This document shows, in pieces, positions 1 through 64,000 of a DNA stretch of 64,000 nt (the first letter of the stretch is position 1; each line of letters starts with the position of its first letter). The DNA is taken from the NCBI RefSeq assembly GCF_007954275.1, contig NZ_VOLT01000003.1:1-64000 (forward strand). The letters run 5' to 3'. The translations under genes were made by a program, and so were the position numbers. The notes beneath the pieces are model-generated. The model was given only the letters and a program-made list of their open reading frames with translations. It made no database searches and was not told the origin of the DNA. This stretch comes from Colwellia demingiae (GTDB lineage: Bacteria > Pseudomonadota > Gammaproteobacteria > Enterobacterales > Alteromonadaceae).

Positions 1-218
1 TAACTATATTTATTTGCATGAACATCATTCATTAAGCGTTTTTTTGTTCTCCCCGAAAGGAAAACTATGTAAAACAACATTAATGTGAGTGCTCACACAA
101 ATTGCATGATAACTAATTGTTAAAGAAAACGTTTCGATTGAAACGTAGGTGAGAGTCGCATTCGCTCTACACCTGAGCTACCTAAGTAGCGTTGTTCGTT
201 GCTATTGCCTCGAACTGG
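1..218 (-). other. Leader of a ribosomal RNA operon running leftward out of the window (16S gene not reached)
   Basis: Read on the minus strand, this stretch starts just after an rRNA-type promoter and carries a boxB-like hairpin and boxA (119-146), followed by a segment close in wording to the enterobacterial pre-16S leader (CTTTAACAA, then TGTGTGAGCACTCAC at about 86-100). The 5' end of 16S rRNA does not appear before base 1, so the gene itself must start to the left. No tRNA or protein gene is seen here. The reading rests on leader order (promoters, boxB, boxA, spacer) and known rrn architecture. Confidence 0.85.
117..146 (-). promoter_or_regulatory. boxB hairpin plus boxA antitermination site of the rrn leader
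   Basis: On the minus strand a perfect 7-bp stem with a 4-nt loop (ACGTTTC-AATC-GAAACGT, 129-146) is followed at once by TCTTTAACAA (117-126), which matches the rrn boxA core. This is the order known from other gammaproteobacterial rRNA operons, where boxA recruits the NusB/S10 antitermination complex. Confidence 0.8.
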
Positions 219-224
219 ATGCGT

Positions 225-252
225 ATAATACGCTTCCGAGTTTTGATGTCAA
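225..252 (-). promoter_or_regulatory. rrn P2-type promoter (proximal)
   Basis: On the minus strand a consensus -35 TTGACA (247-252) is separated by exactly 16 bp from a -10 TATTAT (225-230). The 16-bp spacing and the following ACGCATCC discriminator are typical of rRNA promoters. Transcription would start at about 218 and run to the left. Confidence 0.85.
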
Positions 253-400
253 CGTTTAATTTTATTTAATTTGAAAAACTTATTTTCTAATTAAAAACTT
301 CACGTTAAGTTAGCTAATCAACCTTAATAAGGTAGTAAGTAACTTATCAAAACATCCACTTGGTTAAGGTTTTTGCCTGAACCCCTTGGAACTGGAGCGC

Positions 401-428
401 ATTGTAGAGAGTTTTTAGTTTTGATCAA
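401..428 (-). promoter_or_regulatory. rrn P1-type promoter (distal)
   Basis: On the minus strand -35 TTGATC (423-428), a 16-bp spacer and -10 TACAAT (401-406) are followed by GCGCTCC, a GC-rich discriminator of the kind linked to growth-rate and stringent control. An A/T-rich stretch upstream (429-490) could act as UP element. It lies about 176 bp upstream of the second promoter, the usual tandem rrn arrangement. Confidence 0.8.
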
Positions 429-552
429 GTGTTTTTTCACGCTATTATCAATTTTTTGTTTGATCGATTAATTATCAAACAAAAGTATTCCCTAATGAGT
501 TAAGTTGTTTAAAAAAAGCGCGTAAAAACATATTGTCTGGCTAAAATAAACA

Positions 553-1323
553 CTACATACAAAGGCCACCATCGATTTCTATGACACGGCCAGTGAAGAA
601 TTCATTTTCGAAGATGTATTTTGCCGTATGGGCAATTTCATCTGCTTCACCTAAACGCCCAACAGGTTTCATCTTCTCTAATCTGTCTTTCATCTCTGGT
701 TTCATTGCATCTGTCATTGCAGTCCGTATAACTCCAGGTGCAATAGCACCAACACGAATACCATGACGACCAAGTTCTCTTGCCCATGTTGTTGTCATTG
801 CTACAACACCCGCTTTTGCTGCAGCATAATTGGTTTGACCTATATTGCCACCACGTGCAATTGAAGACATATTAATGATTACGCCTTGTTTTCCACCTTC
901 AATCATATGAACAGCTGCTTCTCTACCGCATAAAAAGACACCTGTTAAATTGACATCAATGACAGATTGAAAGCTTTCTAAAGACATCTTCTTACTTACA
1001 ACACCATCTTTGGCTTTAACAAACATACCATCTCGTAATATTCCTGCATTATTAACTAAGCCATCAATACCGTTAAAGTCTTTATTAATTTTTTGGAACG
1101 TTTCTTCAACCTCAGCTTCTTTGCTTACATTCGCAAGGTAATAAGCTATTTTTATTCCTTCAACGCCAGCTAATTTTATTTGCTCCACGCTTTCTTGTAG
1201 TTACTTTTCATTTAAATCGATCAGTGCGATATTCGCCCCCGATTGTGCAAAGCTGATAGCCATAGTTAGACCTAGACCTTGACCAACACCAGTGATGACG
1301 ATTGTTTTATCTTGTAATTTCAT
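553..1323 (-). pseudogene. ivdG: Short-chain dehydrogenase/reductase (IvdG/FabG-like) interrupted by an in-frame stop
   Basis: From the ATG at 1321-1323 the frame encodes a normal SDR start with the cofactor motif TGVGQGLG (residues 11-18), then hits TAA at codon 41 (1201-1203). The same frame reopens straight after and runs to 553 with NNAG, the catalytic Ser (about 154), YAAAK (Tyr166, Lys170) and a C-terminal EIDGGLCM, so 256 codons in all with one nonsense change and no frameshift. A GTG at 1186-1188 could restart translation but that product would lack the NAD(P) fold start. By context it would be the 2-methyl-3-hydroxybutyryl-CoA dehydrogenase of the ivd pathway. A sequencing error or readthrough is the alternative to true inactivation. 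The gene symbol is from context. Confidence 0.85.
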
Positions 1324-1389
1324 TGTTCTCTACTTTCTGTTTATTAAATACATTAAAGATACTGGAGGAATATTTCTATCTTTACGTTT

Positions 1390-1430
1390 GCAGGATGCAT
1401 AGCATATAAACTATATGCTATGCATCCTGC
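1390..1430. repeat. Perfect 19-bp inverted repeat with 3-nt loop
   Basis: GCAGGATGCATAGCATATA (1390-1408) is followed by a 3-nt loop and its exact complement (1412-1430). It lies 17 bp past the stop codon of the hydrolase gene and before the SDR pseudogene. No clear T-run follows on either strand, so it is not a standard terminator; it could protect the 3' end of the upstream message or be a protein-binding palindrome. Confidence 0.8.
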
Positions 1431-1447
1431 GCTAAAATTCAAGGTAA

Positions 1448-2620
1448 TTAAGTTAATTTAGCCAGTGGATGTTCTGCTTCTGACCAAGTAGATTCGAAAA
1501 ACCAATTAAGTACTTTAGTTTCAATTAACTCAACCGATGAATAATGCCATTTAGGGCTATTATCTTTATCGATTAATAATGCTCTGACTCCTTCTAGGAA
1601 CTCACCAAAATGACCACATTTAACCGCTAAGTTTAATTCCATACGAAAACAATCAGCCAATGACATGCCCTTCGCTTTGGCTAATTGTGAATAAGCTAAC
1701 TGTGCACTTAAGGCGCTTCCATTTTTCAATGACTTTTGCGCGCGGCTAAGCCATTTATCTTCAGTTTCAACACTTAAGATTGCTGTTATTACTTCTGTTA
1801 ACTCTTGTTTTTCTACAAACGTACTTATTAATGGTTGATGTTCTTTTAAAGGTGACATTGGCAGTTTACTTGCCGAGCTTTGTTCAAACTCTTGTAACAA
1901 TTGTGAGGCTTTGTCATGATTTAATGGGATTGTCTCTCCCCAGTTAATCATTTTAAGTTGGGTAAGAAGATTATCTTTATGTTGTTGCTCAACGAAATAA
2001 TCTGCGAGTTGACAATATTTGGCATCTGCTGCATTGATAGATGCTCCTGTTAACGCTAAGAACAAGCCACAACCAGAAGGCATTTTATTTAGAAAATAAC
2101 TTGCGCCTACATCGGGAAATAAACCAATACTGATTTCTGGCATGGCTATACGTGAGCTTTCAGTTACCACTCGATGACTTCCAGCAACAAGCATGCCTAA
2201 TCCACCACCCATAACAATACCGCCACCCCAAACAATAAAAGGTTTGTTAAAAGTGTGAATTAAAAAATCTAGTTGATATTCTTGAGTAAAATAATTTTCA
2301 ATTTCTGGTGCAAATTGATTATCTGCATTTAATTCTTCAGCTGAGTTTTCAGTACTAGTTTTACTTTTCATAGTACTATTTTTCATAGCACTATATAGAT
2401 GTACGATATCTCCGCCGGCACAAAATGCTTTCTCACCTTCGCCTTGCAGGAATACTGCGGCAATATCTTGTTGCTGCTGCCATATAATCAACTGTGGATA
2501 AAGCAGTGCTACCATATCGCCACTTAATGCATTCAGTGATTTAGGTGAATTGAGGGTGATTAGCCCAATTTTTTTACCACTATTACAATCAACTTCTTGA
2601 AAAATAACTACATCTGTCAT
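1448..2620 (-). CDS. ivdE: 3-hydroxyisobutyryl-CoA hydrolase (crotonase family)
   Basis: A 390-residue crotonase-fold protein. It should hydrolyse 3-hydroxyisobutyryl-CoA in valine breakdown in the cytosol. Visible signs: LITLNSPKSLNAL near the N-terminus, the oxyanion-hole segment FCAGGDI (66-72), WGGGIVMGGGLGM (131-143) and MPEISIGLFPDVG (160-172), where the Glu and Asp (162, 170) correspond to the catalytic pair of human HIBCH. A 20-30 residue Ser/Thr/Glu-rich stretch (77-103) is an insertion between the two halves of the fold. The gene lies downstream of a hydratase relic and the thiolase, and before the broken SDR, as in the ivd operon of Shewanella. A plain enoyl-CoA hydratase is less likely given the length and the HIBCH signature. 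The symbol is by analogy. Confidence 0.85.
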   Translation of the reverse strand: MTDVVIFQEVDCNSGKKIGLITLNSPKSLNALSGDMVALLYPQLIIWQQQQDIAAVFLQGEGEKAFCAGGDIVHLYSAMKNSTMKSKTSTENSAEELNADNQFAPEIENYFTQEYQLDFLIHTFNKPFIVWGGGIVMGGGLGMLVAGSHRVVTESSRIAMPEISIGLFPDVGASYFLNKMPSGCGLFLALTGASINAADAKYCQLADYFVEQQHKDNLLTQLKMINWGETIPLNHDKASQLLQEFEQSSASKLPMSPLKEHQPLISTFVEKQELTEVITAILSVETEDKWLSRAQKSLKNGSALSAQLAYSQLAKAKGMSLADCFRMELNLAVKCGHFGEFLEGVRALLIDKDNSPKWHYSSVELIETKVLNWFFESTWSEAEHPLAKLT

Positions 2621-2661
2621 AATTTTTCCTTTATTAATCCTGTTTAATTTTAAATATCTAA

Positions 2662-2925
2662 CTACTTATTTAGAAAAACAGGCTTACGCTTATTTAGAAA
2701 AGCTGGTACGTCTTCTTTTTGGTCTAGTGAGTTATACAACTCAACAAAAGCCTAATGCTCTTGTGGTAAAACTTGTTCAATAGATATAACACGATTTTTT
2801 AATTAATTTTTACGAGCAGCTAGTTGCAGCTATTGGACTGTTTTTTTTGTTATTTTTCAGCCAAAGCCATAGTAGTGCTTTTTCTACATTAATGCTCTCA
2901 CCACATAAGATCATGCGTTTAGTTC
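2662..2925 (-). pseudogene. Relic of an enoyl-CoA hydratase (C-terminal part only)
   Basis: Translating the minus strand here in shifting frames gives TKRMILCGESINVEKAL (about 2921-2871), then NSPIAATS, IEQVLPQEH, and finally AFVELYNSLDQKEDVPAFL...KRKPVF ending at TAG 2662-2664. These are successive conserved pieces of a crotonase C-terminal third (the RMILTGE motif, NSPIA, and the KEGxxAFxEKRKPxF tail), broken by several stops and frame shifts. The N-terminal two thirds are missing. By position it is probably the remains of the ivdD hydratase. It is clearly non-functional; the exact left and right limits are approximate. Confidence 0.8.
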
Positions 2926-2950
2926 AAGCTTTATGACGCTATTAAAAGAA

Positions 2951-2986
2951 AAAAGTACTCATTGATGATAATCAATGAGTACTTTT
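2951..2986 (-). terminator. Rho-independent terminator after the thiolase gene
   Basis: A 16-bp perfect stem (AAAAGTACTCATTGAT at 2951-2966, complement at 2971-2986) with a 4-nt loop. Read on the minus strand it is followed by TTTTTTCTTTT. It may cut transcription after the thiolase gene and so separate it from the hydrolase downstream. Confidence 0.8.
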
Positions 2987-2992
2987 GATATA

Positions 2993-3065
2993 TATACACC
3001 CATTCCACTTGAAGATTCATGATTCAGAATTCCTGAAACGAGCATCTACAAATGGAGCCGGTATA
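2993..3065. repeat. Short palindromic intergenic element (same ends as the 44.5-kb element)
   Basis: The left arm TATACACCCATTCCACTTGA and the right arm, read backward as TATACCGGCTCCATTTGTAG, are imperfect inverted repeats about 38 bp long each. The left arm closely matches the end of the larger element at 44481-44746 (TATACCCAAGCCACTTGAAG). It looks like a mini or deleted copy of that family. Confidence 0.65.
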
Positions 3066-3095
3066 ATGTGAGCTATTGTGCAATCAAATGTGTAA

Positions 3096-4280
3096 TTACA
3101 ACATTTCTAATGCGATTGCTGTCGCTTCACCGCCACCAATACAAAGGGAAGCAACACCTTTTGATAAACCTTTATTCTTCAATGCATGAATAAGCGTTAC
3201 CATAATACGCGCTCCACTTGCGCCTAATGGGTGACCTAGGGCACACGCACCACCATTAACATTGACTTTATTGATATCTAGATCCATTTCTTTAACTGCA
3301 AGCATAGTGACCATAGCAAACGCTTCATTAATCTCAAATAAATCAACATCTCTTGCAGTCCAACCCGCTTTATCTAGTAATTTATTCATAGCGCCTACTG
3401 GTGCTACGGTAAATTCTGCCGGTGCTTGTGCATGTGTCGCATGAGCTACAACTTTACAAAGTGGTGTCAAACCACGTTTTTCAGCTTCTGATAATTTCAT
3501 CATCACCAGCGCTGCTGCGCCGTCTGAAATTGAGCTTGAGTTAGCTGCGGTGATAGTTCCGTCTTTTTTGAATGCGGCTCGTAATGATGGGATCTTATCT
3601 GGACGAGCATTACCTGGCTGTTCATCGGTATCAATAATCGTTTCTTTACGTCTATTAACTACTGTAACAGCTGTAATTTCATTTTTAAAAGCACCTGAAT
3701 CAATCGCTTGATTTGCACGACTCAACGAACGGATAGCAAATTCATCCATCGCTTCACGAGTAAAGCTAGCTTCATCGGCAGTATCTTGAGCAAAACAACC
3801 CATAGAAATTCCGTCATAGGCATTTTCTAAGCCGTCTAACATCATATGATCTATGACTTGGCCATGGCCCATGCGTAAACCGGTTCTTACTTTCGGCAAA
3901 ATATAAGGTGCATTACTCATACTTTCCATACCACCAGCAACGGCAACATCGATAGACCCTGCAAGTAGTGAGTCATGCGCCTGCATAGCTGCTTTCATAC
4001 CTGAGCCACATACTTTATTGATTGTGGTACACACAGTTGATAAAGATAATTCAGCAGCAATTGCTGCTTGTCTTGCTGGTGCTTGTTTTAAACCTGCTGG
4101 TAAAACACAGCCCATAATGAGTTCATCAACTTGATCGTTGGCTAAATTAGCTTGGGATACAGCGGCTTTAATTGCGGTAGCACCTAACTCAGGTGTAGTT
4201 ACCGGTGACAAACAACCGCCAAAACCACCCATAGGTGTTCTTACAGCGGAAACAATAACAATAGGATCTGATAATGACAT
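3096..4280 (-). CDS. Acetyl-CoA C-acyltransferase (thiolase)
   Basis: A 394-residue thiolase, full length. It cleaves acetoacetyl-CoA or 2-methylacetoacetyl-CoA with CoA. The acylated Cys is seen in NKVCGSGMKAAM (Cys91), the second active-site His in GHPLGASGAR (His350) and the proton-exchanging Cys in CIGGGEATA (Cys380). It heads the minus-strand group facing away from liuR, and an imperfect LiuR-like site lies in the shared 286-bp gap. In Shewanella the first gene of the ivd operon is a thiolase of this kind. Together with the CoA-transferase at 12049-13424 it would complete acetoacetate breakdown. Exact substrate preference cannot be read from the sequence. Confidence 0.92.
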   Translation of the reverse strand: MSLSDPIVIVSAVRTPMGGFGGCLSPVTTPELGATAIKAAVSQANLANDQVDELIMGCVLPAGLKQAPARQAAIAAELSLSTVCTTINKVCGSGMKAAMQAHDSLLAGSIDVAVAGGMESMSNAPYILPKVRTGLRMGHGQVIDHMMLDGLENAYDGISMGCFAQDTADEASFTREAMDEFAIRSLSRANQAIDSGAFKNEITAVTVVNRRKETIIDTDEQPGNARPDKIPSLRAAFKKDGTITAANSSSISDGAAALVMMKLSEAEKRGLTPLCKVVAHATHAQAPAEFTVAPVGAMNKLLDKAGWTARDVDLFEINEAFAMVTMLAVKEMDLDINKVNVNGGACALGHPLGASGARIMVTLIHALKNKGLSKGVASLCIGGGEATAIALEML

Positions 4281-4360
4281 TGAACTCTCCAGTTTCTAAA
4301 TGATGATAAGTTAAAATAAATTCGAAAAAATTGATACCTTAGCCTAACCTAACATTTAAG

Positions 4361-4376
4361 TTTACGTCAACGGAAC
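4361..4376. promoter_or_regulatory. Imperfect LiuR-type operator before the thiolase gene
   Basis: TTTACGTCAACGGAAC matches 13 of 16 positions of the perfect palindrome at 4495-4510. It lies 81 bp upstream of the thiolase start, in the right region for its promoter. Assignment to LiuR is inferred. Confidence 0.55.
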
Positions 4377-4494
4377 TTTAGTCTTAGGTTTGGCTAACGT
4401 AGATTAGATTTAATTAGATTTGATGATAGTAAGGAAAATTGTATTTTCTTTTAAGCGAATAAATATAATTGTTTAGCCTCTTCAAAACTTACCC

Positions 4495-4510
4495 TTTACG
4501 TTAACGTAAA
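4495..4510. promoter_or_regulatory. Perfect 16-bp LiuR-type operator before liuR
   Basis: TTTACGTTAACGTAAA is an exact palindrome 56 bp upstream of the liuR start. It sits between a possible -35 TTACCC and a -10 CATATA with a 19-bp spacer, the layout at which MerR-family regulators act. The word agrees with the LiuR site described for gammaproteobacteria, as far as I recall it. It points to autoregulation and control of the liu genes downstream. Confidence 0.75.
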
Positions 4511-4566
4511 CTTCATATAAGATAAATCAATAAATAGTTATCAAGATTAGATACACGAGTAAATAA

Positions 4567-4965
4567 ATGACCCAAAAAATTAGCCAAGCCAAATACTCTA
4601 TTAGTGACTTATCAAAAGAATTTGATATCACTACGCGCAGCATCCGTTTTTATGAAGATCAAGGGCTAATCTTTCCGGCACGTAAAGGACAAACAAGAGT
4701 TTACCATCAAAGGGATAAGGTTCGACTGAAGTTAATTCTACGTGGCAAACGACTAGGGTTTTCATTAGCTGAAACGGGTCGTTTGTTTGAACTTTATGAT
4801 GTTGATAAAACCAGTGCCACACAGTTAAATACCATAATGACTTTAATAAACAACAAGAAAGAAGATTTAAAACAACAACTTGAAGATATTAACGCGATAT
4901 TAATTGAACTAGATGACTTAGAGGATAATTGTAAAACTACCCTCAAAACACTCGAGAACATTTAA
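4567..4965 (+). CDS. liuR: MerR-family regulator of leucine/isovalerate degradation
   Basis: 132 residues: an N-terminal MerR winged helix (YSISDLSKEFDITTRSIRFYEDQGLI, 11-36), then RVYHQRDKVRLKLILRGKRLGFSL typical of the second wing and helix, and a C-terminal dimerisation coiled coil (about 85-125) that is rich in Lys, Glu, Leu and Asp. The two-Cys metal site of MerR proper is absent, in line with an acyl-CoA-responsive LiuR. It is the first gene before liuA and has a perfect palindromic operator in its own upstream region. Assignment rests on fold plus neighbourhood. Confidence 0.88.
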   Translation: MTQKISQAKYSISDLSKEFDITTRSIRFYEDQGLIFPARKGQTRVYHQRDKVRLKLILRGKRLGFSLAETGRLFELYDVDKTSATQLNTIMTLINNKKEDLKQQLEDINAILIELDDLEDNCKTTLKTLENI

Positions 4966-5070
4966 TAGCAACGTCAAGATTTATCGATAATATAAATATA
5001 ATTAAACCCATTCAATCGTTACTAACTCATCACTGCCAAGCGGGACTGAGTTTCATAAAAAGGATAAAGC

Positions 5071-6240
5071 ATGATTTCAAAATACAGCTCACTTAACTAT
5101 AACTTAGGCGAAACCGTGGATATGATCCGCGAGACTGTTAACGCTTTTGCCCGTGATGAAATTGCTCCACGCGCTGAACAAATCGATATTGATAATGAAT
5201 TCCCTGCTGATTTATGGAAAAAATTCGGTGATATGGGTCTATTAGGTATGACCGTTGAAGAAGAATATGGCGGTTCAGGTTTAGGTTATTTAGAACATAT
5301 CGTTGCTATGCAAGAGATCAGCAGAGCTTCGGCATCTGTAGGTTTGAGCTATGGTGCAATGTCAAACCTATGTTTAAACCAGTTACGTAAAAATGGCTCT
5401 CATGAGCAAAAGCTAAAATATTTGCCAAAGCTTTGTACTGGTGAACATGTTGGTGCACTCGCGATGAGTGAGCCAAATGCAGGTTCAGATGTTGTAAGCA
5501 TGAAACTTCGCGCTGATAAAAAAGGTGATAAGTACATTCTTAATGGTAATAAAATGTGGATAACCAATGGTCCCGATGCTGATGTTTTTGTCATTTATGC
5601 TAAAACAGATACTAGTGCCGGTTCAAAAGGTATTACTGCATTTATTGTTGAGCGTGATTACCCTGGGTTTTCTCGCCATCAGAAATTAGACAAGTTAGGT
5701 ATGCGTGGTTCAAATACCTGTGAGTTAGTTTTTCAGGATTGTGAAGTACCAGCGGAAAACATTTTAGGTGCTGAAGGAAAAGGCGTCCGTGTATTAATGT
5801 CAGGATTAGATTATGAACGTGTCGTTTTATCTGGTGGTTCTTTAGGTATTATGGATGCTTGCATGGATTTAGTCGTACCTTATATTCATGACAGAAAACA
5901 GTTTGGCCAATCCATTGGTGAATTTCAATTAGTACAAGGCAAAGTAGCTGATATGTACACTCAAATGAATGCAGCTAAATCTTATGCCTACATGGTTGCC
6001 CAAGCGTGTGACCGTGGTGAAACTACTCGAAAAGATTCAGCCGCCGTTATTCTTTATGCCGCTGAATTAGCAACTAAAATGGCACTTGATACCATTCAAT
6101 TACTTGGTGGTAATGGTTATATCAATGAATTCCCAGCCGGTCGTTTACTTCGTGACGCCAAATTGTATGAAATTGGTGCTGGTACTTCAGAGATTCGTCG
6201 CATGCTGATTGGCCGTGAATTATTCAACGAATCTAACTAG
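5071..6240 (+). CDS. liuA: Isovaleryl-CoA dehydrogenase
   Basis: A 389-residue FAD-dependent acyl-CoA dehydrogenase that oxidises isovaleryl-CoA to 3-methylcrotonyl-CoA, passing electrons to ETF. The family signatures [12 protein letters not shown] (129-140) and QLLGGNGY are present. The catalytic Glu is in GLDYERVV (Glu249), the place used by isovaleryl-CoA dehydrogenases, while the position used in medium-chain enzymes is Gly (YEIGAGTSE). This supports the substrate call. A usable Shine-Dalgarno (AAAGGA) lies 7 bp before the ATG. It starts the liuABCDE series. Confidence 0.95.
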
Positions 6241-6243
6241 TAA

Positions 6244-6417
6244 TTCAGTTTTAAACTGAACCATTACTCAAATAACTATTGTAGTGGGTATTTAAACAGG
6301 CAATTAGTTAACCAGTAATTGTTTAGTTTGCAGCGGTTTAGTTCAAATACAAGACAAAAAAGTACAGTTGACGTTAGTCAATGTGCTGTTTTAAACGAAG
6401 TAGTTGAGTTAAACCGC
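6244..6417 (+). repeat. Nested hairpins in the liuA-liuB gap
   Basis: The 218-bp gap holds a small hairpin right after the liuA stop (TTCAGTT/AACTGAA, 6244-6260) and a larger nested one: outer arms GCGGTTTAGTTCAA (6333-6346) and TTGAGTTAAACCGC (6404-6417), inner arms around 6357-6373 and 6377-6393. No T-run follows. Such a structure in the middle of an operon could set relative expression by processing, or could be an inserted palindromic element. Confidence 0.6.
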
Positions 6418-6458
6418 AATAAAATAAATTATTACTATCAAATAAAAGGCTTTCTCCC

Positions 6459-8066
6459 GTGGCAAAAATAATAAGTAAGATAAACACTCGCAGCCAAGAC
6501 TTTCTTGACAATGCTGCTCATATGCAAACCCAAGTTAATGATTTACGAGAAAAACTCGGCGAAATCAAACTTGGCGGTGGCGAACGTTCTCGAGAGCGAC
6601 ATGTCGGACGTGGTAAGTTATTACCAAGAGATAGAGTCAATGCTTTACTAGACGATGGCTCAGCATTTTTAGAGTTATCGCAACTTGCCGCCTACCAGGT
6701 TTATGATGATAACGTGCCTAGTGCCGGTATTATCACAGGTATAGGCCGAGTGGCTGGACAAGAGTGTGTTATTGTTGCCAATGATGCCACGGTTAAAGGG
6801 GGTACTTATTACCCACTTACAGTAAAGAAACATCTTCGCGCACAATCTATTGCAAAAGAAAACAACCTGCCTTGTATTTATTTAGTTGATTCTGGTGGCG
6901 CAAACTTACCAAATCAAGATGATGTGTTTCCAGATAAAGAGCACTTTGGTCGAATTTTCTTTAATCAAGCGAATATGTCAGCCAAAAACATTCCTCAAAT
7001 TGCTGTTGTCATGGGCTCTTGTACTGCAGGAGGTGCTTATGTACCTGCAATGGCAGATGAGTCTATTATTGTTAAAGAGCAAGGGACTATATTCTTAGCG
7101 GGGCCTCCACTCGTTAAAGCAGCTACAGGTGAAGTAGTGAGTGCTGAAGATCTTGGTGGTGCGGATGTCCACTGTCGTACTTCAGGTGTTACCGATCATT
7201 ATGCACAAAATGATCACCATGCTCTTGAAATAGCACGTTCTGCTGTTAAAAACTTAAATCGAGTAAAACCGGTAACGATAGATTTCAAACAAGTTGTTGA
7301 ACCTGAATATCCAAGTGACGATATTTACGGCATTATCCCTAAAGATACCCGTCAGCCCTATGATATACGTGAAGTTATTGCTCGTATCGTTGATGGCAGC
7401 GAGTTCGACGAATTTAAAGCGCTTTATGGCAACACCTTAGTTTGTGGCTTTGCCAATATTTATTGCTACCCTGTCGGTATTGTTGCCAATAATGGTGTGC
7501 TATTTGGTGAGTCAGCAGAAAAAGGTGCACACTTTATTCAACTATGTGCACAACGAAAAATCCCCCTAGTATTTTTACAAAACATCACCGGTTTCATGGT
7601 TGGTAAACAGTACGAATCAGGTGGTATAGCTAAACATGGTGCCAAAATGGTTACTGCTGTAGCTACGGCACAAGTGCCTAAGTTTACCATTTTAATTGGT
7701 GGCAGCTTCGGTGCAGGAAATTATGGCATGTGTGGCCGCGCTTACGATCCTCGGTTCTTATTTATGTGGCCAAATTCACGTATATCAGTGATGGGTGGCG
7801 AACAAGCTGCTGGCGTTATGGCGCAAGTAACACGTGATAAAAAAGAGAAACTGGGTGAAAGTTGGAGCGAAGCCGACGAGCAAAGCTTTAAGCAACCTAT
7901 CATTGATAACTATGAACACCAAGGTCATCCTTATTACGCCTCTGCGCGATTATTGGATGATGGCATTATCGATCCTGCTGATACTAGACAAGTTTTAGGT
8001 TTAGCTATTTCAGCCTCATTAAACAAAACAATTGAAGAGACCAAGTTTGGTATCTTCCGTATGTAA
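6459..8066 (+). CDS. liuB: Methylcrotonoyl-CoA carboxylase, carboxyltransferase (beta) subunit
   Basis: 535 residues, the usual size. It transfers CO2 from carboxybiotin on LiuD to 3-methylcrotonyl-CoA to give 3-methylglutaconyl-CoA. Visible: the N-terminal [22 protein letters not shown] typical of acyl-CoA carboxylase beta chains, the first crotonase-like half with [12 protein letters not shown] (about 187-198), and the second half with [18 protein letters not shown]. The start is GTG ([15 protein letters not shown]), which matches the conserved N-terminus of LiuB proteins; a later ATG would cut it off. The following gene starts 31 bp downstream. Confidence 0.95.
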
Positions 8067-8097
8067 CCGTATAAATAAAAGGTGAAAAGTACTTATT

Positions 8098-8886
8098 ATG
8101 AATACCAATAACGACATGGTTTTGTTAGAAGTTAATGAGCAAGGTATTGCCACCGTTACTTTGAACAATCCTGATAAACATAATGCTTTTGACGATGGCA
8201 TCATTAAACAGTTAACTGATATTTTTAATAACATCAGTAAGCGCGATGACATTAGCATTATGATTTTAGCCTCAAACGGCAAGAGTTTTAGTGCAGGTGC
8301 TGACTTAGGTTGGATGAAACGTATGGCAAGTTACTCGTATGAAGATAACTTGAAAGATGCCAACGCCTTAGCACAAATGTTAAAAGCATTAAATTTTTTG
8401 CCACAAACGACTATTGCCAAAATTCAAGGCGCCGCTTTTGGTGGTGCTGTTGGTTTAGCTAGCTGTTGCGACATTGTTATCGCGAGTACTAAAGCAAGCT
8501 TTTGTTTGAGTGAAGTTAAATTGGGCTTAATACCTGCAACTATCAGCCCTTATGTAGTAGATGCCATTGGTTTAAAAGCGAGTCGCCGTTACTTTCAAAC
8601 TGCCGAGCGGTTCTTTGCTGATAAAGCACAGCAACTTGGCTTAGTGGATGAAGTGGTAGCGCCTGAAGAGTTAACTGATGAAGTTAATTCGATGGTAGCT
8701 AAATTATTAGCTAATGGTAGCCAAGCTAGACGACAGGCAAAAAAACTCAGCCAAGATGTCGCCTTTCAAACAATTAATGACAACTTACTCAAAGACACTA
8801 GTGAGCGTATAGCAGCAATTCGCGTATCAACTGAAGGACAAGAAGGCTTAACCGCTTTTTTTGAAAAACGAACGCCTAACTGGTAA
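8098..8886 (+). CDS. liuC: Methylglutaconyl-CoA hydratase
   Basis: 262-residue crotonase-family enzyme that hydrates 3-methylglutaconyl-CoA to HMG-CoA. The oxyanion segment FSAGADLGWMKRM (62-74) is the AUH/LiuC-type form (GADLxWM), and GAAFGGAVGLASCCD (109-123) and LGLIPATISPYV are in place. It is between the two carboxylase subunits in the common liu order. A general enoyl-CoA hydratase is possible but less likely. Confidence 0.93.
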   Translation: MNTNNDMVLLEVNEQGIATVTLNNPDKHNAFDDGIIKQLTDIFNNISKRDDISIMILASNGKSFSAGADLGWMKRMASYSYEDNLKDANALAQMLKALNFLPQTTIAKIQGAAFGGAVGLASCCDIVIASTKASFCLSEVKLGLIPATISPYVVDAIGLKASRRYFQTAERFFADKAQQLGLVDEVVAPEELTDEVNSMVAKLLANGSQARRQAKKLSQDVAFQTINDNLLKDTSERIAAIRVSTEGQEGLTAFFEKRTPNW

Positions 8887-8957
8887 ATAAAATAGGCGTC
8901 GATTTACCCCTTACTCAGTGATACTAAGTGATACTAAAAGAATAAAAGGATAGATAA

Positions 8958-10997
8958 ATGTTCAGTAAAATTTTAATTGCCAACCGTGGTGAAATTGCCT
9001 GCCGCATTATTAAAACAGCCAAGAAAATGGGTGTATTAACCGTTGCCGTTTATTCAGATGCCGACAAAGATTCGTTGCATGTTCATATGGCCGATGAAGC
9101 CGTTTACATTGGCCCTTCGCCATCACGCGAAAGTTATTTGTTAGGTGATAAAGTCATCGCTGCCGCCAAACAGACAGGTGCACAAGCAATTCATCCTGGT
9201 TATGGCTTTTTGTCTGAAAATGCTGGTTTTTGTCGTAACTGTGCAGCTGAGAACATCACTTTTATCGGCCCTCCTGTTGGCGCCATTGAAGCCATGGGTT
9301 CAAAATCTGCCGCTAAAAACATTATGGAAAAGGCCGATGTGCCATTAGTGCCTGGTTATCATGGTGATGATCAGTCACGTGATATCATCAAAAAAGCGGC
9401 TGATGATATGGGCTATCCTGTATTATTAAAAGCCACAGCTGGTGGCGGTGGTAAAGGCATGCGCCAAGTTTGGAGCGAAGCAGAATTCGATGAGGGTTTA
9501 GCCGCTGCAAAACGTGAAGCGATGTCATCATTTGGTGATGACACTATGTTAGTTGAAAAGTATCTAACGCAGCCTCGCCATGTTGAGATCCAAGTATTTT
9601 GTGATAATCACGAAAATGCTGTTTATTTATTTGAACGTGATTGCTCAGTACAACGCCGCCATCAAAAAGTAATTGAAGAAGCCCCTGCTTTTAGTATGAG
9701 TGAAGAATTACGTGCTCAAATGGGCGAATCAGCCATTAAATCTGCCCAAGCAATAGGCTATCAAGGTGCTGGTACTGTTGAGTTTTTACTTGATATCGAC
9801 GGCTCTTTCTATTTTATGGAAATGAACACCCGCTTACAAGTTGAACACCCTGTTACTGAAATGATCAGTGGACAAGATTTAGTAGAATGGCAGTTACGCG
9901 TAGCCGCTGGTGAATTACTGCCTAAAACACAAGCACAACTTGTACTTAACGGTCATGCTTTTGAAGCGCGTATTTATGCAGAAGATGCTAATAACGACTT
10001 TTTACCCGCAACAGGAAAGTTGACTCTATTAAAAACACCTATTGAGAGCGAACATGTTCGTATAGATACCGGTGTTCGTCAAGGCGATGACGTTAGTGTG
10101 TATTATGATCCCATGATTGCTAAATTGATTGTCTGGGATGAAAACCGTGAAAAGGCACTCCAGCGTTTAGCAAAAGCATTGAGTGAGTACCGTATTAATG
10201 GTGTAACGACTAATATTGATTTTCTTTATAATTTAGCCACATCAGCTCCTTTTAAAGCCGCTGATATTGATACAGGTTTTATTGAAAAAAATCATGACCT
10301 GATTTTTCATAACGATGAAAAACCACTAGTTAATGAGTTACCTATTGCCGCTTTATTCCTTGTTCTATCTAAAGAAAGCAAGGCAAAACAGCAAGCGCAA
10401 CAAAGTAACGACCCTCATTCGCCCTGGTATAATGCTAATGCATGGCGCCTAAATGAAGCAAATTTACATACCCTAGTACTCGCGCACAATGATACCGAGC
10501 ACACGGTAACGATTGAACAAAAACGCCAAGGGAATGATGCCTATTATTCAATTATTGTAAATGGTGAAAAGTTTGATTGCCAAGGCGAAATATTAACTAC
10601 ACCTCATAATGATGACACTATTGTAGCGACTATTAACGGTCATCGTAGCCAAACTACCTTTAATCACTTTGAAAATAACATAAGTCTATATAGGACTAAT
10701 GGCGTATTTAACTTTACTCATATTCTGCCAGACTGTGGTCAGCATAACGAAGATGACAATCATGGTGGTTTAGCAGCACCAATGAATGGCACCATGGTTA
10801 GTGTGTTGGTTAAATCTGGCGAACAGGTTAGTAAAGACCAACCATTATTAATCATGGAAGCAATGAAAATGGAACACACTATCAAAGCACCAAGCAACGG
10901 TACTATTGATGAGATATATTTCCAAGTTGGTGACATGGTAGATGGTGGTGCTGAGTTATTAGCGTTCACTGAACAAGAAAATAGCAGTGAAAATTAG
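8958..10997 (+). CDS. liuD: Methylcrotonoyl-CoA carboxylase, biotin-containing (alpha) subunit
   Basis: 679 residues. The N-terminal biotin carboxylase (1 to about 450) shows [17 protein letters not shown], the ATP-grasp loop GGGGKGMR and [15 protein letters not shown] linking region of low conservation follows, with an Ala/Gln/Lys stretch near 480. The C-terminal biotinyl domain carries MEAMKMEHT with biotin on Lys637. It carboxylates its biotin with bicarbonate and ATP and forms the holoenzyme with LiuB. A good Shine-Dalgarno (AAAGGA) precedes the ATG. The next gene starts 8 bp after its stop. Confidence 0.95.
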
Positions 10998-11005
10998 GAG
11001 TAATC

Positions 11006-11932
11006 ATGTTATCAAACAAATTACCACAACAGGTTAAAGTTGTTGAAGTTGGTCCTAGAGACGGTCTGCAAAATGAAGCGACGCCCATTAGTGCTAACGA
11101 TAAGATTCAGCTGATAGAAAAACTCAGCGATGCTGGTGTTAGTTATATTGAAAGTGGCAGCTTTGTTTCACCTAAATGGGTGCCACAAATGGCAACCTCT
11201 ACTGAAGTGTTTGAAAAACTCAATCGCAATCAGAAGGTAACCTATGCAGCATTAACACCTAATATGCGTGGTTTTGAAGCAGCAATGGCAGTCAATGCTG
11301 ATGAAGTCGCTATCTTTGGTGCTGCTTCAGAAAGCTTTAGCCAAAAAAACATAAACTGCTCTATTGAGGAGAGCCTTGAGCGCTTTGCACCTATTATGGA
11401 AGCGGCTAAAAAAGCCAATATCAAAGTCCGTGGTTATGTTTCTTGTGTATTGGGTTGTCCTTATGAAGGTGATATAGCTCCAGAGCAAGTCGCTTTAGTC
11501 GCAGAAAAACTCTTTGCCATGGGCTGTTATGAAATTTCGTTAGGTGACACTGTCGGTGTTGGCAACCCAGCAAGCGTAACAAAGATGATACAAGCCGTTA
11601 GTGCCCGTGTACCAACAGATAAACTAGCTGTTCACTTTCATGATACCTATGGGCAAGCGTTAACTAATATTTACGCTGCATTACAACTGGGTGTCAAGGT
11701 AGTCGATAGTGCTATTGCTGGTTTAGGCGGTTGTCCTTATGCTAAAGGAGCTTCAGGTAATGTAGCGACTGAAGATGTAGTTTATATGCTTAATGGTTTA
11801 GGTATAGCGACAGACATCGATTTCAAAAAGTTACTGCAAGCTGGTTGGTTTATTAGCGATAAGTTAGGTAAAGCACCTATATCTAAAGTATCAAATGCCT
11901 ATTTAGCACAAGAAAAAGTTTCAGAAGAATAG
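11006..11932 (+). CDS. liuE: Hydroxymethylglutaryl-CoA lyase
   Basis: 308 residues, the usual bacterial length. It splits HMG-CoA into acetyl-CoA and acetoacetate, the last LiuA-E step. [12 protein letters not shown] (13-24) holds the metal and substrate Asp/Arg, [10 protein letters not shown] the metal-binding His pair, and [20 protein letters not shown] the glycine-rich active-site loop with its catalytic Cys. GGAG lies 7 bp before the ATG, and the gene is only 8 bp from liuD, so the two are clearly cotranscribed. Confidence 0.95.
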
Positions 11933-12048
11933 TAATTTCTTCGCACAGAGATAATGAAGATAAAGTAAATTAATATAATGATGAATTACTTTTTATTCTT
12001 TCTCTCTGTTAAATTTTATAAAATATCAAACCAAATGAGGAGAATAAA

Positions 12049-12768
12049 ATGGCAGGATTCGACAAAGTAGTGTCAAGCTATGAGGAAGCCATGGCTGGGC
12101 TAACAGATAACATGACCGTTATCGCAGGTGGTTTTGGTTTATGTGGTATCCCTGAAAACTTAATCAGTGAAATCAAACGCAAAGGGACTAAAGGCTTGAC
12201 CTTAGTTTCTAATAATTGTGGTGTTGATGATTTTGGTTTAGGTGTTTTATTATCTGATCGACAAATAAAAAAAATTGTTGCCTCTTATGTGGGTGAGAAT
12301 GCTGAGTTTGAGCGCCAAATGATGGCGGGCGAACTAGAAGTAGAATTAACACCACAAGGTACGCTTGCAGAAAAGATGCGCGCTGGTGGTGCTGGTATTC
12401 CAGCTTTTTACACTGCAACAGGTGTTGGTACGCCAGTAGCTGAAGGCAAAGATGAACGAACATTTAATGGCCGTCAGTATATTTTAGAAGAAGCTATTAC
12501 CGGCGATTTCGCGATTGTCAAAGCATGGAAAGCGGATAGATACGGTAATTTAGTTTTTAGAAAAACGGCTAGAAACTTTAACCCTATGGCAGCAACTGCT
12601 GGCAAAATTACGGTCGTTGAAGTAGAAGAAATAGTTGAAGTGGGTGAGTTAGATCCAGACCAAATTCATACACCTGGTATTTATGTTGATCGCTTGATTC
12701 AAGGCACTTTCGAAAAACGTATTGAACAACGTACTGTTCGTCCATCTTCAGCACAAGGAGCAAAATAA
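12049..12768 (+). CDS. scoA: 3-oxoacid (succinyl-CoA:acetoacetate) CoA-transferase, subunit A
   Basis: 239 residues with the CoA-binding glycine motif [13 protein letters not shown] (27-39) and [12 protein letters not shown], characteristic of the alpha subunit of family I CoA-transferases. It would activate acetoacetate from LiuE to acetoacetyl-CoA, using succinyl-CoA as donor. GAGGAG lies 7 bp before the ATG. It overlaps subunit B by one base (TAATG), which implies coupled translation and a hetero-oligomer. AtoD-type acetyl-CoA-dependent enzymes cannot be fully excluded. Confidence 0.92.
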
Positions 12769-13424
12769 TGGCCTTATCAAGAGAACAAATAGCTCAACGT
12801 GTTGCCCAAGAACTAAAAGATGGTTATTACGTTAATTTAGGTATAGGTATCCCTACCCTCGTTGCAAACTATGTTCCACAAGACATTGAAGTGATGTTGC
12901 AATCAGAAAATGGTTTACTGGGTATGGGACAATTTCCAACTGAAGAAGAAATTGACGCCGATCTGATTAATGCTGGTAAGCAAACAGTCACCATGGCAAC
13001 TGGCGCATCTGTCTTTGACTCTGCTGAGTCTTTTGCCATGATACGAGGCGGCCATGTAGATTTAACTGTTCTGGGCGCATTTGAAGTCGATGTTAACGGT
13101 AATATTGCTTCCTATATGATCCCTGGTAAATTGATCAAAGGCATGGGCGGCGCTATGGATTTAGTCGCTGGCGCAGATAATATTATTGTCACCATGACAC
13201 ACGCTTCTAAACATGGCGTATCAAAACTACTTAATAACTGTTCTTTGCCATTAACTGGTAAAGGTTGCATTAAGAAAGTATTAACTGATTTAGCTTTTAT
13301 TGAAATTAAAGAAGGTAAATTTCATTTACTTGAACGTGCACCAGGTGTTTCAGTTGAAGAAATAATTAAGTTAACTGAAGGCGAACTTGTTGTTACTGGT
13401 GATATACCAGAAATGAATTTTTAA
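12768..13424 (+). CDS. scoB: 3-oxoacid (succinyl-CoA:acetoacetate) CoA-transferase, subunit B
   Basis: 218 residues. The catalytic Glu that forms the CoA thioester is in LQSENGLLGMG (Glu47), and GIGIPTLVANYV lies ahead of it. MIPGKLIKGMGGAMDLVAGA and the THASKHG segment are typical of the beta subunit. It shares one base with scoA and is followed by a clear terminator, so it closes the leucine-acetoacetate series. Confidence 0.93.
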   Translation: MALSREQIAQRVAQELKDGYYVNLGIGIPTLVANYVPQDIEVMLQSENGLLGMGQFPTEEEIDADLINAGKQTVTMATGASVFDSAESFAMIRGGHVDLTVLGAFEVDVNGNIASYMIPGKLIKGMGGAMDLVAGADNIIVTMTHASKHGVSKLLNNCSLPLTGKGCIKKVLTDLAFIEIKEGKFHLLERAPGVSVEEIIKLTEGELVVTGDIPEMNF

Positions 13425-13502
13425 TTCTATAGTACTTTGTAACTAAGTAATACCTTATTTCCTAGCTAAAGCAAAGAGATAGCTTACTTTTAAAATTAAA
13501 AT

Positions 13503-13537
13503 AAAGGTAATAGGAATCAAACTATTACCTTTTTTCT
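13503..13537 (+). terminator. Rho-independent terminator after scoB
   Basis: Stem AAAGGTAATAG (13503-13513) and CTATTACCTTT (13522-13532) with an 8-nt loop, followed by TTTTTTC. It ends the liu-sco transcript. Confidence 0.85.
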
Positions 13538-13638
13538 TTACATGTTTAGTCTCGTATTATTTCCATTCCCATTTTAACTAGCTGTCCCCTCTTGCCCATT
13601 TAGCTTGCACTTTGGTAACAATTACGTGATACTTATTT

Positions 13639-13741
13639 TTGACAAAGAAAAGGCAAAGCACGCGAAAACGTGTTACGCAAAACCACCGGTCTAAGGGTAA
13701 AGTTTAATTATTTCTACTTTATCTATGACAGCGGAGTCACC
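13639..13741 (+). promoter_or_regulatory. Cyclic di-GMP-I (GEMM) riboswitch
   Basis: The conserved GEMM-I core is plain: GGCAAA (13652-13657), a P2 hairpin with GAAA-type loop (CACG...CGTG, 13659-13672), ACGCAAA (13675-13681), CCACCGGTCTAAG (13683-13695) with the tetraloop-receptor side, a P3b hairpin (GTAAAGT/ACTTTAT), and CTATGACAGCGGAGTCACC (13723-13741). A TGAC/GTCA pair can close P1. Downstream, CCCGTGG (13758-13764) followed by TTTTTT could pair with CCACCGG (13683-13689) in a competing terminator, which would make it an ON switch; this part is inference and the pairing has one mismatch. It lies 61 bp before the exported-protein gene. Confidence 0.85.
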
Positions 13742-13802
13742 TCGTTAACAGGTACATCCCGTGGTTTTTTCTTTTATTAACTCCATAATTAAGGTTTATA
13801 AA

Positions 13803-14162
13803 ATGAAAAAATTATTAATAGCTTCAACCATCACAGCTTTAACATTAACGTCTGTTCTAACTACACCAAAGGCACAAGCTGCTGACATTGCGACAAGTAT
13901 ATGTGAGTACGTAGCAGCCGATGACAAAAAACGCATGCGTTCATTTTTAAAGACTAATAAACTTAAAATTCGTCGTATCTTCGACAATATTCAGTGTAAT
14001 GGTAAGAACTTATTAGAGTTTGCTTCAACCTCTGGTTCAGTAAAAACTGGTTCTTTGATGATTTCAAAATTACCAAAGAAAGTAGTTTCGGCTAACCTAG
14101 AGATTCTTCAAACTGGATCGCAACCATTGATAGACGCTGCCAACGCTCGCGTTAGCAGTTAA
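13803..14162 (+). CDS. Small exported protein of unknown function (DUF3718-like), under a c-di-GMP riboswitch
   Basis: 119 residues. A Sec signal peptide is evident (MKKLLIASTITALTLTSVLTTPKAQA, cleavage after AQA at about 26). The mature part has ICEYVAADDKKRMRSFLK, then RIFDNIQCNGKNLLEFA, i.e. two Cys residues in the CEYV...CNG pattern that I associate with DUF3718; they probably form a disulfide in the periplasm. The tail repeats ISKLPKK and ends in a Ser/Ala-rich stretch. The ATG at 13803 has AAGG 9 bp ahead; an in-frame ATG at 13761 would place translation inside the riboswitch terminator region and is rejected. Function unknown; regulation by c-di-GMP is suggested by the riboswitch. Confidence 0.8.
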   Translation: MKKLLIASTITALTLTSVLTTPKAQAADIATSICEYVAADDKKRMRSFLKTNKLKIRRIFDNIQCNGKNLLEFASTSGSVKTGSLMISKLPKKVVSANLEILQTGSQPLIDAANARVSS

Positions 14163-14251
14163 AAATTATTTAAAGTAGATGTTAATACCTTTTAGCAATA
14201 AAAACGGATGAGTAAAAGCTATACTATTTAATAATTCTATGTCATTTTAAA

Positions 14252-14277
14252 AAATCCAGCTTTGCTGGTTTTTTTTT
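14252..14277 (+). terminator. Rho-independent terminator
   Basis: CCAGC-TTT-GCTGG (14256-14268) preceded by A-rich sequence and followed by nine T residues. It ends the riboswitch-controlled small gene. Confidence 0.85.
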
Positions 14278-14407
14278 GTCCTGAATAAAGTAATTAATGA
14301 GTTAACTAGCTAGCGAAGTAAATCAAAAGCACATACACTTAAGTCATTGAAGCCGATTAATAAATAGATACAGCTTACACTGCTTAAAAATAAAAAAATC
14401 ATTATCT

Positions 14408-15559
14408 ATGACACTAAAAAGAAACTATCTTAATAATAAAAACGCGCTGGTGTTAACTGGTGGTGGTGCCCGTGCAGCTTATCAAGTTGGTGTTTTGTCT
14501 GCCATTTCAAAGTTCATTCCTAGAAACCATGGTATTCCCTTTTCAATCCTTTCAGGCACTTCTGCTGGAGCTATCAATACTACCTCATTAGCTTGTTATG
14601 CATCATGCTTTCAATTAGGGGTAAAAAAACTGGAATGGGCTTGGAAAAACTTCAATATATCAAGTATCTACCATAGTGATCCGATCAACGTATTTAGTCA
14701 TATAAGCCAAGGTATGCTCGCTAGTTTTCAAGCTGATTATGCGAACAAAAATCCTCGTAGTTTACTTAATAACGCCCCTCTTAGAGCATTACTCAACCAA
14801 ATTCTCGACTTTAATCGCATTGATAATAATATTGCGCGCGGCTACTTATCAGCTGTATCAATTACAGCATCAAGTTATAGCAATGGTGATTCGATTAGCT
14901 TTTATCAATCGGACGGTTTAGCACTACCTTGGTCCCGCGTTAAAAGGCGTGGTGAATTATGCCAGTTAAACACAGAACATTTGATGGCTTCTGCTGCAAT
15001 TCCAATGGTTTTTCCTTCGGTTAAAATTAAGAACCAACACTTTGGTGATGGTTCAGTGCATCAACTCTCTCCATTGAGTCCAGCGATACATTTAGGCGCA
15101 AAAAAAATCTTTGTGATTGGTGTTGATCAGCCAAAGGAGCCCCTACATGCAAGAGAAAGTACGCCCCACCCTCCAAGTTCGGCAACTATCGCGGGTCATC
15201 TACTCGATTCCATTTTTTCAGATACCATGCACAGCGATCTTGAACGTATGGCACGTATAAACGAAACCCTTAAATTGATATCAGCTCAAAATAGAAAAGA
15301 AAACGAGGGATTACAACATATAGATAGTTTTGTTATAAATCCTAGTCATGATTTTAATGAGATAGCTGCGCAATATTACTATGACTTACCTTTATCAATT
15401 CGCTTGCTGTTACGTAGCGCAGGAATAAGCAATGATTCTGAGTCGAGTATTATCAGTTATTTATTATTTGAGAAAAATTTTTGTGGAGAATTAATTAGGT
15501 TAGGTTTTGCTGATGCAATGGAGCAAGAACAAGCCATTAGAAACTTCCTTGATATATGA
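14408..15559 (+). CDS. Patatin-like phospholipase
   Basis: 383 residues. The oxyanion motif LTGGGARAAYQVGVL (16-30), the nucleophile in SGTSAGA (Ser52) and the catalytic Asp in FGDGS (Asp214) give the complete Ser-Asp dyad of patatin lipases. Residues 270-383 are less conserved and hold a helical region. No signal peptide or membrane segment is seen, so it is probably cytosolic or peripheral at the membrane. It stands alone between a terminator and the convergent antiporter gene. Likely acyl hydrolase; the physiological substrate is unknown. Confidence 0.88.
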   Translation: MTLKRNYLNNKNALVLTGGGARAAYQVGVLSAISKFIPRNHGIPFSILSGTSAGAINTTSLACYASCFQLGVKKLEWAWKNFNISSIYHSDPINVFSHISQGMLASFQADYANKNPRSLLNNAPLRALLNQILDFNRIDNNIARGYLSAVSITASSYSNGDSISFYQSDGLALPWSRVKRRGELCQLNTEHLMASAAIPMVFPSVKIKNQHFGDGSVHQLSPLSPAIHLGAKKIFVIGVDQPKEPLHARESTPHPPSSATIAGHLLDSIFSDTMHSDLERMARINETLKLISAQNRKENEGLQHIDSFVINPSHDFNEIAAQYYYDLPLSIRLLLRSAGISNDSESSIISYLLFEKNFCGELIRLGFADAMEQEQAIRNFLDI

Positions 15560-15735
15560 CCATACTAAGATAGACATTAAAGTGGAAGTTTAACGATTAG
15601 CCTAAGGGCATCATCTTAGCGCCTATCTTCTTAGAGCTAATCATTTTAAGAGCAACTCTCACTTATTAAAAGATATTGCTCTTATTCAAAATATTGTGTC
15701 TTTGCTAAAGAAGATAATAGTTATTCTATTAAAAA

Positions 15736-17703
15736 TTACTTACCCTCTTGTACATAATGATCTGCCTTTTCTACTCCTCTAGGCTTTCCGCGAATAATCA
15801 GTGTATCTTGTGCTTGTAATACAGTATTTTCCTCTGGTGATTCACATTCAATTTCACCACGGCGTAAAGCTATGACATTCACACGCATTTTTCCAAGATT
15901 TAATGACTCGATGCTTTTACCACAACTAAAAGAATCATCGTTTATTAAAATAGCGTGAGCAAATTCAATTCTATCAATAGCCTCAGGACTCATATCAGTA
16001 TGCTCTCCCTGAAAGAAACCATGCAAATGGTTGTAATGATTTTTACGCTCTTTTTGTACACGGCGCATAATGCGAGAAAATGGCACGCCTGTAAGTGATA
16101 GCACTTGCGAAACTAACATTAAACTCCCCTCTAAGCTTTCCGGTACAACCTCATTGGCGCCCGCCGCTTGCAAAGCATCAAGTTGGTCATCATTACGGGT
16201 TCTTACCAAAATAGGGACATTTTCATTCATACTTCTAACTTTTTGAATCACTTCTAGTGATTGTTTATCATCACCAAAAGCAATGACAACTAACTTAGCT
16301 TCAGATAAATGAGCAGCATTAAGGACTTCAGTTTGCCTAGATGAACCAAAGAGTACTTTCTCACCTGCTTCTCTCGCTTTTTGAGTACGAAGTGGATCAA
16401 CATCAATGGCAACGAAATCAATTTCGTCTTGTTTTAAAAATCGACTGACTGTTTGCCCTACTCGGCCAAAGCCGCAAATGACAACATGATTTTCTAATAC
16501 TTTATTTTCAGGTAATTGTGATAAATCAAGCGATTCTGGTGATTTTTCCTGACTCAAAAATAGTGCCCAAGATCTGGCGTTGTTGATCATAAAAGGAGTA
16601 ATCGCCATACTGATAACGCCTGCGCCAAGTAACATTGAAGCAACATCTAGCGGCAATATTTGACTTTGATTTGCTAACGCTATTAACACGAAACCAAACT
16701 CGCCCATTTGCGCCAACATTAACCCCGATGCCCAAGCATCCTTACTTGATTCGCCAGCCTTAACCGCAAGGATTTTGATAACCATAACTTTTACTAACAT
16801 AAAGCAGAGCATCAAGCCTAATAAACTAAAGGGTGATGAGATTAATAAACTCACGTCGAGTTTCATACCGACAGTGATGAAAAATAAGCCGAGTAAAATA
16901 TCTCGATAAGGCCTGATATCAGCTTCAAGTTGATGTTTATATTCACTCTCACTTAACATCATACCAGCAAGAAAAGCACCTAACGCCATTGATAAACCAA
17001 ACCATTGGGTGAAAGCTGCAGCTAATAAAGTCACTAATAATGTGGTTAACACAAAGAGTTCATCAGTACGTACTTGCGCAATAATGTTAAATACTTTGGG
17101 TAGTAACCACTTGCCAATGAGTAATAACAATGCGACAACCACAACACCTTTGACCATGGCTAGCATTAACGCCCAGACCATAGAGGTTTGACTATCCATA
17201 GCCAACATAGGAATAATGATTAATAACGGAACAACAGCAACATCTTGAAACAGTAAAATAGCGACCGATAGCTGCCCCGATTTTCGTTTCATGGCACCAG
17301 TTTCACTTAGTTGCCTGATAACAATAGCGGTAGAAGAGAGTGCTAGTATACTGCCAACAACAAAAGCCTCGGAAAAACTTAAGCCAAAAAACAACCCGGC
17401 AATTATAAAAACAAGTAGTGAAATCCCTACTTGTAAGCTACCTACAGAGACCACTAGATGGCGCATAGACATTAATCGTGGTAATGAAAATTCAAGCCCT
17501 AAAGTAAAGAGCAAAAATACAATACCCAACTCGGCAAAGTGATCATAATCGACTTGGTCATGCACTAGATTTAAACCATGTTGGCCAACGATCATACCTG
17601 CCACTAAGTAAGCTAAAATCGCCGGTAAATTTAACCGACGAAATAGCCATACTACAAAAACAGCACAGGTTAATATTGCAAGTATTTCAAAATAACCGCT
17701 CAC
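15736..17703 (-). CDS. Monovalent cation:proton antiporter (CPA2, KefB/KefC type)
   Basis: 655 residues. About 12 hydrophobic segments fill residues 1-380 (Na/H exchanger fold, with the conserved LFTLGLEFSLPRL and LALSSTAIVIRQL). A cytosolic TrkA-N domain begins with HVVICGFGRVGQTVSRFL near 410, followed by a TrkA-C domain at about 575-650. It should export K+ or Na+ in exchange for protons under nucleotide or thiol control. Translation starts at GTG with no in-frame ATG that keeps the first membrane helix. It converges with the patatin gene. KefB, KefC and YbaL types cannot be told apart by eye. Confidence 0.9.
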   Translation of the reverse strand: MSGYFEILAILTCAVFVVWLFRRLNLPAILAYLVAGMIVGQHGLNLVHDQVDYDHFAELGIVFLLFTLGLEFSLPRLMSMRHLVVSVGSLQVGISLLVFIIAGLFFGLSFSEAFVVGSILALSSTAIVIRQLSETGAMKRKSGQLSVAILLFQDVAVVPLLIIIPMLAMDSQTSMVWALMLAMVKGVVVVALLLLIGKWLLPKVFNIIAQVRTDELFVLTTLLVTLLAAAFTQWFGLSMALGAFLAGMMLSESEYKHQLEADIRPYRDILLGLFFITVGMKLDVSLLISSPFSLLGLMLCFMLVKVMVIKILAVKAGESSKDAWASGLMLAQMGEFGFVLIALANQSQILPLDVASMLLGAGVISMAITPFMINNARSWALFLSQEKSPESLDLSQLPENKVLENHVVICGFGRVGQTVSRFLKQDEIDFVAIDVDPLRTQKAREAGEKVLFGSSRQTEVLNAAHLSEAKLVVIAFGDDKQSLEVIQKVRSMNENVPILVRTRNDDQLDALQAAGANEVVPESLEGSLMLVSQVLSLTGVPFSRIMRRVQKERKNHYNHLHGFFQGEHTDMSPEAIDRIEFAHAILINDDSFSCGKSIESLNLGKMRVNVIALRRGEIECESPEENTVLQAQDTLIIRGKPRGVEKADHYVQEGK

Positions 17704-17988
17704 ACAACTTCCTTTTGTTTACTTTGATAATTTATAGATGTGGTCAATAACATTGCTAAGATTTAGGCTTATTTGCCAAGCGACAAACTATTGCCGCCAA
17801 CATTATGACTCAAGAGAAAAACTGATAATCTATTGATAGTTTACCTAGCCTTAAAGAATATTAACAACAAAAATAAATCACAATTCAATCAGTAGATATA
17901 TTTCATTGAAAATAAACAGCATTAATCTGAAAAAGAACGATTTTTAATGAAGTGGTACGTTTATTGCTTTTATCTCAATAGTTAAAAA

Positions 17989-18040
17989 ATAGCGTCAAAA
18001 TATACTCTTAGAGTGACCATAATTTATCACTTGACGCTAT
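17989..18040 (+). promoter_or_regulatory. Spaced inverted repeat upstream of the diguanylate cyclase gene
   Basis: ATAGCGTCAA (17989-17998) and TTGACGCTAT (18031-18040) are perfect 10-bp complements, with a further AGTGA/TCACT pair inside the second half. The right arm ends 25 bp before the start codon, so it would form a hairpin in the 5' UTR or serve as a dimeric operator. The remaining 285 bp of this 362-bp gap show no further recognisable element. Confidence 0.6.
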
Positions 18041-18065
18041 AAGATAAAGTTAATGAGGTTGTCGT

Positions 18066-18983
18066 ATGCAAACACTAAACGTACTTGATAATAGGTTTTC
18101 ACCATTTAATACCTACAGTACATTAAGCACTGATGCACTTGTTGCTGAAACTTTTACTAATACTGTTTTTGATAAACGTCAGATCCTATCACTGATGACG
18201 CAACTACAAACTACACTTGATATTGATGAACTATTAAGTATTTTTGCGATAGAAGCTACAAGATATGTTGACTTCTCGGGGCTGTACTTTAAAAGTCAGC
18301 ATTTGAATACTGTACTTTTTGGCAGTAGAAAGGCGAAAAAAGAACAATGTTTTGAGTTAAGGGTTGATGATATTTTTATTGGTACACTCAGCTATGGTAT
18401 TAATAGTCCTATCAGCTTAACTAATTTTAAAGTGTTAGAACAACTTCACCAATGCCTATTGCACCCGATTAAAAATGCCATTGCTTATCATACAGCAATG
18501 CAACTTGCTATGCAGGACGGTTTAACTGGATTAGGTAACCGCCGATACTTTGACGAACAATTAAAACGATCTATGCATAACGCCAACCGACATCATAGTT
18601 TGGTTGGTTTAGTACTAGGGGACTTAAATAAATTTAAGGCTATTAACGACACTCATGGCCACATTGCTGGAGATACTGTCTTACAAGAGTTTGCCAATGT
18701 ACTACGCTTATGTACTCGTGATTCAGACAGCTTATTTAGATTTGGTGGCGATGAGTTTGCCATAATCGTCGAAAATGCTAACGATACCGCTTTAGCCATC
18801 ATTGAAAACAGAATAAATCTAGCGTTGGTTAGTAATGTACAATTGAATAAATACCAACTAGGTTGCAGTATAGGTTCAACTTTTATGAATAGAGCTGATA
18901 ATGAACTCAGCTTCTTTGAGCGTGCAGACGAAATACTTTACCGTCGTAAGATGCAAGTATCTACGCACTTAAGCGTTGTCTAA
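18066..18983 (+). CDS. Diguanylate cyclase with N-terminal GAF-like domain
   Basis: 305 residues. The N-terminal half (about 35-140) looks like a degenerate GAF or other sensory fold and lacks membrane helices. The GGDEF domain starts at DGLTGLGNRRYFDEQL (151-166), carries DLNKFKAINDTHGHIAGD for GTP and metal binding, an intact GGDEF signature (227-231) and the inhibitory I-site RDSD (218-221) exactly five residues before it. It should therefore make c-di-GMP and be product-inhibited. It lies about 4 kb from a c-di-GMP riboswitch; a functional link is only suggested. Confidence 0.9.
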   Translation: MQTLNVLDNRFSPFNTYSTLSTDALVAETFTNTVFDKRQILSLMTQLQTTLDIDELLSIFAIEATRYVDFSGLYFKSQHLNTVLFGSRKAKKEQCFELRVDDIFIGTLSYGINSPISLTNFKVLEQLHQCLLHPIKNAIAYHTAMQLAMQDGLTGLGNRRYFDEQLKRSMHNANRHHSLVGLVLGDLNKFKAINDTHGHIAGDTVLQEFANVLRLCTRDSDSLFRFGGDEFAIIVENANDTALAIIENRINLALVSNVQLNKYQLGCSIGSTFMNRADNELSFFERADEILYRRKMQVSTHLSVV

Positions 18984-19018
18984 GCTTCTACAATGACCAA
19001 GTAATCGAGAAGTAATCT

Positions 19019-19723
19019 CTAATTTTTAGCGACTAGCGCCTTAAAAGCGACTTTACGCTCGTTTGTACTGGCATTAACCAATAACCGACAAAAACGAACC
19101 GCTTGGGCAAATGATTTCTCATCAATACCACCGTTGCCCAAGTGTTGTAAAACAGCGGTAACATAGTGTTCATCTAATAAAAATATTTTTGCATAATGAG
19201 TAATAGCATCAGATAAAGAAGGGTACAAAACACCGTCAAAGTTAAAGGACTCAACTTGTAAATCCTCTAGATCAATCTCTTCAAGTTCAATACCATTAGC
19301 TATCAGTGGCCAACCTAAATAGTTTACTCTCGCCTTCGCCACTTCATACATAAACCAGGCACTTCGAGCAAAGCCAGCAAAATTTCCTTGCTCAAATTCA
19401 CTTGTTGCTAACTCTTCCTCTGTCCAATTGACACCAATAGCAAGGTCTTTAGCATAGCGTTTTAATAGCTTTTGCTTTACATAACCTTTAACTGCCAAAA
19501 TTGTATTTTCTTTGGCTCTATTCGCAAATTGTTGACACTCTCTGCAACTAGGAAGAGAGATTAATGGATGGGAATTAGAGAGTGATAAGTACTTATCACT
19601 CTCATCAGAAAAGGCAGAACTATAAGAAGGGAAAATAAAAACAACATGACTAGGCTCACCACAAAACCAGCAACAATGCCTTTTATTAAAAGGCGTTTCT
19701 GTAATAACTATAGGTCTTATCAC
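19019..19723 (-). CDS. Conserved hypothetical protein with N-terminal zinc-ribbon-like Cys pairs
   Basis: 234 residues, not recognised. Near the N-terminus two Cys pairs (CCWFCGEPSH at 17-26 and CREC at 60-63) could bind one zinc. The rest is mostly helical with an acidic segment (IELEEIDLEDLQVESF) around 144-159. There is no signal peptide or membrane segment. It follows the helicase gene by about 40 bp on the same strand, so the two are probably cotranscribed. Function unknown. Confidence 0.7.
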   Translation of the reverse strand: MIRPIVITETPFNKRHCCWFCGEPSHVVFIFPSYSSAFSDESDKYLSLSNSHPLISLPSCRECQQFANRAKENTILAVKGYVKQKLLKRYAKDLAIGVNWTEEELATSEFEQGNFAGFARSAWFMYEVAKARVNYLGWPLIANGIELEEIDLEDLQVESFNFDGVLYPSLSDAITHYAKIFLLDEHYVTAVLQHLGNGGIDEKSFAQAVRFCRLLVNASTNERKVAFKALVAKN

Positions 19724-19764
19724 TGGTTTTTTATCTTACTATTAGTGAGCTTTTCTAGCAAAAC

Positions 19765-21132
19765 TTAACGCTTCTTCTGAATCTTACTATTGTATTTAGT
19801 GCTTGTTCGAGCCGTTTTATTTTTACTAATGGTTTTAATTTTTACATCTTTTTTCGCTAAATTTTGGTTCTTTTCTTGGGTTGCACGATACCTATTTTTA
19901 CTATCGCGCTTTACTACTGCTTCTTGGTACTCATTAGCTTCTAGGCGATTAAACTCATAACCAGGAGCAACAATACGTTCAAACTTACGTTCAATTAATT
20001 GCTCTATGTTTTCTAAAAAGCGTTCATCTTTAGGGCTTACTAAAGAAATTGCTGTACCTGACTTACCCGCTCTCCCCGTACGACCAACACGGTGGACATA
20101 ATCTTCAGGTAAAAATGGTAAGTGAAAGTTAACAACATAAGCAAGATCTGGTATGTCTAGTCCTCGAGCTGCCACATCTGTAGCGACTAATACACGCACT
20201 TTACCTTCACTAAACTGTTCTAATGCTTTATTTCTTGCGCCTTGCGTTTTATCACCGTGACATAACGCCGCTTTTATTCCATCAAGCTTTAATTCTTTTG
20301 CTAACGTATTTGCACTTTCTTTTGTACCGGCAAACACAAGTACTTGCTGCCAATTATTAACGCCAATAAGTTCTGAAAGTAATTCTCGTTTACGTTCTTC
20401 GGTAACCCAATAAACGGCTTGTTTTATTTTACCCGAAGTTGTATTTTCTTTAGAAACACTGATTGTTTTTGGTGATTTCAATAACTGATTTGCTAACGAT
20501 TTTACGCGGTCTGAGAAAGTTGCAGAAAACATCAACGTTTGATGCTTATGCTTAACAGCTAGCAGTAATTTTTCAATATCGGTTAAAAAACCCATATCTA
20601 ACATGCGATCGGCTTCATCAAGTACAAGAAATTTCACTTGTGATAAGTCAACATTGCGCAAAGCTAAGTGTTCTAACAAACGACCCGGTGTCGCCACAAG
20701 TACATCAAGACCTTGTTTTAGCATCTTTGTTTGTGATGCCATTTTACCGCCACCATAAACCACGCCACTTTTTATTGGCAGGTACTGGCTAAACTGTTTG
20801 ATGTTATCAGCAACTTGATTGGCAAGCTCACGGGTAGGCGTCAATATCAACGCTCGAATTGCTTGTCCTGAAGCGCTTTTTTCATCTGCAGAATTTTCAT
20901 CTGTAGAAATAGCCGAACTCTTGGCCGCATGATTTGCTTTAGCAATTGCATCTAAAATTGGTAAGCTAAAAGCAGCTGTTTTACCTGTGCCTGTTTGTGC
21001 GCTTGCTAAAAGGTCAACGCCTTGGCGAATAACTGGAATTGCTTCTTGTTGAATAGGGGTTAAATTCTTATAACCACACGCCTTAACCGCTTTTAATAAA
21101 TCCGCTGATAAGCCAATTGAATCAACACTCAT
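19765..21132 (-). CDS. rhlE: DEAD-box ATP-dependent RNA helicase (RhlE type)
   Basis: 455 residues. Motifs in order: the Q motif (LTPIQQEAIP, 24-33), Walker A AQTGTGKT (45-52), PTRELANQ (99-106), TPGRLLEHL, DEAD (172-175), SAT, and in domain 2 ATDVAARGLDIPDL and HRVGRTGRAG. A 24-residue Ser/Asp-rich insertion (66-89) lies between motifs I and Ia. A Lys-rich tail (from about 415) is typical of RNA-binding ends in RhlE/SrmB-like helicases. Cold-adapted bacteria rely on such helicases to unwind RNA at low temperature. The exact subfamily is inferred. Confidence 0.88.
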   Translation of the reverse strand: MSVDSIGLSADLLKAVKACGYKNLTPIQQEAIPVIRQGVDLLASAQTGTGKTAAFSLPILDAIAKANHAAKSSAISTDENSADEKSASGQAIRALILTPTRELANQVADNIKQFSQYLPIKSGVVYGGGKMASQTKMLKQGLDVLVATPGRLLEHLALRNVDLSQVKFLVLDEADRMLDMGFLTDIEKLLLAVKHKHQTLMFSATFSDRVKSLANQLLKSPKTISVSKENTTSGKIKQAVYWVTEERKRELLSELIGVNNWQQVLVFAGTKESANTLAKELKLDGIKAALCHGDKTQGARNKALEQFSEGKVRVLVATDVAARGLDIPDLAYVVNFHLPFLPEDYVHRVGRTGRAGKSGTAISLVSPKDERFLENIEQLIERKFERIVAPGYEFNRLEANEYQEAVVKRDSKNRYRATQEKNQNLAKKDVKIKTISKNKTARTSTKYNSKIQKKR

Positions 21133-21347
21133 ATGTCACCTGAACCCTAAATAAACTTGTAAAATACTGAAATAGCATAATTGGCGCGGATTATAATACA
21201 AATTGTCGTTAAAAGCAGAACTAGTCTTGAAAAAAATTAGTTTGCATATTTACTCATAAGAGTAATTTTTTAGGTTGATAAGTTAGTATTTTTGGTCAAC
21301 ACACCTAAATCTACTTAAGAGATGGTTTGCTGCATTAGCTTTATCAT

Positions 21348-21415
21348 AATAGAGCGACTACTTAGCCTAAGTTCTCGCACTACGTACGAGTGAACAAGGT
21401 AAGTAATGCTCTATT
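21348..21415. repeat. Imperfect 68-bp palindrome in the helicase-TetR gap
   Basis: AATAGAGC (21348-21355) and GCTCTATT (21408-21415) are the outer arms; ACTT/AAGT and TTCTCGCAC/CGAGTGAA pair inside, giving a long interrupted hairpin. The remaining 352-bp gap has no gene and no other clear feature. It may be a palindromic repeat unit or a bidirectional transcription stop. Confidence 0.55.
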
Positions 21416-21484
21416 CTGATTACATCATTCACAGGGAATTGATGAGAAGTTTACTGTCGTATTTTGATGTTTATGATAACAGCA

Positions 21485-22132
21485 TCAAACTAGAGAAAGT
21501 GGTTCATTTTTAGTAATTGGCGCCCCAACCCCTGCAGCAACATAAGGAATAACTCGCTCGATAACGCCAGCTATATCTAACTTATTGTCAAAATCATTTT
21601 GAGCAATATCAATCAAAGCTTCACTTGATGACATAGTAAAAACTATAGTGCCCATAGTAAAATGCAAACGCCAAAATATTTCTTCTGCACTTAACTCAGG
21701 GTAAGCAATGTTAACTGCTTTGGTAAAATTAGTAAAAACATCAGGATATTGAGTTGTTAAAAACCATCGTAAAAAACCCTGACTATCGGTATAACCGCGT
21801 CCTAATAACTGCAGAAAGGTACTGGTACCATTTTCTTTAAACTCATTAAGGTGTAACAGTGGCCCTATAAAAGCAGAAAAAACTTCATGTAAGGTTGGTT
21901 TGAGTTCAGCTTGGCAAATGAGTGAAAGTGCAGACTCCAATCGAGGAGATAGTTCATCCATATAGCGAGACATAACTGCTTTAATTAACTCTTTTTTAGA
22001 GCCAAAATGATAGTTTACTGCCGCTAAATTGACATTAGCCTGACTAGTAATTTCTCTTAAGGACGTACCATTAAAGCCTTTATTGGCAAAAAGTACATCG
22101 GCGGCATCTAATATTTTATTTTTGGTACTCAT
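21485..22132 (-). CDS. psrA: TetR-family regulator, PsrA-like (fatty-acid metabolism)
   Basis: 215 residues. The N-terminal helix-turn-helix (ILDAADVLFANKGFNGTSLREITSQANVNLAAVNYHFGSKKELI, 7-50) is close to that of PsrA, the acyl-CoA/fatty-acid-responsive repressor of Pseudomonas and Shewanella. The ligand domain keeps the PsrA-like pattern LLGRGYTDSQGFLRWFL and IFWRLHFTMGTIVF. A palindrome TTTAAACA-CC-TGTTTAAA lies 130 bp upstream and fits an autoregulatory site. Identification as PsrA rests on remembered family resemblance. Confidence 0.72.
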   Translation of the reverse strand: MSTKNKILDAADVLFANKGFNGTSLREITSQANVNLAAVNYHFGSKKELIKAVMSRYMDELSPRLESALSLICQAELKPTLHEVFSAFIGPLLHLNEFKENGTSTFLQLLGRGYTDSQGFLRWFLTTQYPDVFTNFTKAVNIAYPELSAEEIFWRLHFTMGTIVFTMSSSEALIDIAQNDFDNKLDIAGVIERVIPYVAAGVGAPITKNEPLSLV

Positions 22133-22262
22133 ACGTCAACTTCTAACTGCTTGCTGTTTTAATTATTTAATGATTTAGCATATATCCCCTTTACCAATCA
22201 AGATGCAGACTTCAGACAGATGAGTGCATTTAAATGGTAATGGCTATAAACTAAACAACTAG

Positions 22263-22280
22263 TTTAAACACCTGTTTAAA
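22263..22280. promoter_or_regulatory. 18-bp palindrome upstream of the psrA-like gene
   Basis: TTTAAACA (22263-22270), a CC centre, and TGTTTAAA (22273-22280) form an exact dyad in the upstream region of the TetR-family gene. PsrA-type regulators bind dyads built on AAAC/GTTT. Likely operator; the binding protein is inferred. Confidence 0.6.
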
Positions 22281-22326
22281 ATAGCGTATTCTTTGTAAAT
22301 AGGTCAAGCTTTTAAAAACCGCTTAA

Positions 22327-22580
22327 CCAGATTATTTCAAAATGTATTGTACATCATCTCTATTACAATTCATTACGCTATCTATACAGTAAAATACAGG
22401 CTGAGCAATTATTATTAACTCAGTTTCTAGCAAGCAGTGATTTTAAAACTCTCTGTTCTTATTAACTCCCTTATATATCATTGTTTTTGTTTATTATTGT
22501 TTTTATATCTCAACCCAGTTTCATGTTGTAGTTTGCTCATTCATTTTGAATGAGCTTTTTTTTGCCAAAAATTTAAGCTG
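22327..22580 (+). ncRNA. Candidate small RNA gene, copy 1 of a tandem pair
   Basis: First copy of a directly repeated unit (period 259 bp). The left 90 bp are about 80% alike between copies, whereas the stretch from 22420 to 22578 is almost identical. It ends in a terminator (GCTCATTCA/TGAATGAGC, 22535-22555, then eight T). A possible -10 TATACA lies at 22383-22388, but no good -35 is seen. No open frame of note crosses the unit. An unpaired ACTCCC with U-rich surroundings (around 22466-22471) could be a seed. Identification as an sRNA is inference from promoter-like start, conservation pattern and terminator; no known family was recognised. Confidence 0.5.
22535..22563 (+). terminator. Rho-independent terminator of repeat copy 1
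   Basis: GCTCATTCA and TGAATGAGC form a 9-bp stem around a short T-rich loop (22535-22555), followed by eight T residues. It is repeated exactly 259 bp further on. Confidence 0.85.
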
Positions 22581-22584
22581 TATA

Positions 22585-22838
22585 CCAGATTTTTTTCAAA
22601 ATGCACTGTACATCACCACTATTACAAATCGTTACGGTATCTATACAGTAAAACACAGGGCGAGCATTTATTATTATCTCAGTTTCTAGCAAGCAGTGAT
22701 TTTAAAACTCTCTGTTCTTATTAACTCCCTTATATATCATTGTTTTTGTTTATTATTGTTTTTATATCTCAATCCAGTTTCATGTTGTAGTTTGCTCATT
22801 CATTTTGAATGAGCTTTTTTTTGCCAAAAATTCAATCT
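22585..22838 (+). ncRNA. Candidate small RNA gene, copy 2 of a tandem pair
   Basis: Second copy of the unit at 22327-22580. In the 3' part only one or two bases differ (for example AACCCAG in copy 1 and AATCCAG in copy 2), while the upstream part has many changes. The TATACA word, the ACTCCC segment and the terminator are all kept. Tandem sRNA twins with shared 3' parts are known in gammaproteobacteria (Omr- and Qrr-like cases), but this one does not look like any of them. It ends about 100 bp before the peptidase gene on the same strand. Confidence 0.5.
22794..22822 (+). terminator. Rho-independent terminator of repeat copy 2
   Basis: Same 9-bp stem and eight-T tail as the terminator at 22535-22563. 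Its presence means the peptidase gene at 22940 needs its own promoter in the 117 bp that follow. Confidence 0.85.
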
Positions 22839-22939
22839 GTTTAATCCTAAGTAACTATTTTCCTTATAAACTTTGTATCAAGCAAACAATTTTATATACT
22901 AGCCTCACCTAACAACTTCACTTTAATAATTATTATAAA

Positions 22940-24799
22940 ATGAAATATATTACGAAAACATTTAAGTTTACAGGTCTCGCATTAGTTATTGCCGCTTCTT
23001 TAACTGCATGTAATCAAGAACCAAAACAACAAGCTTCGGTAGAAAAAGCGACAAAAATTAGCGCACAAGCAGCATTAACGGCAACAGATGCCCAACAGTT
23101 CTTAGATAATGTTGCTAAAGAAATGGTGACGTTAAACTTAGAAGGTTCACGTGCTGCATGGATTTACGCTAATTTTATCACGGAAGATACCGCATCATTA
23201 GCTGCTGAAGCCGATCAAAAGTCCACTGATGCTGGTGTAAGATACGCCATGCAAGCTGCAACTTTTGACGACGTAGACGTTAATCCGACACAACGTCGTC
23301 AATTAAATGTCTTAAAGCAAAGTTTGGTTATGCCTGCGCCACAAGATCCAGAAAAGTCAGCTGAATTAGCGACAATAGGCGCTAAGCTGGGCAGTATTTA
23401 CGGTAAGGGTAGCTACACCACTAAAGCAGGTGAAAAACTTAGCTTAGGTGATATGACGTCGAAAATGGCTAACTCTCGTGATTATGATGAATTACTTGAA
23501 ATGTGGACCGGTTGGCGTGAAATCAGCCCAGAAATGAAACCACTTTATACTCGTCAAGCTGAGCTTGCGAACGAAGGTGCCAAAGGTTTGGGTTATCAAG
23601 ATTTAGGCGCAATGTGGCGCTCTAACTATGATATGCCTGCCGATGATTTTGCTAAAGAACTCGATCGTTTATGGGGACAAGTTAAGCCTCTATATGATGA
23701 CTTACATTGTTATGTAAGAACTGAGTTAGGTGAAACTTACGGTACTGATAAAGTTGCACAAGACAAACCTATCCCAGCGCATTTATTGGGTAATATGTGG
23801 GCTCAGTCTTGGGGTAACATCTATGATTTAGTCGCTCCACAAGATGCAGATCCTGGTTATGACGTAACTAAGCAATTAGCCGAGCATAACTACGATGAGA
23901 TAAAAATGGTTAGAGGCGCTGAGAAGTTCTTCACATCATTAGGCTTTGATGCTTTACCAGAGACTTTTTATACTCGTTCATTGTTTACTAAACCTGCTGA
24001 TAGAGACGTAACTTGTCACGCCAGCGCATGGGATCTTGATGCTAAAGACGATATTCGCATCAAAATGTGTATACAGAAAACAGGTGAAGAATTTAACGTT
24101 ATTCACCACGAATTAGGGCACAACTTCTATCAACGTGCTTACAAAGACCAGCCAGTCTATTTCCAAAACAGTGCTAATGATGGTTTCCATGAAGCAATCG
24201 GTGATACCATTGCCCTATCAGTTACACCTAAATATTTAAAAGAAATTGGCTTAATTGATACCATTCCTGATGAATCAAAAGATATTGGTTTATTGATGAA
24301 ACAAGCGCTTGATAAAATCGCTTTCATTCCGTTTGGTTTGATGGTTGATCAATGGCGTTGGAAAGTTTACTCAGGTGAAATTAAGCCTGAAAACTACAAT
24401 ACTTCATGGTGGGAATTACGTGAGAAATACCAAGGTGTTGCAGCGCCTATAGATCGTGATGTTAACGCATTCGACCCCGGAGCTAAGTATCATGTTCCCG
24501 CAGGCGTTCCGTACAGTAGATACTTCCTGGCACACATTCAACAATTTGAATTCCATCGTGCGTTATGTGAGATATCAGGTAATACTGACCCTATTCACCG
24601 CTGTTCAATCTATAACTCAAAAGAAGCAGGTACTGCGCTTAATACCATGTTAGAAATGGGTTCAAGCCAGCCATGGCAGCAAGCTTATAAAGTAATAACG
24701 GGTAATGAGCAAATGGATGCTACCGCTATATTAGATTACTTTGCACCATTACATGTTTGGTTGAAAAACAAAAACCAAGGTAAACAATGTGGTTTTTAA
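22940..24799 (+). CDS. Peptidyl-dipeptidase A (M2/ACE-like) lipoprotein
   Basis: 619 residues. A lipoprotein signal is present (hydrophobic 11-20, lipobox LTAC with Cys24), so the enzyme is anchored in the periplasm or at the outer membrane. The zinc motif HHELGH (His390, Glu391, His394) with the downstream HEAIGDT supplying the third ligand identifies gluzincin family M2, which removes C-terminal dipeptides. The length fits single-domain bacterial ACE homologues. It is monocistronic, bounded by a terminator before and a bidirectional one after. Probably a nutritional peptidase. Confidence 0.92.
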   Translation: MKYITKTFKFTGLALVIAASLTACNQEPKQQASVEKATKISAQAALTATDAQQFLDNVAKEMVTLNLEGSRAAWIYANFITEDTASLAAEADQKSTDAGVRYAMQAATFDDVDVNPTQRRQLNVLKQSLVMPAPQDPEKSAELATIGAKLGSIYGKGSYTTKAGEKLSLGDMTSKMANSRDYDELLEMWTGWREISPEMKPLYTRQAELANEGAKGLGYQDLGAMWRSNYDMPADDFAKELDRLWGQVKPLYDDLHCYVRTELGETYGTDKVAQDKPIPAHLLGNMWAQSWGNIYDLVAPQDADPGYDVTKQLAEHNYDEIKMVRGAEKFFTSLGFDALPETFYTRSLFTKPADRDVTCHASAWDLDAKDDIRIKMCIQKTGEEFNVIHHELGHNFYQRAYKDQPVYFQNSANDGFHEAIGDTIALSVTPKYLKEIGLIDTIPDESKDIGLLMKQALDKIAFIPFGLMVDQWRWKVYSGEIKPENYNTSWWELREKYQGVAAPIDRDVNAFDPGAKYHVPAGVPYSRYFLAHIQQFEFHRALCEISGNTDPIHRCSIYNSKEAGTALNTMLEMGSSQPWQQAYKVITGNEQMDATAILDYFAPLHVWLKNKNQGKQCGF

Positions 24800-24827
24800 T
24801 AATTAATAATTAAAAAGTCCACATAAT

Positions 24828-24877
24828 AAAAAGCCCCGCTATCTTAGGTATTACCTAATGATAACGGGGCTTTTTTT
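24828..24877. terminator. Bidirectional terminator between the peptidase and bkd genes
   Basis: AAAGCCCCG and CGGGGCTTT arms with further pairing inside (TATC/GATA), flanked by A-run and T-run, so it works for both convergent transcripts. Confidence 0.88.
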
Positions 24878-24903
24878 ATACTTAACTATCTATTTCAAAC
24901 AAT

Positions 24904-26184
24904 CTAGCTCATATGCACTAACATATGGCTTGGCTTCTCTAGGAATGACTTCCATAGGTTACAGAAACGCGCGATAGTGCCGCCATCTATAACTCTATGA
25001 TCACCAGACCAGCTCACTTGCATAATACTGCGTGCTTCTACATCACCTTGATCGTTAAAGCGTGGTAATTTTTGTAATTTCCCTAATGCAACAATAGCCA
25101 CTTCTGGTTTATTGATGATAGGTGTTGCCACAGTACCGCCTATTGCACCAATATTAGAAATAGTAATAGTGCCACCTTTTAGATCTTCACTGGCAACACG
25201 TCCACTACGAGCATCATTTGTTAAGCGCATAATGTCGTTAGCTAAATCTAATATTGACTTAGTTTGTACCTGTTTAATATTAGGTACAAGTAAGCCCACT
25301 TTAGAATCAACCGCCATACCAATATTATGATCATTAAAGTAAGTCAGCTCGGTACAATCATCATTTACTTTTGTATTAACCAATGGATATTCTTTAATCG
25401 CTAATGACATAGCTTTCATAAAGAACGGCATCATAGTTAACTTGATATCTTGCTTAGCGTAGACTTCTTTTAATTCACCACGTAAAGCAATAAGCTCTGT
25501 TAAATCGATTTCTTCACAATAAGTAAAGTGCGGAATAGTACTGACACTATTTTGCATCGCGGTTGCCATAATCTTCTTAATACCACGAATTGGCTCTACA
25601 CTGGTACCACCGATAACAGCACCGCCAGCAGCAACACCGCCAACAGTAGATCCAACACTCGAGCCATTTTGACTATAAGCGACGACATCATCTTTATAGA
25701 CTCGCCCTTTTTTACCACTGCCTTCAACTTGATGGATATTAATATCTAGTTCACGAGCTACGCGTCTAACCGCAGGGCTTGCTAATGCTTTACCACTGTC
25801 GGTTTTAGTATTACTAACAGCAGGTTCGTCTTTTAGTGGTGATGGAGCAACTGATGGTGCTGCCACTTCTTTTGCTACAAGATCCGCCTTGACGGTATCA
25901 ACTTGTGCGTTAGCTTCAGCAGCAATATCGTTAGTGCCGTCATCACCTTCTGGAGTCATAGCAAAAAGAGGCGAATGCACTTTGGCAATTTCACCTTGCT
26001 TATAATAAAGCTTTTCCACAACGCCTGAATGCATTGCAGGAATTTGTACTAAGGCTTTATCTGTCATCACATCAGCAATAGGCTGATCTTCAACAATTAT
26101 TTCACCTTCTTTAACTAACCATTCGACGAGTTCACACTCAACGATACCTTCACCAATATCAGGTAATATAAAATCAATACTCAT
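24904..26184 (-). CDS. bkdB: Branched-chain 2-oxoacid dehydrogenase E2 (lipoamide acyltransferase)
   Basis: 426 residues. One lipoyl domain (1-80, lipoyl Lys43 in MTDKALVQIP), an Ala/Pro/Ser/Asp linker, a peripheral-subunit-binding domain (about 135-170, ASPAVRRVARELDI), a Gly-rich linker, and the acyltransferase domain ending in SWSGDHRVIDGGT with the catalytic His. It transfers the branched acyl group to CoA, giving isovaleryl-, isobutyryl- or 2-methylbutyryl-CoA. It is last in the bkd set; no E3 (lipoamide dehydrogenase) gene follows, so the shared one must be elsewhere. Confidence 0.92.
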   Translation of the reverse strand: MSIDFILPDIGEGIVECELVEWLVKEGEIIVEDQPIADVMTDKALVQIPAMHSGVVEKLYYKQGEIAKVHSPLFAMTPEGDDGTNDIAAEANAQVDTVKADLVAKEVAAPSVAPSPLKDEPAVSNTKTDSGKALASPAVRRVARELDINIHQVEGSGKKGRVYKDDVVAYSQNGSSVGSTVGGVAAGGAVIGGTSVEPIRGIKKIMATAMQNSVSTIPHFTYCEEIDLTELIALRGELKEVYAKQDIKLTMMPFFMKAMSLAIKEYPLVNTKVNDDCTELTYFNDHNIGMAVDSKVGLLVPNIKQVQTKSILDLANDIMRLTNDARSGRVASEDLKGGTITISNIGAIGGTVATPIINKPEVAIVALGKLQKLPRFNDQGDVEARSIMQVSWSGDHRVIDGGTIARFCNLWKSFLEKPSHMLVHMS

Positions 26185-26213
26185 GTTCTGTGTCCTGCTA
26201 ATAAGGGTTATCG

Positions 26214-27191
26214 TTAAAAATTAACGCTCTTTATGATTGCTTCATATACTTTTAAGTGATCACTAACATATTCTTTTTCTAACGCTAATGGATATGGCGT
26301 ATCGAGACCACATACACGAGCAATAGGCGATTCTAAGTGTAAAAAACATTCACTTTGAATAGTCGCAGCAATTTCACTGGCAAATCCAGCTGTTAATGGT
26401 GCTTCTTGACTAATGAGCAAACGGCCTGTTTTCATAACAGAATTGCTAATAGTTTCTATATCCCAAGGTAAAATAGTACGTAAATCTACCACTTCACAAG
26501 AGATACCATCGTTGCTAGCCATTTGCGCTGCTTTTTCAATGATTTCCATTTGTGCGCCCCAAGCAAGTAAAGTGATATCAGTACCCGTTTGTACTACTTC
26601 AGCTTTACCCAAAGGCAATTGATAATCTTCTTCTGGTACTTCACCAACTGATGCTCGGTATAAACGTTTTGGTTCAAAAAATATCACCGGGTTATCATCA
26701 CGAATAGAAGCAAGTAATAAACCTTTCGCTTGGTATGGATTACGTGGAATAACTACTTTTAAGCCTGGAGTATGGGCAAAGTAAGCTTCTGGTGATTGAC
26801 TATGGTACAAGCCCCCCGCAATACCACCACCGTATGGGCTACGAATGGTAAGTTTACCAACATTGAATTCATTACCGCTACGGTAACGAAATTTAGCCGC
26901 TTCATTAACAATTTGATCAAAAGCAGGGAAAATATAATCGGCAAATTGAATCTCAGCAATAGCAATACTGCCTTGGGCAGCTAGACCATTAGCAAAACCA
27001 ATAATTCCCTGCTCTACTAGCGGAGTATTAAAACAGCGAGCTTTACCATATTTTTCTTGTAGACCACTTGTGGCACGAAATACTCCACCAAAATGACCAA
27101 CATCTTCACCAAAACATACCGCGCTTTTATCTTCAGCCATGGCAATATCAAGTGCGCTATTAATAGCGTGTAATAAGTTTATTTGCGCCAT
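26214..27191 (-). CDS. bkdA2: Branched-chain 2-oxoacid dehydrogenase E1 beta subunit
   Basis: 325 residues, a full-length transketolase-like beta chain. Visible are [16 protein letters not shown] near the N-terminus, [27 protein letters not shown], and the C-terminal half with [21 protein letters not shown]. It works with the alpha subunit and thiamine diphosphate to decarboxylate 2-oxoacids from Leu, Ile and Val. It starts 2 bp after a small duplicated reading frame (27194-27280). Confidence 0.93.
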
Positions 27192-27193
27192 GA

Positions 27194-27280
27194 TTAAAAT
27201 TTCCCTGCTGCTGTAGTTGGGTAAGCTCTAAAGAAGTCAGTGTTGATATTACACACTTGGTCAATATAGATTTGCGCCAT
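27194..27280 (-). other. 28-codon mini-ORF made by a local duplication between E1 alpha and E1 beta
   Basis: The minus strand reads [20 protein letters not shown] then PTTAAGKF and a stop, in an 87-bp frame. Its first bases repeat the start of E1 beta (ATGGCGCAAAT) and its last bases repeat the end of E1 alpha (GCAGGGAAATTTTAATC). So the alpha-stop/beta-start junction occurs twice, 89 bp apart. It keeps stop-start coupling in both junctions. Probably a by-product of unequal recombination; whether the peptide is made is unknown. Confidence 0.6.
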
Positions 27281-27282
27281 GA

Positions 27283-28464
27283 TTAAAATTTCCCTGCGGT
27301 AAATGGGTAAGCTTCTGGATATTTATTAACGTGAGCTTTGACTTCATCTAATTGCGCTTGTAACTGCGCTGATGGCACATCATAAACATCAGTTATCATG
27401 GTATCTATATGTGGTTTATCAATTTTTTCTGCTACTTTAACTGCCGCTAACACTTCTTCTCGATATTTTTCAAATAACGCAGTTTCTTGTGCTTCATCCC
27501 ACCAGTTTTGGTTTATTAACCAGTTTTTCATACGTAAGATAGGATCATGACTTTGCCATTTAGCCTCTTCTTCTTTAGTACGATAACCCGATGGATCATC
27601 CGAGGTGGAATGTGCACCGAGACGATAAGACATCGCTTCGATTAATACTGGCTTATTTTCTTTTATTGCATAAGCGCGAGCAATTTGTGTTGCTTTAAGT
27701 ACCGCAAGGATGTCGTTCCCATCGATACGAATTGTTTTAATGCCATAACCGACACCACGAGAAGCAATACCGTTACCTTTAAATTGTTCATCTGAAGGTG
27801 TGGAGATAGCATAACCATTGTTTCTACAGAAAAAGATAACCGGTGCTTCTTGCACTGCAGCCATATTTAGACCTGCATGAAAATCACCTTCTGATGCTGC
27901 ACCTTCACCAAAATAACAAATGGTTACCGCATCAATACCTTGCATTTTTTGCCCGTAAGCATAACCTGTCGCTTGCGGGATTTGTGTCGCAAGAGGCGAA
28001 GACACTGTCATACAGTTCAGCGCTTTAGAGCCATAATGGATCGGCATTTGACGGCCTTTACCTAAATCACCAGCATTACTAAAAAGTTGATTCATTAGAT
28101 CTTTAAGATCAAAACCACGATATATTAAGGCACCTTGTTCACGATATTGCATCATGATCATATCTTGAGGCTTTAGTCCCGCAGCACCACCAACACTAGT
28201 AGCTTCTTCGCCTAATGCGGTCATATAAAAGCTCAAACGACCCTGGCGCTGTGAAGCCACCATGCGTTCATCTAATACGCGATGAAAGGCAAGGCTATGA
28301 TAAATTTTGGTCGCCAACGCTTGGTCTATATCGGGTAAGTCAGCATTGGGATAAGTGACACCGTCTTGGTCTAAAATTCTCAATTCAGGAATTTCAACAC
28401 TGGTCCCATCGATAAAAGTAGGTTGATGTACTACTGGTCCATCATCATAAATTTCTGTGCTCAT
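27283..28464 (-). CDS. bkdA1: Branched-chain 2-oxoacid dehydrogenase E1 alpha subunit
   Basis: 393 residues with the chosen start at 28464 (MSTEIYDDGPVVHQ), which has an AGAAGAG Shine-Dalgarno; a start 10 codons earlier would need a non-ATG codon. The thiamine diphosphate motif runs from YFGEGAASEGDFHAGLNMA to FFCRNNGYAIS. RLGAHSTSDDPSGYR is the phosphorylation-loop region typical of branched-chain E1 alpha. It is first of the bkd genes; a LiuR-like site lies about 225 bp upstream. Confidence 0.92.
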   Translation of the reverse strand: MSTEIYDDGPVVHQPTFIDGTSVEIPELRILDQDGVTYPNADLPDIDQALATKIYHSLAFHRVLDERMVASQRQGRLSFYMTALGEEATSVGGAAGLKPQDMIMMQYREQGALIYRGFDLKDLMNQLFSNAGDLGKGRQMPIHYGSKALNCMTVSSPLATQIPQATGYAYGQKMQGIDAVTICYFGEGAASEGDFHAGLNMAAVQEAPVIFFCRNNGYAISTPSDEQFKGNGIASRGVGYGIKTIRIDGNDILAVLKATQIARAYAIKENKPVLIEAMSYRLGAHSTSDDPSGYRTKEEEAKWQSHDPILRMKNWLINQNWWDEAQETALFEKYREEVLAAVKVAEKIDKPHIDTMITDVYDVPSAQLQAQLDEVKAHVNKYPEAYPFTAGKF

Positions 28465-28688
28465 AATGTTCTCTTCTATTACCTTAACGCGCAAGGTGCT
28501 ACGGTTAAAGTCTGCGAAAGTTGATTAAATATAAAACTATATTTAACAAATTTTTTTTGTTTTAAGTACGCTCATGTAACTGTGAGGTGTCAATAAATTA
28601 TATGGGTATTAGCTAGGCTTATTAATTTTTAGTATAGTCAATTTATACCTAAGTAAGGTATGCCGTAATAACCTATTTAAACTTTACC

Positions 28689-28704
28689 TTTGCGTTAACT
28701 TACA
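28689..28704. promoter_or_regulatory. LiuR-like operator upstream of the bkd genes
   Basis: TTTGCGTTAACTTACA agrees with the perfect palindrome before liuR in 13 of 16 positions. It lies in the 389-bp gap upstream of E1 alpha; the rest of this gap shows only the pgm terminator and an unusual G-run (28792-28797). Control by LiuR is inferred from sequence and pathway. Confidence 0.5.
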
Positions 28705-28805
28705 TTCAATAAACAGAGACAATGAGTTGCTGTGCAAGTCACAAGAAGTGAGCAACATTCTTTACAGTGGTATTAGAATAAAAAATAGAGGGGGGGAGAT
28801 AGGAG

Positions 28806-28843
28806 TTAAAGAGTTACCACTAAAATTAGTAATAACTCTTTAA
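28806..28843 (-). terminator. Probable terminator after pgm
   Basis: TTAAAGAGTTAC (28806-28817) and GTAATAACTCTTTAA (28829-28843) form a long stem with one bulge just past the pgm stop codon. The T-run on the minus strand is weak, so efficiency is uncertain. Confidence 0.5.
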
Positions 28844-28853
28844 TAGCAATAAC

Positions 28854-30515
28854 TTACAATCCTGCAGCTTTAAATGAAGCGCCAACAATGGCTTGTGCCT
28901 CACTAATGATGATTTGAAGGTGATCTTCATCAATAAAACTTTCAGCATAGATTTTATAAATATCTTCAGTACCTGAAGGACGAGCAGCAAACCAACCGTT
29001 ATCAGTTACTACTTTTATGCCACCTATCGCGGCATTATTCCCTGGTGCATGTGAAAGTACATGAAGAATTTTATCACCCGCAAGGCTTTGTGCTTTAACG
29101 TCGTCACATGATAACGCTGTTAGCACGCGTTTCTGTTCAAATGACGCAACAGCTTCAACTCGGCCATAACATGGTTGACCTAGTGTTTTAGTTAGTTCGA
29201 GGTAATATTGATAAGGGTCTTTGCCGGTAACAGCAAGAATCTCAGCCGCTAATAAAGCCAATATAAAACCGTCTTTATCTGTGGTCCACGTACTACCATT
29301 ACGGGATAGAAAAGATGCTCCAGCACTTTCTTCACCACCAAAGGCATAACTTGCATCAGCTAAACCATCGACAAACCACTTAAATCCAACGGGTACTTCA
29401 GATAACGGGCGAGAGAGTTGAGCGGCTACGCGGTCAATCAATGAACTTGATACTAACGTTTTGCCTATTTTACAACTCTTTGGCCAATCTCTATGGGTCA
29501 TTAAGTAATGAATAGCGACAGCGAGGTAATGATTAGGATTCATCAAACCACCACTTGGCGTGACAATGCCATGGCGATCAAAATCAGGATCATTACCGAC
29601 ACTGATATCAAAATCATCTTTCATGGCAATAAGTCCTGCCATGGCATATTTTGACGAGCAATCCATGCGAATTTTGCCATCTTTATCTAATGGCATAAAG
29701 GAAAAACTGGCATCGACCACTTCATTAACAACAGTCATGTTCAGATTATATTGCTCAGCAATAACTGGCCAATAAGCAATGCCCGAGCCGCCTAAAGGAT
29801 CAACACCAATAGTGACACCTGCTTTTGAAATCGCCTGCATGTCAATTACTTGATTAAGTTGGCTAACATAATCACTAATAAAGTCTTCTTTTGTGAGCAA
29901 AGATGACTGTAGCGCTTCAGGATAAGATAGCTGTTTAACATCAGTTAAGCCTGCGGTAATTATTTCATTAGCGCGCTGCTCAATTTGCTTGGTAATGCCA
30001 CCTTCTGCAGGACCACCGTGAGGCGGGTTATATTTAATACCACCATCACTCGGTGGATTATGTGAAGGTGTAATGACAATGCCGTCAGCAATTTTTTCAG
30101 AAGCTGATTTATTATGACAAATGATTAAGCGAGATATGACTGGCGTAGGGGTAAAACCCTTTCCTGATAAAGAGTCATTTTGGACAACGACATTAACGCC
30201 ATTAGCAATAAGTACTGATATTGCGTTAGCAAATGCGGGCTCCGATAACGCATGGGTATCTTTGCCTAAAAAGAGTGGACCATTAATGGCATTTTGTTGG
30301 CGATATTCAGCAATAGCCTGACATATAGCGATAATGTGCTGCTCATTGAAACTGCGTTTATTTGCACAACCTCGATGACCAGACGTGCCAAAACTTACTT
30401 GTTCAGCTGCTAAACTTACATCTGGCGTTTGCAAAAAGTAGTCACTAACTAACTGACCAATATTAATTCTATCTTCCGGACGAGCTGGTTTACCCGCAAA
30501 AGGGTGGATACTCAT
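28854..30515 (-). CDS. pgm: Phosphoglucomutase
   Basis: 553 residues, close to the 546 of the E. coli enzyme. It interconverts glucose 1- and 6-phosphate. [10 protein letters not shown] (40-49) is the N-terminal signature, the phosphorylated Ser is in [12 protein letters not shown] (Ser151), DPDFDRHG holds the metal-binding Asp residues, and [11 protein letters not shown] the sugar loop; [11 protein letters not shown] near the end binds phosphate. It is downstream of seqA on the same strand, the order seqA-pgm known from enterobacteria and vibrios. Confidence 0.96.
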
Positions 30516-30568
30516 GTCATCTTCCTAATTATTACAAGTATTATTATAAGCCACTTTAATAGTCAGTG

Positions 30569-31171
30569 CTAAAGTAGCTCACGAATTTTTTCTACATCAC
30601 TATCACTATAACCCAATGAGATTGAGGCTTTAGTTAACATCATTTTTTTACGTGTAGTGTTCGAATTGGTTATGACCCAAAATGGACTTTCTGGTATTTG
30701 TCGAGGTTTAGTACTACTGCCACTTTCTGCTAATTTATTTTCACTATTAGCAAAATATAAGCGATCTCGTCCACTTATTTCAGTTACCACACCAAACTGT
30801 TCGGGGTGAGCACGATATAATGCGGCAAGAATTAATAAGAACCGCCCCACAGCACCACGCTGCATTGCCAACTCTTCTCTATTGATAAAATTAAACACTG
30901 TTTCATGACTCGCAGCTGTAACCTTAACAACCGTTTTACTTTTTGGCTCTTCAACCACAGCAGTTTCAATTTTCACTGCATCATCCTCAGATTCAGGAAG
31001 AGTACTTACTTCAACCACAGCTGCAGGTTCATTAACGGTAACGGTGTCAAGCTTGGCTTCGACACCCAAATTTAACAAACGACGTAAAATGGCAGAAGCA
31101 CTCTCACCAATAAACTGAGTATTAGTGGCAATATATTGATAAAGCTCTTCATCTATTTCGATGTTTTTCAT
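30569..31171 (-). CDS. seqA: Negative modulator of replication initiation SeqA
   Basis: 200 residues from the ATG at 31169-31171 ([19 protein letters not shown]), which matches the conserved SeqA start; an upstream in-frame ATG at 31252 would add 27 unrelated residues. The N-terminal oligomerisation region ends at LRRLLNLG. A variable Val/Glu/Ser linker (about 45-85) is longer than in E. coli. The C-terminal domain ([23 protein letters not shown] ... [18 protein letters not shown] ... [12 protein letters not shown]) binds hemimethylated GATC. Its presence implies Dam methylation in this organism. Confidence 0.95.
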
Positions 31172-31402
31172 TGTTACCCTTAACTTAAATAATTCGCGAA
31201 AGATTATATAGGGAAATGACAGTGTGTTGAACTCATTTATACCGATTACCATTCAAATTTCATAATTTCAGTTGGAACTAACATGACTTTAGGCAAGATA
31301 ATTAATTTTGGCATAGTTATTCTATGGTTTGATGATTTAACAGGTATATTTGCAAATAGTTGTTAAAAACATGACAATATTGCCAATAATTGCCAAATAA
31401 AA

Positions 31403-32206
31403 ATGAATAATATAATGAAAAAAAAACCTGAAATACTGAACTACAAACAAGTTGGTACTGGCAAACATATAGTATTGATACATGGTTTATTTGGTAGTTT
31501 AGAAAATCTTAATATGGTAGCAAAGCCATTAGCCCAGGACTATTGTGTTACCAGTGTCGACGTTAGAAATCATGGCGATTCATTTCATGGTAGTACCATG
31601 GAGTACTCCGAATTAGCACAAGATATTATTAATTTATTAGACCATTTAAATATTGATACTTGCCTATTATTAGGTCACTCAATGGGCGGTAAAATTGCCA
31701 TTCAAGTAGCGTTAGAACAACCAGATCGTATTACAAAGTTATTGGTTGCTGATATTGCTCCGGTTAGTTACCCGCCTCATCATTTAAAAATTATAGCCGG
31801 TTTGCAAGCTATCGATTTATCACAAGTGATGAAACGCAAGGATGCTGATACTCAGCTAGCTCCCTTTGTCGATAACATAGGTGTTAGGCAGTTTTTATTA
31901 CGTAATTTAGCATTGAATTCGAATGGAAAATTTGCCTTTAAATGTAGTCTTGAAAGTATCAGTTTATGCTACCCGCAGATAATGAAAGCGAATCAAATTC
32001 CTGATAATAAAAGTGCTTATGCTGGACCAACTTTGTTCATCAAGGGAGGTAATTCTGATTATATTAAAACTGAGCATAGAGCAGCTATCGCAGCACTATT
32101 ACCCAACAGCAAAGCAAAAATTATTCAAGGCGCGGGACATTGGCTTCATGCCGAAAAGACAATTGCCTTTAATAAAATTGTCGCCGACTTTATTAAGACT
32201 GAATAG
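31403..32206 (+). CDS. ybfF: Alpha/beta-hydrolase of the YbfF family
   Basis: 267 residues (or 263 if the second ATG at 31415 is used; neither has a strong Shine-Dalgarno). The fold is clear: LIHGLFGSLENL (25-36, oxyanion), DVRNHGDS (53-60), nucleophile GHSMGGK (Ser93), and GHWLHAEK with the catalytic His near the end. YbfF is an esterase of poorly known role. It stands opposite seqA and before ybfE, the conserved seqA-ybfF-ybfE-fldA-fur block. Confidence 0.92.
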   Translation: MNNIMKKKPEILNYKQVGTGKHIVLIHGLFGSLENLNMVAKPLAQDYCVTSVDVRNHGDSFHGSTMEYSELAQDIINLLDHLNIDTCLLLGHSMGGKIAIQVALEQPDRITKLLVADIAPVSYPPHHLKIIAGLQAIDLSQVMKRKDADTQLAPFVDNIGVRQFLLRNLALNSNGKFAFKCSLESISLCYPQIMKANQIPDNKSAYAGPTLFIKGGNSDYIKTEHRAAIAALLPNSKAKIIQGAGHWLHAEKTIAFNKIVADFIKTE

Positions 32207-32246
32207 CCATAAAATAGAGAAATTATAACGGACGACTTCTATATCA

Positions 32247-32260
32247 TTGATAAAGATCAA
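32247..32260. promoter_or_regulatory. Perfect FNR-type box upstream of the DUF2788-ybfE-fldA genes
   Basis: TTGATAAAGATCAA equals the FNR consensus TTGAT-N4-ATCAA. A TATAAT hexamer (32337-32342) follows, which puts the box about 95 bp before a likely start site. No good -35 is seen, and the site could also act on another promoter in the 198-bp gap. Oxygen control of this group is an inference. Confidence 0.5.
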
Positions 32261-32404
32261 AATGCTAACTACCAACAAACGCTATTATTATTTACCTAAT
32301 AGCTAGAAATGCTAATGGTATGGCTGAATGGTGTGTTATAATGCGGCCAATTTTTTTGGCCTTAGTATTATTTGGCCTTAGTGTATAAGAAACAAGCAAC
32401 CACT

Positions 32405-32626
32405 ATGCTAGCAGAACATTTAGAACTTATTGAGGCAATTGGCCTTAATTTATTTTTCCTTTTTATCTTTGGCTTTATCGGCCTTTCTATTTATGATGTG
32501 ATGAATAGAAACGATGTACCAAGAATGGGTAAAGTGGTCGTTTATTTTGTTTTATTTTTAGGCTGTGCGGGCTTTATTGCGAAAGGTATTATCCAGTTTA
32601 TCTGGGAAAGTCAGGGTGTTGGTTAA
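32405..32626 (+). CDS. Small inner-membrane protein, DUF2788 family
   Basis: 73 residues from ATG 32405 (MLAEHLELIEAIGLNLFFLF), the conserved start of DUF2788 proteins; an extended frame back to 32372 adds non-conserved residues. Two hydrophobic helices (about 12-30 and 45-66) flank a short basic loop (DVMNRNDVPRMGK). The ending AGFIAKGIIQFIWE is typical. It lies 3 bp before ybfE, so they share a message. Function unknown. Confidence 0.82.
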   Translation: MLAEHLELIEAIGLNLFFLFIFGFIGLSIYDVMNRNDVPRMGKVVVYFVLFLGCAGFIAKGIIQFIWESQGVG

Positions 32627-32629
32627 CTC

Positions 32630-32911
32630 ATGGCAAAAGAAATTACTGACTTAACCACTATTGACCTATTTAGCGATGAAAGGCGTCCTGGACGTCCGAA
32701 AACAAATCCTAACTCGCGTAGCGTACAGATAAAAATCAACAAACGAAATCAAGTAAAACGTGATAAAAACAAGGGTTTAAAACGAGTAGAGTTTAAAGTC
32801 CATCACAGTTTATTCGAACAATTAGAACAATTAGCTGAAACTCAAGAAATGAGTCGTAGCGAATTAATAGAGTCGCTACTAATAGAATCATTAGCAGCAC
32901 ACATTAAGTAA
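32630..32911 (+). CDS. ybfE: LexA-regulated-type protein YbfE
   Basis: 93 residues. The pattern MAKEITDLTTIDLFSDERR, PGRPKTNPNSRSVQIKINKR and the C-terminal MSRSELIESLLIE follow E. coli YbfE closely. The C-terminal part looks like a ribbon-helix-helix. In E. coli the gene is under LexA; no clear LexA box was seen here in the short upstream gap. It is 27 bp before fldA. Confidence 0.9.
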   Translation: MAKEITDLTTIDLFSDERRPGRPKTNPNSRSVQIKINKRNQVKRDKNKGLKRVEFKVHHSLFEQLEQLAETQEMSRSELIESLLIESLAAHIK

Positions 32912-32938
32912 TATGAAAGCATAATAAGGTAATATTTC

Positions 32939-33463
32939 ATGGCAATCGTAGGTTTATTCTTTGGCAGTGATACAGGTAACACTGAAGCAATTGGTAAAAT
33001 GATCCAGAAAAAATTAGGTAAGCAAATGGTTGACGTCAAAGACATCGCCAAAAGCACTAAAGAGGAAATTGCAGAGTTCGATTTGCTTATTTTAGGTATT
33101 CCTACCTGGTATTATGGCGAAAACCAATGTGATTGGGATGATTTTTTACCTGATTTAGAAGCAATAGATTTTACTGATAAATTAGTAGCTATCTTTGGCT
33201 TAGGCGACCAAGAAGATTACGCCGAATACTTTTGTGACGCTATGGAGCCTTTACGCGATATAGTTGAGAGTAAAGGTGCTATCGTTGTTGGTAACTGGTC
33301 AACCGACGGTTATGAATTTGAAGCATCAAAAGCCCTTGTTGATGAAAACACTTTTATTGGCTTATGTATTGATGAAGACAGACAAAGCGAATTAACTGAA
33401 GCACGTGTTGATAAATGGCTTGCTCAATTAAATGATGAAATGTGTTTAGCCGAATTCGCCTAA
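32939..33463 (+). CDS. fldA: Flavodoxin I
   Basis: 174 residues. The FMN phosphate loop is GLFFGSDTGNTEAIGKMI (5-22), IPTWYYGENQCDWDDF holds the Trp that stacks on the flavin, and FGLGDQEDYAEYFCDA the second aromatic loop. It is a long-chain flavodoxin with the usual inserted loop, a low-potential electron carrier in the cytosol. It sits right before fur as in many gammaproteobacteria, with a terminator between them. Confidence 0.96.
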   Translation: MAIVGLFFGSDTGNTEAIGKMIQKKLGKQMVDVKDIAKSTKEEIAEFDLLILGIPTWYYGENQCDWDDFLPDLEAIDFTDKLVAIFGLGDQEDYAEYFCDAMEPLRDIVESKGAIVVGNWSTDGYEFEASKALVDENTFIGLCIDEDRQSELTEARVDKWLAQLNDEMCLAEFA

Positions 33464-33465
33464 TA

Positions 33466-33521
33466 ACCTTGAATATAACAAGGTTATAGTCAAAAAAGCC
33501 CATTTATTGGGCTTTTTTTTT
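33466..33521 (+). terminator. Terminator between fldA and fur
   Basis: A small AACCTTG/CAAGGTT hairpin is followed by AAAAAAGCCCA-TTTA-TTGGGCTTTTTTTT (33492-33521), a strong terminator. fur must then use its own promoter (TATAAT at about 33594-33599). Confidence 0.85.
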
Positions 33522-33636
33522 CACTTTTACAGTCAAAGCGAACAATTTGTTCAAAGAATAAAACTAAAGCTTTTCTCTTCCTCTATAACCCCCTATAATT
33601 TTGCTATTGAATTACTTATCACTTTAGAGAGTTAAT

Positions 33637-34080
33637 ATGGCTGAACAAAACGAAGAACTTAAAAGAGCTGGATTAAAAATCACCCTGCCTAGAATAAAGA
33701 TCCTCAGTATTCTTCAACAGCCAAATAATCAGCACATCAGTGCAGAAGATGTTTATAAAATATTATTAGAACAAAATGAAGAAATTGGTTTAGCGACTGT
33801 ATACCGAGTATTAAACCAATTTGATGATGCTGGCATTGTTACTCGCCATCACTTTGAAGGCGGAAAATCAGTATTTGAATTAGCTCATAAAGCTCACCAC
33901 GATCATTTAGTTTGTTTAAAATGTGGTAAAGTTGTTGAGTTTGAAGACAATGTCATTGAACAAAGACAGAGTGATATTGCTGTAGCACATAAAATTAAGC
34001 TGACCAACCATAGCTTGTACCTATATGGTGAGTGTGAAGACCAAGTAGCTTGTGAATCTTTTAGAAAAAAGAATCAATAA
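33637..34080 (+). CDS. fur: Ferric uptake regulator
   Basis: 147 residues. N-terminal winged helix (LPRIKILSILQQ ... GLATVYRVLNQFDDAGIV), then the dimerisation domain with HHFEGGKSVFEL, the metal-rich HKAHHDHLVCLKCG (Cys93, Cys96) and a second Cys pair (Cys133, Cys139) that can form a structural zinc site. It represses iron genes with Fe2+. It shares the classic neighbourhood fldA-fur. Confidence 0.96.
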   Translation: MAEQNEELKRAGLKITLPRIKILSILQQPNNQHISAEDVYKILLEQNEEIGLATVYRVLNQFDDAGIVTRHHFEGGKSVFELAHKAHHDHLVCLKCGKVVEFEDNVIEQRQSDIAVAHKIKLTNHSLYLYGECEDQVACESFRKKNQ

Positions 34081-34155
34081 CAAAAATTTATCCGTTGAGT
34101 TGATATATTAATTAGCTCAATTTAATTTAGTGTTATGTAAATAGACTTATAAATA

Positions 34156-34190
34156 AAAACGCTGTGATATAACTATCACAGCGTTTTTTT
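34156..34190. terminator. Bidirectional terminator between fur and yjdM
   Basis: AAAACGCTGTGAT and ATCACAGCGTTTTTTT form a long stem with a short loop, flanked by A and T runs; it serves both convergent genes. Confidence 0.88.
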
Positions 34191-34231
34191 ATGTCTTATT
34201 TTTACTCGTTGAATAACTCGAATCGTTAAGA

Positions 34232-34801
34232 TTAAGCCTTTTTCAAATAAGCTGATACTAAGACAATACGGGTGCCATTAACTTTTCCTTCGATATGCTC
34301 AGGATTATCAGTTAAGGTAATACCTCGTACCATGGTACCTTGCTTGGCGGTAAAGTTTGCCCCTTTAACTTTTAAATCTTTAATCAAAGTGACATTGTCG
34401 CCATCTTGTAATTCTGCACCATTGCTATCGCGCGTTGGTCCATTACTACGCTCTGCAGCAATACCCTGCTCTGCCCACGTTTTAACTTCATCTTCTAAGT
34501 AAATCATGTCCAAAGCATCTTGAGCCCAACTCTCAGAAGAAAGTTTGTGCAGCATACGATAAGACATAACTTGTACTGCTGGCTCCTGATTCCACATACT
34601 GTCACTTAAGCAACGCCAGTGATTAAGATCTAACTCATTTTGTCCTTCAATTTGCGATAAACAATTTTGACATAAATAAATAGATTGTTGGGCACTTAGA
34701 TCACTCGTTGGTGGTACCGGATAAACTACCAAGGTTTCTGTACTAGTACAAAGTTCGCAGCTATTGTTGCTTCGGTTTTTTAATGCTTGTTCTGTAGGCA
34801 T
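34232..34801 (-). CDS. yjdM: PhnA/YjdM family zinc-ribbon protein
   Basis: 189 residues. Two Cys pairs form an N-terminal zinc ribbon (CELCTSTETLVVYPVPP at about 15 and CQNCLSQIEG at about 48). The C-terminal PhnA domain follows: DSNGAELQDGDNVTLIKDLKVKG and GTMVRGITLTDNPEHIEGKVNG. Despite the old name, a role in phosphonate use is not established. It is convergent with fur and divergent from sstT. Confidence 0.9.
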   Translation of the reverse strand: MPTEQALKNRSNNSCELCTSTETLVVYPVPPTSDLSAQQSIYLCQNCLSQIEGQNELDLNHWRCLSDSMWNQEPAVQVMSYRMLHKLSSESWAQDALDMIYLEDEVKTWAEQGIAAERSNGPTRDSNGAELQDGDNVTLIKDLKVKGANFTAKQGTMVRGITLTDNPEHIEGKVNGTRIVLVSAYLKKA

Positions 34802-34980
34802 AGTTTTTCCAAAAATAATCGTTGTTTTAATGGCGCAATTATACTCGCATAGACTTATATTTCTATGAAAAAACTCGCTTTAACGCTTAATTATCCTTGT
34901 TTATCGAATAGCTCTAGACAATGGCTATTCTTCAATGATAAAACTCGCTCATATTAAAAATTTCATTAGCAGGCTTACCT

Positions 34981-36207
34981 ATGACCAGCGAAAATACACT
35001 TAACGCATCTTTTATTCAGAAAATTAAGTCAACCAGTTTGGTGAGCCAAATAATTGTCGCGATTATATTAGCTAGTTTACTCGCGGTAATATCACCAGAA
35101 ACAGCCAAAGCATTTGGTATGCTCGGCAGCTTATTTGTTAACGCCCTAAAAGCAGTTGCCCCTATTCTCGTGCTGGTATTAGTTACTTCAGCGATAGCTA
35201 ACCAAAAAATGGATAGCAGTGCTGAGTTAAAACCTATTGTTGGCTTATACTTTTTAGGTACTTTAAGTGCCGCTTTTGTTGCCGTATTATTAAGTTTTGC
35301 TTTTCCAACAGAGCTTACCTTAAACCTTGCTGGAGCCACTGCAAATCCTCCACAACAATTAACAGAAGTATTGGCTACGCTTGCCTTTAAAGTTGTTGAA
35401 AATCCAGTGACGGCTGTTGCTGACGGTAACTTTATTGCTGTTCTTGCTTGGGGATTAGGCTTAGGTTTTTCATTAAAGCATGCAAGTGAATCAAGCAAGG
35501 GAATGGTGCATGATTTAAGCGAAGCTATTTCGAGTATTGTCCGCATTGTAATTCGTTTTGCACCACTGGGAATTTTTGGCTTAGTCGCAAATACAATTGC
35601 AACAACGGGCTTTAGTGCTTTGGGCGAATATAGTCATTTGGTTGCAGTACTACTTAGCGCAATGTTAATTATCGCTTTGTTAGTTAATCCTTTAATTGTC
35701 TTTATCATCACTAAGAAAAACCCTTATCCTTTAGTTTTTACTTGCCTTAAAGAATCAGGTATTACCGCATTTTTCACCCGTAGTTCAGCCGCAAACATTC
35801 CCGTTAATATGGCCTTATGTAAGAAATTAGATTTACATGAAGATACATACTCAGTCTCAATCCCACTAGGTGCCACCATCAACATGGCGGGTGCAGCAAT
35901 TACAATTACCGTATTAACTTTGGCTGCTGCCTATAGCTTAAATATTGAAGTTAGTTTTGCAACAGCCATTTTATTGTCGGTGGTGGCTTCCATTTCAGCC
36001 TGTGGTGCTTCTGGTGTGGCTGGTGGTTCACTATTACTCATTCCGTTAGCATGTAGCTTATTTGGTATTGATAATGATGTCGCTATGCAGGTGGTTGCTA
36101 TTGGCTTTATTATTGGCGTTATCCAAGACTCAGCAGAAACGGCTTTAAACAGCTCTACTGATGTTGTATTTTCAGCTGCAGCATCACACCATATAACTAA
36201 GAATTAA
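34981..36207 (+). CDS. sstT: Sodium/serine-threonine symporter SstT
   Basis: 408 residues of a DAACS-family transporter with about eight membrane helices and re-entrant loops. [44 protein letters not shown] and [26 protein letters not shown] match SstT closely. It imports serine and threonine with Na+ across the inner membrane. It is monocistronic, followed by a strong terminator. Confidence 0.94.
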
Positions 36208-36255
36208 TAACGAAAGTATATCGGAGCTGATATAACTAACATAAGCAGCCCCTAT

Positions 36256-36296
36256 AAAAAAGGCGCATAGTACTCTTGGTACTATGCGCCTTTTCA
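36256..36296. terminator. Bidirectional terminator between sstT and tilS
   Basis: AAAAGGCGCATAGTAC and GTACTATGCGCCTTTT with a 5-nt loop, a perfect 16-bp stem with A and T flanks. Confidence 0.88.
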
Positions 36297-36309
36297 TTTA
36301 TTTAAACGT

Positions 36310-37698
36310 TCAATCTGTCAACTTAGTATGCTCTACTTGCATACCTAGCTTAGGGTCACTCTCAATAAATGGTTGGCAAATGAAGTGGTTTATCGCCGCT
36401 ACCAATTCATTGTCGTAGTACAAGAATGCAATACGTTTACGTTGCCATGGTGCTATATTTAACTCTTGCAGTACTTTTTTAACAGTACGGGAGTGTTGCC
36501 TAAAATGAGGCAAGCATTTTGGATTTTCATGGCAAAAGCGAACAGTGACTTGCTGTCCGTGAGTAGGTAAAGAAACGCGAGGTAAATTTGTGCTCGAATT
36601 AGAACTTGTCACGGCATCCGTATTAAAAATCAGCTCGCCCAAGTTATCCGGTAAAACCAATAAATTATTACCAAGCATCTGAGTATCTTGGAACAATTCA
36701 ATTTGGCCTTGCCAGCTGCTGATATCATTATATTCGGGCGTTAGAAACAATGTGTTTTTAAAACGTCTAAAGACCTGCTCTGCCACTTTAATTTGAGGGT
36801 TTTTATCTTCATCAGCCTGCAGTTGTTGCCTTACTTGGTTAACTTGCTCTGTACTTGGCATTAAGCAACCTTGTTGCGCCATAAAAAAGCGAATTAGGTT
36901 ATTAAAGCGTGCTGGTGATAAAGTAGTTAACGCTGGAACATGTAAACCCGAATCTGCGGACTTACAAACGCTTAAGTCTTGCTCGGCAAGTTCATCTAAT
37001 AACTCCTGCCCTGCTAAACAATGGCTAGCACTTCGGTTAATGGTATTATTAATACTGGGCCAACGCTCACGCAACAGTGGTATTATTTCTTGTCTGAGAA
37101 AGTTACGGTCAAAACAAGTATTAAGATTGGATTCATCTTCCACCCAACTAAGCTGATGATTTTCAGCATAACTTTCTATTTCTTGTCGAGAAACGCTCAG
37201 TAAAGGTCGTACTAATAAATGTTGGCCAAGCTTTGTTTGTACAGACATTGCTGATAAGCCTTTTAAACCCGCACCGCGTTTAAGTGCTAATAAAAAGGTC
37301 TCACTTTGATCATCGCTATGATGCCCAGTTAACACAATAGACTTTTTATCTCTCAGTGATTTCAGGGCATTATATCTGGCGTCACGTGCTAGTGCTTCCA
37401 GTGACTGTTGTGCTTTTGACAGCAGATTAACACGCTTAACAATAAGCTTAACTGACAGCTTAATACACTCTTGTTCGGCAAGTTTTTGCCAAGACTCGGC
37501 ATTGTCACTCAAACCATGATTAACATGACAGACAGTAATTTCGTTGCTGATAAGTTTATTTTGCTTTAATTGCACTAAAGCATGTAAGAGCACCTGCGAG
37601 TCGATACCGCCACTATAGGCAATAATTAACTCAATATTTCCGTGTGTTTCGAAAAGGGTCTTGAGGGTATTTTGAAGGGCTGAAGTTATAATATTCAT
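36310..37698 (-). CDS. tilS: tRNA(Ile)-lysidine synthase
   Basis: 462 residues. The ATP-pyrophosphatase loop AYSGGIDSQVLLH has the SGGxDS signature (29-34). LTGHHSDDQSETFLLALKRGAGLKGLS is the second conserved block. The C-terminal half carries the substrate-binding domains, including FRQHSRTVKKVLQELNIAPWQRKR. It changes C34 of tRNA(Ile2) to lysidine, making it read AUA. It is the gene after accA, as in other gammaproteobacteria, but a terminator separates them. Confidence 0.94.
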   Translation of the reverse strand: MNIITSALQNTLKTLFETHGNIELIIAYSGGIDSQVLLHALVQLKQNKLISNEITVCHVNHGLSDNAESWQKLAEQECIKLSVKLIVKRVNLLSKAQQSLEALARDARYNALKSLRDKKSIVLTGHHSDDQSETFLLALKRGAGLKGLSAMSVQTKLGQHLLVRPLLSVSRQEIESYAENHQLSWVEDESNLNTCFDRNFLRQEIIPLLRERWPSINNTINRSASHCLAGQELLDELAEQDLSVCKSADSGLHVPALTTLSPARFNNLIRFFMAQQGCLMPSTEQVNQVRQQLQADEDKNPQIKVAEQVFRRFKNTLFLTPEYNDISSWQGQIELFQDTQMLGNNLLVLPDNLGELIFNTDAVTSSNSSTNLPRVSLPTHGQQVTVRFCHENPKCLPHFRQHSRTVKKVLQELNIAPWQRKRIAFLYYDNELVAAINHFICQPFIESDPKLGMQVEHTKLTD

Positions 37699-37700
37699 AG

Positions 37701-37733
37701 AAAAAAGCCGACAGCAGTTAACTGCTGTCGGCT
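37701..37733 (-). terminator. Terminator between accA and tilS
   Basis: AGCCGACAGCAG-TTAA-CTGCTGTCGGCT is a perfect 12-bp stem; on the minus strand it is followed by TTTTTTC. It lies immediately before the tilS start at 37698, so tilS probably depends on readthrough or has a leaderless-like start. Confidence 0.85.
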
Positions 37734-37740
37734 ATGCTAT

Positions 37741-38697
37741 TTAGCAGTAACCAAATGACATTAATCTATCGTAACGTTTCTCGATAAGCTCATCTTTACT
37801 TAAGCCTTCTAGCTCCGACAGATCTTTTTTGATTGCTTGTTTAAGCTGTGCTGCCATGACGTCCATATCGCGATGCGCTCCGCCTAATGGCTCTTCCACA
37901 ATAGTATTTATTAAATCCAACTCTTTGATGCGCTGTGCTGTAATGCCCATTGCCGCCGCAGCTGTAGGAGCTTTTTCGGCTGTTTTCCATAAAATTGACG
38001 CACACCCTTCAGGTGAAATTACTGAATATGTTGCATATTGCAACATATTTACTCTATCACCTACACCAATGGCTAATGCGCCACCAGAGCCGCCTTCACC
38101 AATAACGGTACAGATAATAGGCACAGATAAACGCGCCATCACTTTTAAGTTACGAGCAATAGCTTCACTTTGACCTCGCTCTTCTGCACCAACACCTGGA
38201 TAAGCACCCGGAGTGTCGATAAAAGTGATGATAGGCATATTAAAACGTTCTGCCATTTCCATTAAGCGTAGCGCTTTGCGATAACCTTCTGGACGAGGCA
38301 TACCAAAATTACGCTTAACTTTTTCAGCAGTTGAACGACCTTTTTGATGACCAATAATCATAACAGGTTTACCGTCCAAACGTGCTGTACCACCAACAAT
38401 AGCACTGTCATTAGCATAAGCGCGATCACCGGCTAACTCATCAAACTCAGTAAAAATACGCGGTATATAATCTAACGAATATGGGCGTTGTGGATGGCGA
38501 GCTACTCTAGCAGTTTGCCACGCATCTAAGTTCGAAAAAATTTTCTTAGTTTGCTCTTTATTTTTCTCGCGTAATTGCGAGATTTGATCTTCGATATCAA
38601 GATCAAGCTCTTGGCCGTTATTTACTAACTGTAGCTCTTCTATTTTTGCATCAAGTTCAGCAATAGGCTGCTCGAAATCTAAAAAGTTTAATGACAT
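37741..38697 (-). CDS. accA: Acetyl-CoA carboxylase carboxyltransferase alpha subunit
   Basis: 318 residues, as in E. coli (319). The helical N-terminus ([17 protein letters not shown]) is followed by the crotonase-like core with [54 protein letters not shown] and [15 protein letters not shown]. With AccD it makes malonyl-CoA for fatty acid synthesis. It follows dnaE, the usual order, but the gap to dnaE carries an inserted repeat element. Confidence 0.96.
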
Positions 38698-38835
38698 GCT
38701 TATTTTTACCTAATAAATCTAGTTAATTTTTTAAAATCGTTTTTCACTACTTAACCAAAACACCTTGAATTTAGTATCTTAAACAATACTTTAAATAAAG
38801 TACACTTGTTCAATATCTTAAGTTAAGTAGTTGTT

Positions 38836-38990
38836 ATACCAATTGTACTAACTAAGTGCTCACTTTCAAATGGCCTGAATATCCAATAATGACGTTGCTT
38901 TCAATCCCAATAGCAAGCTATTGCTCAATCAAGCATCTCGTTCTTGAAAATTCAATCTCATTGAATCCTGTAACCTTAGCTAATCCAAAT
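38836..38990. repeat. Intergenic repeat, family B, copy 1 (between dnaE and accA)
   Basis: The stretch starting ATACCAATT and running through ACTAAGTG, TGGCCTGAATATCCAATAA, TTGCTTTCAAT, AATAGC and TTGAAAATT is matched, in the opposite orientation, by 59887-60062. Its outer ends resemble inverted repeats (ATACCAATT ... AATGGTC). It fills most of the 297-bp gap. The right limit is approximate. Confidence 0.7.
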
Positions 38991-38994
38991 GGTC

Positions 38995-41900
38995 TTATTT
39001 AAATTCCATGGCGACACGTTCTTCACCAAGCAATGTTTTTAATTCGTATAGTAACATATCGGCTGGCGTTACTCGCCATTGAACGCCTAACTCAAGCATA
39101 GCTTGGGCTTCTTCGCGCTGATAAAAAACTCTCACTGGACAGGTACCTTCTTTAAAAGGTGTTAATACCTGAGTAAACTGTTCGATAAAATCATCTGCTA
39201 TCAAGCTGTTATCAACTTGAATATCAATAGAGCTAAGATAATTTTCTCGCGCGTCAGTGATTGTCATTATATCCCGAGCTGTCATTGTATTACCACCAGA
39301 ATAATCATCAAAGCTGACCTGTCCACTACAAACCAAAATAGCGTCATTTACCAGCATCTCTGCAAAGCGATCATAGTCATCTGGAAAAAGGCGAATATCC
39401 ATACGAGCACTCTTATCATCTAGAGTCACCAATGCCCAACGACGCCCGCGTTTATTGACTAGGACGCGCACGCCTATCACTAAACCAACAGCAACCGCTT
39501 GCCTATCTCGACCCGTGGGTTGCATGACAACTAGTCGGCTCGAAGAATATTTTTTTATTTCAGTCAGGTAGCGATTAATGGGATGACCTGTTAAATAAAG
39601 CCCTAAGGTTTCTTTTTCGCCATCTAACCACTTTTCCTCAGGCCAAGCTCTTACTTCTTTAAAAGTTTGTCTGGAATCAGTTTTTTCATCATTAATTAAA
39701 CCAAATAAGTCATTTTGCCCCAAAGATTCAGCTTTTGCATGTTGTTCTGCTGCTTTAATTGCTTCTGGTAAGGTTGCAAAGAGTGCTGCTCGGTTCGCGC
39801 CCTGCTCTTTGGCTTTCCCTTGTACATACTTAGGCCCCAGACTATCCATAGCGCCTGATTTAATTAACTTTTCTAAAACACGTTTATTGGTTTTTTTGAG
39901 ATCAAGACGTGCACAAAAATCAAATAAGTCAGTAAAAGGACCATCTGTTTGTCGGGCACTAATAATAGCTTCAATAGGACCTTCACCAACGCCTTTAACC
40001 GCACCAATACCATAAACAATTTGGTTATCTTCATTAACGGTAAATTTATATTGTCCTGCATTAACATCAGGCGGCAATAAATCTATTGCCATATTGCCAC
40101 ATTCATCAACTAAGGTGACAATTTTTTCAGTGTTATCCATATCTGCAGACATTACTGCAGCCATAAATGGTGCAGGAAAATGTGTCTTCATCCATAATGT
40201 TTGATAAGACACTAATGCATAAGCCGCTGAATGTGACTTGTTAAAACCATAACCAGCAAATTTTTCAACCAAATCGAATATCTTCATGGCGAGCTCACCA
40301 TCAACACCTCGATCTTTCGCACCTTGTTCAAAACCAGCTCGCTGCTTAGCCATTTCTTCAGGTTTTTTCTTACCCATGGCGCGGCGAAGCATATCGGCAC
40401 CACCGAGTGAATAACCCGCCAGTACCTGCGCAATTTGCATTACTTGCTCTTGATACAAGATAATGCCGTAAGTTGGTTCAAGCACAGGCTGTAAATCTTC
40501 ATGTTGCCATGTGGCATCAGGGTAACTGACTTCTTCACGGCCATGTTTACGTTCAATGAAGTTATCAACCATGCCTGACTGTAATGGTCCTGGTCTAAAT
40601 AAAGCCACCAGTGCGATAATATCTTCAAAGCAATCAGGTTTTAATTTTTCAATTAAAGATTTCATACCGCTAGATTCAAGCTGAAACACTGCCGTAGTTT
40701 TCGAGGCAAGTAATAACTTAAAGCTTGCTTTATCTTCAAGATCTATTTTGGTGATATCAATCGGCTCTTTGCCGGCTTTAAGCAATTTTACATCAGCCAT
40801 TTCTATGGCCCATTGTAAAATAGTTAGTGTTCTTAATCCTAGAAAATCGAACTTAACTAAACCCGCATCTTCAACATCATTTTTATCAAACTGAGTAACC
40901 GGGTTTTTACCTTCATCATCACAATACAGTGGTGCAAAGTCGGTAATAGTGGTTGGCGAAATGACAACACCACCCGCATGTTTACCCGCATTTCGCGTGG
41001 TGCCTTCAAGAATACGGCACATATCAATCAGATCTTTTACTTCACTGTCTTGCGCGTAGATTTCAGGTAACTTTGGCTCTTCTTCAAACGCTTTCGCTAA
41101 GGTCATACCTGGCGTTGGCGGGATCAGTTTTGAAATTCTATCAACAAAACCATAAGGATGGCCAAGTACACGACCAACATCACGGATAACCGCTTTTGCC
41201 GCCATGGTACCAAAAGTAATAATTTGCGAAACTGCATCACGACCATAAAGCTCAGCAACGTGATCGATTACTTCATCACGTCTGTCCATACAGAAATCGA
41301 TATCGAAATCAGGCATAGAGACACGTTCTGGGTTTAAAAACCGCTCAAAAAGTAAATCATATTCAAGTGGATCAAGGTCGGTAATATCAAGGGCATAAGC
41401 AACAAGCGACCCAGCACCAGAACCTCGACCAGGTCCCACGGGAATATTGTTATCTTTACTCCACTGAATAAACTCCATAACAATCAGGAAATAGCCTGGG
41501 AAGCCCATATTGTTAACAACTTCCAGCTCAATAGCTAAACGTTCATCATAAGGCTTTCTTATTTGTGCAAAGTCATCAGCTTGACGGTCAAATAATTGGT
41601 CAAGTCGTTTTTCTAAACCTTTTTCAGACACTTTGATAAAAAAGTCATTTATCTCCAAACCTTCCGTTGGGAAGTCTGGTAATACGTATTCACCTAAGGT
41701 AACCGTGACATTACAGCGTTTAGCAATTTCAACGCTATTGGCTAAGGCTTCAGGGATGTCGCTAAAAAGCTCGCACATCTCCTCTTCACTTCGCAAGTAT
41801 TGCTCAGGGCTATAGCGCTTAGGACGACGTTTATCATCTAAGGTAAAGCCATCATGAATAGCAACACGGATTTCATGGGCATCAAAGTTATCAGTAGAAA

Positions 41901-42564
41901 GGAACATCACCTCATTCGTGGCAACCACGGGCAAGTTTTCTTGTTCGGCTAGGGCAACGGCAAGGTGGATATAATTTTCTTCATCATTACGACCTGTTCT
42001 CACTAACTCAAGAAAAAAACAACGATCGAAATGTTGTTGATAAAAGGTAACCATTTCTGAAACAAGTTCAGTATTACCTTTTAACAAAGCTTTCCCTATA
42101 TCACCTTCACGGCCACCAGAAAGTAATATCAAACCTTCTTTGTATTCAATCAGCCATGATTTGTCTATAACAGCTTTGTTTTGTACGTGTCCGCGCATGT
42201 AGGCTTTGGAGATAAGTTCGGTTATATTTTTATAGCCAACGTTGTTCGTGGTAAGTACAACTATACGTGACAGTTCATCCTCCAACTCATCACTTTTCAC
42301 CCAAAAATCACAACCAATAATAGGTTTAATTCCTGCGCCATGAGCAGCGTGATAATATTTCACCAAGCCACACAAGTTAGTTTGATCAGTTAAAGCAAGT
42401 GCCGGCATATTAAGCTCAACAGCTCTAGCAATTATCGGCTTAACTTTCTTTAAACCATCACACATGGAGTAATCACTGTGTACGCGTAAATGAACAAATT
42501 TAGGCGGCACAAAAACGCTTGGTTCTGCTTCTATGACTATTTCTCCGCTAAGTATTTCAGTCAT
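38995..42564 (-). CDS. dnaE: DNA polymerase III alpha subunit
   Basis: 1189 residues, about 30 more than in E. coli. PHP domain at the start ([21 protein letters not shown]), palm with [16 protein letters not shown], where two catalytic Asp residues lie, then [15 protein letters not shown], fingers, tandem HhH, and an OB-fold ([23 protein letters not shown]). It is the replicative polymerase. Extra N-terminal residues ([21 protein letters not shown]) precede the PHP domain. It overlaps rnhB by 8 bp, so the two are translationally coupled. Confidence 0.97.
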
Positions 42565-43210
42565 GGTATGTACCTAATACTCTAGCGACAGGTTTAAAAC
42601 TTTGTCGATAACAATCAAGTACGCCATGCTCGATAATTTTTTCTAAATGCAGTTTAGTTGGGTAACCTTTGTGCTTGGCAAATCCATACTCAGGATGAAG
42701 TTTGTCTAAGGCTATCATTTCATTATCTCGAGCTACTTTAGCAATAATAGATGCAGCACTTATTTCAGCAACTCTAGCATCACCTTTCACTATCGCTTGG
42801 CTAGCTATTTTCAAACTTTGTTGGTTATTTTCACTGGCATTACATAAGAATGTAGGACAACGATTACCATCAACAAGAACAAAGTCAGGTTCAACATTCA
42901 GTCCTGCAACAGCGCGCTGCATAGCAAGCATAGTCGCGTGTAATATATTTAAAGTATCTATTTCTTGAGGATTAGCACGTCCTAACGACCAAGAGATTGC
43001 CTTTTCCTTTATTTCTACTGATAACAAGTTACGCTTCTTTTCTGACAGCTTTTTAGAGTCCATCAATCCTTCAATAGGGTTATCGGGATCTAAAATAACG
43101 GCCGCTGTAACCACATCACCCACTAAAGGACCACGACCAACTTCATCAACACCTGCAATGCAATATGCTATAGGGTATTCAAAATCAGGGAAAGTTTGCT
43201 TACTCGCCAT
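42557..43210 (-). CDS. rnhB: Ribonuclease HII
   Basis: 217 residues. [17 protein letters not shown] carries the catalytic Asp and Glu (about 20-21), ADxS-like segments follow, and [12 protein letters not shown] is the third motif. It removes ribonucleotides from DNA. It lies between lpxB and dnaE in the standard order. Confidence 0.96.
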
Positions 43211-43267
43211 ATTATTTACTCGAGATAAGGTATTCTTATCTTATTGTTAGTTATTATTTTTTATTGT

Positions 43268-44446
43268 CTAAAGGTTAGTGCTATTGGCATTAGAGAGTAC
43301 ATCAAGTACAGCCTTGGCTGCTTGTTTACTCGCATTACATTTTAGTTGTTGATGTATTGCAGTGAAACTATCATTCAATTGACTCTGATCCTGATACAGA
43401 CGTTCTTTAACCAAAGGTACAATATTTTCAGGGCAAACTTCTTTTTGCAATAATTCAGGTACTAAAGATTTATTTGTTAATAAGTTAGGTAAAGAAAACC
43501 ATTTCAACTTAACAAATCTACGTCCTAAGAAAAAAGTTACAGGACTAAATTTATAACAAATAACCATGGGTCGTTTAATTAAAGCAGCTTCTAAGGTTAC
43601 CGTACCAGAAGCGGTTAATAAACAATCACTGGCAGCCATAACCTCTTGCGTTTGATTAAGAATAATCTCAACAACTAAATTAGGCGCAAATTCAGCTTTA
43701 AGGGAATTGAATTGTTCGGCCCGCTGCTCACTGATCATGGGTGCTACAAAGAGTAGTTCACTATCTTGTGCTTGTAATTGTTTGGCACTTTCAAAAAAAT
43801 CTTCAAGTAAACGTGATAACTCACCACCACGACTACCTGGCATGAGCGCAAGAATTTTTTTATCGTGTGGTAAACCAAGCTTATCTCTGGCTACAGTTTT
43901 GTCACTTTGCATAGGAATATCATCCGCAAGGGGATGACCGACAAAGGTACAAGGAACATTGTGCTTATCATAAAAAGCTTTTTCAAAAGGCAACAAGGCT
44001 AAGACCATGTCAGTGGCTTTGGCGATTTTAAAAATACGTTTTTCACGCCAAGCCCAAACTGATGGACTAACATAATGAACGGTTTTAATACCTTGTACTT
44101 TAAGTTTTAATTCTAGACCGATATTAAAATCAGGCGCATCAATACCAATAAACACATCAGGTTTATTGGTAATAAAAAAATCGATTAAGGTTTTACGGAC
44201 ATGTAATAAACGTCTGATTCGGCCAAGTACTTCGACTAGCCCCATAACCGATAACTCGTCCATAGCGAATAGGCTTTCAAAACCTAATGCCTGCATCTTG
44301 GGACCGCCAATGCCAATGAATTTAGCATTGGGATGAGTCTGGCGTAAGGAAGTTATCAAGCCTGCGCCTAGCGTATCACCTGAATGTTCACCAACAACCA
44401 TTGCAAAAACAGTTTGTTGGAGAGGGTTTTGATTTTGAGTAGTCAT
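43268..44446 (-). CDS. lpxB: Lipid-A-disaccharide synthase
   Basis: 392 residues. N-terminal Rossmann part with [17 protein letters not shown] and [48 protein letters not shown]; and the UDP-sugar half with [14 protein letters not shown]. It joins UDP-diacylglucosamine to lipid X at the inner membrane. Normally lpxA and lpxB are adjacent; here a 266-bp inverted-repeat element separates them by 343 bp. Confidence 0.96.
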
Positions 44447-44480
44447 AGACGTTAAAGGTACTTAAAGTTAACTGTACCTA

Positions 44481-44746
44481 TATACCCAAGCCACTTGAAG
44501 ATACGTGTTTCAGGACGCTTGAGCGATTCATGATCAAGGAGCCTCATTTTATTAAGGGTTATTCCCTTAAAAAAGGAGGCAACGAAGAACATGGTTTACT
44601 CAGACGTCCCCGCAGGTCTGGTTTAGAACCGCTTTATGCTGCGTTATTGATTTTGATAAGGGAACAACCCTTCTCTTCAATCAATGCCTTGCTTAAAGGC
44701 TTTCTAATTCCAGCTGAAATCTGCATATTCAGGTAGCTTGGGTATA
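44481..44746. mobile_element. MITE-like inverted-repeat element, family A (between lpxA and lpxB)
   Basis: Ends TATACCCAAGCCACTTGAAG at the left and, read inward from the right, TATACCCAAGCTACCTGAAT: an imperfect terminal inverted repeat of about 22 bp. The 266-bp body has no transposase frame; the longest frame (44530-44736) is not protein-like. A core of about 65 bp (44629-44695) recurs inverted at 56783-56846, and the end sequence recurs at 2993. It is a non-autonomous element inside the lpx operon. Confidence 0.7.
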
Positions 44747-44789
44747 ATAACGGTACTTGTATTAACGGCACATGTTTAACATATTAAGT

Positions 44790-45560
44790 TTAACGAATGA
44801 TACCGCGATTAGATTCTTTGATTGAATTACAAAACGCTTGTAATTCTGGAGATTGGACTGGCATTTCATTTATAGCGCTTAATGCTTCTTCAACAGAAAG
44901 CCCCTGTCGGTACAATACCTTGTAAGCACGCTTTATAGTTAGAATAGTTTCTTTATCGAAACCACGGCGTTTTAAGCCTTCACTATTCAAGCCAAAAGGT
45001 TTTGCCGGTTGACCAGAAGCCATAACATAAGCAGGAACATCTTTAAGTATTAAGGCATTACCAGCAATAAAACTATGTGCGCCAATATGACAGAATTGAT
45101 GAACACCTACCATGCCGCCAATAATGGCATGATCACCTACATGAACGTGACCAGCAATAGAGGCATTATTTGCAAAAATGCAATGACTACCAACAATACA
45201 ATCGTGTGCCACATGGGTATAGGCCATAAATAAATTATTACTGCCAATTTGAGTAATACTATTATCTTGAATCGTGCCACGATGAACAGTACAGGACTCT
45301 CGAAAAATATTATTGTCACCAATGATCAATTCTGTTGGTTCGCCTGCGTATTTAATGTCCTGGCAGTCTTCACCAATACTTGCAAATTGAAATATACGGT
45401 TACCTTTACCAATACGGCTTGGGCCATTAATAACCACATGCGAGCTGATTTCACAGTTATCGCCAATAACAACGTTACTGGCAATATAAGTCCATGGACC
45501 TATGGAAACATTTTTGCCAATAACGGCACCTGGTTCAATAATAGCTTGGGGATGAATCAT
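44790..45560 (-). CDS. lpxA: UDP-N-acetylglucosamine acyltransferase
   Basis: 256 residues of left-handed beta-helix hexapeptide repeats ([10 protein letters not shown] ... IGDNCEIS) and a C-terminal helical domain ([23 protein letters not shown]). The catalytic His is in AYTHVAHDC (His119). It adds the 3-hydroxyacyl chain in the first step of lipid A synthesis. It follows fabZ with 59 bp between. Confidence 0.97.
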
Positions 45561-45619
45561 ACGTTTAATCTTCTAATGGGTAAGTAAGCGTTTTTCTAAA
45601 GAGTATATGTAATGGCTGT

Positions 45620-46072
45620 CTATAAAGGACGACGTGCACACATAAGATCAGCGCAGCAGACTACTTTACCATCAACTCTCGCTTCACCATAAAATTTCCA
45701 CATACCTCGACGCTCTTTAATAAATTCAACATGCAAGTGCATGGTATCACCAGGTAATACTGGTTTTTTAAATTTAGCTTTATCTATTGAGGCAAATAAA
45801 TACATCTCATTGGCTTCACGTCCTTCTGTGCTTTTAAAGCCTAGAATACCTGTCGCCTGTGCTAAAGCCTCTAAAATTAAAACACCAGGGAAAATTGCTA
45901 ACTCAGGAAAGTGACCAGTAAAAACAGGCTCGTTTATTGTGACATTTTTAATGGCATGCAAGGTTTTACCTGGTTCATGATCAAGAACTTTATCAACTAA
46001 TAACATTGGGTATCTGTGAGGTATTAACGTTTTAATTTCGTTAAGATCGATAGGTTTTTTTACAGTTTCCAA
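45620..46072 (-). CDS. fabZ: 3-hydroxyacyl-ACP dehydratase FabZ
   Basis: 150 residues, hot-dog fold. The active-site His54 is in [14 protein letters not shown] and Glu68 in [11 protein letters not shown]. It dehydrates 3-hydroxyacyl-ACP in fatty acid synthesis. It sits between lpxD and lpxA, where both pathways use the same acyl-ACP. Confidence 0.97.
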
Positions 46073-46202
46073 ATGAATATTCCTTGTTAGTTAGCGCAGT
46101 GAGTTAATAGTTAACTAACTAACTGCTTACTATATTTTCGTCAGCTTCATCTTGAGCGACAGAAAGACTTTGGAGTATTTTACGCATTGGTGGGGTTAAT
46201 AG

Positions 46203-47252
46203 CTAGTTATTAGCGAGTAATTTTTCTAACTCTTTCACTCGTTTAGCTAAGCTATCGAGACGCTTAACTCTAGCATTTGTTTTATTCCATTCTTTATTTT
46301 GCACTACTGGCATACCAGAAGAATACACTCCAGCTTGAGTGATATTCTTAGTTACCATAGACATGCCAGTAAAAACACTGTTATCGGCAATAGTAATATG
46401 ACCATTCACTCCAACCAGACCGGCAATAGTACAATTTTTACCTATGACAGTGCTGCCTGCAATGACAGTACAACCGGCTATGGCAGTATTCTCACCAACA
46501 ATAACATTGTGAGCAATTTGAATTTGGTTATCTAAAATTACGCCGTCTCTTATTTCGGTATTATCCAGTGCCCCACGGTCAACAGTAGTACTAGCGCCAA
46601 TCTCAACATAGTTGCCAATAATGACGCTACCTAATTGCGGGATTTTTTGCCATTTGTACTGACCTTTTACAGGCGCATAGCCAAAACCGTCTGAGCCAAT
46701 AACAGTGTTAGCTTGAATTAAGCAATGATGACCGATCTCTACTCTATGATAAATAGTAATATTTGCCCAGAGTGTCGTTGATTCACCAATTTTAGCCCCA
46801 TGACCAATAAAACAACCAGCACCAATACTCACATTATCAGCTAGTTTCACACCTGACTCAATAACCGTATTAGCGCCAATACTGACATTTTCACCGATTG
46901 AAACATCATCGGCAATAACAGCATTTTGATGAATCCCACAAGACACTTTAGGCGTACTATCAAGTAAACTAGCTAGAATGGCATAACCCATATAAGGGTT
47001 ATCCATAACAAGAGCACTTACCTGACAGGCATCTACGGCATCGGGAGAGACAATAACAGCACTCGCATTAGTTGAGCTAAGTTGTTGTTGATACTTGCTG
47101 TTAGCAAGAAAAGCTACTTGTCCTGTACCAGCATTTGCCAAAGTTGCTAAGCCACTGATTTGAGCTAGTGCTTCCTTTTGCTCATCCAGCGCTGTTGGTA
47201 CTATCAATTTAGCATCTAGTTTGATAGCAATTTCAGCTAACGTATAAGTCAT
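46203..47252 (-). CDS. lpxD: UDP-3-O-acylglucosamine N-acyltransferase
   Basis: 349 residues. An N-terminal uridine-binding domain (1-100), then many hexapeptide repeats (from about 107), with the catalytic His in NQIQIAHNVIVGE (His248), and a C-terminal coiled helix (NARVKRLDSLAKRVKELEKLL). It adds the second acyl chain in lipid A synthesis. Order skp-lpxD-fabZ-lpxA is standard. Confidence 0.96.
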   Translation of the reverse strand: MTYTLAEIAIKLDAKLIVPTALDEQKEALAQISGLATLANAGTGQVAFLANSKYQQQLSSTNASAVIVSPDAVDACQVSALVMDNPYMGYAILASLLDSTPKVSCGIHQNAVIADDVSIGENVSIGANTVIESGVKLADNVSIGAGCFIGHGAKIGESTTLWANITIYHRVEIGHHCLIQANTVIGSDGFGYAPVKGQYKWQKIPQLGSVIIGNYVEIGASTTVDRGALDNTEIRDGVILDNQIQIAHNVIVGENTAIAGCTVIAGSTVIGKNCTIAGLVGVNGHITIADNSVFTGMSMVTKNITQAGVYSSGMPVVQNKEWNKTNARVKRLDSLAKRVKELEKLLANN

Positions 47253-47310
47253 AATAATGCCTTTACCGCGATGAGTAATAAATTGTTTATCTTAATGATA
47301 ACGAAACAGC

Positions 47311-47829
47311 TTATTTAAGTTTACTTACTTGCTCTACCACAATATCAGTGAGGCTAGCATCTGGCTTAGCATAAACAACAGCTTGTTGAGAAAGCACTAA
47401 GTCATAGTCTTGTTTAACAGCAATGTTGTCTACTGCTTGACGTACTAAAGCTATAATTTTATTAGTTTCTTGGTTTTGACGTTGAGTAGCTTTTTCTTGT
47501 AAAGCTTTGCCTTTCACCTGGTATTCTTGAAATAGAGATTTAACTTTTACATTAAGCTCTTCTTTTTCTTTTACACTCATTAATGAACCATCACGCTTGA
47601 GTTTTTCTTGGTAATATTTAATGTCTTTTTCAAGTTGGGTAATGATAGCTTTTTCGTCTTTAAATTCAGCTTCTAAGCTTTGCATTAACGCGGCTGTCTG
47701 CGGTATTTTACTCATCACTTCTTGAAAGTTAACTACCCCAATTTTTTGATCTGCTGCCATAGCTGAACTTGCTAATAACATACCTGATGCTGCTACGCCC
47801 ATAACCATAGTTTTTATAACTTTATTCAA
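47311..47829 (-). CDS. skp: Periplasmic chaperone Skp (OmpH)
   Basis: 172 residues. Sec signal peptide (cleavage after SAMAA, about residue 26). The mature part begins with QKIGVVNFQEVMSKIPQ and has long charged helices (about 50-130) that form the tentacles of the trimer. It carries unfolded outer membrane proteins to the BAM complex. It is next to bamA, as usual. Confidence 0.93.
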   Translation of the reverse strand: MNKVIKTMVMGVAASGMLLASSAMAADQKIGVVNFQEVMSKIPQTAALMQSLEAEFKDEKAIITQLEKDIKYYQEKLKRDGSLMSVKEKEELNVKVKSLFQEYQVKGKALQEKATQRQNQETNKIIALVRQAVDNIAVKQDYDLVLSQQAVVYAKPDASLTDIVVEQVSKLK

Positions 47830-47937
47830 CGTTGTTCCCCTTTATTTATTATTTGTTACTTGCGATTTTCACAGGTAAATATTTCTGTCGGTTAATATAG
47901 CAAGATTAATTCATTTAACGCAGCTAAAATCTGCATT

Positions 47938-50397
47938 TTAAAATGTTTTTCCTATGTTAAAGCTAAAGAATGATAAATCGTCACCCTCTTCTTCTCTAAC
48001 GGATCTAGCGAAACTAAAAATCATTGGTCCCATTGGCGAAAGCCATTGGAGTGAAATACCCGCTGAGCTACGAAAACGCCCAGGATCTGAATAATCATCG
48101 ATTTTAGCAAACTCTTCAGGCGCTAAGTTTTCATAACTGGCCATGTTAAATTCTGTATCCCAAACAGTACCAGCGTCCCAGAAAATACTTGTACGTACAC
48201 TGTTTGAGTAACTTTCATCTAAGAAAGGTGTTGGTACTATCAACTCCAGGCCAGCAAGTGCCATAGCGTTACCACCAACAGAGCTTTGTGATACCGCAAT
48301 AGAATCATTGTCAGGGCCTAAACAACAACCACCACCTGGTAATTGCTTCGGACTACGATAAATAGCGCGAGGTCCAACACTGTTATTCTCAAAACCTCTT
48401 AAGGAATCTGAGCCACCTGCACTAAAGTTTTCCCAGAAAGGTAATAATTGATCATTACCATCAACTGTTCCGTAACCGTTGGCGTAACCTAACTGTATAC
48501 GAGTTAATACTGACCATTTTTGACTTCGGGTTAATGGGAAATAAAATTTAGCATCATAGTTTAGTTTGAAGTATTGCAAATCAGACTTTGGTGACGTCAT
48601 TTTTGCATTAAATCGTTGTTGTGAGCCTGACGTAGGAAAAGTACCACGGTTTAGTGTACTTCGCGATAAGCCAGCGTTTAAATCTAATGTTTTAAATGCT
48701 AGTTGACCATCAGGGTCGTTAGGATCAGCATAGATATCATAAAAATTCTGAATTTGATCATACGCTTCTAATTGCGATATTTGGTTATACTTCCAACCTA
48801 CACCAAAATTTAAACGAAGATATTCATTGACTGGAAAACCCCAGTTAAGACCTACGCCAAAGGTTTTGTTCTTATATTCAACCAAGTTGGCATTACCAGC
48901 ATCATATTCACTGTAATAAACCTGCCCTCCGAGAGAAACAGCATCAACAGTAAAATAAGGGTCAGTGTATGAGATGGTGGCATTTTTTTGATAACTATTT
49001 CTGGCTATGTTTAAACCAAGTTGATTACCCGTACCTAAGAAGTTGTTCTGTTGCACACCCGCATTAAGGCTTAATTTTGTTTCTGAACCATAACCTATAC
49101 CGGCATTAAATGACCCAGATGGCTGTTCTTTGACGGTAAAGTCTATATCGACTAAATCATCTTCACCTTCGATTTGCTTAGTTTCAAACTCAACGGTCTC
49201 CATGTAAGGTAATCGCTGTAACCATGACTTTGAAGACTCAACTACACTGTTAGATAACCAAGCACCTTCCATTTGTCTCATTTCACGGCGTAATACGTTA
49301 TCAGCAGTGACATGATTACCTGTGAAGTTTATGCGATTTACATAAACACGCTTTCCTGGATCAATCGATATTGATAATTTAACGGTATGGTTTTCATCAT
49401 TAACTTCTGGGATGGTTCTCACTTTAGGATAAGCATAACCATAGCGGCCTAGAAATTTACTAATGACTTCTTCAGTATAAGTAACTTCTGCACCGTTATA
49501 TAACTCATCCGCTTGTAATGGGTTAATAGCACGAATGGTATTTTCAAAACCAGCCATATCGCCGACAAAGTCAACTTCACTAATGTTATAAGTTTCACCT
49601 TCACTCACATTTAGTGCAATATAGACCGCCTTTTTATCAGGGGTCATTGATACTTGTGTGGAGTCTACTTTAAAGCGCAAATAGCCGCGATTAAGATAAT
49701 AACTATTAATCGTTTCCATATCCCCTTGTAACGTTTGTTTCTGATATCTGTCTTGCGCCATAAAATTCCACCAAGGGGAATCATAAGTTAGCTCAATTTT
49801 ATCCAGAATTTCGATATCAGAAAAAACCTCATTACCAACAATATTGATTTGTTTGATAGCAGCAGAGTCACCCTCAACAAAAGAGAATTCTAAATTAACG
49901 CGGTTTCGTGGCAAATGGGTTACTTTAGCAGTCACTTTAGCATTGTATTTACCAACACTGTGATAGAAGTTCTCTAATCCCATCTCTATACCTGAGATAA
50001 CAGTGCGATCAAGAGTTTCACCTACACGAATATTACTGCCATCAAGACTTTCTGTTAGCTGCTCATCTTTAAGGTCGCTATTACCATCAAAAATAATTTC
50101 GTTTATTGTTTCTCGCTCTCTAACACGATAAACCAGGCGGTTACCATCTCGGTAAACTCTAATATCATTAAAGTGGCCAGCTTGATACAAAGCCTTTATA
50201 GATTGTGAAATTCGAAAGTCATTGAGTTCATCACCGACATTGAAAGGTATGTGCGTTAACGCGGCGCCTAAAGCAACACGTTGAAGGCCTTTAACTTCGA
50301 TGTCTTCAACTTGAAAGCTTGATGCTGCTTGAGCATTAGGTACTGATGTTCCTAGCGCACCTAATAGTAGGGCTAAGGCAATTTTTTTCATGATCAT
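47938..50397 (-). CDS. bamA: Outer membrane protein assembly factor BamA
   Basis: 819 residues. Signal peptide ending at NAQA (about 24), five POTRA domains (about 27-430, first one FQVEDIEVKGLQRVALGAAL), then a 16-stranded barrel ending in the C-terminal Phe (FFSFNIGKTF). The lock-loop motif is present as DSLRGFENNSVGP. It inserts beta-barrel proteins in the outer membrane. Two ATG codons are close (50397 and 50391); AACGAAG is best spaced for the first. The upstream 323-bp gap to rseP (50398-50720) shows no gene and no element I can name. Confidence 0.96.
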   Translation of the reverse strand: MIMKKIALALLLGALGTSVPNAQAASSFQVEDIEVKGLQRVALGAALTHIPFNVGDELNDFRISQSIKALYQAGHFNDIRVYRDGNRLVYRVRERETINEIIFDGNSDLKDEQLTESLDGSNIRVGETLDRTVISGIEMGLENFYHSVGKYNAKVTAKVTHLPRNRVNLEFSFVEGDSAAIKQINIVGNEVFSDIEILDKIELTYDSPWWNFMAQDRYQKQTLQGDMETINSYYLNRGYLRFKVDSTQVSMTPDKKAVYIALNVSEGETYNISEVDFVGDMAGFENTIRAINPLQADELYNGAEVTYTEEVISKFLGRYGYAYPKVRTIPEVNDENHTVKLSISIDPGKRVYVNRINFTGNHVTADNVLRREMRQMEGAWLSNSVVESSKSWLQRLPYMETVEFETKQIEGEDDLVDIDFTVKEQPSGSFNAGIGYGSETKLSLNAGVQQNNFLGTGNQLGLNIARNSYQKNATISYTDPYFTVDAVSLGGQVYYSEYDAGNANLVEYKNKTFGVGLNWGFPVNEYLRLNFGVGWKYNQISQLEAYDQIQNFYDIYADPNDPDGQLAFKTLDLNAGLSRSTLNRGTFPTSGSQQRFNAKMTSPKSDLQYFKLNYDAKFYFPLTRSQKWSVLTRIQLGYANGYGTVDGNDQLLPFWENFSAGGSDSLRGFENNSVGPRAIYRSPKQLPGGGCCLGPDNDSIAVSQSSVGGNAMALAGLELIVPTPFLDESYSNSVRTSIFWDAGTVWDTEFNMASYENLAPEEFAKIDDYSDPGRFRSSAGISLQWLSPMGPMIFSFARSVREEEGDDLSFFSFNIGKTF

Positions 50398-50720
50398 ATA
50401 TATAAACTTCGTTACTTCTTTTTATAAAAACGGTTAGCTACACACTCAATATACAGCAGTGACTCTAACACTAGACTGAGTTCAATAAATGACTCATAGC
50501 CCATAATATTAGAGTGTTAAGGTATCAACCTTAAAATTAGCCTGTTCGACTTCCTTTCATCCATCCATTGAAATCTCATAAAGCTTCATAGCAATAAGGA
50601 GTGTATCCTTTCTTCAAACTGTTTAACTTAAAACTTTTATTAATATCTATTTCTTAAAACTATTCAGTCACTTCTTTGTGCGCCTGTTTTTAAAAGCGCA
50701 ATATTCGCAGAAATAATTAT

Positions 50721-52079
50721 TTAACCCAGAACCCGACTAAAATCATTAAACAAGCCAATAGCCATCAACATCAACAACGCTAACGCACCAAACTTAAATC
50801 CTGCCTCTTGAGCTTTCTCTGGTACTTCTTTACCTGTAAAAAGCTCTATAAGATAATAGAGTAAGTGTCCTCCATCAAGTACTGGAAGCGGTAAAAGGTT
50901 AATTATTCCCAAATTAATACTAATTAACGCTAAAAAGCCTAGAAAGTATACAAAACCATGACTAGCACTATTACCTGCACCTTGAGCAATACCGATAGGA
51001 CCACTTAGATTTTTTACCGATACATCGCCAGTAATGAGTTTCCCTATCATACTAAATGTTAAACTTGTCAAATTCCAAGTACGCTGAGCACTTTCCTTGA
51101 GAGAATCAATAGGCCCATAGCTTAATTCAATTAATAGTGATTTTGGCCATGCATCAACTTTAGGAGCAACACCAATATATCCGATTATCTTTCCAGATTG
51201 TTCAATACTGTTTGGTATCACTAGGGGAGTAAGTACTTCATCATTACGCTTAATAGTGATTGATACTTCTTTACCTGGATACTGTTTTATCTCTTTTGCA
51301 AAAGCTAACCAATCATCAGTCAATACATCATTAACAGCGATTAGCTTATCTCCAACCAAAAGCCCACCCAGCTCAGCAGGACTTTTTTCTGCTACCGCTG
51401 CCAATTCATTGTGTACTTTAGGTCTATAAGGCGTAATACCTAAACTTGTTAAAGCTGACGTTTTATCAGGTGAGAATTCCCAATGACTGGTATCTAAAGT
51501 AAAACTAGAAATATACTGGCTATCACCATTTTTCGTTTTAATTGTTATTTCTTTATTACCAATTTGTCCAATTAGCGCAAGGTTAACTTCTTGCCAATCT
51601 CGTGTTCTATCGCCTGCAATACTAACAATCTCACTATCATTTGTTAGATTAGCTTCAGCTGCAATCGAGCTTGGACTAATATTTCCGATCATTGGTTTTA
51701 CACTTGGTACACCAATTAGGAACATTATATACAAAGCAAATAGCGCAAAAATAAAGTTAGCTAAAGGCCCTGCTGCGACAATGGCTATACGCTGATAAAC
51801 TGTTTTAGAATTAAAAGTTTTATCTTTATCTTCAGGCTTAACATCATCAATTCGTTCATCTAACATTTTGACATAGCCACCTAAAGGTATCATTGCCAAG
51901 ACATATTCAGTGCCATCTTTTCCTGTTTTTCGCCAAAGTGCCCGACCAAAGCCAACAGAAAATCGCTCAACTTTTACACCGTTTTTTCTAGCGACCCAAA
52001 AGTGACCATATTCGTGCACTGTAACGAGGATGCCTAAGGCAATAACAAAAGATGCCAGGTTCCACAAAAAGTCCATCAT
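50721..52079 (-). CDS. rseP: Regulator of sigma-E protease RseP (site-2 protease)
   Basis: 452 residues. The zinc motif HEYGH (His22, Glu23, His26) lies in the first membrane helix, and NLLPLPVLDGGHLLYYL near 400 gives the second active-site part. Two PDZ domains (about 125-300) occupy the periplasmic region (DKTSALTSLG..., AELGGLLVGDKLIAV). It cleaves RseA within the membrane to free sigma E. It begins 1 bp after the dxr stop codon. Confidence 0.95.
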   Translation of the reverse strand: MMDFLWNLASFVIALGILVTVHEYGHFWVARKNGVKVERFSVGFGRALWRKTGKDGTEYVLAMIPLGGYVKMLDERIDDVKPEDKDKTFNSKTVYQRIAIVAAGPLANFIFALFALYIMFLIGVPSVKPMIGNISPSSIAAEANLTNDSEIVSIAGDRTRDWQEVNLALIGQIGNKEITIKTKNGDSQYISSFTLDTSHWEFSPDKTSALTSLGITPYRPKVHNELAAVAEKSPAELGGLLVGDKLIAVNDVLTDDWLAFAKEIKQYPGKEVSITIKRNDEVLTPLVIPNSIEQSGKIIGYIGVAPKVDAWPKSLLIELSYGPIDSLKESAQRTWNLTSLTFSMIGKLITGDVSVKNLSGPIGIAQGAGNSASHGFVYFLGFLALISINLGIINLLPLPVLDGGHLLYYLIELFTGKEVPEKAQEAGFKFGALALLMLMAIGLFNDFSRVLG

Positions 52080-52080
52080 G

Positions 52081-53313
52081 CTATTTATTACCCTTTTGCG
52101 ATAGCGCTTCAGTTTGCAAGAAATCTGCTAACAATGTTTGTGCAAATGAACGCGCTTGCTTATCTAGGGCAATAACCTCATTAATATTATCTACCTTTTG
52201 TGAGACAAATTTTTTCACAGAAGTTTCATTTATTTTATAAATATCGGTAAATTTTATTTTTTCGTCTAAAAAAGCAGCGACGGCAATTTCATTTGCTGCA
52301 TTGAGTGCAGTACAAGCAGCTTGACCTTGCTTACACGCTTCAATAGCGAGCTCTAGATTAGGATACCTTTTAAAATCAACAGCTTGAAATTCAAAAGATT
52401 TGGTGTTAAAAAAATCTAGCGGTGCTACGCCAGATTCAATACGATCAGGAAAGCTCAAAGCATGGGCTATTGGGGTACGCATATCTGGATTGCCCATTTG
52501 CGCAATTACAGAGCCATCTTTGTACTGAACCATTGAATGTATAGTACTTTGAGGATGTAAGACCACTTGAATATCTTCAGCTTTAACATTAAAAAGCCAC
52601 TTAGCCTCAATAAATTCAAGGCCTTTATTCATCATAGTGGCAGAATCAACGGATATTTTCCGTCCCATATCCCAATTAGGGTGGGCGAATGCCTGTGAAG
52701 GTGTCACTGATTCTAGGGTATCAATAGCCCTAGTTCTAAAAGGCCCACCAGAGCCAGTTAACAATATCTTACTGATGCCATTAGCAAGAAGTTGGCATTC
52801 CCCAATTTCTTGCTGATGGGATGGCAAGCATTGGAAAATTGCATTGTGCTCACTGTCGATAGGTAAAAGCTCTGCTCCTGAGGCTTTCACAGCAGCCATA
52901 AAAATAGCGCCTGATGTTACCAAAGCTTCTTTATTCGCTAATAGCACTCGCTTACCCGCATTAACAGCTGCGAGTGTCGGTAACAAGCCAGAGGCACCGA
53001 CAATAGATGCCATCACAGTATCTGAAGTTTTACACTCAGCAATATCAATTAAAGCTTGTTCACCTGACAAAACTGTAATATCACTAATATTTACTTCATT
53101 TAGTTTTTGAGAAAGTAGAACTGCATGTTCACAAGAGACTAGTACTACTTGCGATGGTTTAAATTCAATACATTGTTCGAACATCACATCAACACTAGTA
53201 TAAGCAGCTAAACTGATTACTTGAAATCGTTCAGGGTGAAGCCTTACTACATCGAGAGTACTACAACCAATTGAGCCCGTTGAACCTAATATACAAAGTT
53301 GACGTTTAGACAC
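52081..53313 (-). CDS. dxr: 1-deoxy-D-xylulose 5-phosphate reductoisomerase
   Basis: 410 residues, slightly longer than in E. coli (398). The NADPH motif is LGSTGSIGCSTLDVV (9-23), with LLANKEALVTSG, LPIDSEHNAIFQCL and KISVDSATMMNKGLEFIEA for metal and substrate. It makes MEP in isoprenoid synthesis. Together with uppS downstream of rpsB it is part of the standard cluster. Confidence 0.96.
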   Translation of the reverse strand: MSKRQLCILGSTGSIGCSTLDVVRLHPERFQVISLAAYTSVDVMFEQCIEFKPSQVVLVSCEHAVLLSQKLNEVNISDITVLSGEQALIDIAECKTSDTVMASIVGASGLLPTLAAVNAGKRVLLANKEALVTSGAIFMAAVKASGAELLPIDSEHNAIFQCLPSHQQEIGECQLLANGISKILLTGSGGPFRTRAIDTLESVTPSQAFAHPNWDMGRKISVDSATMMNKGLEFIEAKWLFNVKAEDIQVVLHPQSTIHSMVQYKDGSVIAQMGNPDMRTPIAHALSFPDRIESGVAPLDFFNTKSFEFQAVDFKRYPNLELAIEACKQGQAACTALNAANEIAVAAFLDEKIKFTDIYKINETSVKKFVSQKVDNINEVIALDKQARSFAQTLLADFLQTEALSQKGNK

Positions 53314-53361
53314 GCATTTACCCCAATTAATTTATCAAAATGCTAGAGAATAAAGAGATTA

Positions 53362-54225
53362 TCAAGCAAGTAATAGGTAACAAAGAGCAAAAACAGGTGC
53401 AGTTGCCGTTAGACTATCTATTCTATCTAAAATACCGCCGTGACCGGGTAATATAGTACCACTATCTTTAACACCCGCTTGACGTTTAAACATACTCTCC
53501 GTCAAATCACCTAACACAGAAATAGAGGTGATCAATAGGGTAACTAATAAGGCAGTTATAAACTCATCACTTGACCATTGTAATGAAACGCCTACTATCC
53601 CAGTTAAGATAGCAGCACAAATAACACCACCTAAAAAACCTTCGATAGTTTTTCCAGGGCTAACATTGGGCATTAGTTTATGTTTACCTAAAGATTTTCC
53701 GACAAAGTATGCACCTACATCAGCACTCCACACCAACATAAACAAGTACATCAATAACTGCGCACCTTGAAACTCATCTAATACATAATTATTTGTACGT
53801 AAAACCATAAAGGCAAGCCATGTAGGTACTAACGTTAACCAACCAAAAATTGCGATTATAAATTTATTATTAGCCCAAAAAGCACTTGATTTCGGGTATG
53901 AAAACATTAATAAAGCAGCAAAAAACCACCAAATAACACTTAACCACAACATTGAAGTTATTTCATGTTGTACGCCCGAGATTACTAACCAAGTTTCATC
54001 TATTGGTAATAAAAACCATATAATAGCGATTAAAGCGCTAGTAATTACAACATAACCTAACCGTTGAATGGTATTGACCAACCCCATAAAACGGGCCCAT
54101 TCCCAGGAACCTATGGCGATAATTGCCATTAGAAGCCCGGCAAAGTAGTTAATGGGCAAATAGAAAATTGCTGAGATTGCAGCTGGTGCTAATATTAAAG
54201 CCGTTATAATTCGTTGTTTTAACAA
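53362..54225 (-). CDS. cdsA: Phosphatidate cytidylyltransferase
   Basis: 287 residues with about eight membrane helices. The family signature is complete: SMFKRQAGVKDSGTILPGHGGILDRIDS (about 242-269). It makes CDP-diacylglycerol for phospholipid synthesis in the inner membrane. Order uppS-cdsA-dxr is standard. Confidence 0.95.
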   Translation of the reverse strand: MLKQRIITALILAPAAISAIFYLPINYFAGLLMAIIAIGSWEWARFMGLVNTIQRLGYVVITSALIAIIWFLLPIDETWLVISGVQHEITSMLWLSVIWWFFAALLMFSYPKSSAFWANNKFIIAIFGWLTLVPTWLAFMVLRTNNYVLDEFQGAQLLMYLFMLVWSADVGAYFVGKSLGKHKLMPNVSPGKTIEGFLGGVICAAILTGIVGVSLQWSSDEFITALLVTLLITSISVLGDLTESMFKRQAGVKDSGTILPGHGGILDRIDSLTATAPVFALCYLLLA

Positions 54226-54340
54226 GGGCTACCCTTTTATTTTAGTAGAGAGTTGTAATGGACTAGATGCTAGTCAGGCAAGCTCTGAGTAATGTTACTC
54301 GGCTTGCTATTCTTAATTATATTTTATTAACTTTTTTCAA

Positions 54341-55105
54341 CTATCTTTTTTCGTTTCTTGCTTGTTCGCCCGTTTTACCAAAACGACGCTCTCGGAGATC
54401 AAAACAGCTCATGGCTTCTAAAAATTGCATTTCATTAAAATCAGGCCACAGCGTATCCGTAAAGTAAAGTTCGGCATAAGCGGCTTGCCATAAAAGAAAA
54501 TTACTAATACGATAATCACCACCTGTGCGAATAAGTAGGTCTAATGTAGGAAGGTTTGCTAAACAGGTTTGTTCATTAAGTGTTTCTTCATTTATGTCAT
54601 CAAGGGACATAGTGCCTTGCTTGACATCACTGGCTAGTTTTTTAGCCGCTTGAGCGATATCCCAACGACCACCATAATTTGCCGCAATGGATAACACTAA
54701 ACCTGTATTGTCTGCAGTAAGCTGATCTGATTTAGCAATGTTTTTTTGTAACTTATCAGAGAATCGGCTTAAATCACCGACCACTTGAAAGCGAATATTA
54801 TGTTTATGTAAACGTTTAACTTCTTTAGTCAACACAAACATAAATAAATCCATCAGTACACTGACTTCTTTTGCTGGTCGCTGCCAATTTTCACTGCTAA
54901 AAGCAAAGAGTGTTAACGCTTTAACATTAGACTTTCGGGCCGTGGCAACAACTTGTCGTACTGATTCAACACCAGCCTTGTGTCCGGCAACTCGTCCCTT
55001 GCCTTGTAATTGCGCCCAGCGGCCATTACCATCCATGATGATAGCAACATGTTGAGGGATGCTTTTATTATCAGTTTGTTCAACCAATATTTCGGTATTA
55101 TCCAC
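54341..55105 (-). CDS. uppS: Undecaprenyl diphosphate synthase
   Basis: 254 residues. [13 protein letters not shown] (19-31) has the catalytic Asp25, [10 protein letters not shown] the substrate loop, and [18 protein letters not shown] and [11 protein letters not shown] the remaining conserved blocks. It forms the C55 lipid carrier. A 115-bp gap to cdsA has no recognisable feature. Confidence 0.95.
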
Positions 55106-55212
55106 TTAACAATTTTCCATTAATTATTTAAGTCAATTTACTTACAAGTCGTTATTAATAAAAAACGCCAGTTGGCTAAATAGCAACAACATGGCGCTAT
55201 TAATAAACTAAC

Positions 55213-55770
55213 TTATATTTCCATTAGTTCCGATTCTTTTTTCACAAGCACTTCATCCACTTGCTTCACAAAAATATCAGTGATTTTTTGAATTGAATCT
55301 TCAGCTTGATGATGATCATCTTCACTGATTTCCTTCTCTTTTAACAGACTTTTAAAATCTGAGTTTGCATCACGACGAATATTACGGATAGCAACTTTTC
55401 CGCCTTCTGCCTCACCACGAACTACTTTAACAAGGTCTTTACGACGTTCTTCTGTAAGCGGTGGTAATGGAATTCGAATTAATGTGCCATTTGATTGCGG
55501 GTTTAAACCTAAGTCAGACTTTAAAATAGCCTTTTCAACGGCACCAATCATTCCTTTATCAAAGACAGTAATTGAAAGATTACGTGCATCTGGAACCGAA
55601 ATATTACCAACCTGGTTTAATGGTGTATCCATTCCGTAATATTGCACTACAATGTTATCGAGCAAAGAGGCATGCGCACGGCCGGTTCTTATTTTAGTCA
55701 AACTAGTTTTTAAAGCATCGATACTTTTGCCCATACGGTCTTGAGCATCTTCAATTATTTCATCTATCAC
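55213..55770 (-). CDS. frr: Ribosome recycling factor
   Basis: 185 residues, exactly the common length. [19 protein letters not shown] (32-50) and [23 protein letters not shown] are the family signatures. It splits post-termination ribosomes with EF-G. It lies between pyrH and uppS. Confidence 0.97.
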
Positions 55771-55850
55771 GTTAATTTCCCTAAATATTAATAAGTTAAT
55801 TTAAGCCCGAGCTTCATATCCCTCTTGGCTTATTCACTATTAGTTTTGAC

Positions 55851-56594
55851 TTAAGTCTCAATACGTTTTTTGTGTGAAATCACGGTGCCTTCACTACCGC
55901 CCATAATGACAGATTTCAATGCACCCGCTTTATTCATATTGAACACGCGAATAGGCATATTATGATCACGTGCTAAAGTAAAGGCCGCTAAGTCCATTAC
56001 TTTTAATTCTTTGTCGAGTACTTCATCATAACTTAGTTCAGCATAAAGCTCAGCTTCTGGATTTTTCACTGGATCTTCAGAGTATATCCCATCAACTTTT
56101 GTCGCTTTAAATACAGCATCCGCTTCGATTTCTATACCGCGTAAACAGGCAGCTGAATCAGTAGTAAAAAATGGATTGCCTGTACCCGCTGAAAATATAA
56201 CCACACGGCCAGACTTTAACAAACTGATGGCATTTGCCCAGTTGTAACGTTCACATACACCCGCTAAATCTATAGCTGACATCAAACGAGTATTTACAAA
56301 CGCACGATGTAGCGCATCACGCATTGCTAAACCGTTCATTACGGTAGCAAGCATACCCATTTGGTCGCCAACAACTCGATTCATGCCTGCTTCAGCTAAA
56401 CCTGCACCACGAAATAAATTACCGCCGCCGATAACTAGGCCCACTTGGATACCCATTTCTACCAGCTCTTTTATTTCTTGAGCCATGCGGTCAAGTACTT
56501 TTGGATCAATACCAAAACCCTCATCTCCCATCAGTGCTTCACCACTGAGTTTTAATAGAATTCTTCGGTAAGCAGGTTTTGGATTGGTTGTCAT
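55851..56594 (-). CDS. pyrH: UMP kinase
   Basis: 247 residues. [13 protein letters not shown] (11-23), [10 protein letters not shown] and [11 protein letters not shown] are the amino-acid-kinase signatures. It phosphorylates UMP to UDP. A terminator-like hairpin (56639-56668) lies 45 bp before its start, which points to attenuation or to a separate promoter, since the gene is cut from tsf by 510 bp of repeats and stops. Confidence 0.96.
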
Positions 56595-56638
56595 AGGGAG
56601 AAATTCCTGTCGCGGTTAAAGTAATAAAATTTAAGCAC

Positions 56639-56668
56639 AAAAAAAGCCGAGGTCAAAAGACCGCGGCT
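56639..56668 (-). terminator. Terminator-like hairpin just upstream of pyrH
   Basis: AGCCGAGGTC-AAAA-GACCGCGGCT (56645-56668) with one mismatch; on the minus strand it is followed by seven T residues. It sits in the pyrH leader, downstream (in transcription) of the tsf terminator and the inserted repeat. Confidence 0.75.
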
Positions 56669-56731
56669 ATTTTAATACGTTTAGCTCACACACGATAGTC
56701 TAAACTGAAAAAACTCTATTTTTATTATGTA

Positions 56732-56995
56732 ATACCAATTCCAATAAGTTTCTTCCCACTCAGCGAGAGTTAAAAGGTTTAGAGGCAAGGCATTGATTGT
56801 AGATAATGGTTTTTCCCTTATCAAAATCAATAACGCAGCATGTAAGCCTTTTAAACTCGCCCTTCGGGAGCTTTCCAGCGACTCGATAACCGCATAGAAT
56901 TTCTTTCATATAGAGTAACTATATGCAAAAACATTCTATTTATTCTCAAACCGCTGGCAAGCTCTGAGTGAGAACTAACTTAATAGACTTGGTAT
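56732..56995. mobile_element. MITE-like inverted-repeat element, family A (between tsf and pyrH)
   Basis: Left end ATACCAATTCCAATAAGTTT and right end, read inward, ATACCAAGTCTATTAAGTTA form an imperfect terminal inverted repeat that continues into CCACTCAG/TCACTCAG. It is 264 bp, nearly the same size as the 44481-44746 element, and shares its core in inverted order (GGCATTGATTG ... CCCTTATCAAAATCAATAAC, 56783-56846). No transposase is encoded. Confidence 0.7.
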
Positions 56996-57015
56996 AAACA
57001 TTAAAAAAAACGCAT

Positions 57016-57048
57016 AAAAAAACGTCTACCAAGGTAGACGTTTTTTAG
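57016..57048. terminator. Terminator after tsf
   Basis: AACGTCTACC (57021-57030) and GGTAGACGTT (57033-57042) form a 10-bp stem with A-run before and T-run after, so it is active on the minus strand after tsf and could also work on the plus strand. Confidence 0.8.
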
Positions 57049-57104
57049 TAATTCAAGCTATTTGATTCTGTTAGTAATAATACTAACCCATCAAATAAAA
57101 CGAA

Positions 57105-57953
57105 TTAAGCTTTAGCAGCAGCAATTTGTGCTTCTACTTCAGCAGCGAAATCTTCTTCTTTCTTCTCGATACCTTCGCCAACTTCTAAACGTACGAAGTT
57201 AGAAACAGTGATACCTTTCTCAGTAAGAACAATACCAACAGTTTTCTTAGGTTCCATGATGAAAGCTTGACCAGTTAAAGAAACTTCACCAGTAAACTTC
57301 TTCATGCGGCCTGTAACCATCTTCTCAGCGATTTCTTGAGGCTTGCCTTCGTTCATCGCCATTTCGATTTGAATGCGCTTTTCATTGGCAACAACATCAG
57401 CTGGAACGTCATCAGGAGTTAAGAATTCAGGTTTACTTGCAGCAACATGCATAGCAATGTGCTTAAGTGATTCTGCATCACCTTCACCAGCTACAACAAC
57501 ACCGATAGTAGCGCCGTGGCTGTATGATGCTAAAGTAGCACCTTCAATGTATTCTACGCGACGAACATTGATGTTTTCACCAATTTTTGTCACAAGCGTA
57601 ATACGCTTTTCTTCGAATTGTGCTTGAAGCTCTGCGATTGTTGCTTTTGAAGCAAGGGCAGCATCTGCAACTTCATTAGCAAAACCTAAGAAGTTATCAT
57701 CTTTTGCTACGAAATCTGTTTGACAGTTAACTTCAACTAATGCAGCAACGCCGTCAGCAGTTTTAATTAAGATAGCGCCTTCAGCAGCGATGTTACCGGC
57801 TTTCTTAGCCGCTTTAGCTTGACCGTTCTTACGCATATTTTCAATCGCAAGTTCCATGTCGCCTTCAGCTTCTACTAAAGCATTTTTACAATCCATCATG
57901 CCCGCAGCTGTGCGTGCACGAAGTTCTTTAACCATTGCAGCAGTAATTGCCAT
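57105..57953 (-). CDS. tsf: Translation elongation factor Ts
   Basis: 282 residues. The N-terminal UBA-like part is [38 protein letters not shown], with the [10 protein letters not shown] loop that contacts EF-Tu. It exchanges GDP on EF-Tu. It follows rpsB in the usual two-gene ribosomal operon and is followed by a terminator. Confidence 0.97.
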
Positions 57954-58087
57954 GAGTTAATTCCTCGGTTTTCAGTTATCCCCTAATTTGAGTTATTACT
58001 AAATCAATGTCGGGCATAAGTATTAAATAAGTTGCCACAAAAGCGTACTTTTGTGGCAATAGAAAATAAACGTGTTATTAACTGAAA

Positions 58088-58816
58088 TTATTCAGCTTCA
58101 ACAAAACCGTCTTTTTCAGCTTGTACTACGATGTTTTGCTCACGACCATTGATCACTGAGTTAGCAACAGCATCACAATATAAAGTGACAGCACGAATTG
58201 CATCATCGTTACCTGGAACAACGTAATCAACGCCATCAGGGTTTGAGTTAGTATCAACAACAGAAATTACTGGGATACCAAGGTTGTTTGCTTCTTTAAT
58301 AGCAATGTGCTCGTGGTCAGCATCAATGATAAATAAAACGTCAGGTAAACCACCCATGTTTTTGATACCACCTAAGCTTTTATCAAGCTTTTCCATTTCA
58401 CGAGTACTCATTAACGCTTCTTTCTTAGTTAACGCTTCGAAAGTACCGTCAGTGCTTTGAGACTCTAAATCTTTTAAACGTTTGATAGATTGACGAACTG
58501 TTTTCCAGTTAGTCAACATACCACCTAACCAGCGGTGGTTAACGTAGAATTGGTCAGACTTAATAGCAGCATCTTTGATTGCATCACTTGCAGCACGTTT
58601 AGTACCAACAAATAATACTTTACCTTTTTTCGATGAAACATTGTTTACAAAAGTAAGTGCTTCATTGAACATAGGAACTGTTTGTTCAAGGTTAATGATA
58701 TGAACTTTATCGCGAGCACCAAAAATGAATTGCTTCATTTTAGGATTCCAGTAACGAGTTTTGTGACCGAAGTGAACACCTGCTTTAAGCATATCGCGCA
58801 TTGAAACGTTTGACAT
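58088..58816 (-). CDS. rpsB: 30S ribosomal protein S2
   Basis: 242 residues. [29 protein letters not shown] at the start and [53 protein letters not shown] are fully typical of S2. It heads the rpsB-tsf pair and is preceded by a conserved-looking leader. Confidence 0.98.
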
Positions 58817-58905
58817 TTTTCTTTTCCTTTATGGGGTTAAGCGTTCATACACCCAATATACACGACTCCTTTGTTTCGACTTTAGAGTCAAAAGCTGAGC
58901 ACCCC
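58817..58905 (-). promoter_or_regulatory. rpsB leader, probable S2 autoregulatory element
   Basis: The minus-strand leader holds ACCGGGGTGCTCAGC, a hairpin TTTTGACTC-TAAA-GTCGAAA, and further on GGGTGTATGAACGCTTAACCCC before the Shine-Dalgarno AAAGG. E. coli rpsB also has a structured leader (t44 region) with ACCGGGGTG through which S2 represses its own translation. The likeness is partial and was judged from memory. The rest of the 405-bp gap (58906-59221) carries only promoter-like A/T-rich sequence. Confidence 0.55.
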
Positions 58906-59221
58906 GGTATACCTTTAATAGATGTATGTGAGTTTATAATAATGACTTATAAGCCAAAAAACTAAAAAGCCTCTTGTTCAAATAGTCGATTTAAATTGTC
59001 ACTTAACCAAGCTAACCCATTTATTGTCGTTTATAAAAAAGACAGTGTAGATTAACTAAAAATTAAGCGCCGCATTTTATACCATAAAAAGGATCCTTTA
59101 GCGAGGTAAAAATGATTTGTCATCAAATGTCGATTTATAGTGGGATAATCGGACAAGGCGAGTTAAAATCATCGGATATAGATATATTTAATTAAAATCA
59201 TCAACTTTTGTAGAGTAAATA

Positions 59222-59842
59222 ATGGCAGCAGAATTATTTTTCATTTATGACAGTCACTGTCCGTGGAGTTATGCAACAACTCCCTTAGTGAATGCGGTAA
59301 ACCAAGCGTTACCAGAAGTGGCTTTGAATTTATGGCATTGCGCCTACTTTTCAGATGCCGACGGCGAGAATATAATAACTAAGCAACAAATAGCTCAAGT
59401 TAAAGACTTGTCTTCAGTTAACTTTTCACCTGATTATATGAGTAAGTTAACACAAGGAAAAGATTCTACCTTATGTGCCAACCTCATGACTTGGGCTGTG
59501 GGTAAAACACCACAGCAAGCATTAGGATTATTAAACGCTCTGCAGACAGCACATTTCTCAGCAGGTAATGACCTAAGTGAGCCAGCAGATTTGAACGACA
59601 TTATTGAAGAGTTCAAATTATCTGTACCGGCAAAAGTGATTAATAAAACCAAATTAACCACTGATGCGGCGGCACAAGTGCATGAAATTTATGCCCTACA
59701 AGATATAATAGGAACTCAAGCCATTCCTGCATTATTATTGGCTATAGATGATGAACTCATCCTACTTAATCACAATTTTTACCTAGAAGATCCTAATGCC
59801 ATCGTTGATGCGATAAAATTAGAGTTAAATAAATACAGTTAA
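59222..59842 (+). CDS. DsbA-like thioredoxin-fold protein (CPWS motif)
   Basis: 206 residues. IYDSHCPWSYATTPLVNAV (8-26) is the thioredoxin-fold active-site region, but the second Cys is Ser (CPWS in place of CPxC), so it cannot act as a normal dithiol oxidoreductase. Thr/Ser in such a place is seen in glutathione-dependent members related to HCCA isomerase/GST-kappa. IIGTQAIPALLLAIDDEL has the conserved cis-Pro. No signal peptide, so cytosolic. It is divergent from rpsB, where enterobacteria keep map; exact function unknown. Confidence 0.75.
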   Translation: MAAELFFIYDSHCPWSYATTPLVNAVNQALPEVALNLWHCAYFSDADGENIITKQQIAQVKDLSSVNFSPDYMSKLTQGKDSTLCANLMTWAVGKTPQQALGLLNALQTAHFSAGNDLSEPADLNDIIEEFKLSVPAKVINKTKLTTDAAAQVHEIYALQDIIGTQAIPALLLAIDDELILLNHNFYLEDPNAIVDAIKLELNKYS

Positions 59843-59886
59843 CTTGCTATCTTATTAGCACGTTGCTCATCGATAAAGATGAAATC

Positions 59887-60062
59887 ATACCAATGACATT
59901 AATTATAGGCTACTGCTTCCATTGAAAAATTAGCAATGACAATAAATTTTCAAAAAACAAGGTGCTTAATCGAGTGATAGCTGGCTATTACCATTGAAAG
60001 CACCGACGTTATTGGATATTTAGGCCACATAAAAATGATCACTTAGTTACCGTTATTGGTAT
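59887..60062. repeat. Intergenic repeat, family B, copy 2 (upstream of map)
   Basis: Ends ATACCAATGAC and, read inward from the right, AATACCAATAACGG; 176 bp. Read in reverse it matches 38836-38990 over TAACTAAGTG, TGGCC, AATATCCAATAAC, TGCTTTCAAT, AATAGC, CTCGATTAAGCA and TTGAAAATT. No coding frame. It fills much of the gap before map. Confidence 0.72.
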
Positions 60063-60130
60063 TAAAATTAATTGAAAGCTTAGCCGCAAGTAACAATCCG
60101 GCTAGCGTAAACTAAAAGAGATAGAACAAG

Positions 60131-60919
60131 ATGGGCATCACCATAAAAAGCCAAGACGAAATAGCCAAAATGCGTATTGCTGGACAATTAGCTGCTGACG
60201 TTTTAGAAATGATCGCTCCGCATGTAAAAGCAGGTGTCAGTACTGATGAACTCAATACCTTATGTGCCGATTACACAGAAAAGGTTCAACATGCTATATC
60301 TGCACCACTGAACTACCATCACTTCCCAAAGTCTATTTGTACTTCTGTTAACCATGTTGTTTGCCACGGTATTCCTGATGCAACAGTGTTAGGTGATGGC
60401 GATATTATTAATATTGATATCACAGTAATTAAAGACGGTTATCATGGTGATACCAGTAAAATGTTTATTATTGGTGAACCATCAGCTGAAGATAATCGCC
60501 TATGTCGAATCACTCAAGAGTCACTTTATTTAGCACTTAAGAAAGTTAAGCCAGGCGCCACTTTTGGTGAAATTGGCGCAACTATTCAAAAGTTCGTCAA
60601 AAAATCAGGTCGTTATTCTATTGTTAAAGACTATTGTGGTCATGGTATTGGTAAAGAGTTTCATGAAGAACCACAAATTATGCATTATAAAAATAATGAC
60701 AAAACTAAAATGGAAGTAGGCATGTGTTTCACCATTGAACCTATGGTTAACCTGGGCCGCGCCGGTACTACTTTAGACAAAACGGATAACTGGACTGTTT
60801 ATACTGCCGATGGTAAAAGGTCTGCGCAATGGGAACACACCATTGTAGTAACTAAAACCGGTTGTGAGATTTTAACTTTACGTAAAGAAGAAACAATTGC
60901 GCGTATATTACATAATTAG
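60131..60919 (+). CDS. map: Methionine aminopeptidase, type I
   Basis: 262 residues. The metal ligands are in NIDITVIKDGYHGDTSKMF (two Asp), GHGIGKEFHEEP (His), CFTIEPMVN (Glu) and SAQWEHTIVV (Glu). It removes the initiator Met. It lies on the strand opposite rpsB, as in other gammaproteobacteria, and before glnD. Confidence 0.97.
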   Translation: MGITIKSQDEIAKMRIAGQLAADVLEMIAPHVKAGVSTDELNTLCADYTEKVQHAISAPLNYHHFPKSICTSVNHVVCHGIPDATVLGDGDIINIDITVIKDGYHGDTSKMFIIGEPSAEDNRLCRITQESLYLALKKVKPGATFGEIGATIQKFVKKSGRYSIVKDYCGHGIGKEFHEEPQIMHYKNNDKTKMEVGMCFTIEPMVNLGRAGTTLDKTDNWTVYTADGKRSAQWEHTIVVTKTGCEILTLRKEETIARILHN

Positions 60920-60926
60920 TATCTAA

Positions 60927-61018
60927 TACCAAACGGATTAATTTGTTGGTCCGATTGGTATAACCCCGTTAACATTCAAACTGCAGGAATAATGCAAATT
61001 GCATTGATAACGGGTATA
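60927..61018. repeat. Pair of short inverted repeats between map and glnD
   Basis: ATACCAAACGGATTAATTTG and GTCCGATTGGTAT form an imperfect hairpin (60927-60962); TAACCCCGTTA and TGATAACGGGTATA form a second (60960-61018). The ends share the ATACCAA/TTGGTAT words with the two repeat families. No T-run follows, so neither is a classic terminator. Confidence 0.55.
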
Positions 61019-61065
61019 AAACATTAAAAACCACAGATTAATCGCTATAGATAAAAGGTAAGCTC

Positions 61066-63702
61066 TTGACTAGTCATTCCGCATCCGTACATATAGTTCC
61101 GTCACACTTTATTGATCAGTTAGCTATTAGTGCTGACTTTTTATCTACTCGAGATATCTGCCAATTAAGCCAATCATTTAACTCTTGGTTAAAAGACGTT
61201 TTTATTGATAACGATATAAATGATTTATTATCAGCACGGGCTGTTTTTGTAGACGCTATTTTAAAGAAGCTTTGGTGCCAACACCATCTCGATGAATTTC
61301 AAATTACCCTTATTGCTGTCGGTGGTTATGGTCGCGGGGAACTACATCCTCAATCTGACGTTGATATATTATTACTGACGCAAGAAGAAGTTGACCTCGA
61401 ACTTGAAGAAAAAATATCAAGCTTCATTACCCAGCTTTGGGATATTAAACTTGATATTGGCCACAGTGTTCGTTCTATTAAAGAGTGTTTAAAACAAGCG
61501 GTAAAAGAAGTAACCGTTGCGACTAATTTAATGGAAATGCGACAAGTTGCCGGTAACGAAACACTTACTCAACAATTAACACCTTTATTAAGTGAAGACG
61601 TTTTTTGGACCTCTGAGAAATTCTTTATTGCCAAATGCAAAGAACAAGAAGCCAGACATCAACAATACCGAGGTGCGGCGTATACCCTTGAACCGAATTT
61701 AAAAGCGAACCCAGGTGGTTTGCGTGATATTCAAACTATCGCTTGGGTAGCAAAACGACACTTTTCAGCCGATTCCTTAGAAGAACTGGTTGAACACGAC
61801 TACCTCTATCCAAATGAATTTTTTGAGTTGCTAGAATCACAAGATTATCTATGGCGCATGCGTTTTGCACTGCACTTTGTTGCCGGCCGTAGCGAAAATC
61901 GTCTTTTATTTGACTATCAAGCTGATGTTGCGAAGATGATGGGCTTTGGTGATGAGGGGAAAGCCCCTGTAGAACGTATGATGAAACGTTTTTTTCGTAT
62001 TATTGCTCGAGTGACAGAATTAAATACCATGCTGCTACAGCATTTTGAACAAGCTATCATTAAGAAGCCTGAGCTGAGTAGTATCAGTATTATTAACCAA
62101 GATTTTGAACTAGTTGATAAATTAATCAACACCAGAAATGACCGCATATTTATGCGACCAGTCAAAATGATTGAAATGTTTTTGATCATTGCTCAAGAAC
62201 CCGGCATTAAAGGTATACATTCACATACCATGAGGTTAATGCGTAATGCTCGCAGACGATTAATTTCCGGATTAATTGATTATGCAGAATGTCGCCGAAT
62301 GTTTATGGCTATTATTCGTCATCCACGTGGCTTGGGTTTAGCATTAACTTTGATGCACCGACATAGCATACTAAGTTCATATCTACCGCTTTGGCGTAAT
62401 ATCGCTGGCCAAATGCAATTTGACCTGTTCCATGCATACTCAGTGGATGAACATAGCTACCGAGTCATTAAGAATTTGCACCAATTCAGTCAAAAAGAGC
62501 ATAATCATAAATTTCCATTATGTAGTAAAATAGTGCAAAAAATTCGTAAACCAGAAGTACTCTACCTTGCTGGATTTTTCCACGATATTGGCAAAGGTCG
62601 TGGTGGCGATCATGCTAAATTAGGTGCTGTTGATGCCTTAACTTTTTGCTTGTCACATCAATTGAGCAAACATGACAGTAATATGGTGGCATGGCTTGTT
62701 GAACATCATTTATTAATGTCTGTTACTGCCCAGCGTCGTGATATTAATGACGAGAATGTTATTCGTACTTTTGGTGAAATAGTTCGAGATGAAGCACATT
62801 TAAATTACCTCTATTGTTTAACCGTTGCTGACATGCGCGGTACCAATGAAAGTCTTTGGAATAATTGGAAAGCAAACCTGCTTGAAGAGCTATATTTTAA
62901 TACCTTAAGTGCATTTCGACATGGTTTAGAAAAACCTGTAGAAGTTCGTTCTAAAATTAGAGAAAATCAACAACAAGCATTGGCTTTGTTAAGCGAAAAT
63001 AATGTTGATGAGCACAGTATTAAAGCCTTGTGGCGTGAGTTTAGAATTGACTACTTTTTACGTTATTCACCAGAGCAAATAGCCCGTCAATGTCAGAACA
63101 TTATCGAACACGATAGAGAAAAACCATTAGTACTCATCAGCCCTATACCTTATAGAGGTGGGACGGAAGTATTTATTTTCACAAAAGAAAAAAACAACAC
63201 CTTTGCCAATACAGTTTCATTTTTGGTCACAAAAAAGCTATCGATTCATGATGCAAAAATTATCACGACAAAAACTGGCTATACGGTAAATACCTTTGTG
63301 GTACTCGACAGTCGTAATAAACCTTTAAGAGAACGTTTCTATACCAAGGAAATGGGTCAAGCGTTAGTTGATAGACTACAGCAAGTAAATATCTGCGAGC
63401 TTCCTGAACCAAAGCTAGCGAGACACATGAAAAAATTTAAAGTGCCGCTACGCGTTAACTTTATTAAAATACATGCAAAAAATCGAACTATGATAGAGAT
63501 AATAGCTCTGGATAGACCAGGTTTATTGTCCAACATTAGTCAATTATTTTTAGAGGCACGGGTTAATATCCACTCAGCAAAAATAACAACCTTTGGTGAA
63601 AAAGCTGATGATGTTTTCACTATTTCAACCGAAAATGATGATGCGCTAACTACTCAAGAAAAAGAAGCCTTAGCACTTAGGTTAACGCAAGAGATTGATT
63701 AA
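61066..63702 (+). CDS. glnD: Bifunctional PII uridylyltransferase/uridylyl-removing enzyme
   Basis: 878 residues. The nucleotidyltransferase domain shows [20 protein letters not shown] (85-104), then the HD domain with [17 protein letters not shown] (His506 region), and two C-terminal ACT domains (about 690-870, second with [20 protein letters not shown]). It senses glutamine and modifies PII. The start is TTG at 61066 with AAAGGT ahead. It is between map and dapD, the standard order. Confidence 0.95.
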
Positions 63703-63750
63703 CTAAGTTACAGCCTTATAACACTAATAAATTTCAAATAGGAAAGCCTA

Positions 63751-64000
63751 ATGACAGATTTAAAACACTTAGCTAGTGTAATTGAACAAGCCTTTGAAGA
63801 AAGAGCCAGTATTTCACCTGCAACCGTTTCAAGTGATGTTAAAAACGCAGTACTTGATGCTTTAGCAGCATTAAATAACGGTAGTGCGCGCGTAGCCGAG
63901 AAAGTAGATGGTAGCTGGCATGTAAACCAATGGCTTAAAAAAGCGGTATTACTTTCTTTTCGTATCTGGGATAACCAAGTAATTGATGGTGCAGAAAGTA
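63751..64000 (+). CDS. dapD: Tetrahydrodipicolinate N-succinyltransferase (cut by the window end)
   Basis: 83 residues are present from ATG 63751 ([20 protein letters not shown]) before the window stops. The N-terminal helical domain with VRNAVxxALxxLNxGxxRVAEK and the [17 protein letters not shown] motif is specific for DapD. GGAAAG lies just before the start. It makes the succinylated intermediate of the lysine/diaminopimelate pathway. Position after glnD is as in E. coli. Confidence 0.93.

Follow-up and report, generated by a model that had tools for sequence, protein, structure and literature searches.

The window, by which we mean the whole 64,000-nucleotide stretch of DNA analysed here, contains a gap of 807 bp, as the first-pass annotation had measured it, between psrA, a divergently oriented gene for a TetR-family repressor, and a gene for an M2 peptidase of the angiotensin-converting-enzyme family. 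Two direct copies of one unit lie head to tail in this gap with a spacing of 259 bp and an identity of 93%, so the tandem duplication described from the sequence at first pass is real, and Tandem Repeats Finder reported a repeat at 22326-22840 with a score of 909. The flanking genes, the repeat copies and two short elements beside them are as follows, with the basis for each in brackets.

21485-22132, minus strand: psrA, TetR-family repressor, divergent neighbour (NCBIfam NF053516 PsrA, 308.4 bits, cut-off 300)
22261-22282, unstranded: palindromic AGTTTAAACACCTGTTTAAAAT, perhaps a PsrA operator (similar words seen by eye in many psrA gaps; putative name)
22332-22584, plus strand: repeat copy 1 (sequence comparison, Tandem Repeats Finder)
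22591-22843, plus strand: repeat copy 2 (sequence comparison, Tandem Repeats Finder)
22895-22900, plus strand: TATACT, a possible -10 of the M2 peptidase gene's own (sequence; similar words by eye before M2 in several relatives)
22940-24799, plus strand: M2 peptidase, downstream neighbour (Pfam PF01401, 749.4 bits)

The copies differ at 17 of 253 aligned bases, of which 13 fall in 22334-22418, one (at 22514) in the next 155 bp and three in 22574-22582. It had been claimed that the 3' 160 bp carry one or two differences, which is right (one in the 155 bp after 22418), and that the upstream part differs at one position in six; the divergence is indeed uneven but the actual upstream rate is about one in seven. 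A whole-genome search with a 191-base query (5.23 Mb, 37 contigs) found these two copies and no other; many dispersed copies had been named at first pass as a refuting finding. Repetition and inverted repeats would fit a functionless mobile element of the MITE or REP-like kind, but with two copies in 5.2 Mb, both here, and with the same locus occupied in other genera, this explanation is extremely unlikely and was rejected on the outcome of the whole-genome search. Elsewhere in the window, a c-di-GMP-I riboswitch (13642-13744, plus strand, 59.3 bits against a gathering level of 35) lies directly before a 133-aa ORF at 13761-14162.

Promoter block, terminator and folding of the units

Each unit contains the elements of a predicted short transcript. 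The covariance model R1 named in this list is described in the next section.

22362-22390, plus strand: promoter block of unit 1, with ATTACA at 22362-22367, a second TTAC at 22373-22376 and TACAGT at 22385-22390 (column conservation)
22396-22563, plus strand: predicted sRNA 1, start about 22396-22399, about 165 nt (promoter block, conservation, terminator)
22465-22474, plus strand: C-rich core ACTCCCTTAT of sRNA 1, a putative anti-Shine-Dalgarno seed (CTCCC conservation; loop in compact relatives)
22519-22534, plus strand: TTTCATGTTGTAGTTT directly before the terminator of sRNA 1 (25 of 26 close units have it unchanged)
22535-22563, plus strand: terminator of sRNA 1, eight T (terminator scan)
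22621-22649, plus strand: promoter block of unit 2 (column conservation; R1 match at 22621-22822, 74.3 bits)
22655-22822, plus strand: predicted sRNA 2, start about 22655-22658 (promoter block, conservation, terminator, R1 match)
22724-22733, plus strand: C-rich core ACTCCCTTAT of sRNA 2 (sequence, 259 bp after copy 1)
22794-22822, plus strand: terminator of sRNA 2 (terminator scan)

When aligned on ACAGT, 83 of 84 distinct units share a promoter block consisting of TTACA, a second TTAC 10 bp on and then ACAGTAAAAAACA. The columns of TTACA and of TTAC plus ACAGTWAAAAACA are conserved at 63-100% in these 83 units, with those of TTACA and TTAC at 77-100%, and part of this conservation is by construction because the rows were extracted with the pattern of the promoter block itself and anchored on ACAGT. 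The same stretch, beginning at unit position 36, had already stood out in an earlier blastn search that used the unmodified unit as query. A consensus promoter scan, with 7 sites found and 6.5 on average in shuffles, did not call the promoter of either unit. The word TATACA, put forward at first pass as the -10, is present, but the comparison across units points to ACAGT with an upstream TTACA in 83 of 84 cases and therefore makes TACAGT (22385-22390), with ATTACA 17 bp upstream, the likelier predicted -10 and -35. The boxes of OmpR/CpxR-type regulators resemble the spaced TTAC pair of the units.

Both copies end in a strong terminator with a 9-bp stem, a 3-nt loop and eight T, in agreement with the initial description; a terminator scan of the region gave three terminator-like sites against a shuffle mean of 0.5, and two of these are the unit ends. 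These terminators also bear on whether the units act in cis, as serial promoters and attenuators controlling the M2 peptidase gene. In gaps cut out between psrA and M2, the units do share the strand of that gene and precede it, yet a strong terminator ends each unit, the M2 gene has a possible -10 of its own past the last terminator, some psrA-M2 gaps (e.g. L042 and L043) hold no unit at all, and an attenuator does not need the conserved C-rich core described below. We consider cis action very unlikely.

An absence of protein-coding signal had been noted at first pass and is borne out by comparison with relatives. The lone ORF common to both copies, an identical hydrophobic 38-aa frame with a GTG start, is open in each and might suggest tandem type I toxin or small membrane peptide genes, but only 4 of 26 close units keep it intact, all four of them in the window's genome or its nearest relative, and the frame extends into the terminator stem. 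A small protein was rejected on these counts, and toxin or peptide genes have next to no probability.

The CUCCC singled out at first pass is kept in 23 of 26 close Colwellia units and UUUCAUGUUGUAGUUU in 25 of the 26, while across the 84 distinct units CUCC or UCCC is present in 76 and missing in eight. Units of the window's type fold little better than shuffled sequences (z -1.67 and -0.99). Many, not all, single-sequence folds of compact relatives have three elements in common, namely a hairpin at the 5' end, a small hairpin whose loop carries CUCCCU or UUCCCU, and the terminator. When this structure was applied to 13 compact relatives, 96.0% of cells were paired, against 21.5-41.2% when it was slid along the alignment, and by element pairing reached 90.1% for the 5' helix, 98.5% for the stem of the C-rich loop and 100% for the terminator. 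The covariation score in this set was 0.135 against 0.098 in shuffles, a value reached by 2 of 500 shuffles; two pairs were changed on both sides, a number matched by 244 of 500 shuffles. All seven pairs of the 5' helix vary, with compensatory changes at one, in a count that leaves off alignment A6, where the stems are out of register. A search for compensatory changes, as proposed at first pass, showed a partly compensated 5' hairpin in compact relatives and no compensated pair in the 26 close units. UUCAUACUUUCCCUAGUAUA is the same in 12 of the 13 compact relatives (one base off in L049) while the 5' helix changes.

The middle part of the unit evolves fast, such that a profile of the compact relatives reaches the window's units at E 1.3-1.4 and those of the closest relative at E 1.1. 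The window type and the compact type are therefore joined by promoter block, terminator and locus, because the profile of the middle part scarcely bridges them. No GGA occurs in either predicted transcript, and a protein sponge of the CsrB/RsmX type, for which repeated GGA in loops would be expected, was rejected.

Distribution among relatives and relation to VrrA

A DNA match to the unit was found in 44 of 197 genomes searched and in 29 of 39 of the same genus, own genome included; many of the weaker matches are confined to short stretches such as the terminator end or the promoter block. Among these matches 30 distinct loci (L003-L032) were examined, of which 23 are flanked by psrA and M2 and four, on short contigs, by one of them, while the weak matches L028, L029 and L032 have neither nearby. 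We also ran the covariance search across Colwellia and its relatives that had been suggested at first pass. The model R1, built from 22 units of other species with the window's units left out, recovers the latter with scores of 73.2 and 74.3 bits. Within the family it has matches in 35 of 246 genomes, spread over 9 of 52 genera, and in a sample of 394 genomes from the order nine matched, seven of which belong to the family. A psrA homologue lies within the fetched DNA in 27 of 30 further R1 loci examined. L238, L250 and L251 are without psrA in the fetched DNA, and L251 has M2. Named psrA loci came also from Litorilituus, Cognaticolwellia, Pseudocolwellia and Thalassotalea; units were found in L038 (Litorilituus, a twin of L027) and L044 (Cognaticolwellia) and were not found in the psrA loci L042, L043 and L046. 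In family f16 no unit was seen by eye in seven psrA loci (of nine genomes), and in family f11 there was no full-length PsrA match in 13 genomes.

Searching for the promoter pattern followed by a terminator yielded 89 units in 51 of 68 distinct psrA gaps, which include far psrA loci such as those of Vibrio and Rheinheimera; removal of repeats and doubtful rows left the 84 distinct units. Copy number is one in 29 gaps, two in 11, three in six and four in five, and these counts are lower bounds because of contig ends. Single units or arrays of this kind, placed between psrA and the M2 peptidase gene, occur in many Colwellia and in some further members of the Alteromonadaceae. The rows dropped were two false promoter matches (L024 and L027) and one badly aligned L019 unit, and, from the 68-gap count, rows with at least five mismatches that lack the C-rich word. 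Two other repeated arrays were noted in passing. At about 1340-1660 of L028 (G103), three short terminator-ended elements stand in a row with TTCCCT, two of them with TTTCATG, and with no psrA or M2 match in the fetched DNA; this is perhaps another C-rich sRNA array. L115 and L116 (G114) hold repeated units that have the terminator GGGCATCCAATTTGGATGCCC, resemble one another over long stretches and are unlike the present family; this is possibly another multi-copy RNA array.

Between the two copies of one genome there are, for the window's genome and its closest relative respectively, 1 and 2 differences over 145 positions of the 3' part and 8 and 7 over 57 positions of the 5' part. Copies at the same position in these two genomes differ from each other at 3 and 2 of the 57 5' columns and at 1 and 4 positions of the 3' part. 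Gene conversion between copies, suggested at first pass, is plausible on this pattern for both genomes but would not be general, because in a third genome the two copies show 13 differences over the 146 positions of the 3' part.

The units have no match to any Rfam family, whether at gathering level or up to E 10, consistent with the initial failure to recognise an sRNA family; two chance matches lie elsewhere in the gap (E 7 and 8.7). Across eight loci, the Rfam matches were VrrA in two Vibrio loci and two weaker ones in these two loci, and nothing else. VrrA lies in the vc1741-vc1743 gap, depends on sigmaE and represses ompA, according to PMC2628432. We therefore weighed whether the units are diverged orthologues of Vibrio VrrA, with the promoter replaced and the gene amplified. 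Matches to VrrA lie divergently next to psrA homologues in 29 of 30 loci from one genus taken as Vibrio, and again in Vibrio intestinalis and V. sinus, the same position that the window's units occupy. VrrA and the units are also alike in build, each with a hairpin domain at the 5' end, CUCC(C) within a U-rich stretch and a terminator, and TTCTTATTAACTCC is common to the window and many VrrA genes. The best match of R1 is the VrrA site in 30 of 30 VrrA loci, at 15.3-32.9 bits where the best of 31 controls reached 20.4, and R1 scores 43.2 bits at the psrA site of one genome in this VrrA-bearing genus.

Against this, the Rfam VrrA model gives no match to the units up to E 10 (membership level 50 bits), and it matched 33 of 394 genomes, none of them in the window's family. 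R1 itself scores 28.3 and 30.7 bits on two unrelated terminator regions, and its other match outside the family, at 39.3 bits, lies away from psrA. A core-only profile misses both VrrA and the 43-bit locus, but it also scarcely finds units of the window's type (E 1.1-1.4), so it weighs on neither side. No GAACT, as for a sigmaE promoter, occurs on the plus strand in 22133-22400, and the conserved promoter block is of another type. Finally, a psrA-proximal sRNA with GAACT upstream, described next, is a better positional and promoter match for VrrA than the units are. Orthology of the units with VrrA is accordingly doubtful, though it keeps some standing.

This second short sRNA-like gene, recognised by CTGATCTGTCAATC with at most two mismatches, lies beside psrA in 19 of the 68 gaps (e.g. 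L240, L241, L113 and L027). In 16 of the 19 it has a GAACTT-type, sigmaE-like promoter, often followed by CTCCCTGG or TCCTGAC and then CTGATCTGTCAATC, with a terminator usually after the latter. It is absent from the window's psrA gap. The only CTGATCTGTCAATC in the window's genome, at up to one mismatch, is at L253 (C11:44531-44544, minus strand), after ACTCCCT and upstream of an ORF that reads as HtpG-like; this element is possibly a relocated relative of the second sRNA. At L292 (2377-2512, plus strand; family f21), a psrA-gap region preceded by GGAACT scores 43.2 bits with R1, although Rfam's weak VrrA match in that genome is elsewhere. The psrA-proximal sRNA of the GAACT type may be the true counterpart of VrrA. 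A speculative scenario, which we think unlikely as a whole, is that of an old psrA-linked locus for envelope-controlling RNAs derived from one ancestral sRNA gene. Vibrio would have kept a single sigmaE-driven VrrA and the Alteromonadaceae a sigmaE-type sRNA plus a separately controlled OmpR-type array of one to four units. All of them would use a C-rich stretch against Shine-Dalgarno sequences, and the dose would be set by copy number and gene conversion.

Proposed mode of action and comparison with known sRNAs

The units show the general hallmarks of sRNA genes, namely a conserved predicted promoter block, an intrinsic oligo-U terminator and no conserved protein. The proposal that they are twin small-RNA genes of no known family emerges from the comparison across relatives as the best reading, and judging from sequence the two units are very probably independent sRNA genes. 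That they are separately transcribed, trans-acting base-pairing sRNAs working by the full mechanism proposed here is rather probable. Each unit would be transcribed separately into an sRNA of about 165 nt that acts in trans by base pairing. By analogy, an OmpR-type response regulator may bind the TTAC-N6-TTAC direct repeat and activate transcription, and the U-rich RNA with its oligo-U tail may bind Hfq. The exposed CUCCC(U) could then pair with Shine-Dalgarno sequences of the AGGGAG type and block ribosomes on mRNAs for outer-membrane proteins, with TonB-dependent receptors as the leading candidates. Tandem copies would raise the dose, and the copy-specific 5' parts might permit different control.

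Outer-membrane proteins as targets are a tentative suggestion, one we hold to be possible rather than likely. In a post hoc comparison that spanned seven motifs and two start rules and used 30 of the 38 TonB-receptor matches in the window's genome, GGGA was found at most 25 nt upstream of 12 of 30 TonB-receptor starts and of 10 of 89 other genes (Fisher p 0.0018, uncorrected), and under the other start rule of 9 of 30 and 6 of 89. This enrichment may be a habit of TonB-receptor leaders, because GGGG and GGGAG are also enriched before these starts and AGGG, AGGGA, AAGGGA and GGAG are not. For duplexes with TonB-receptor starts the mean energy is barely below background (-21.5 against -20.3), and since the energies hardly separate the two sets this target class is a lead. 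Genes with an OmpA domain (8 of 8 matches) gave no signal as targets, with a duplex energy of -17.6 that is not below background. Judged by eye, leaders like CCAGGGAGUAAACAUG would form seven base pairs with ACUCCCU. Genome-wide, the seed complement ACAACATGAAA has nine sites (two of them the units) against four for a reversed-pattern control, and AGGGAGTTAATA with one mismatch has 38 (again two of them the units) against 27, so that both are near control. The fur leader in the window (33626-33637, plus strand) contains AGAGAGTTAATATG, one mismatch from the full complement of the unit core TATTAACTCCCT; this site on the start of fur, at 33626, is possibly due to chance.

Open-licence literature, judged by titles and abstract openings, held no paper on this locus; the sRNAs of Shewanella piezotolerans have reportedly been the subject of one published study. 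For cold marine bacteria, a large group, the units offer a putative sRNA family that is open to experiment. Their copy number varies naturally from one to four at one place, so that the reasons for keeping sRNA siblings can be examined directly, and the locus also makes it possible to test whether psrA loci are a general home of envelope-controlling RNAs.

We regard the units as a new sRNA family of an already known kind. The sigmaE-dependent sRNAs of the RybB/MicA type target outer-membrane proteins, the class suggested for the units, but they differ in promoter type and the units have no Rfam match to them. VrrA (RF01456) resembles the units in its divergent position beside psrA and in a CUCC core within a U-rich stretch before the terminator; it differs in promoter type, its Rfam model does not match the units, and the tandem arrays are a feature of the units. 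PrrF1/PrrF2, AbcR1/AbcR2 and Qrr are multi-copy sibling base-pairing sRNAs (PMC4211561) and would be like the units in this respect, though again the units have no Rfam match. OmrA and OmrB of Enterobacterales are tandem siblings that OmpR activates and whose targets include the outer-membrane receptors FecA and FepA (PMC12692685, PMC4211561). Like the units, they sit as sibling genes in tandem within a single intergenic region and resemble each other in some parts but not in others. At 82-88 nt they are shorter than the predicted 165 nt or so of the units, which lie at another locus, reach up to four copies and show no Rfam match. By analogy, OmrA/OmrB would nonetheless be the nearest model for the way in which the units may work.
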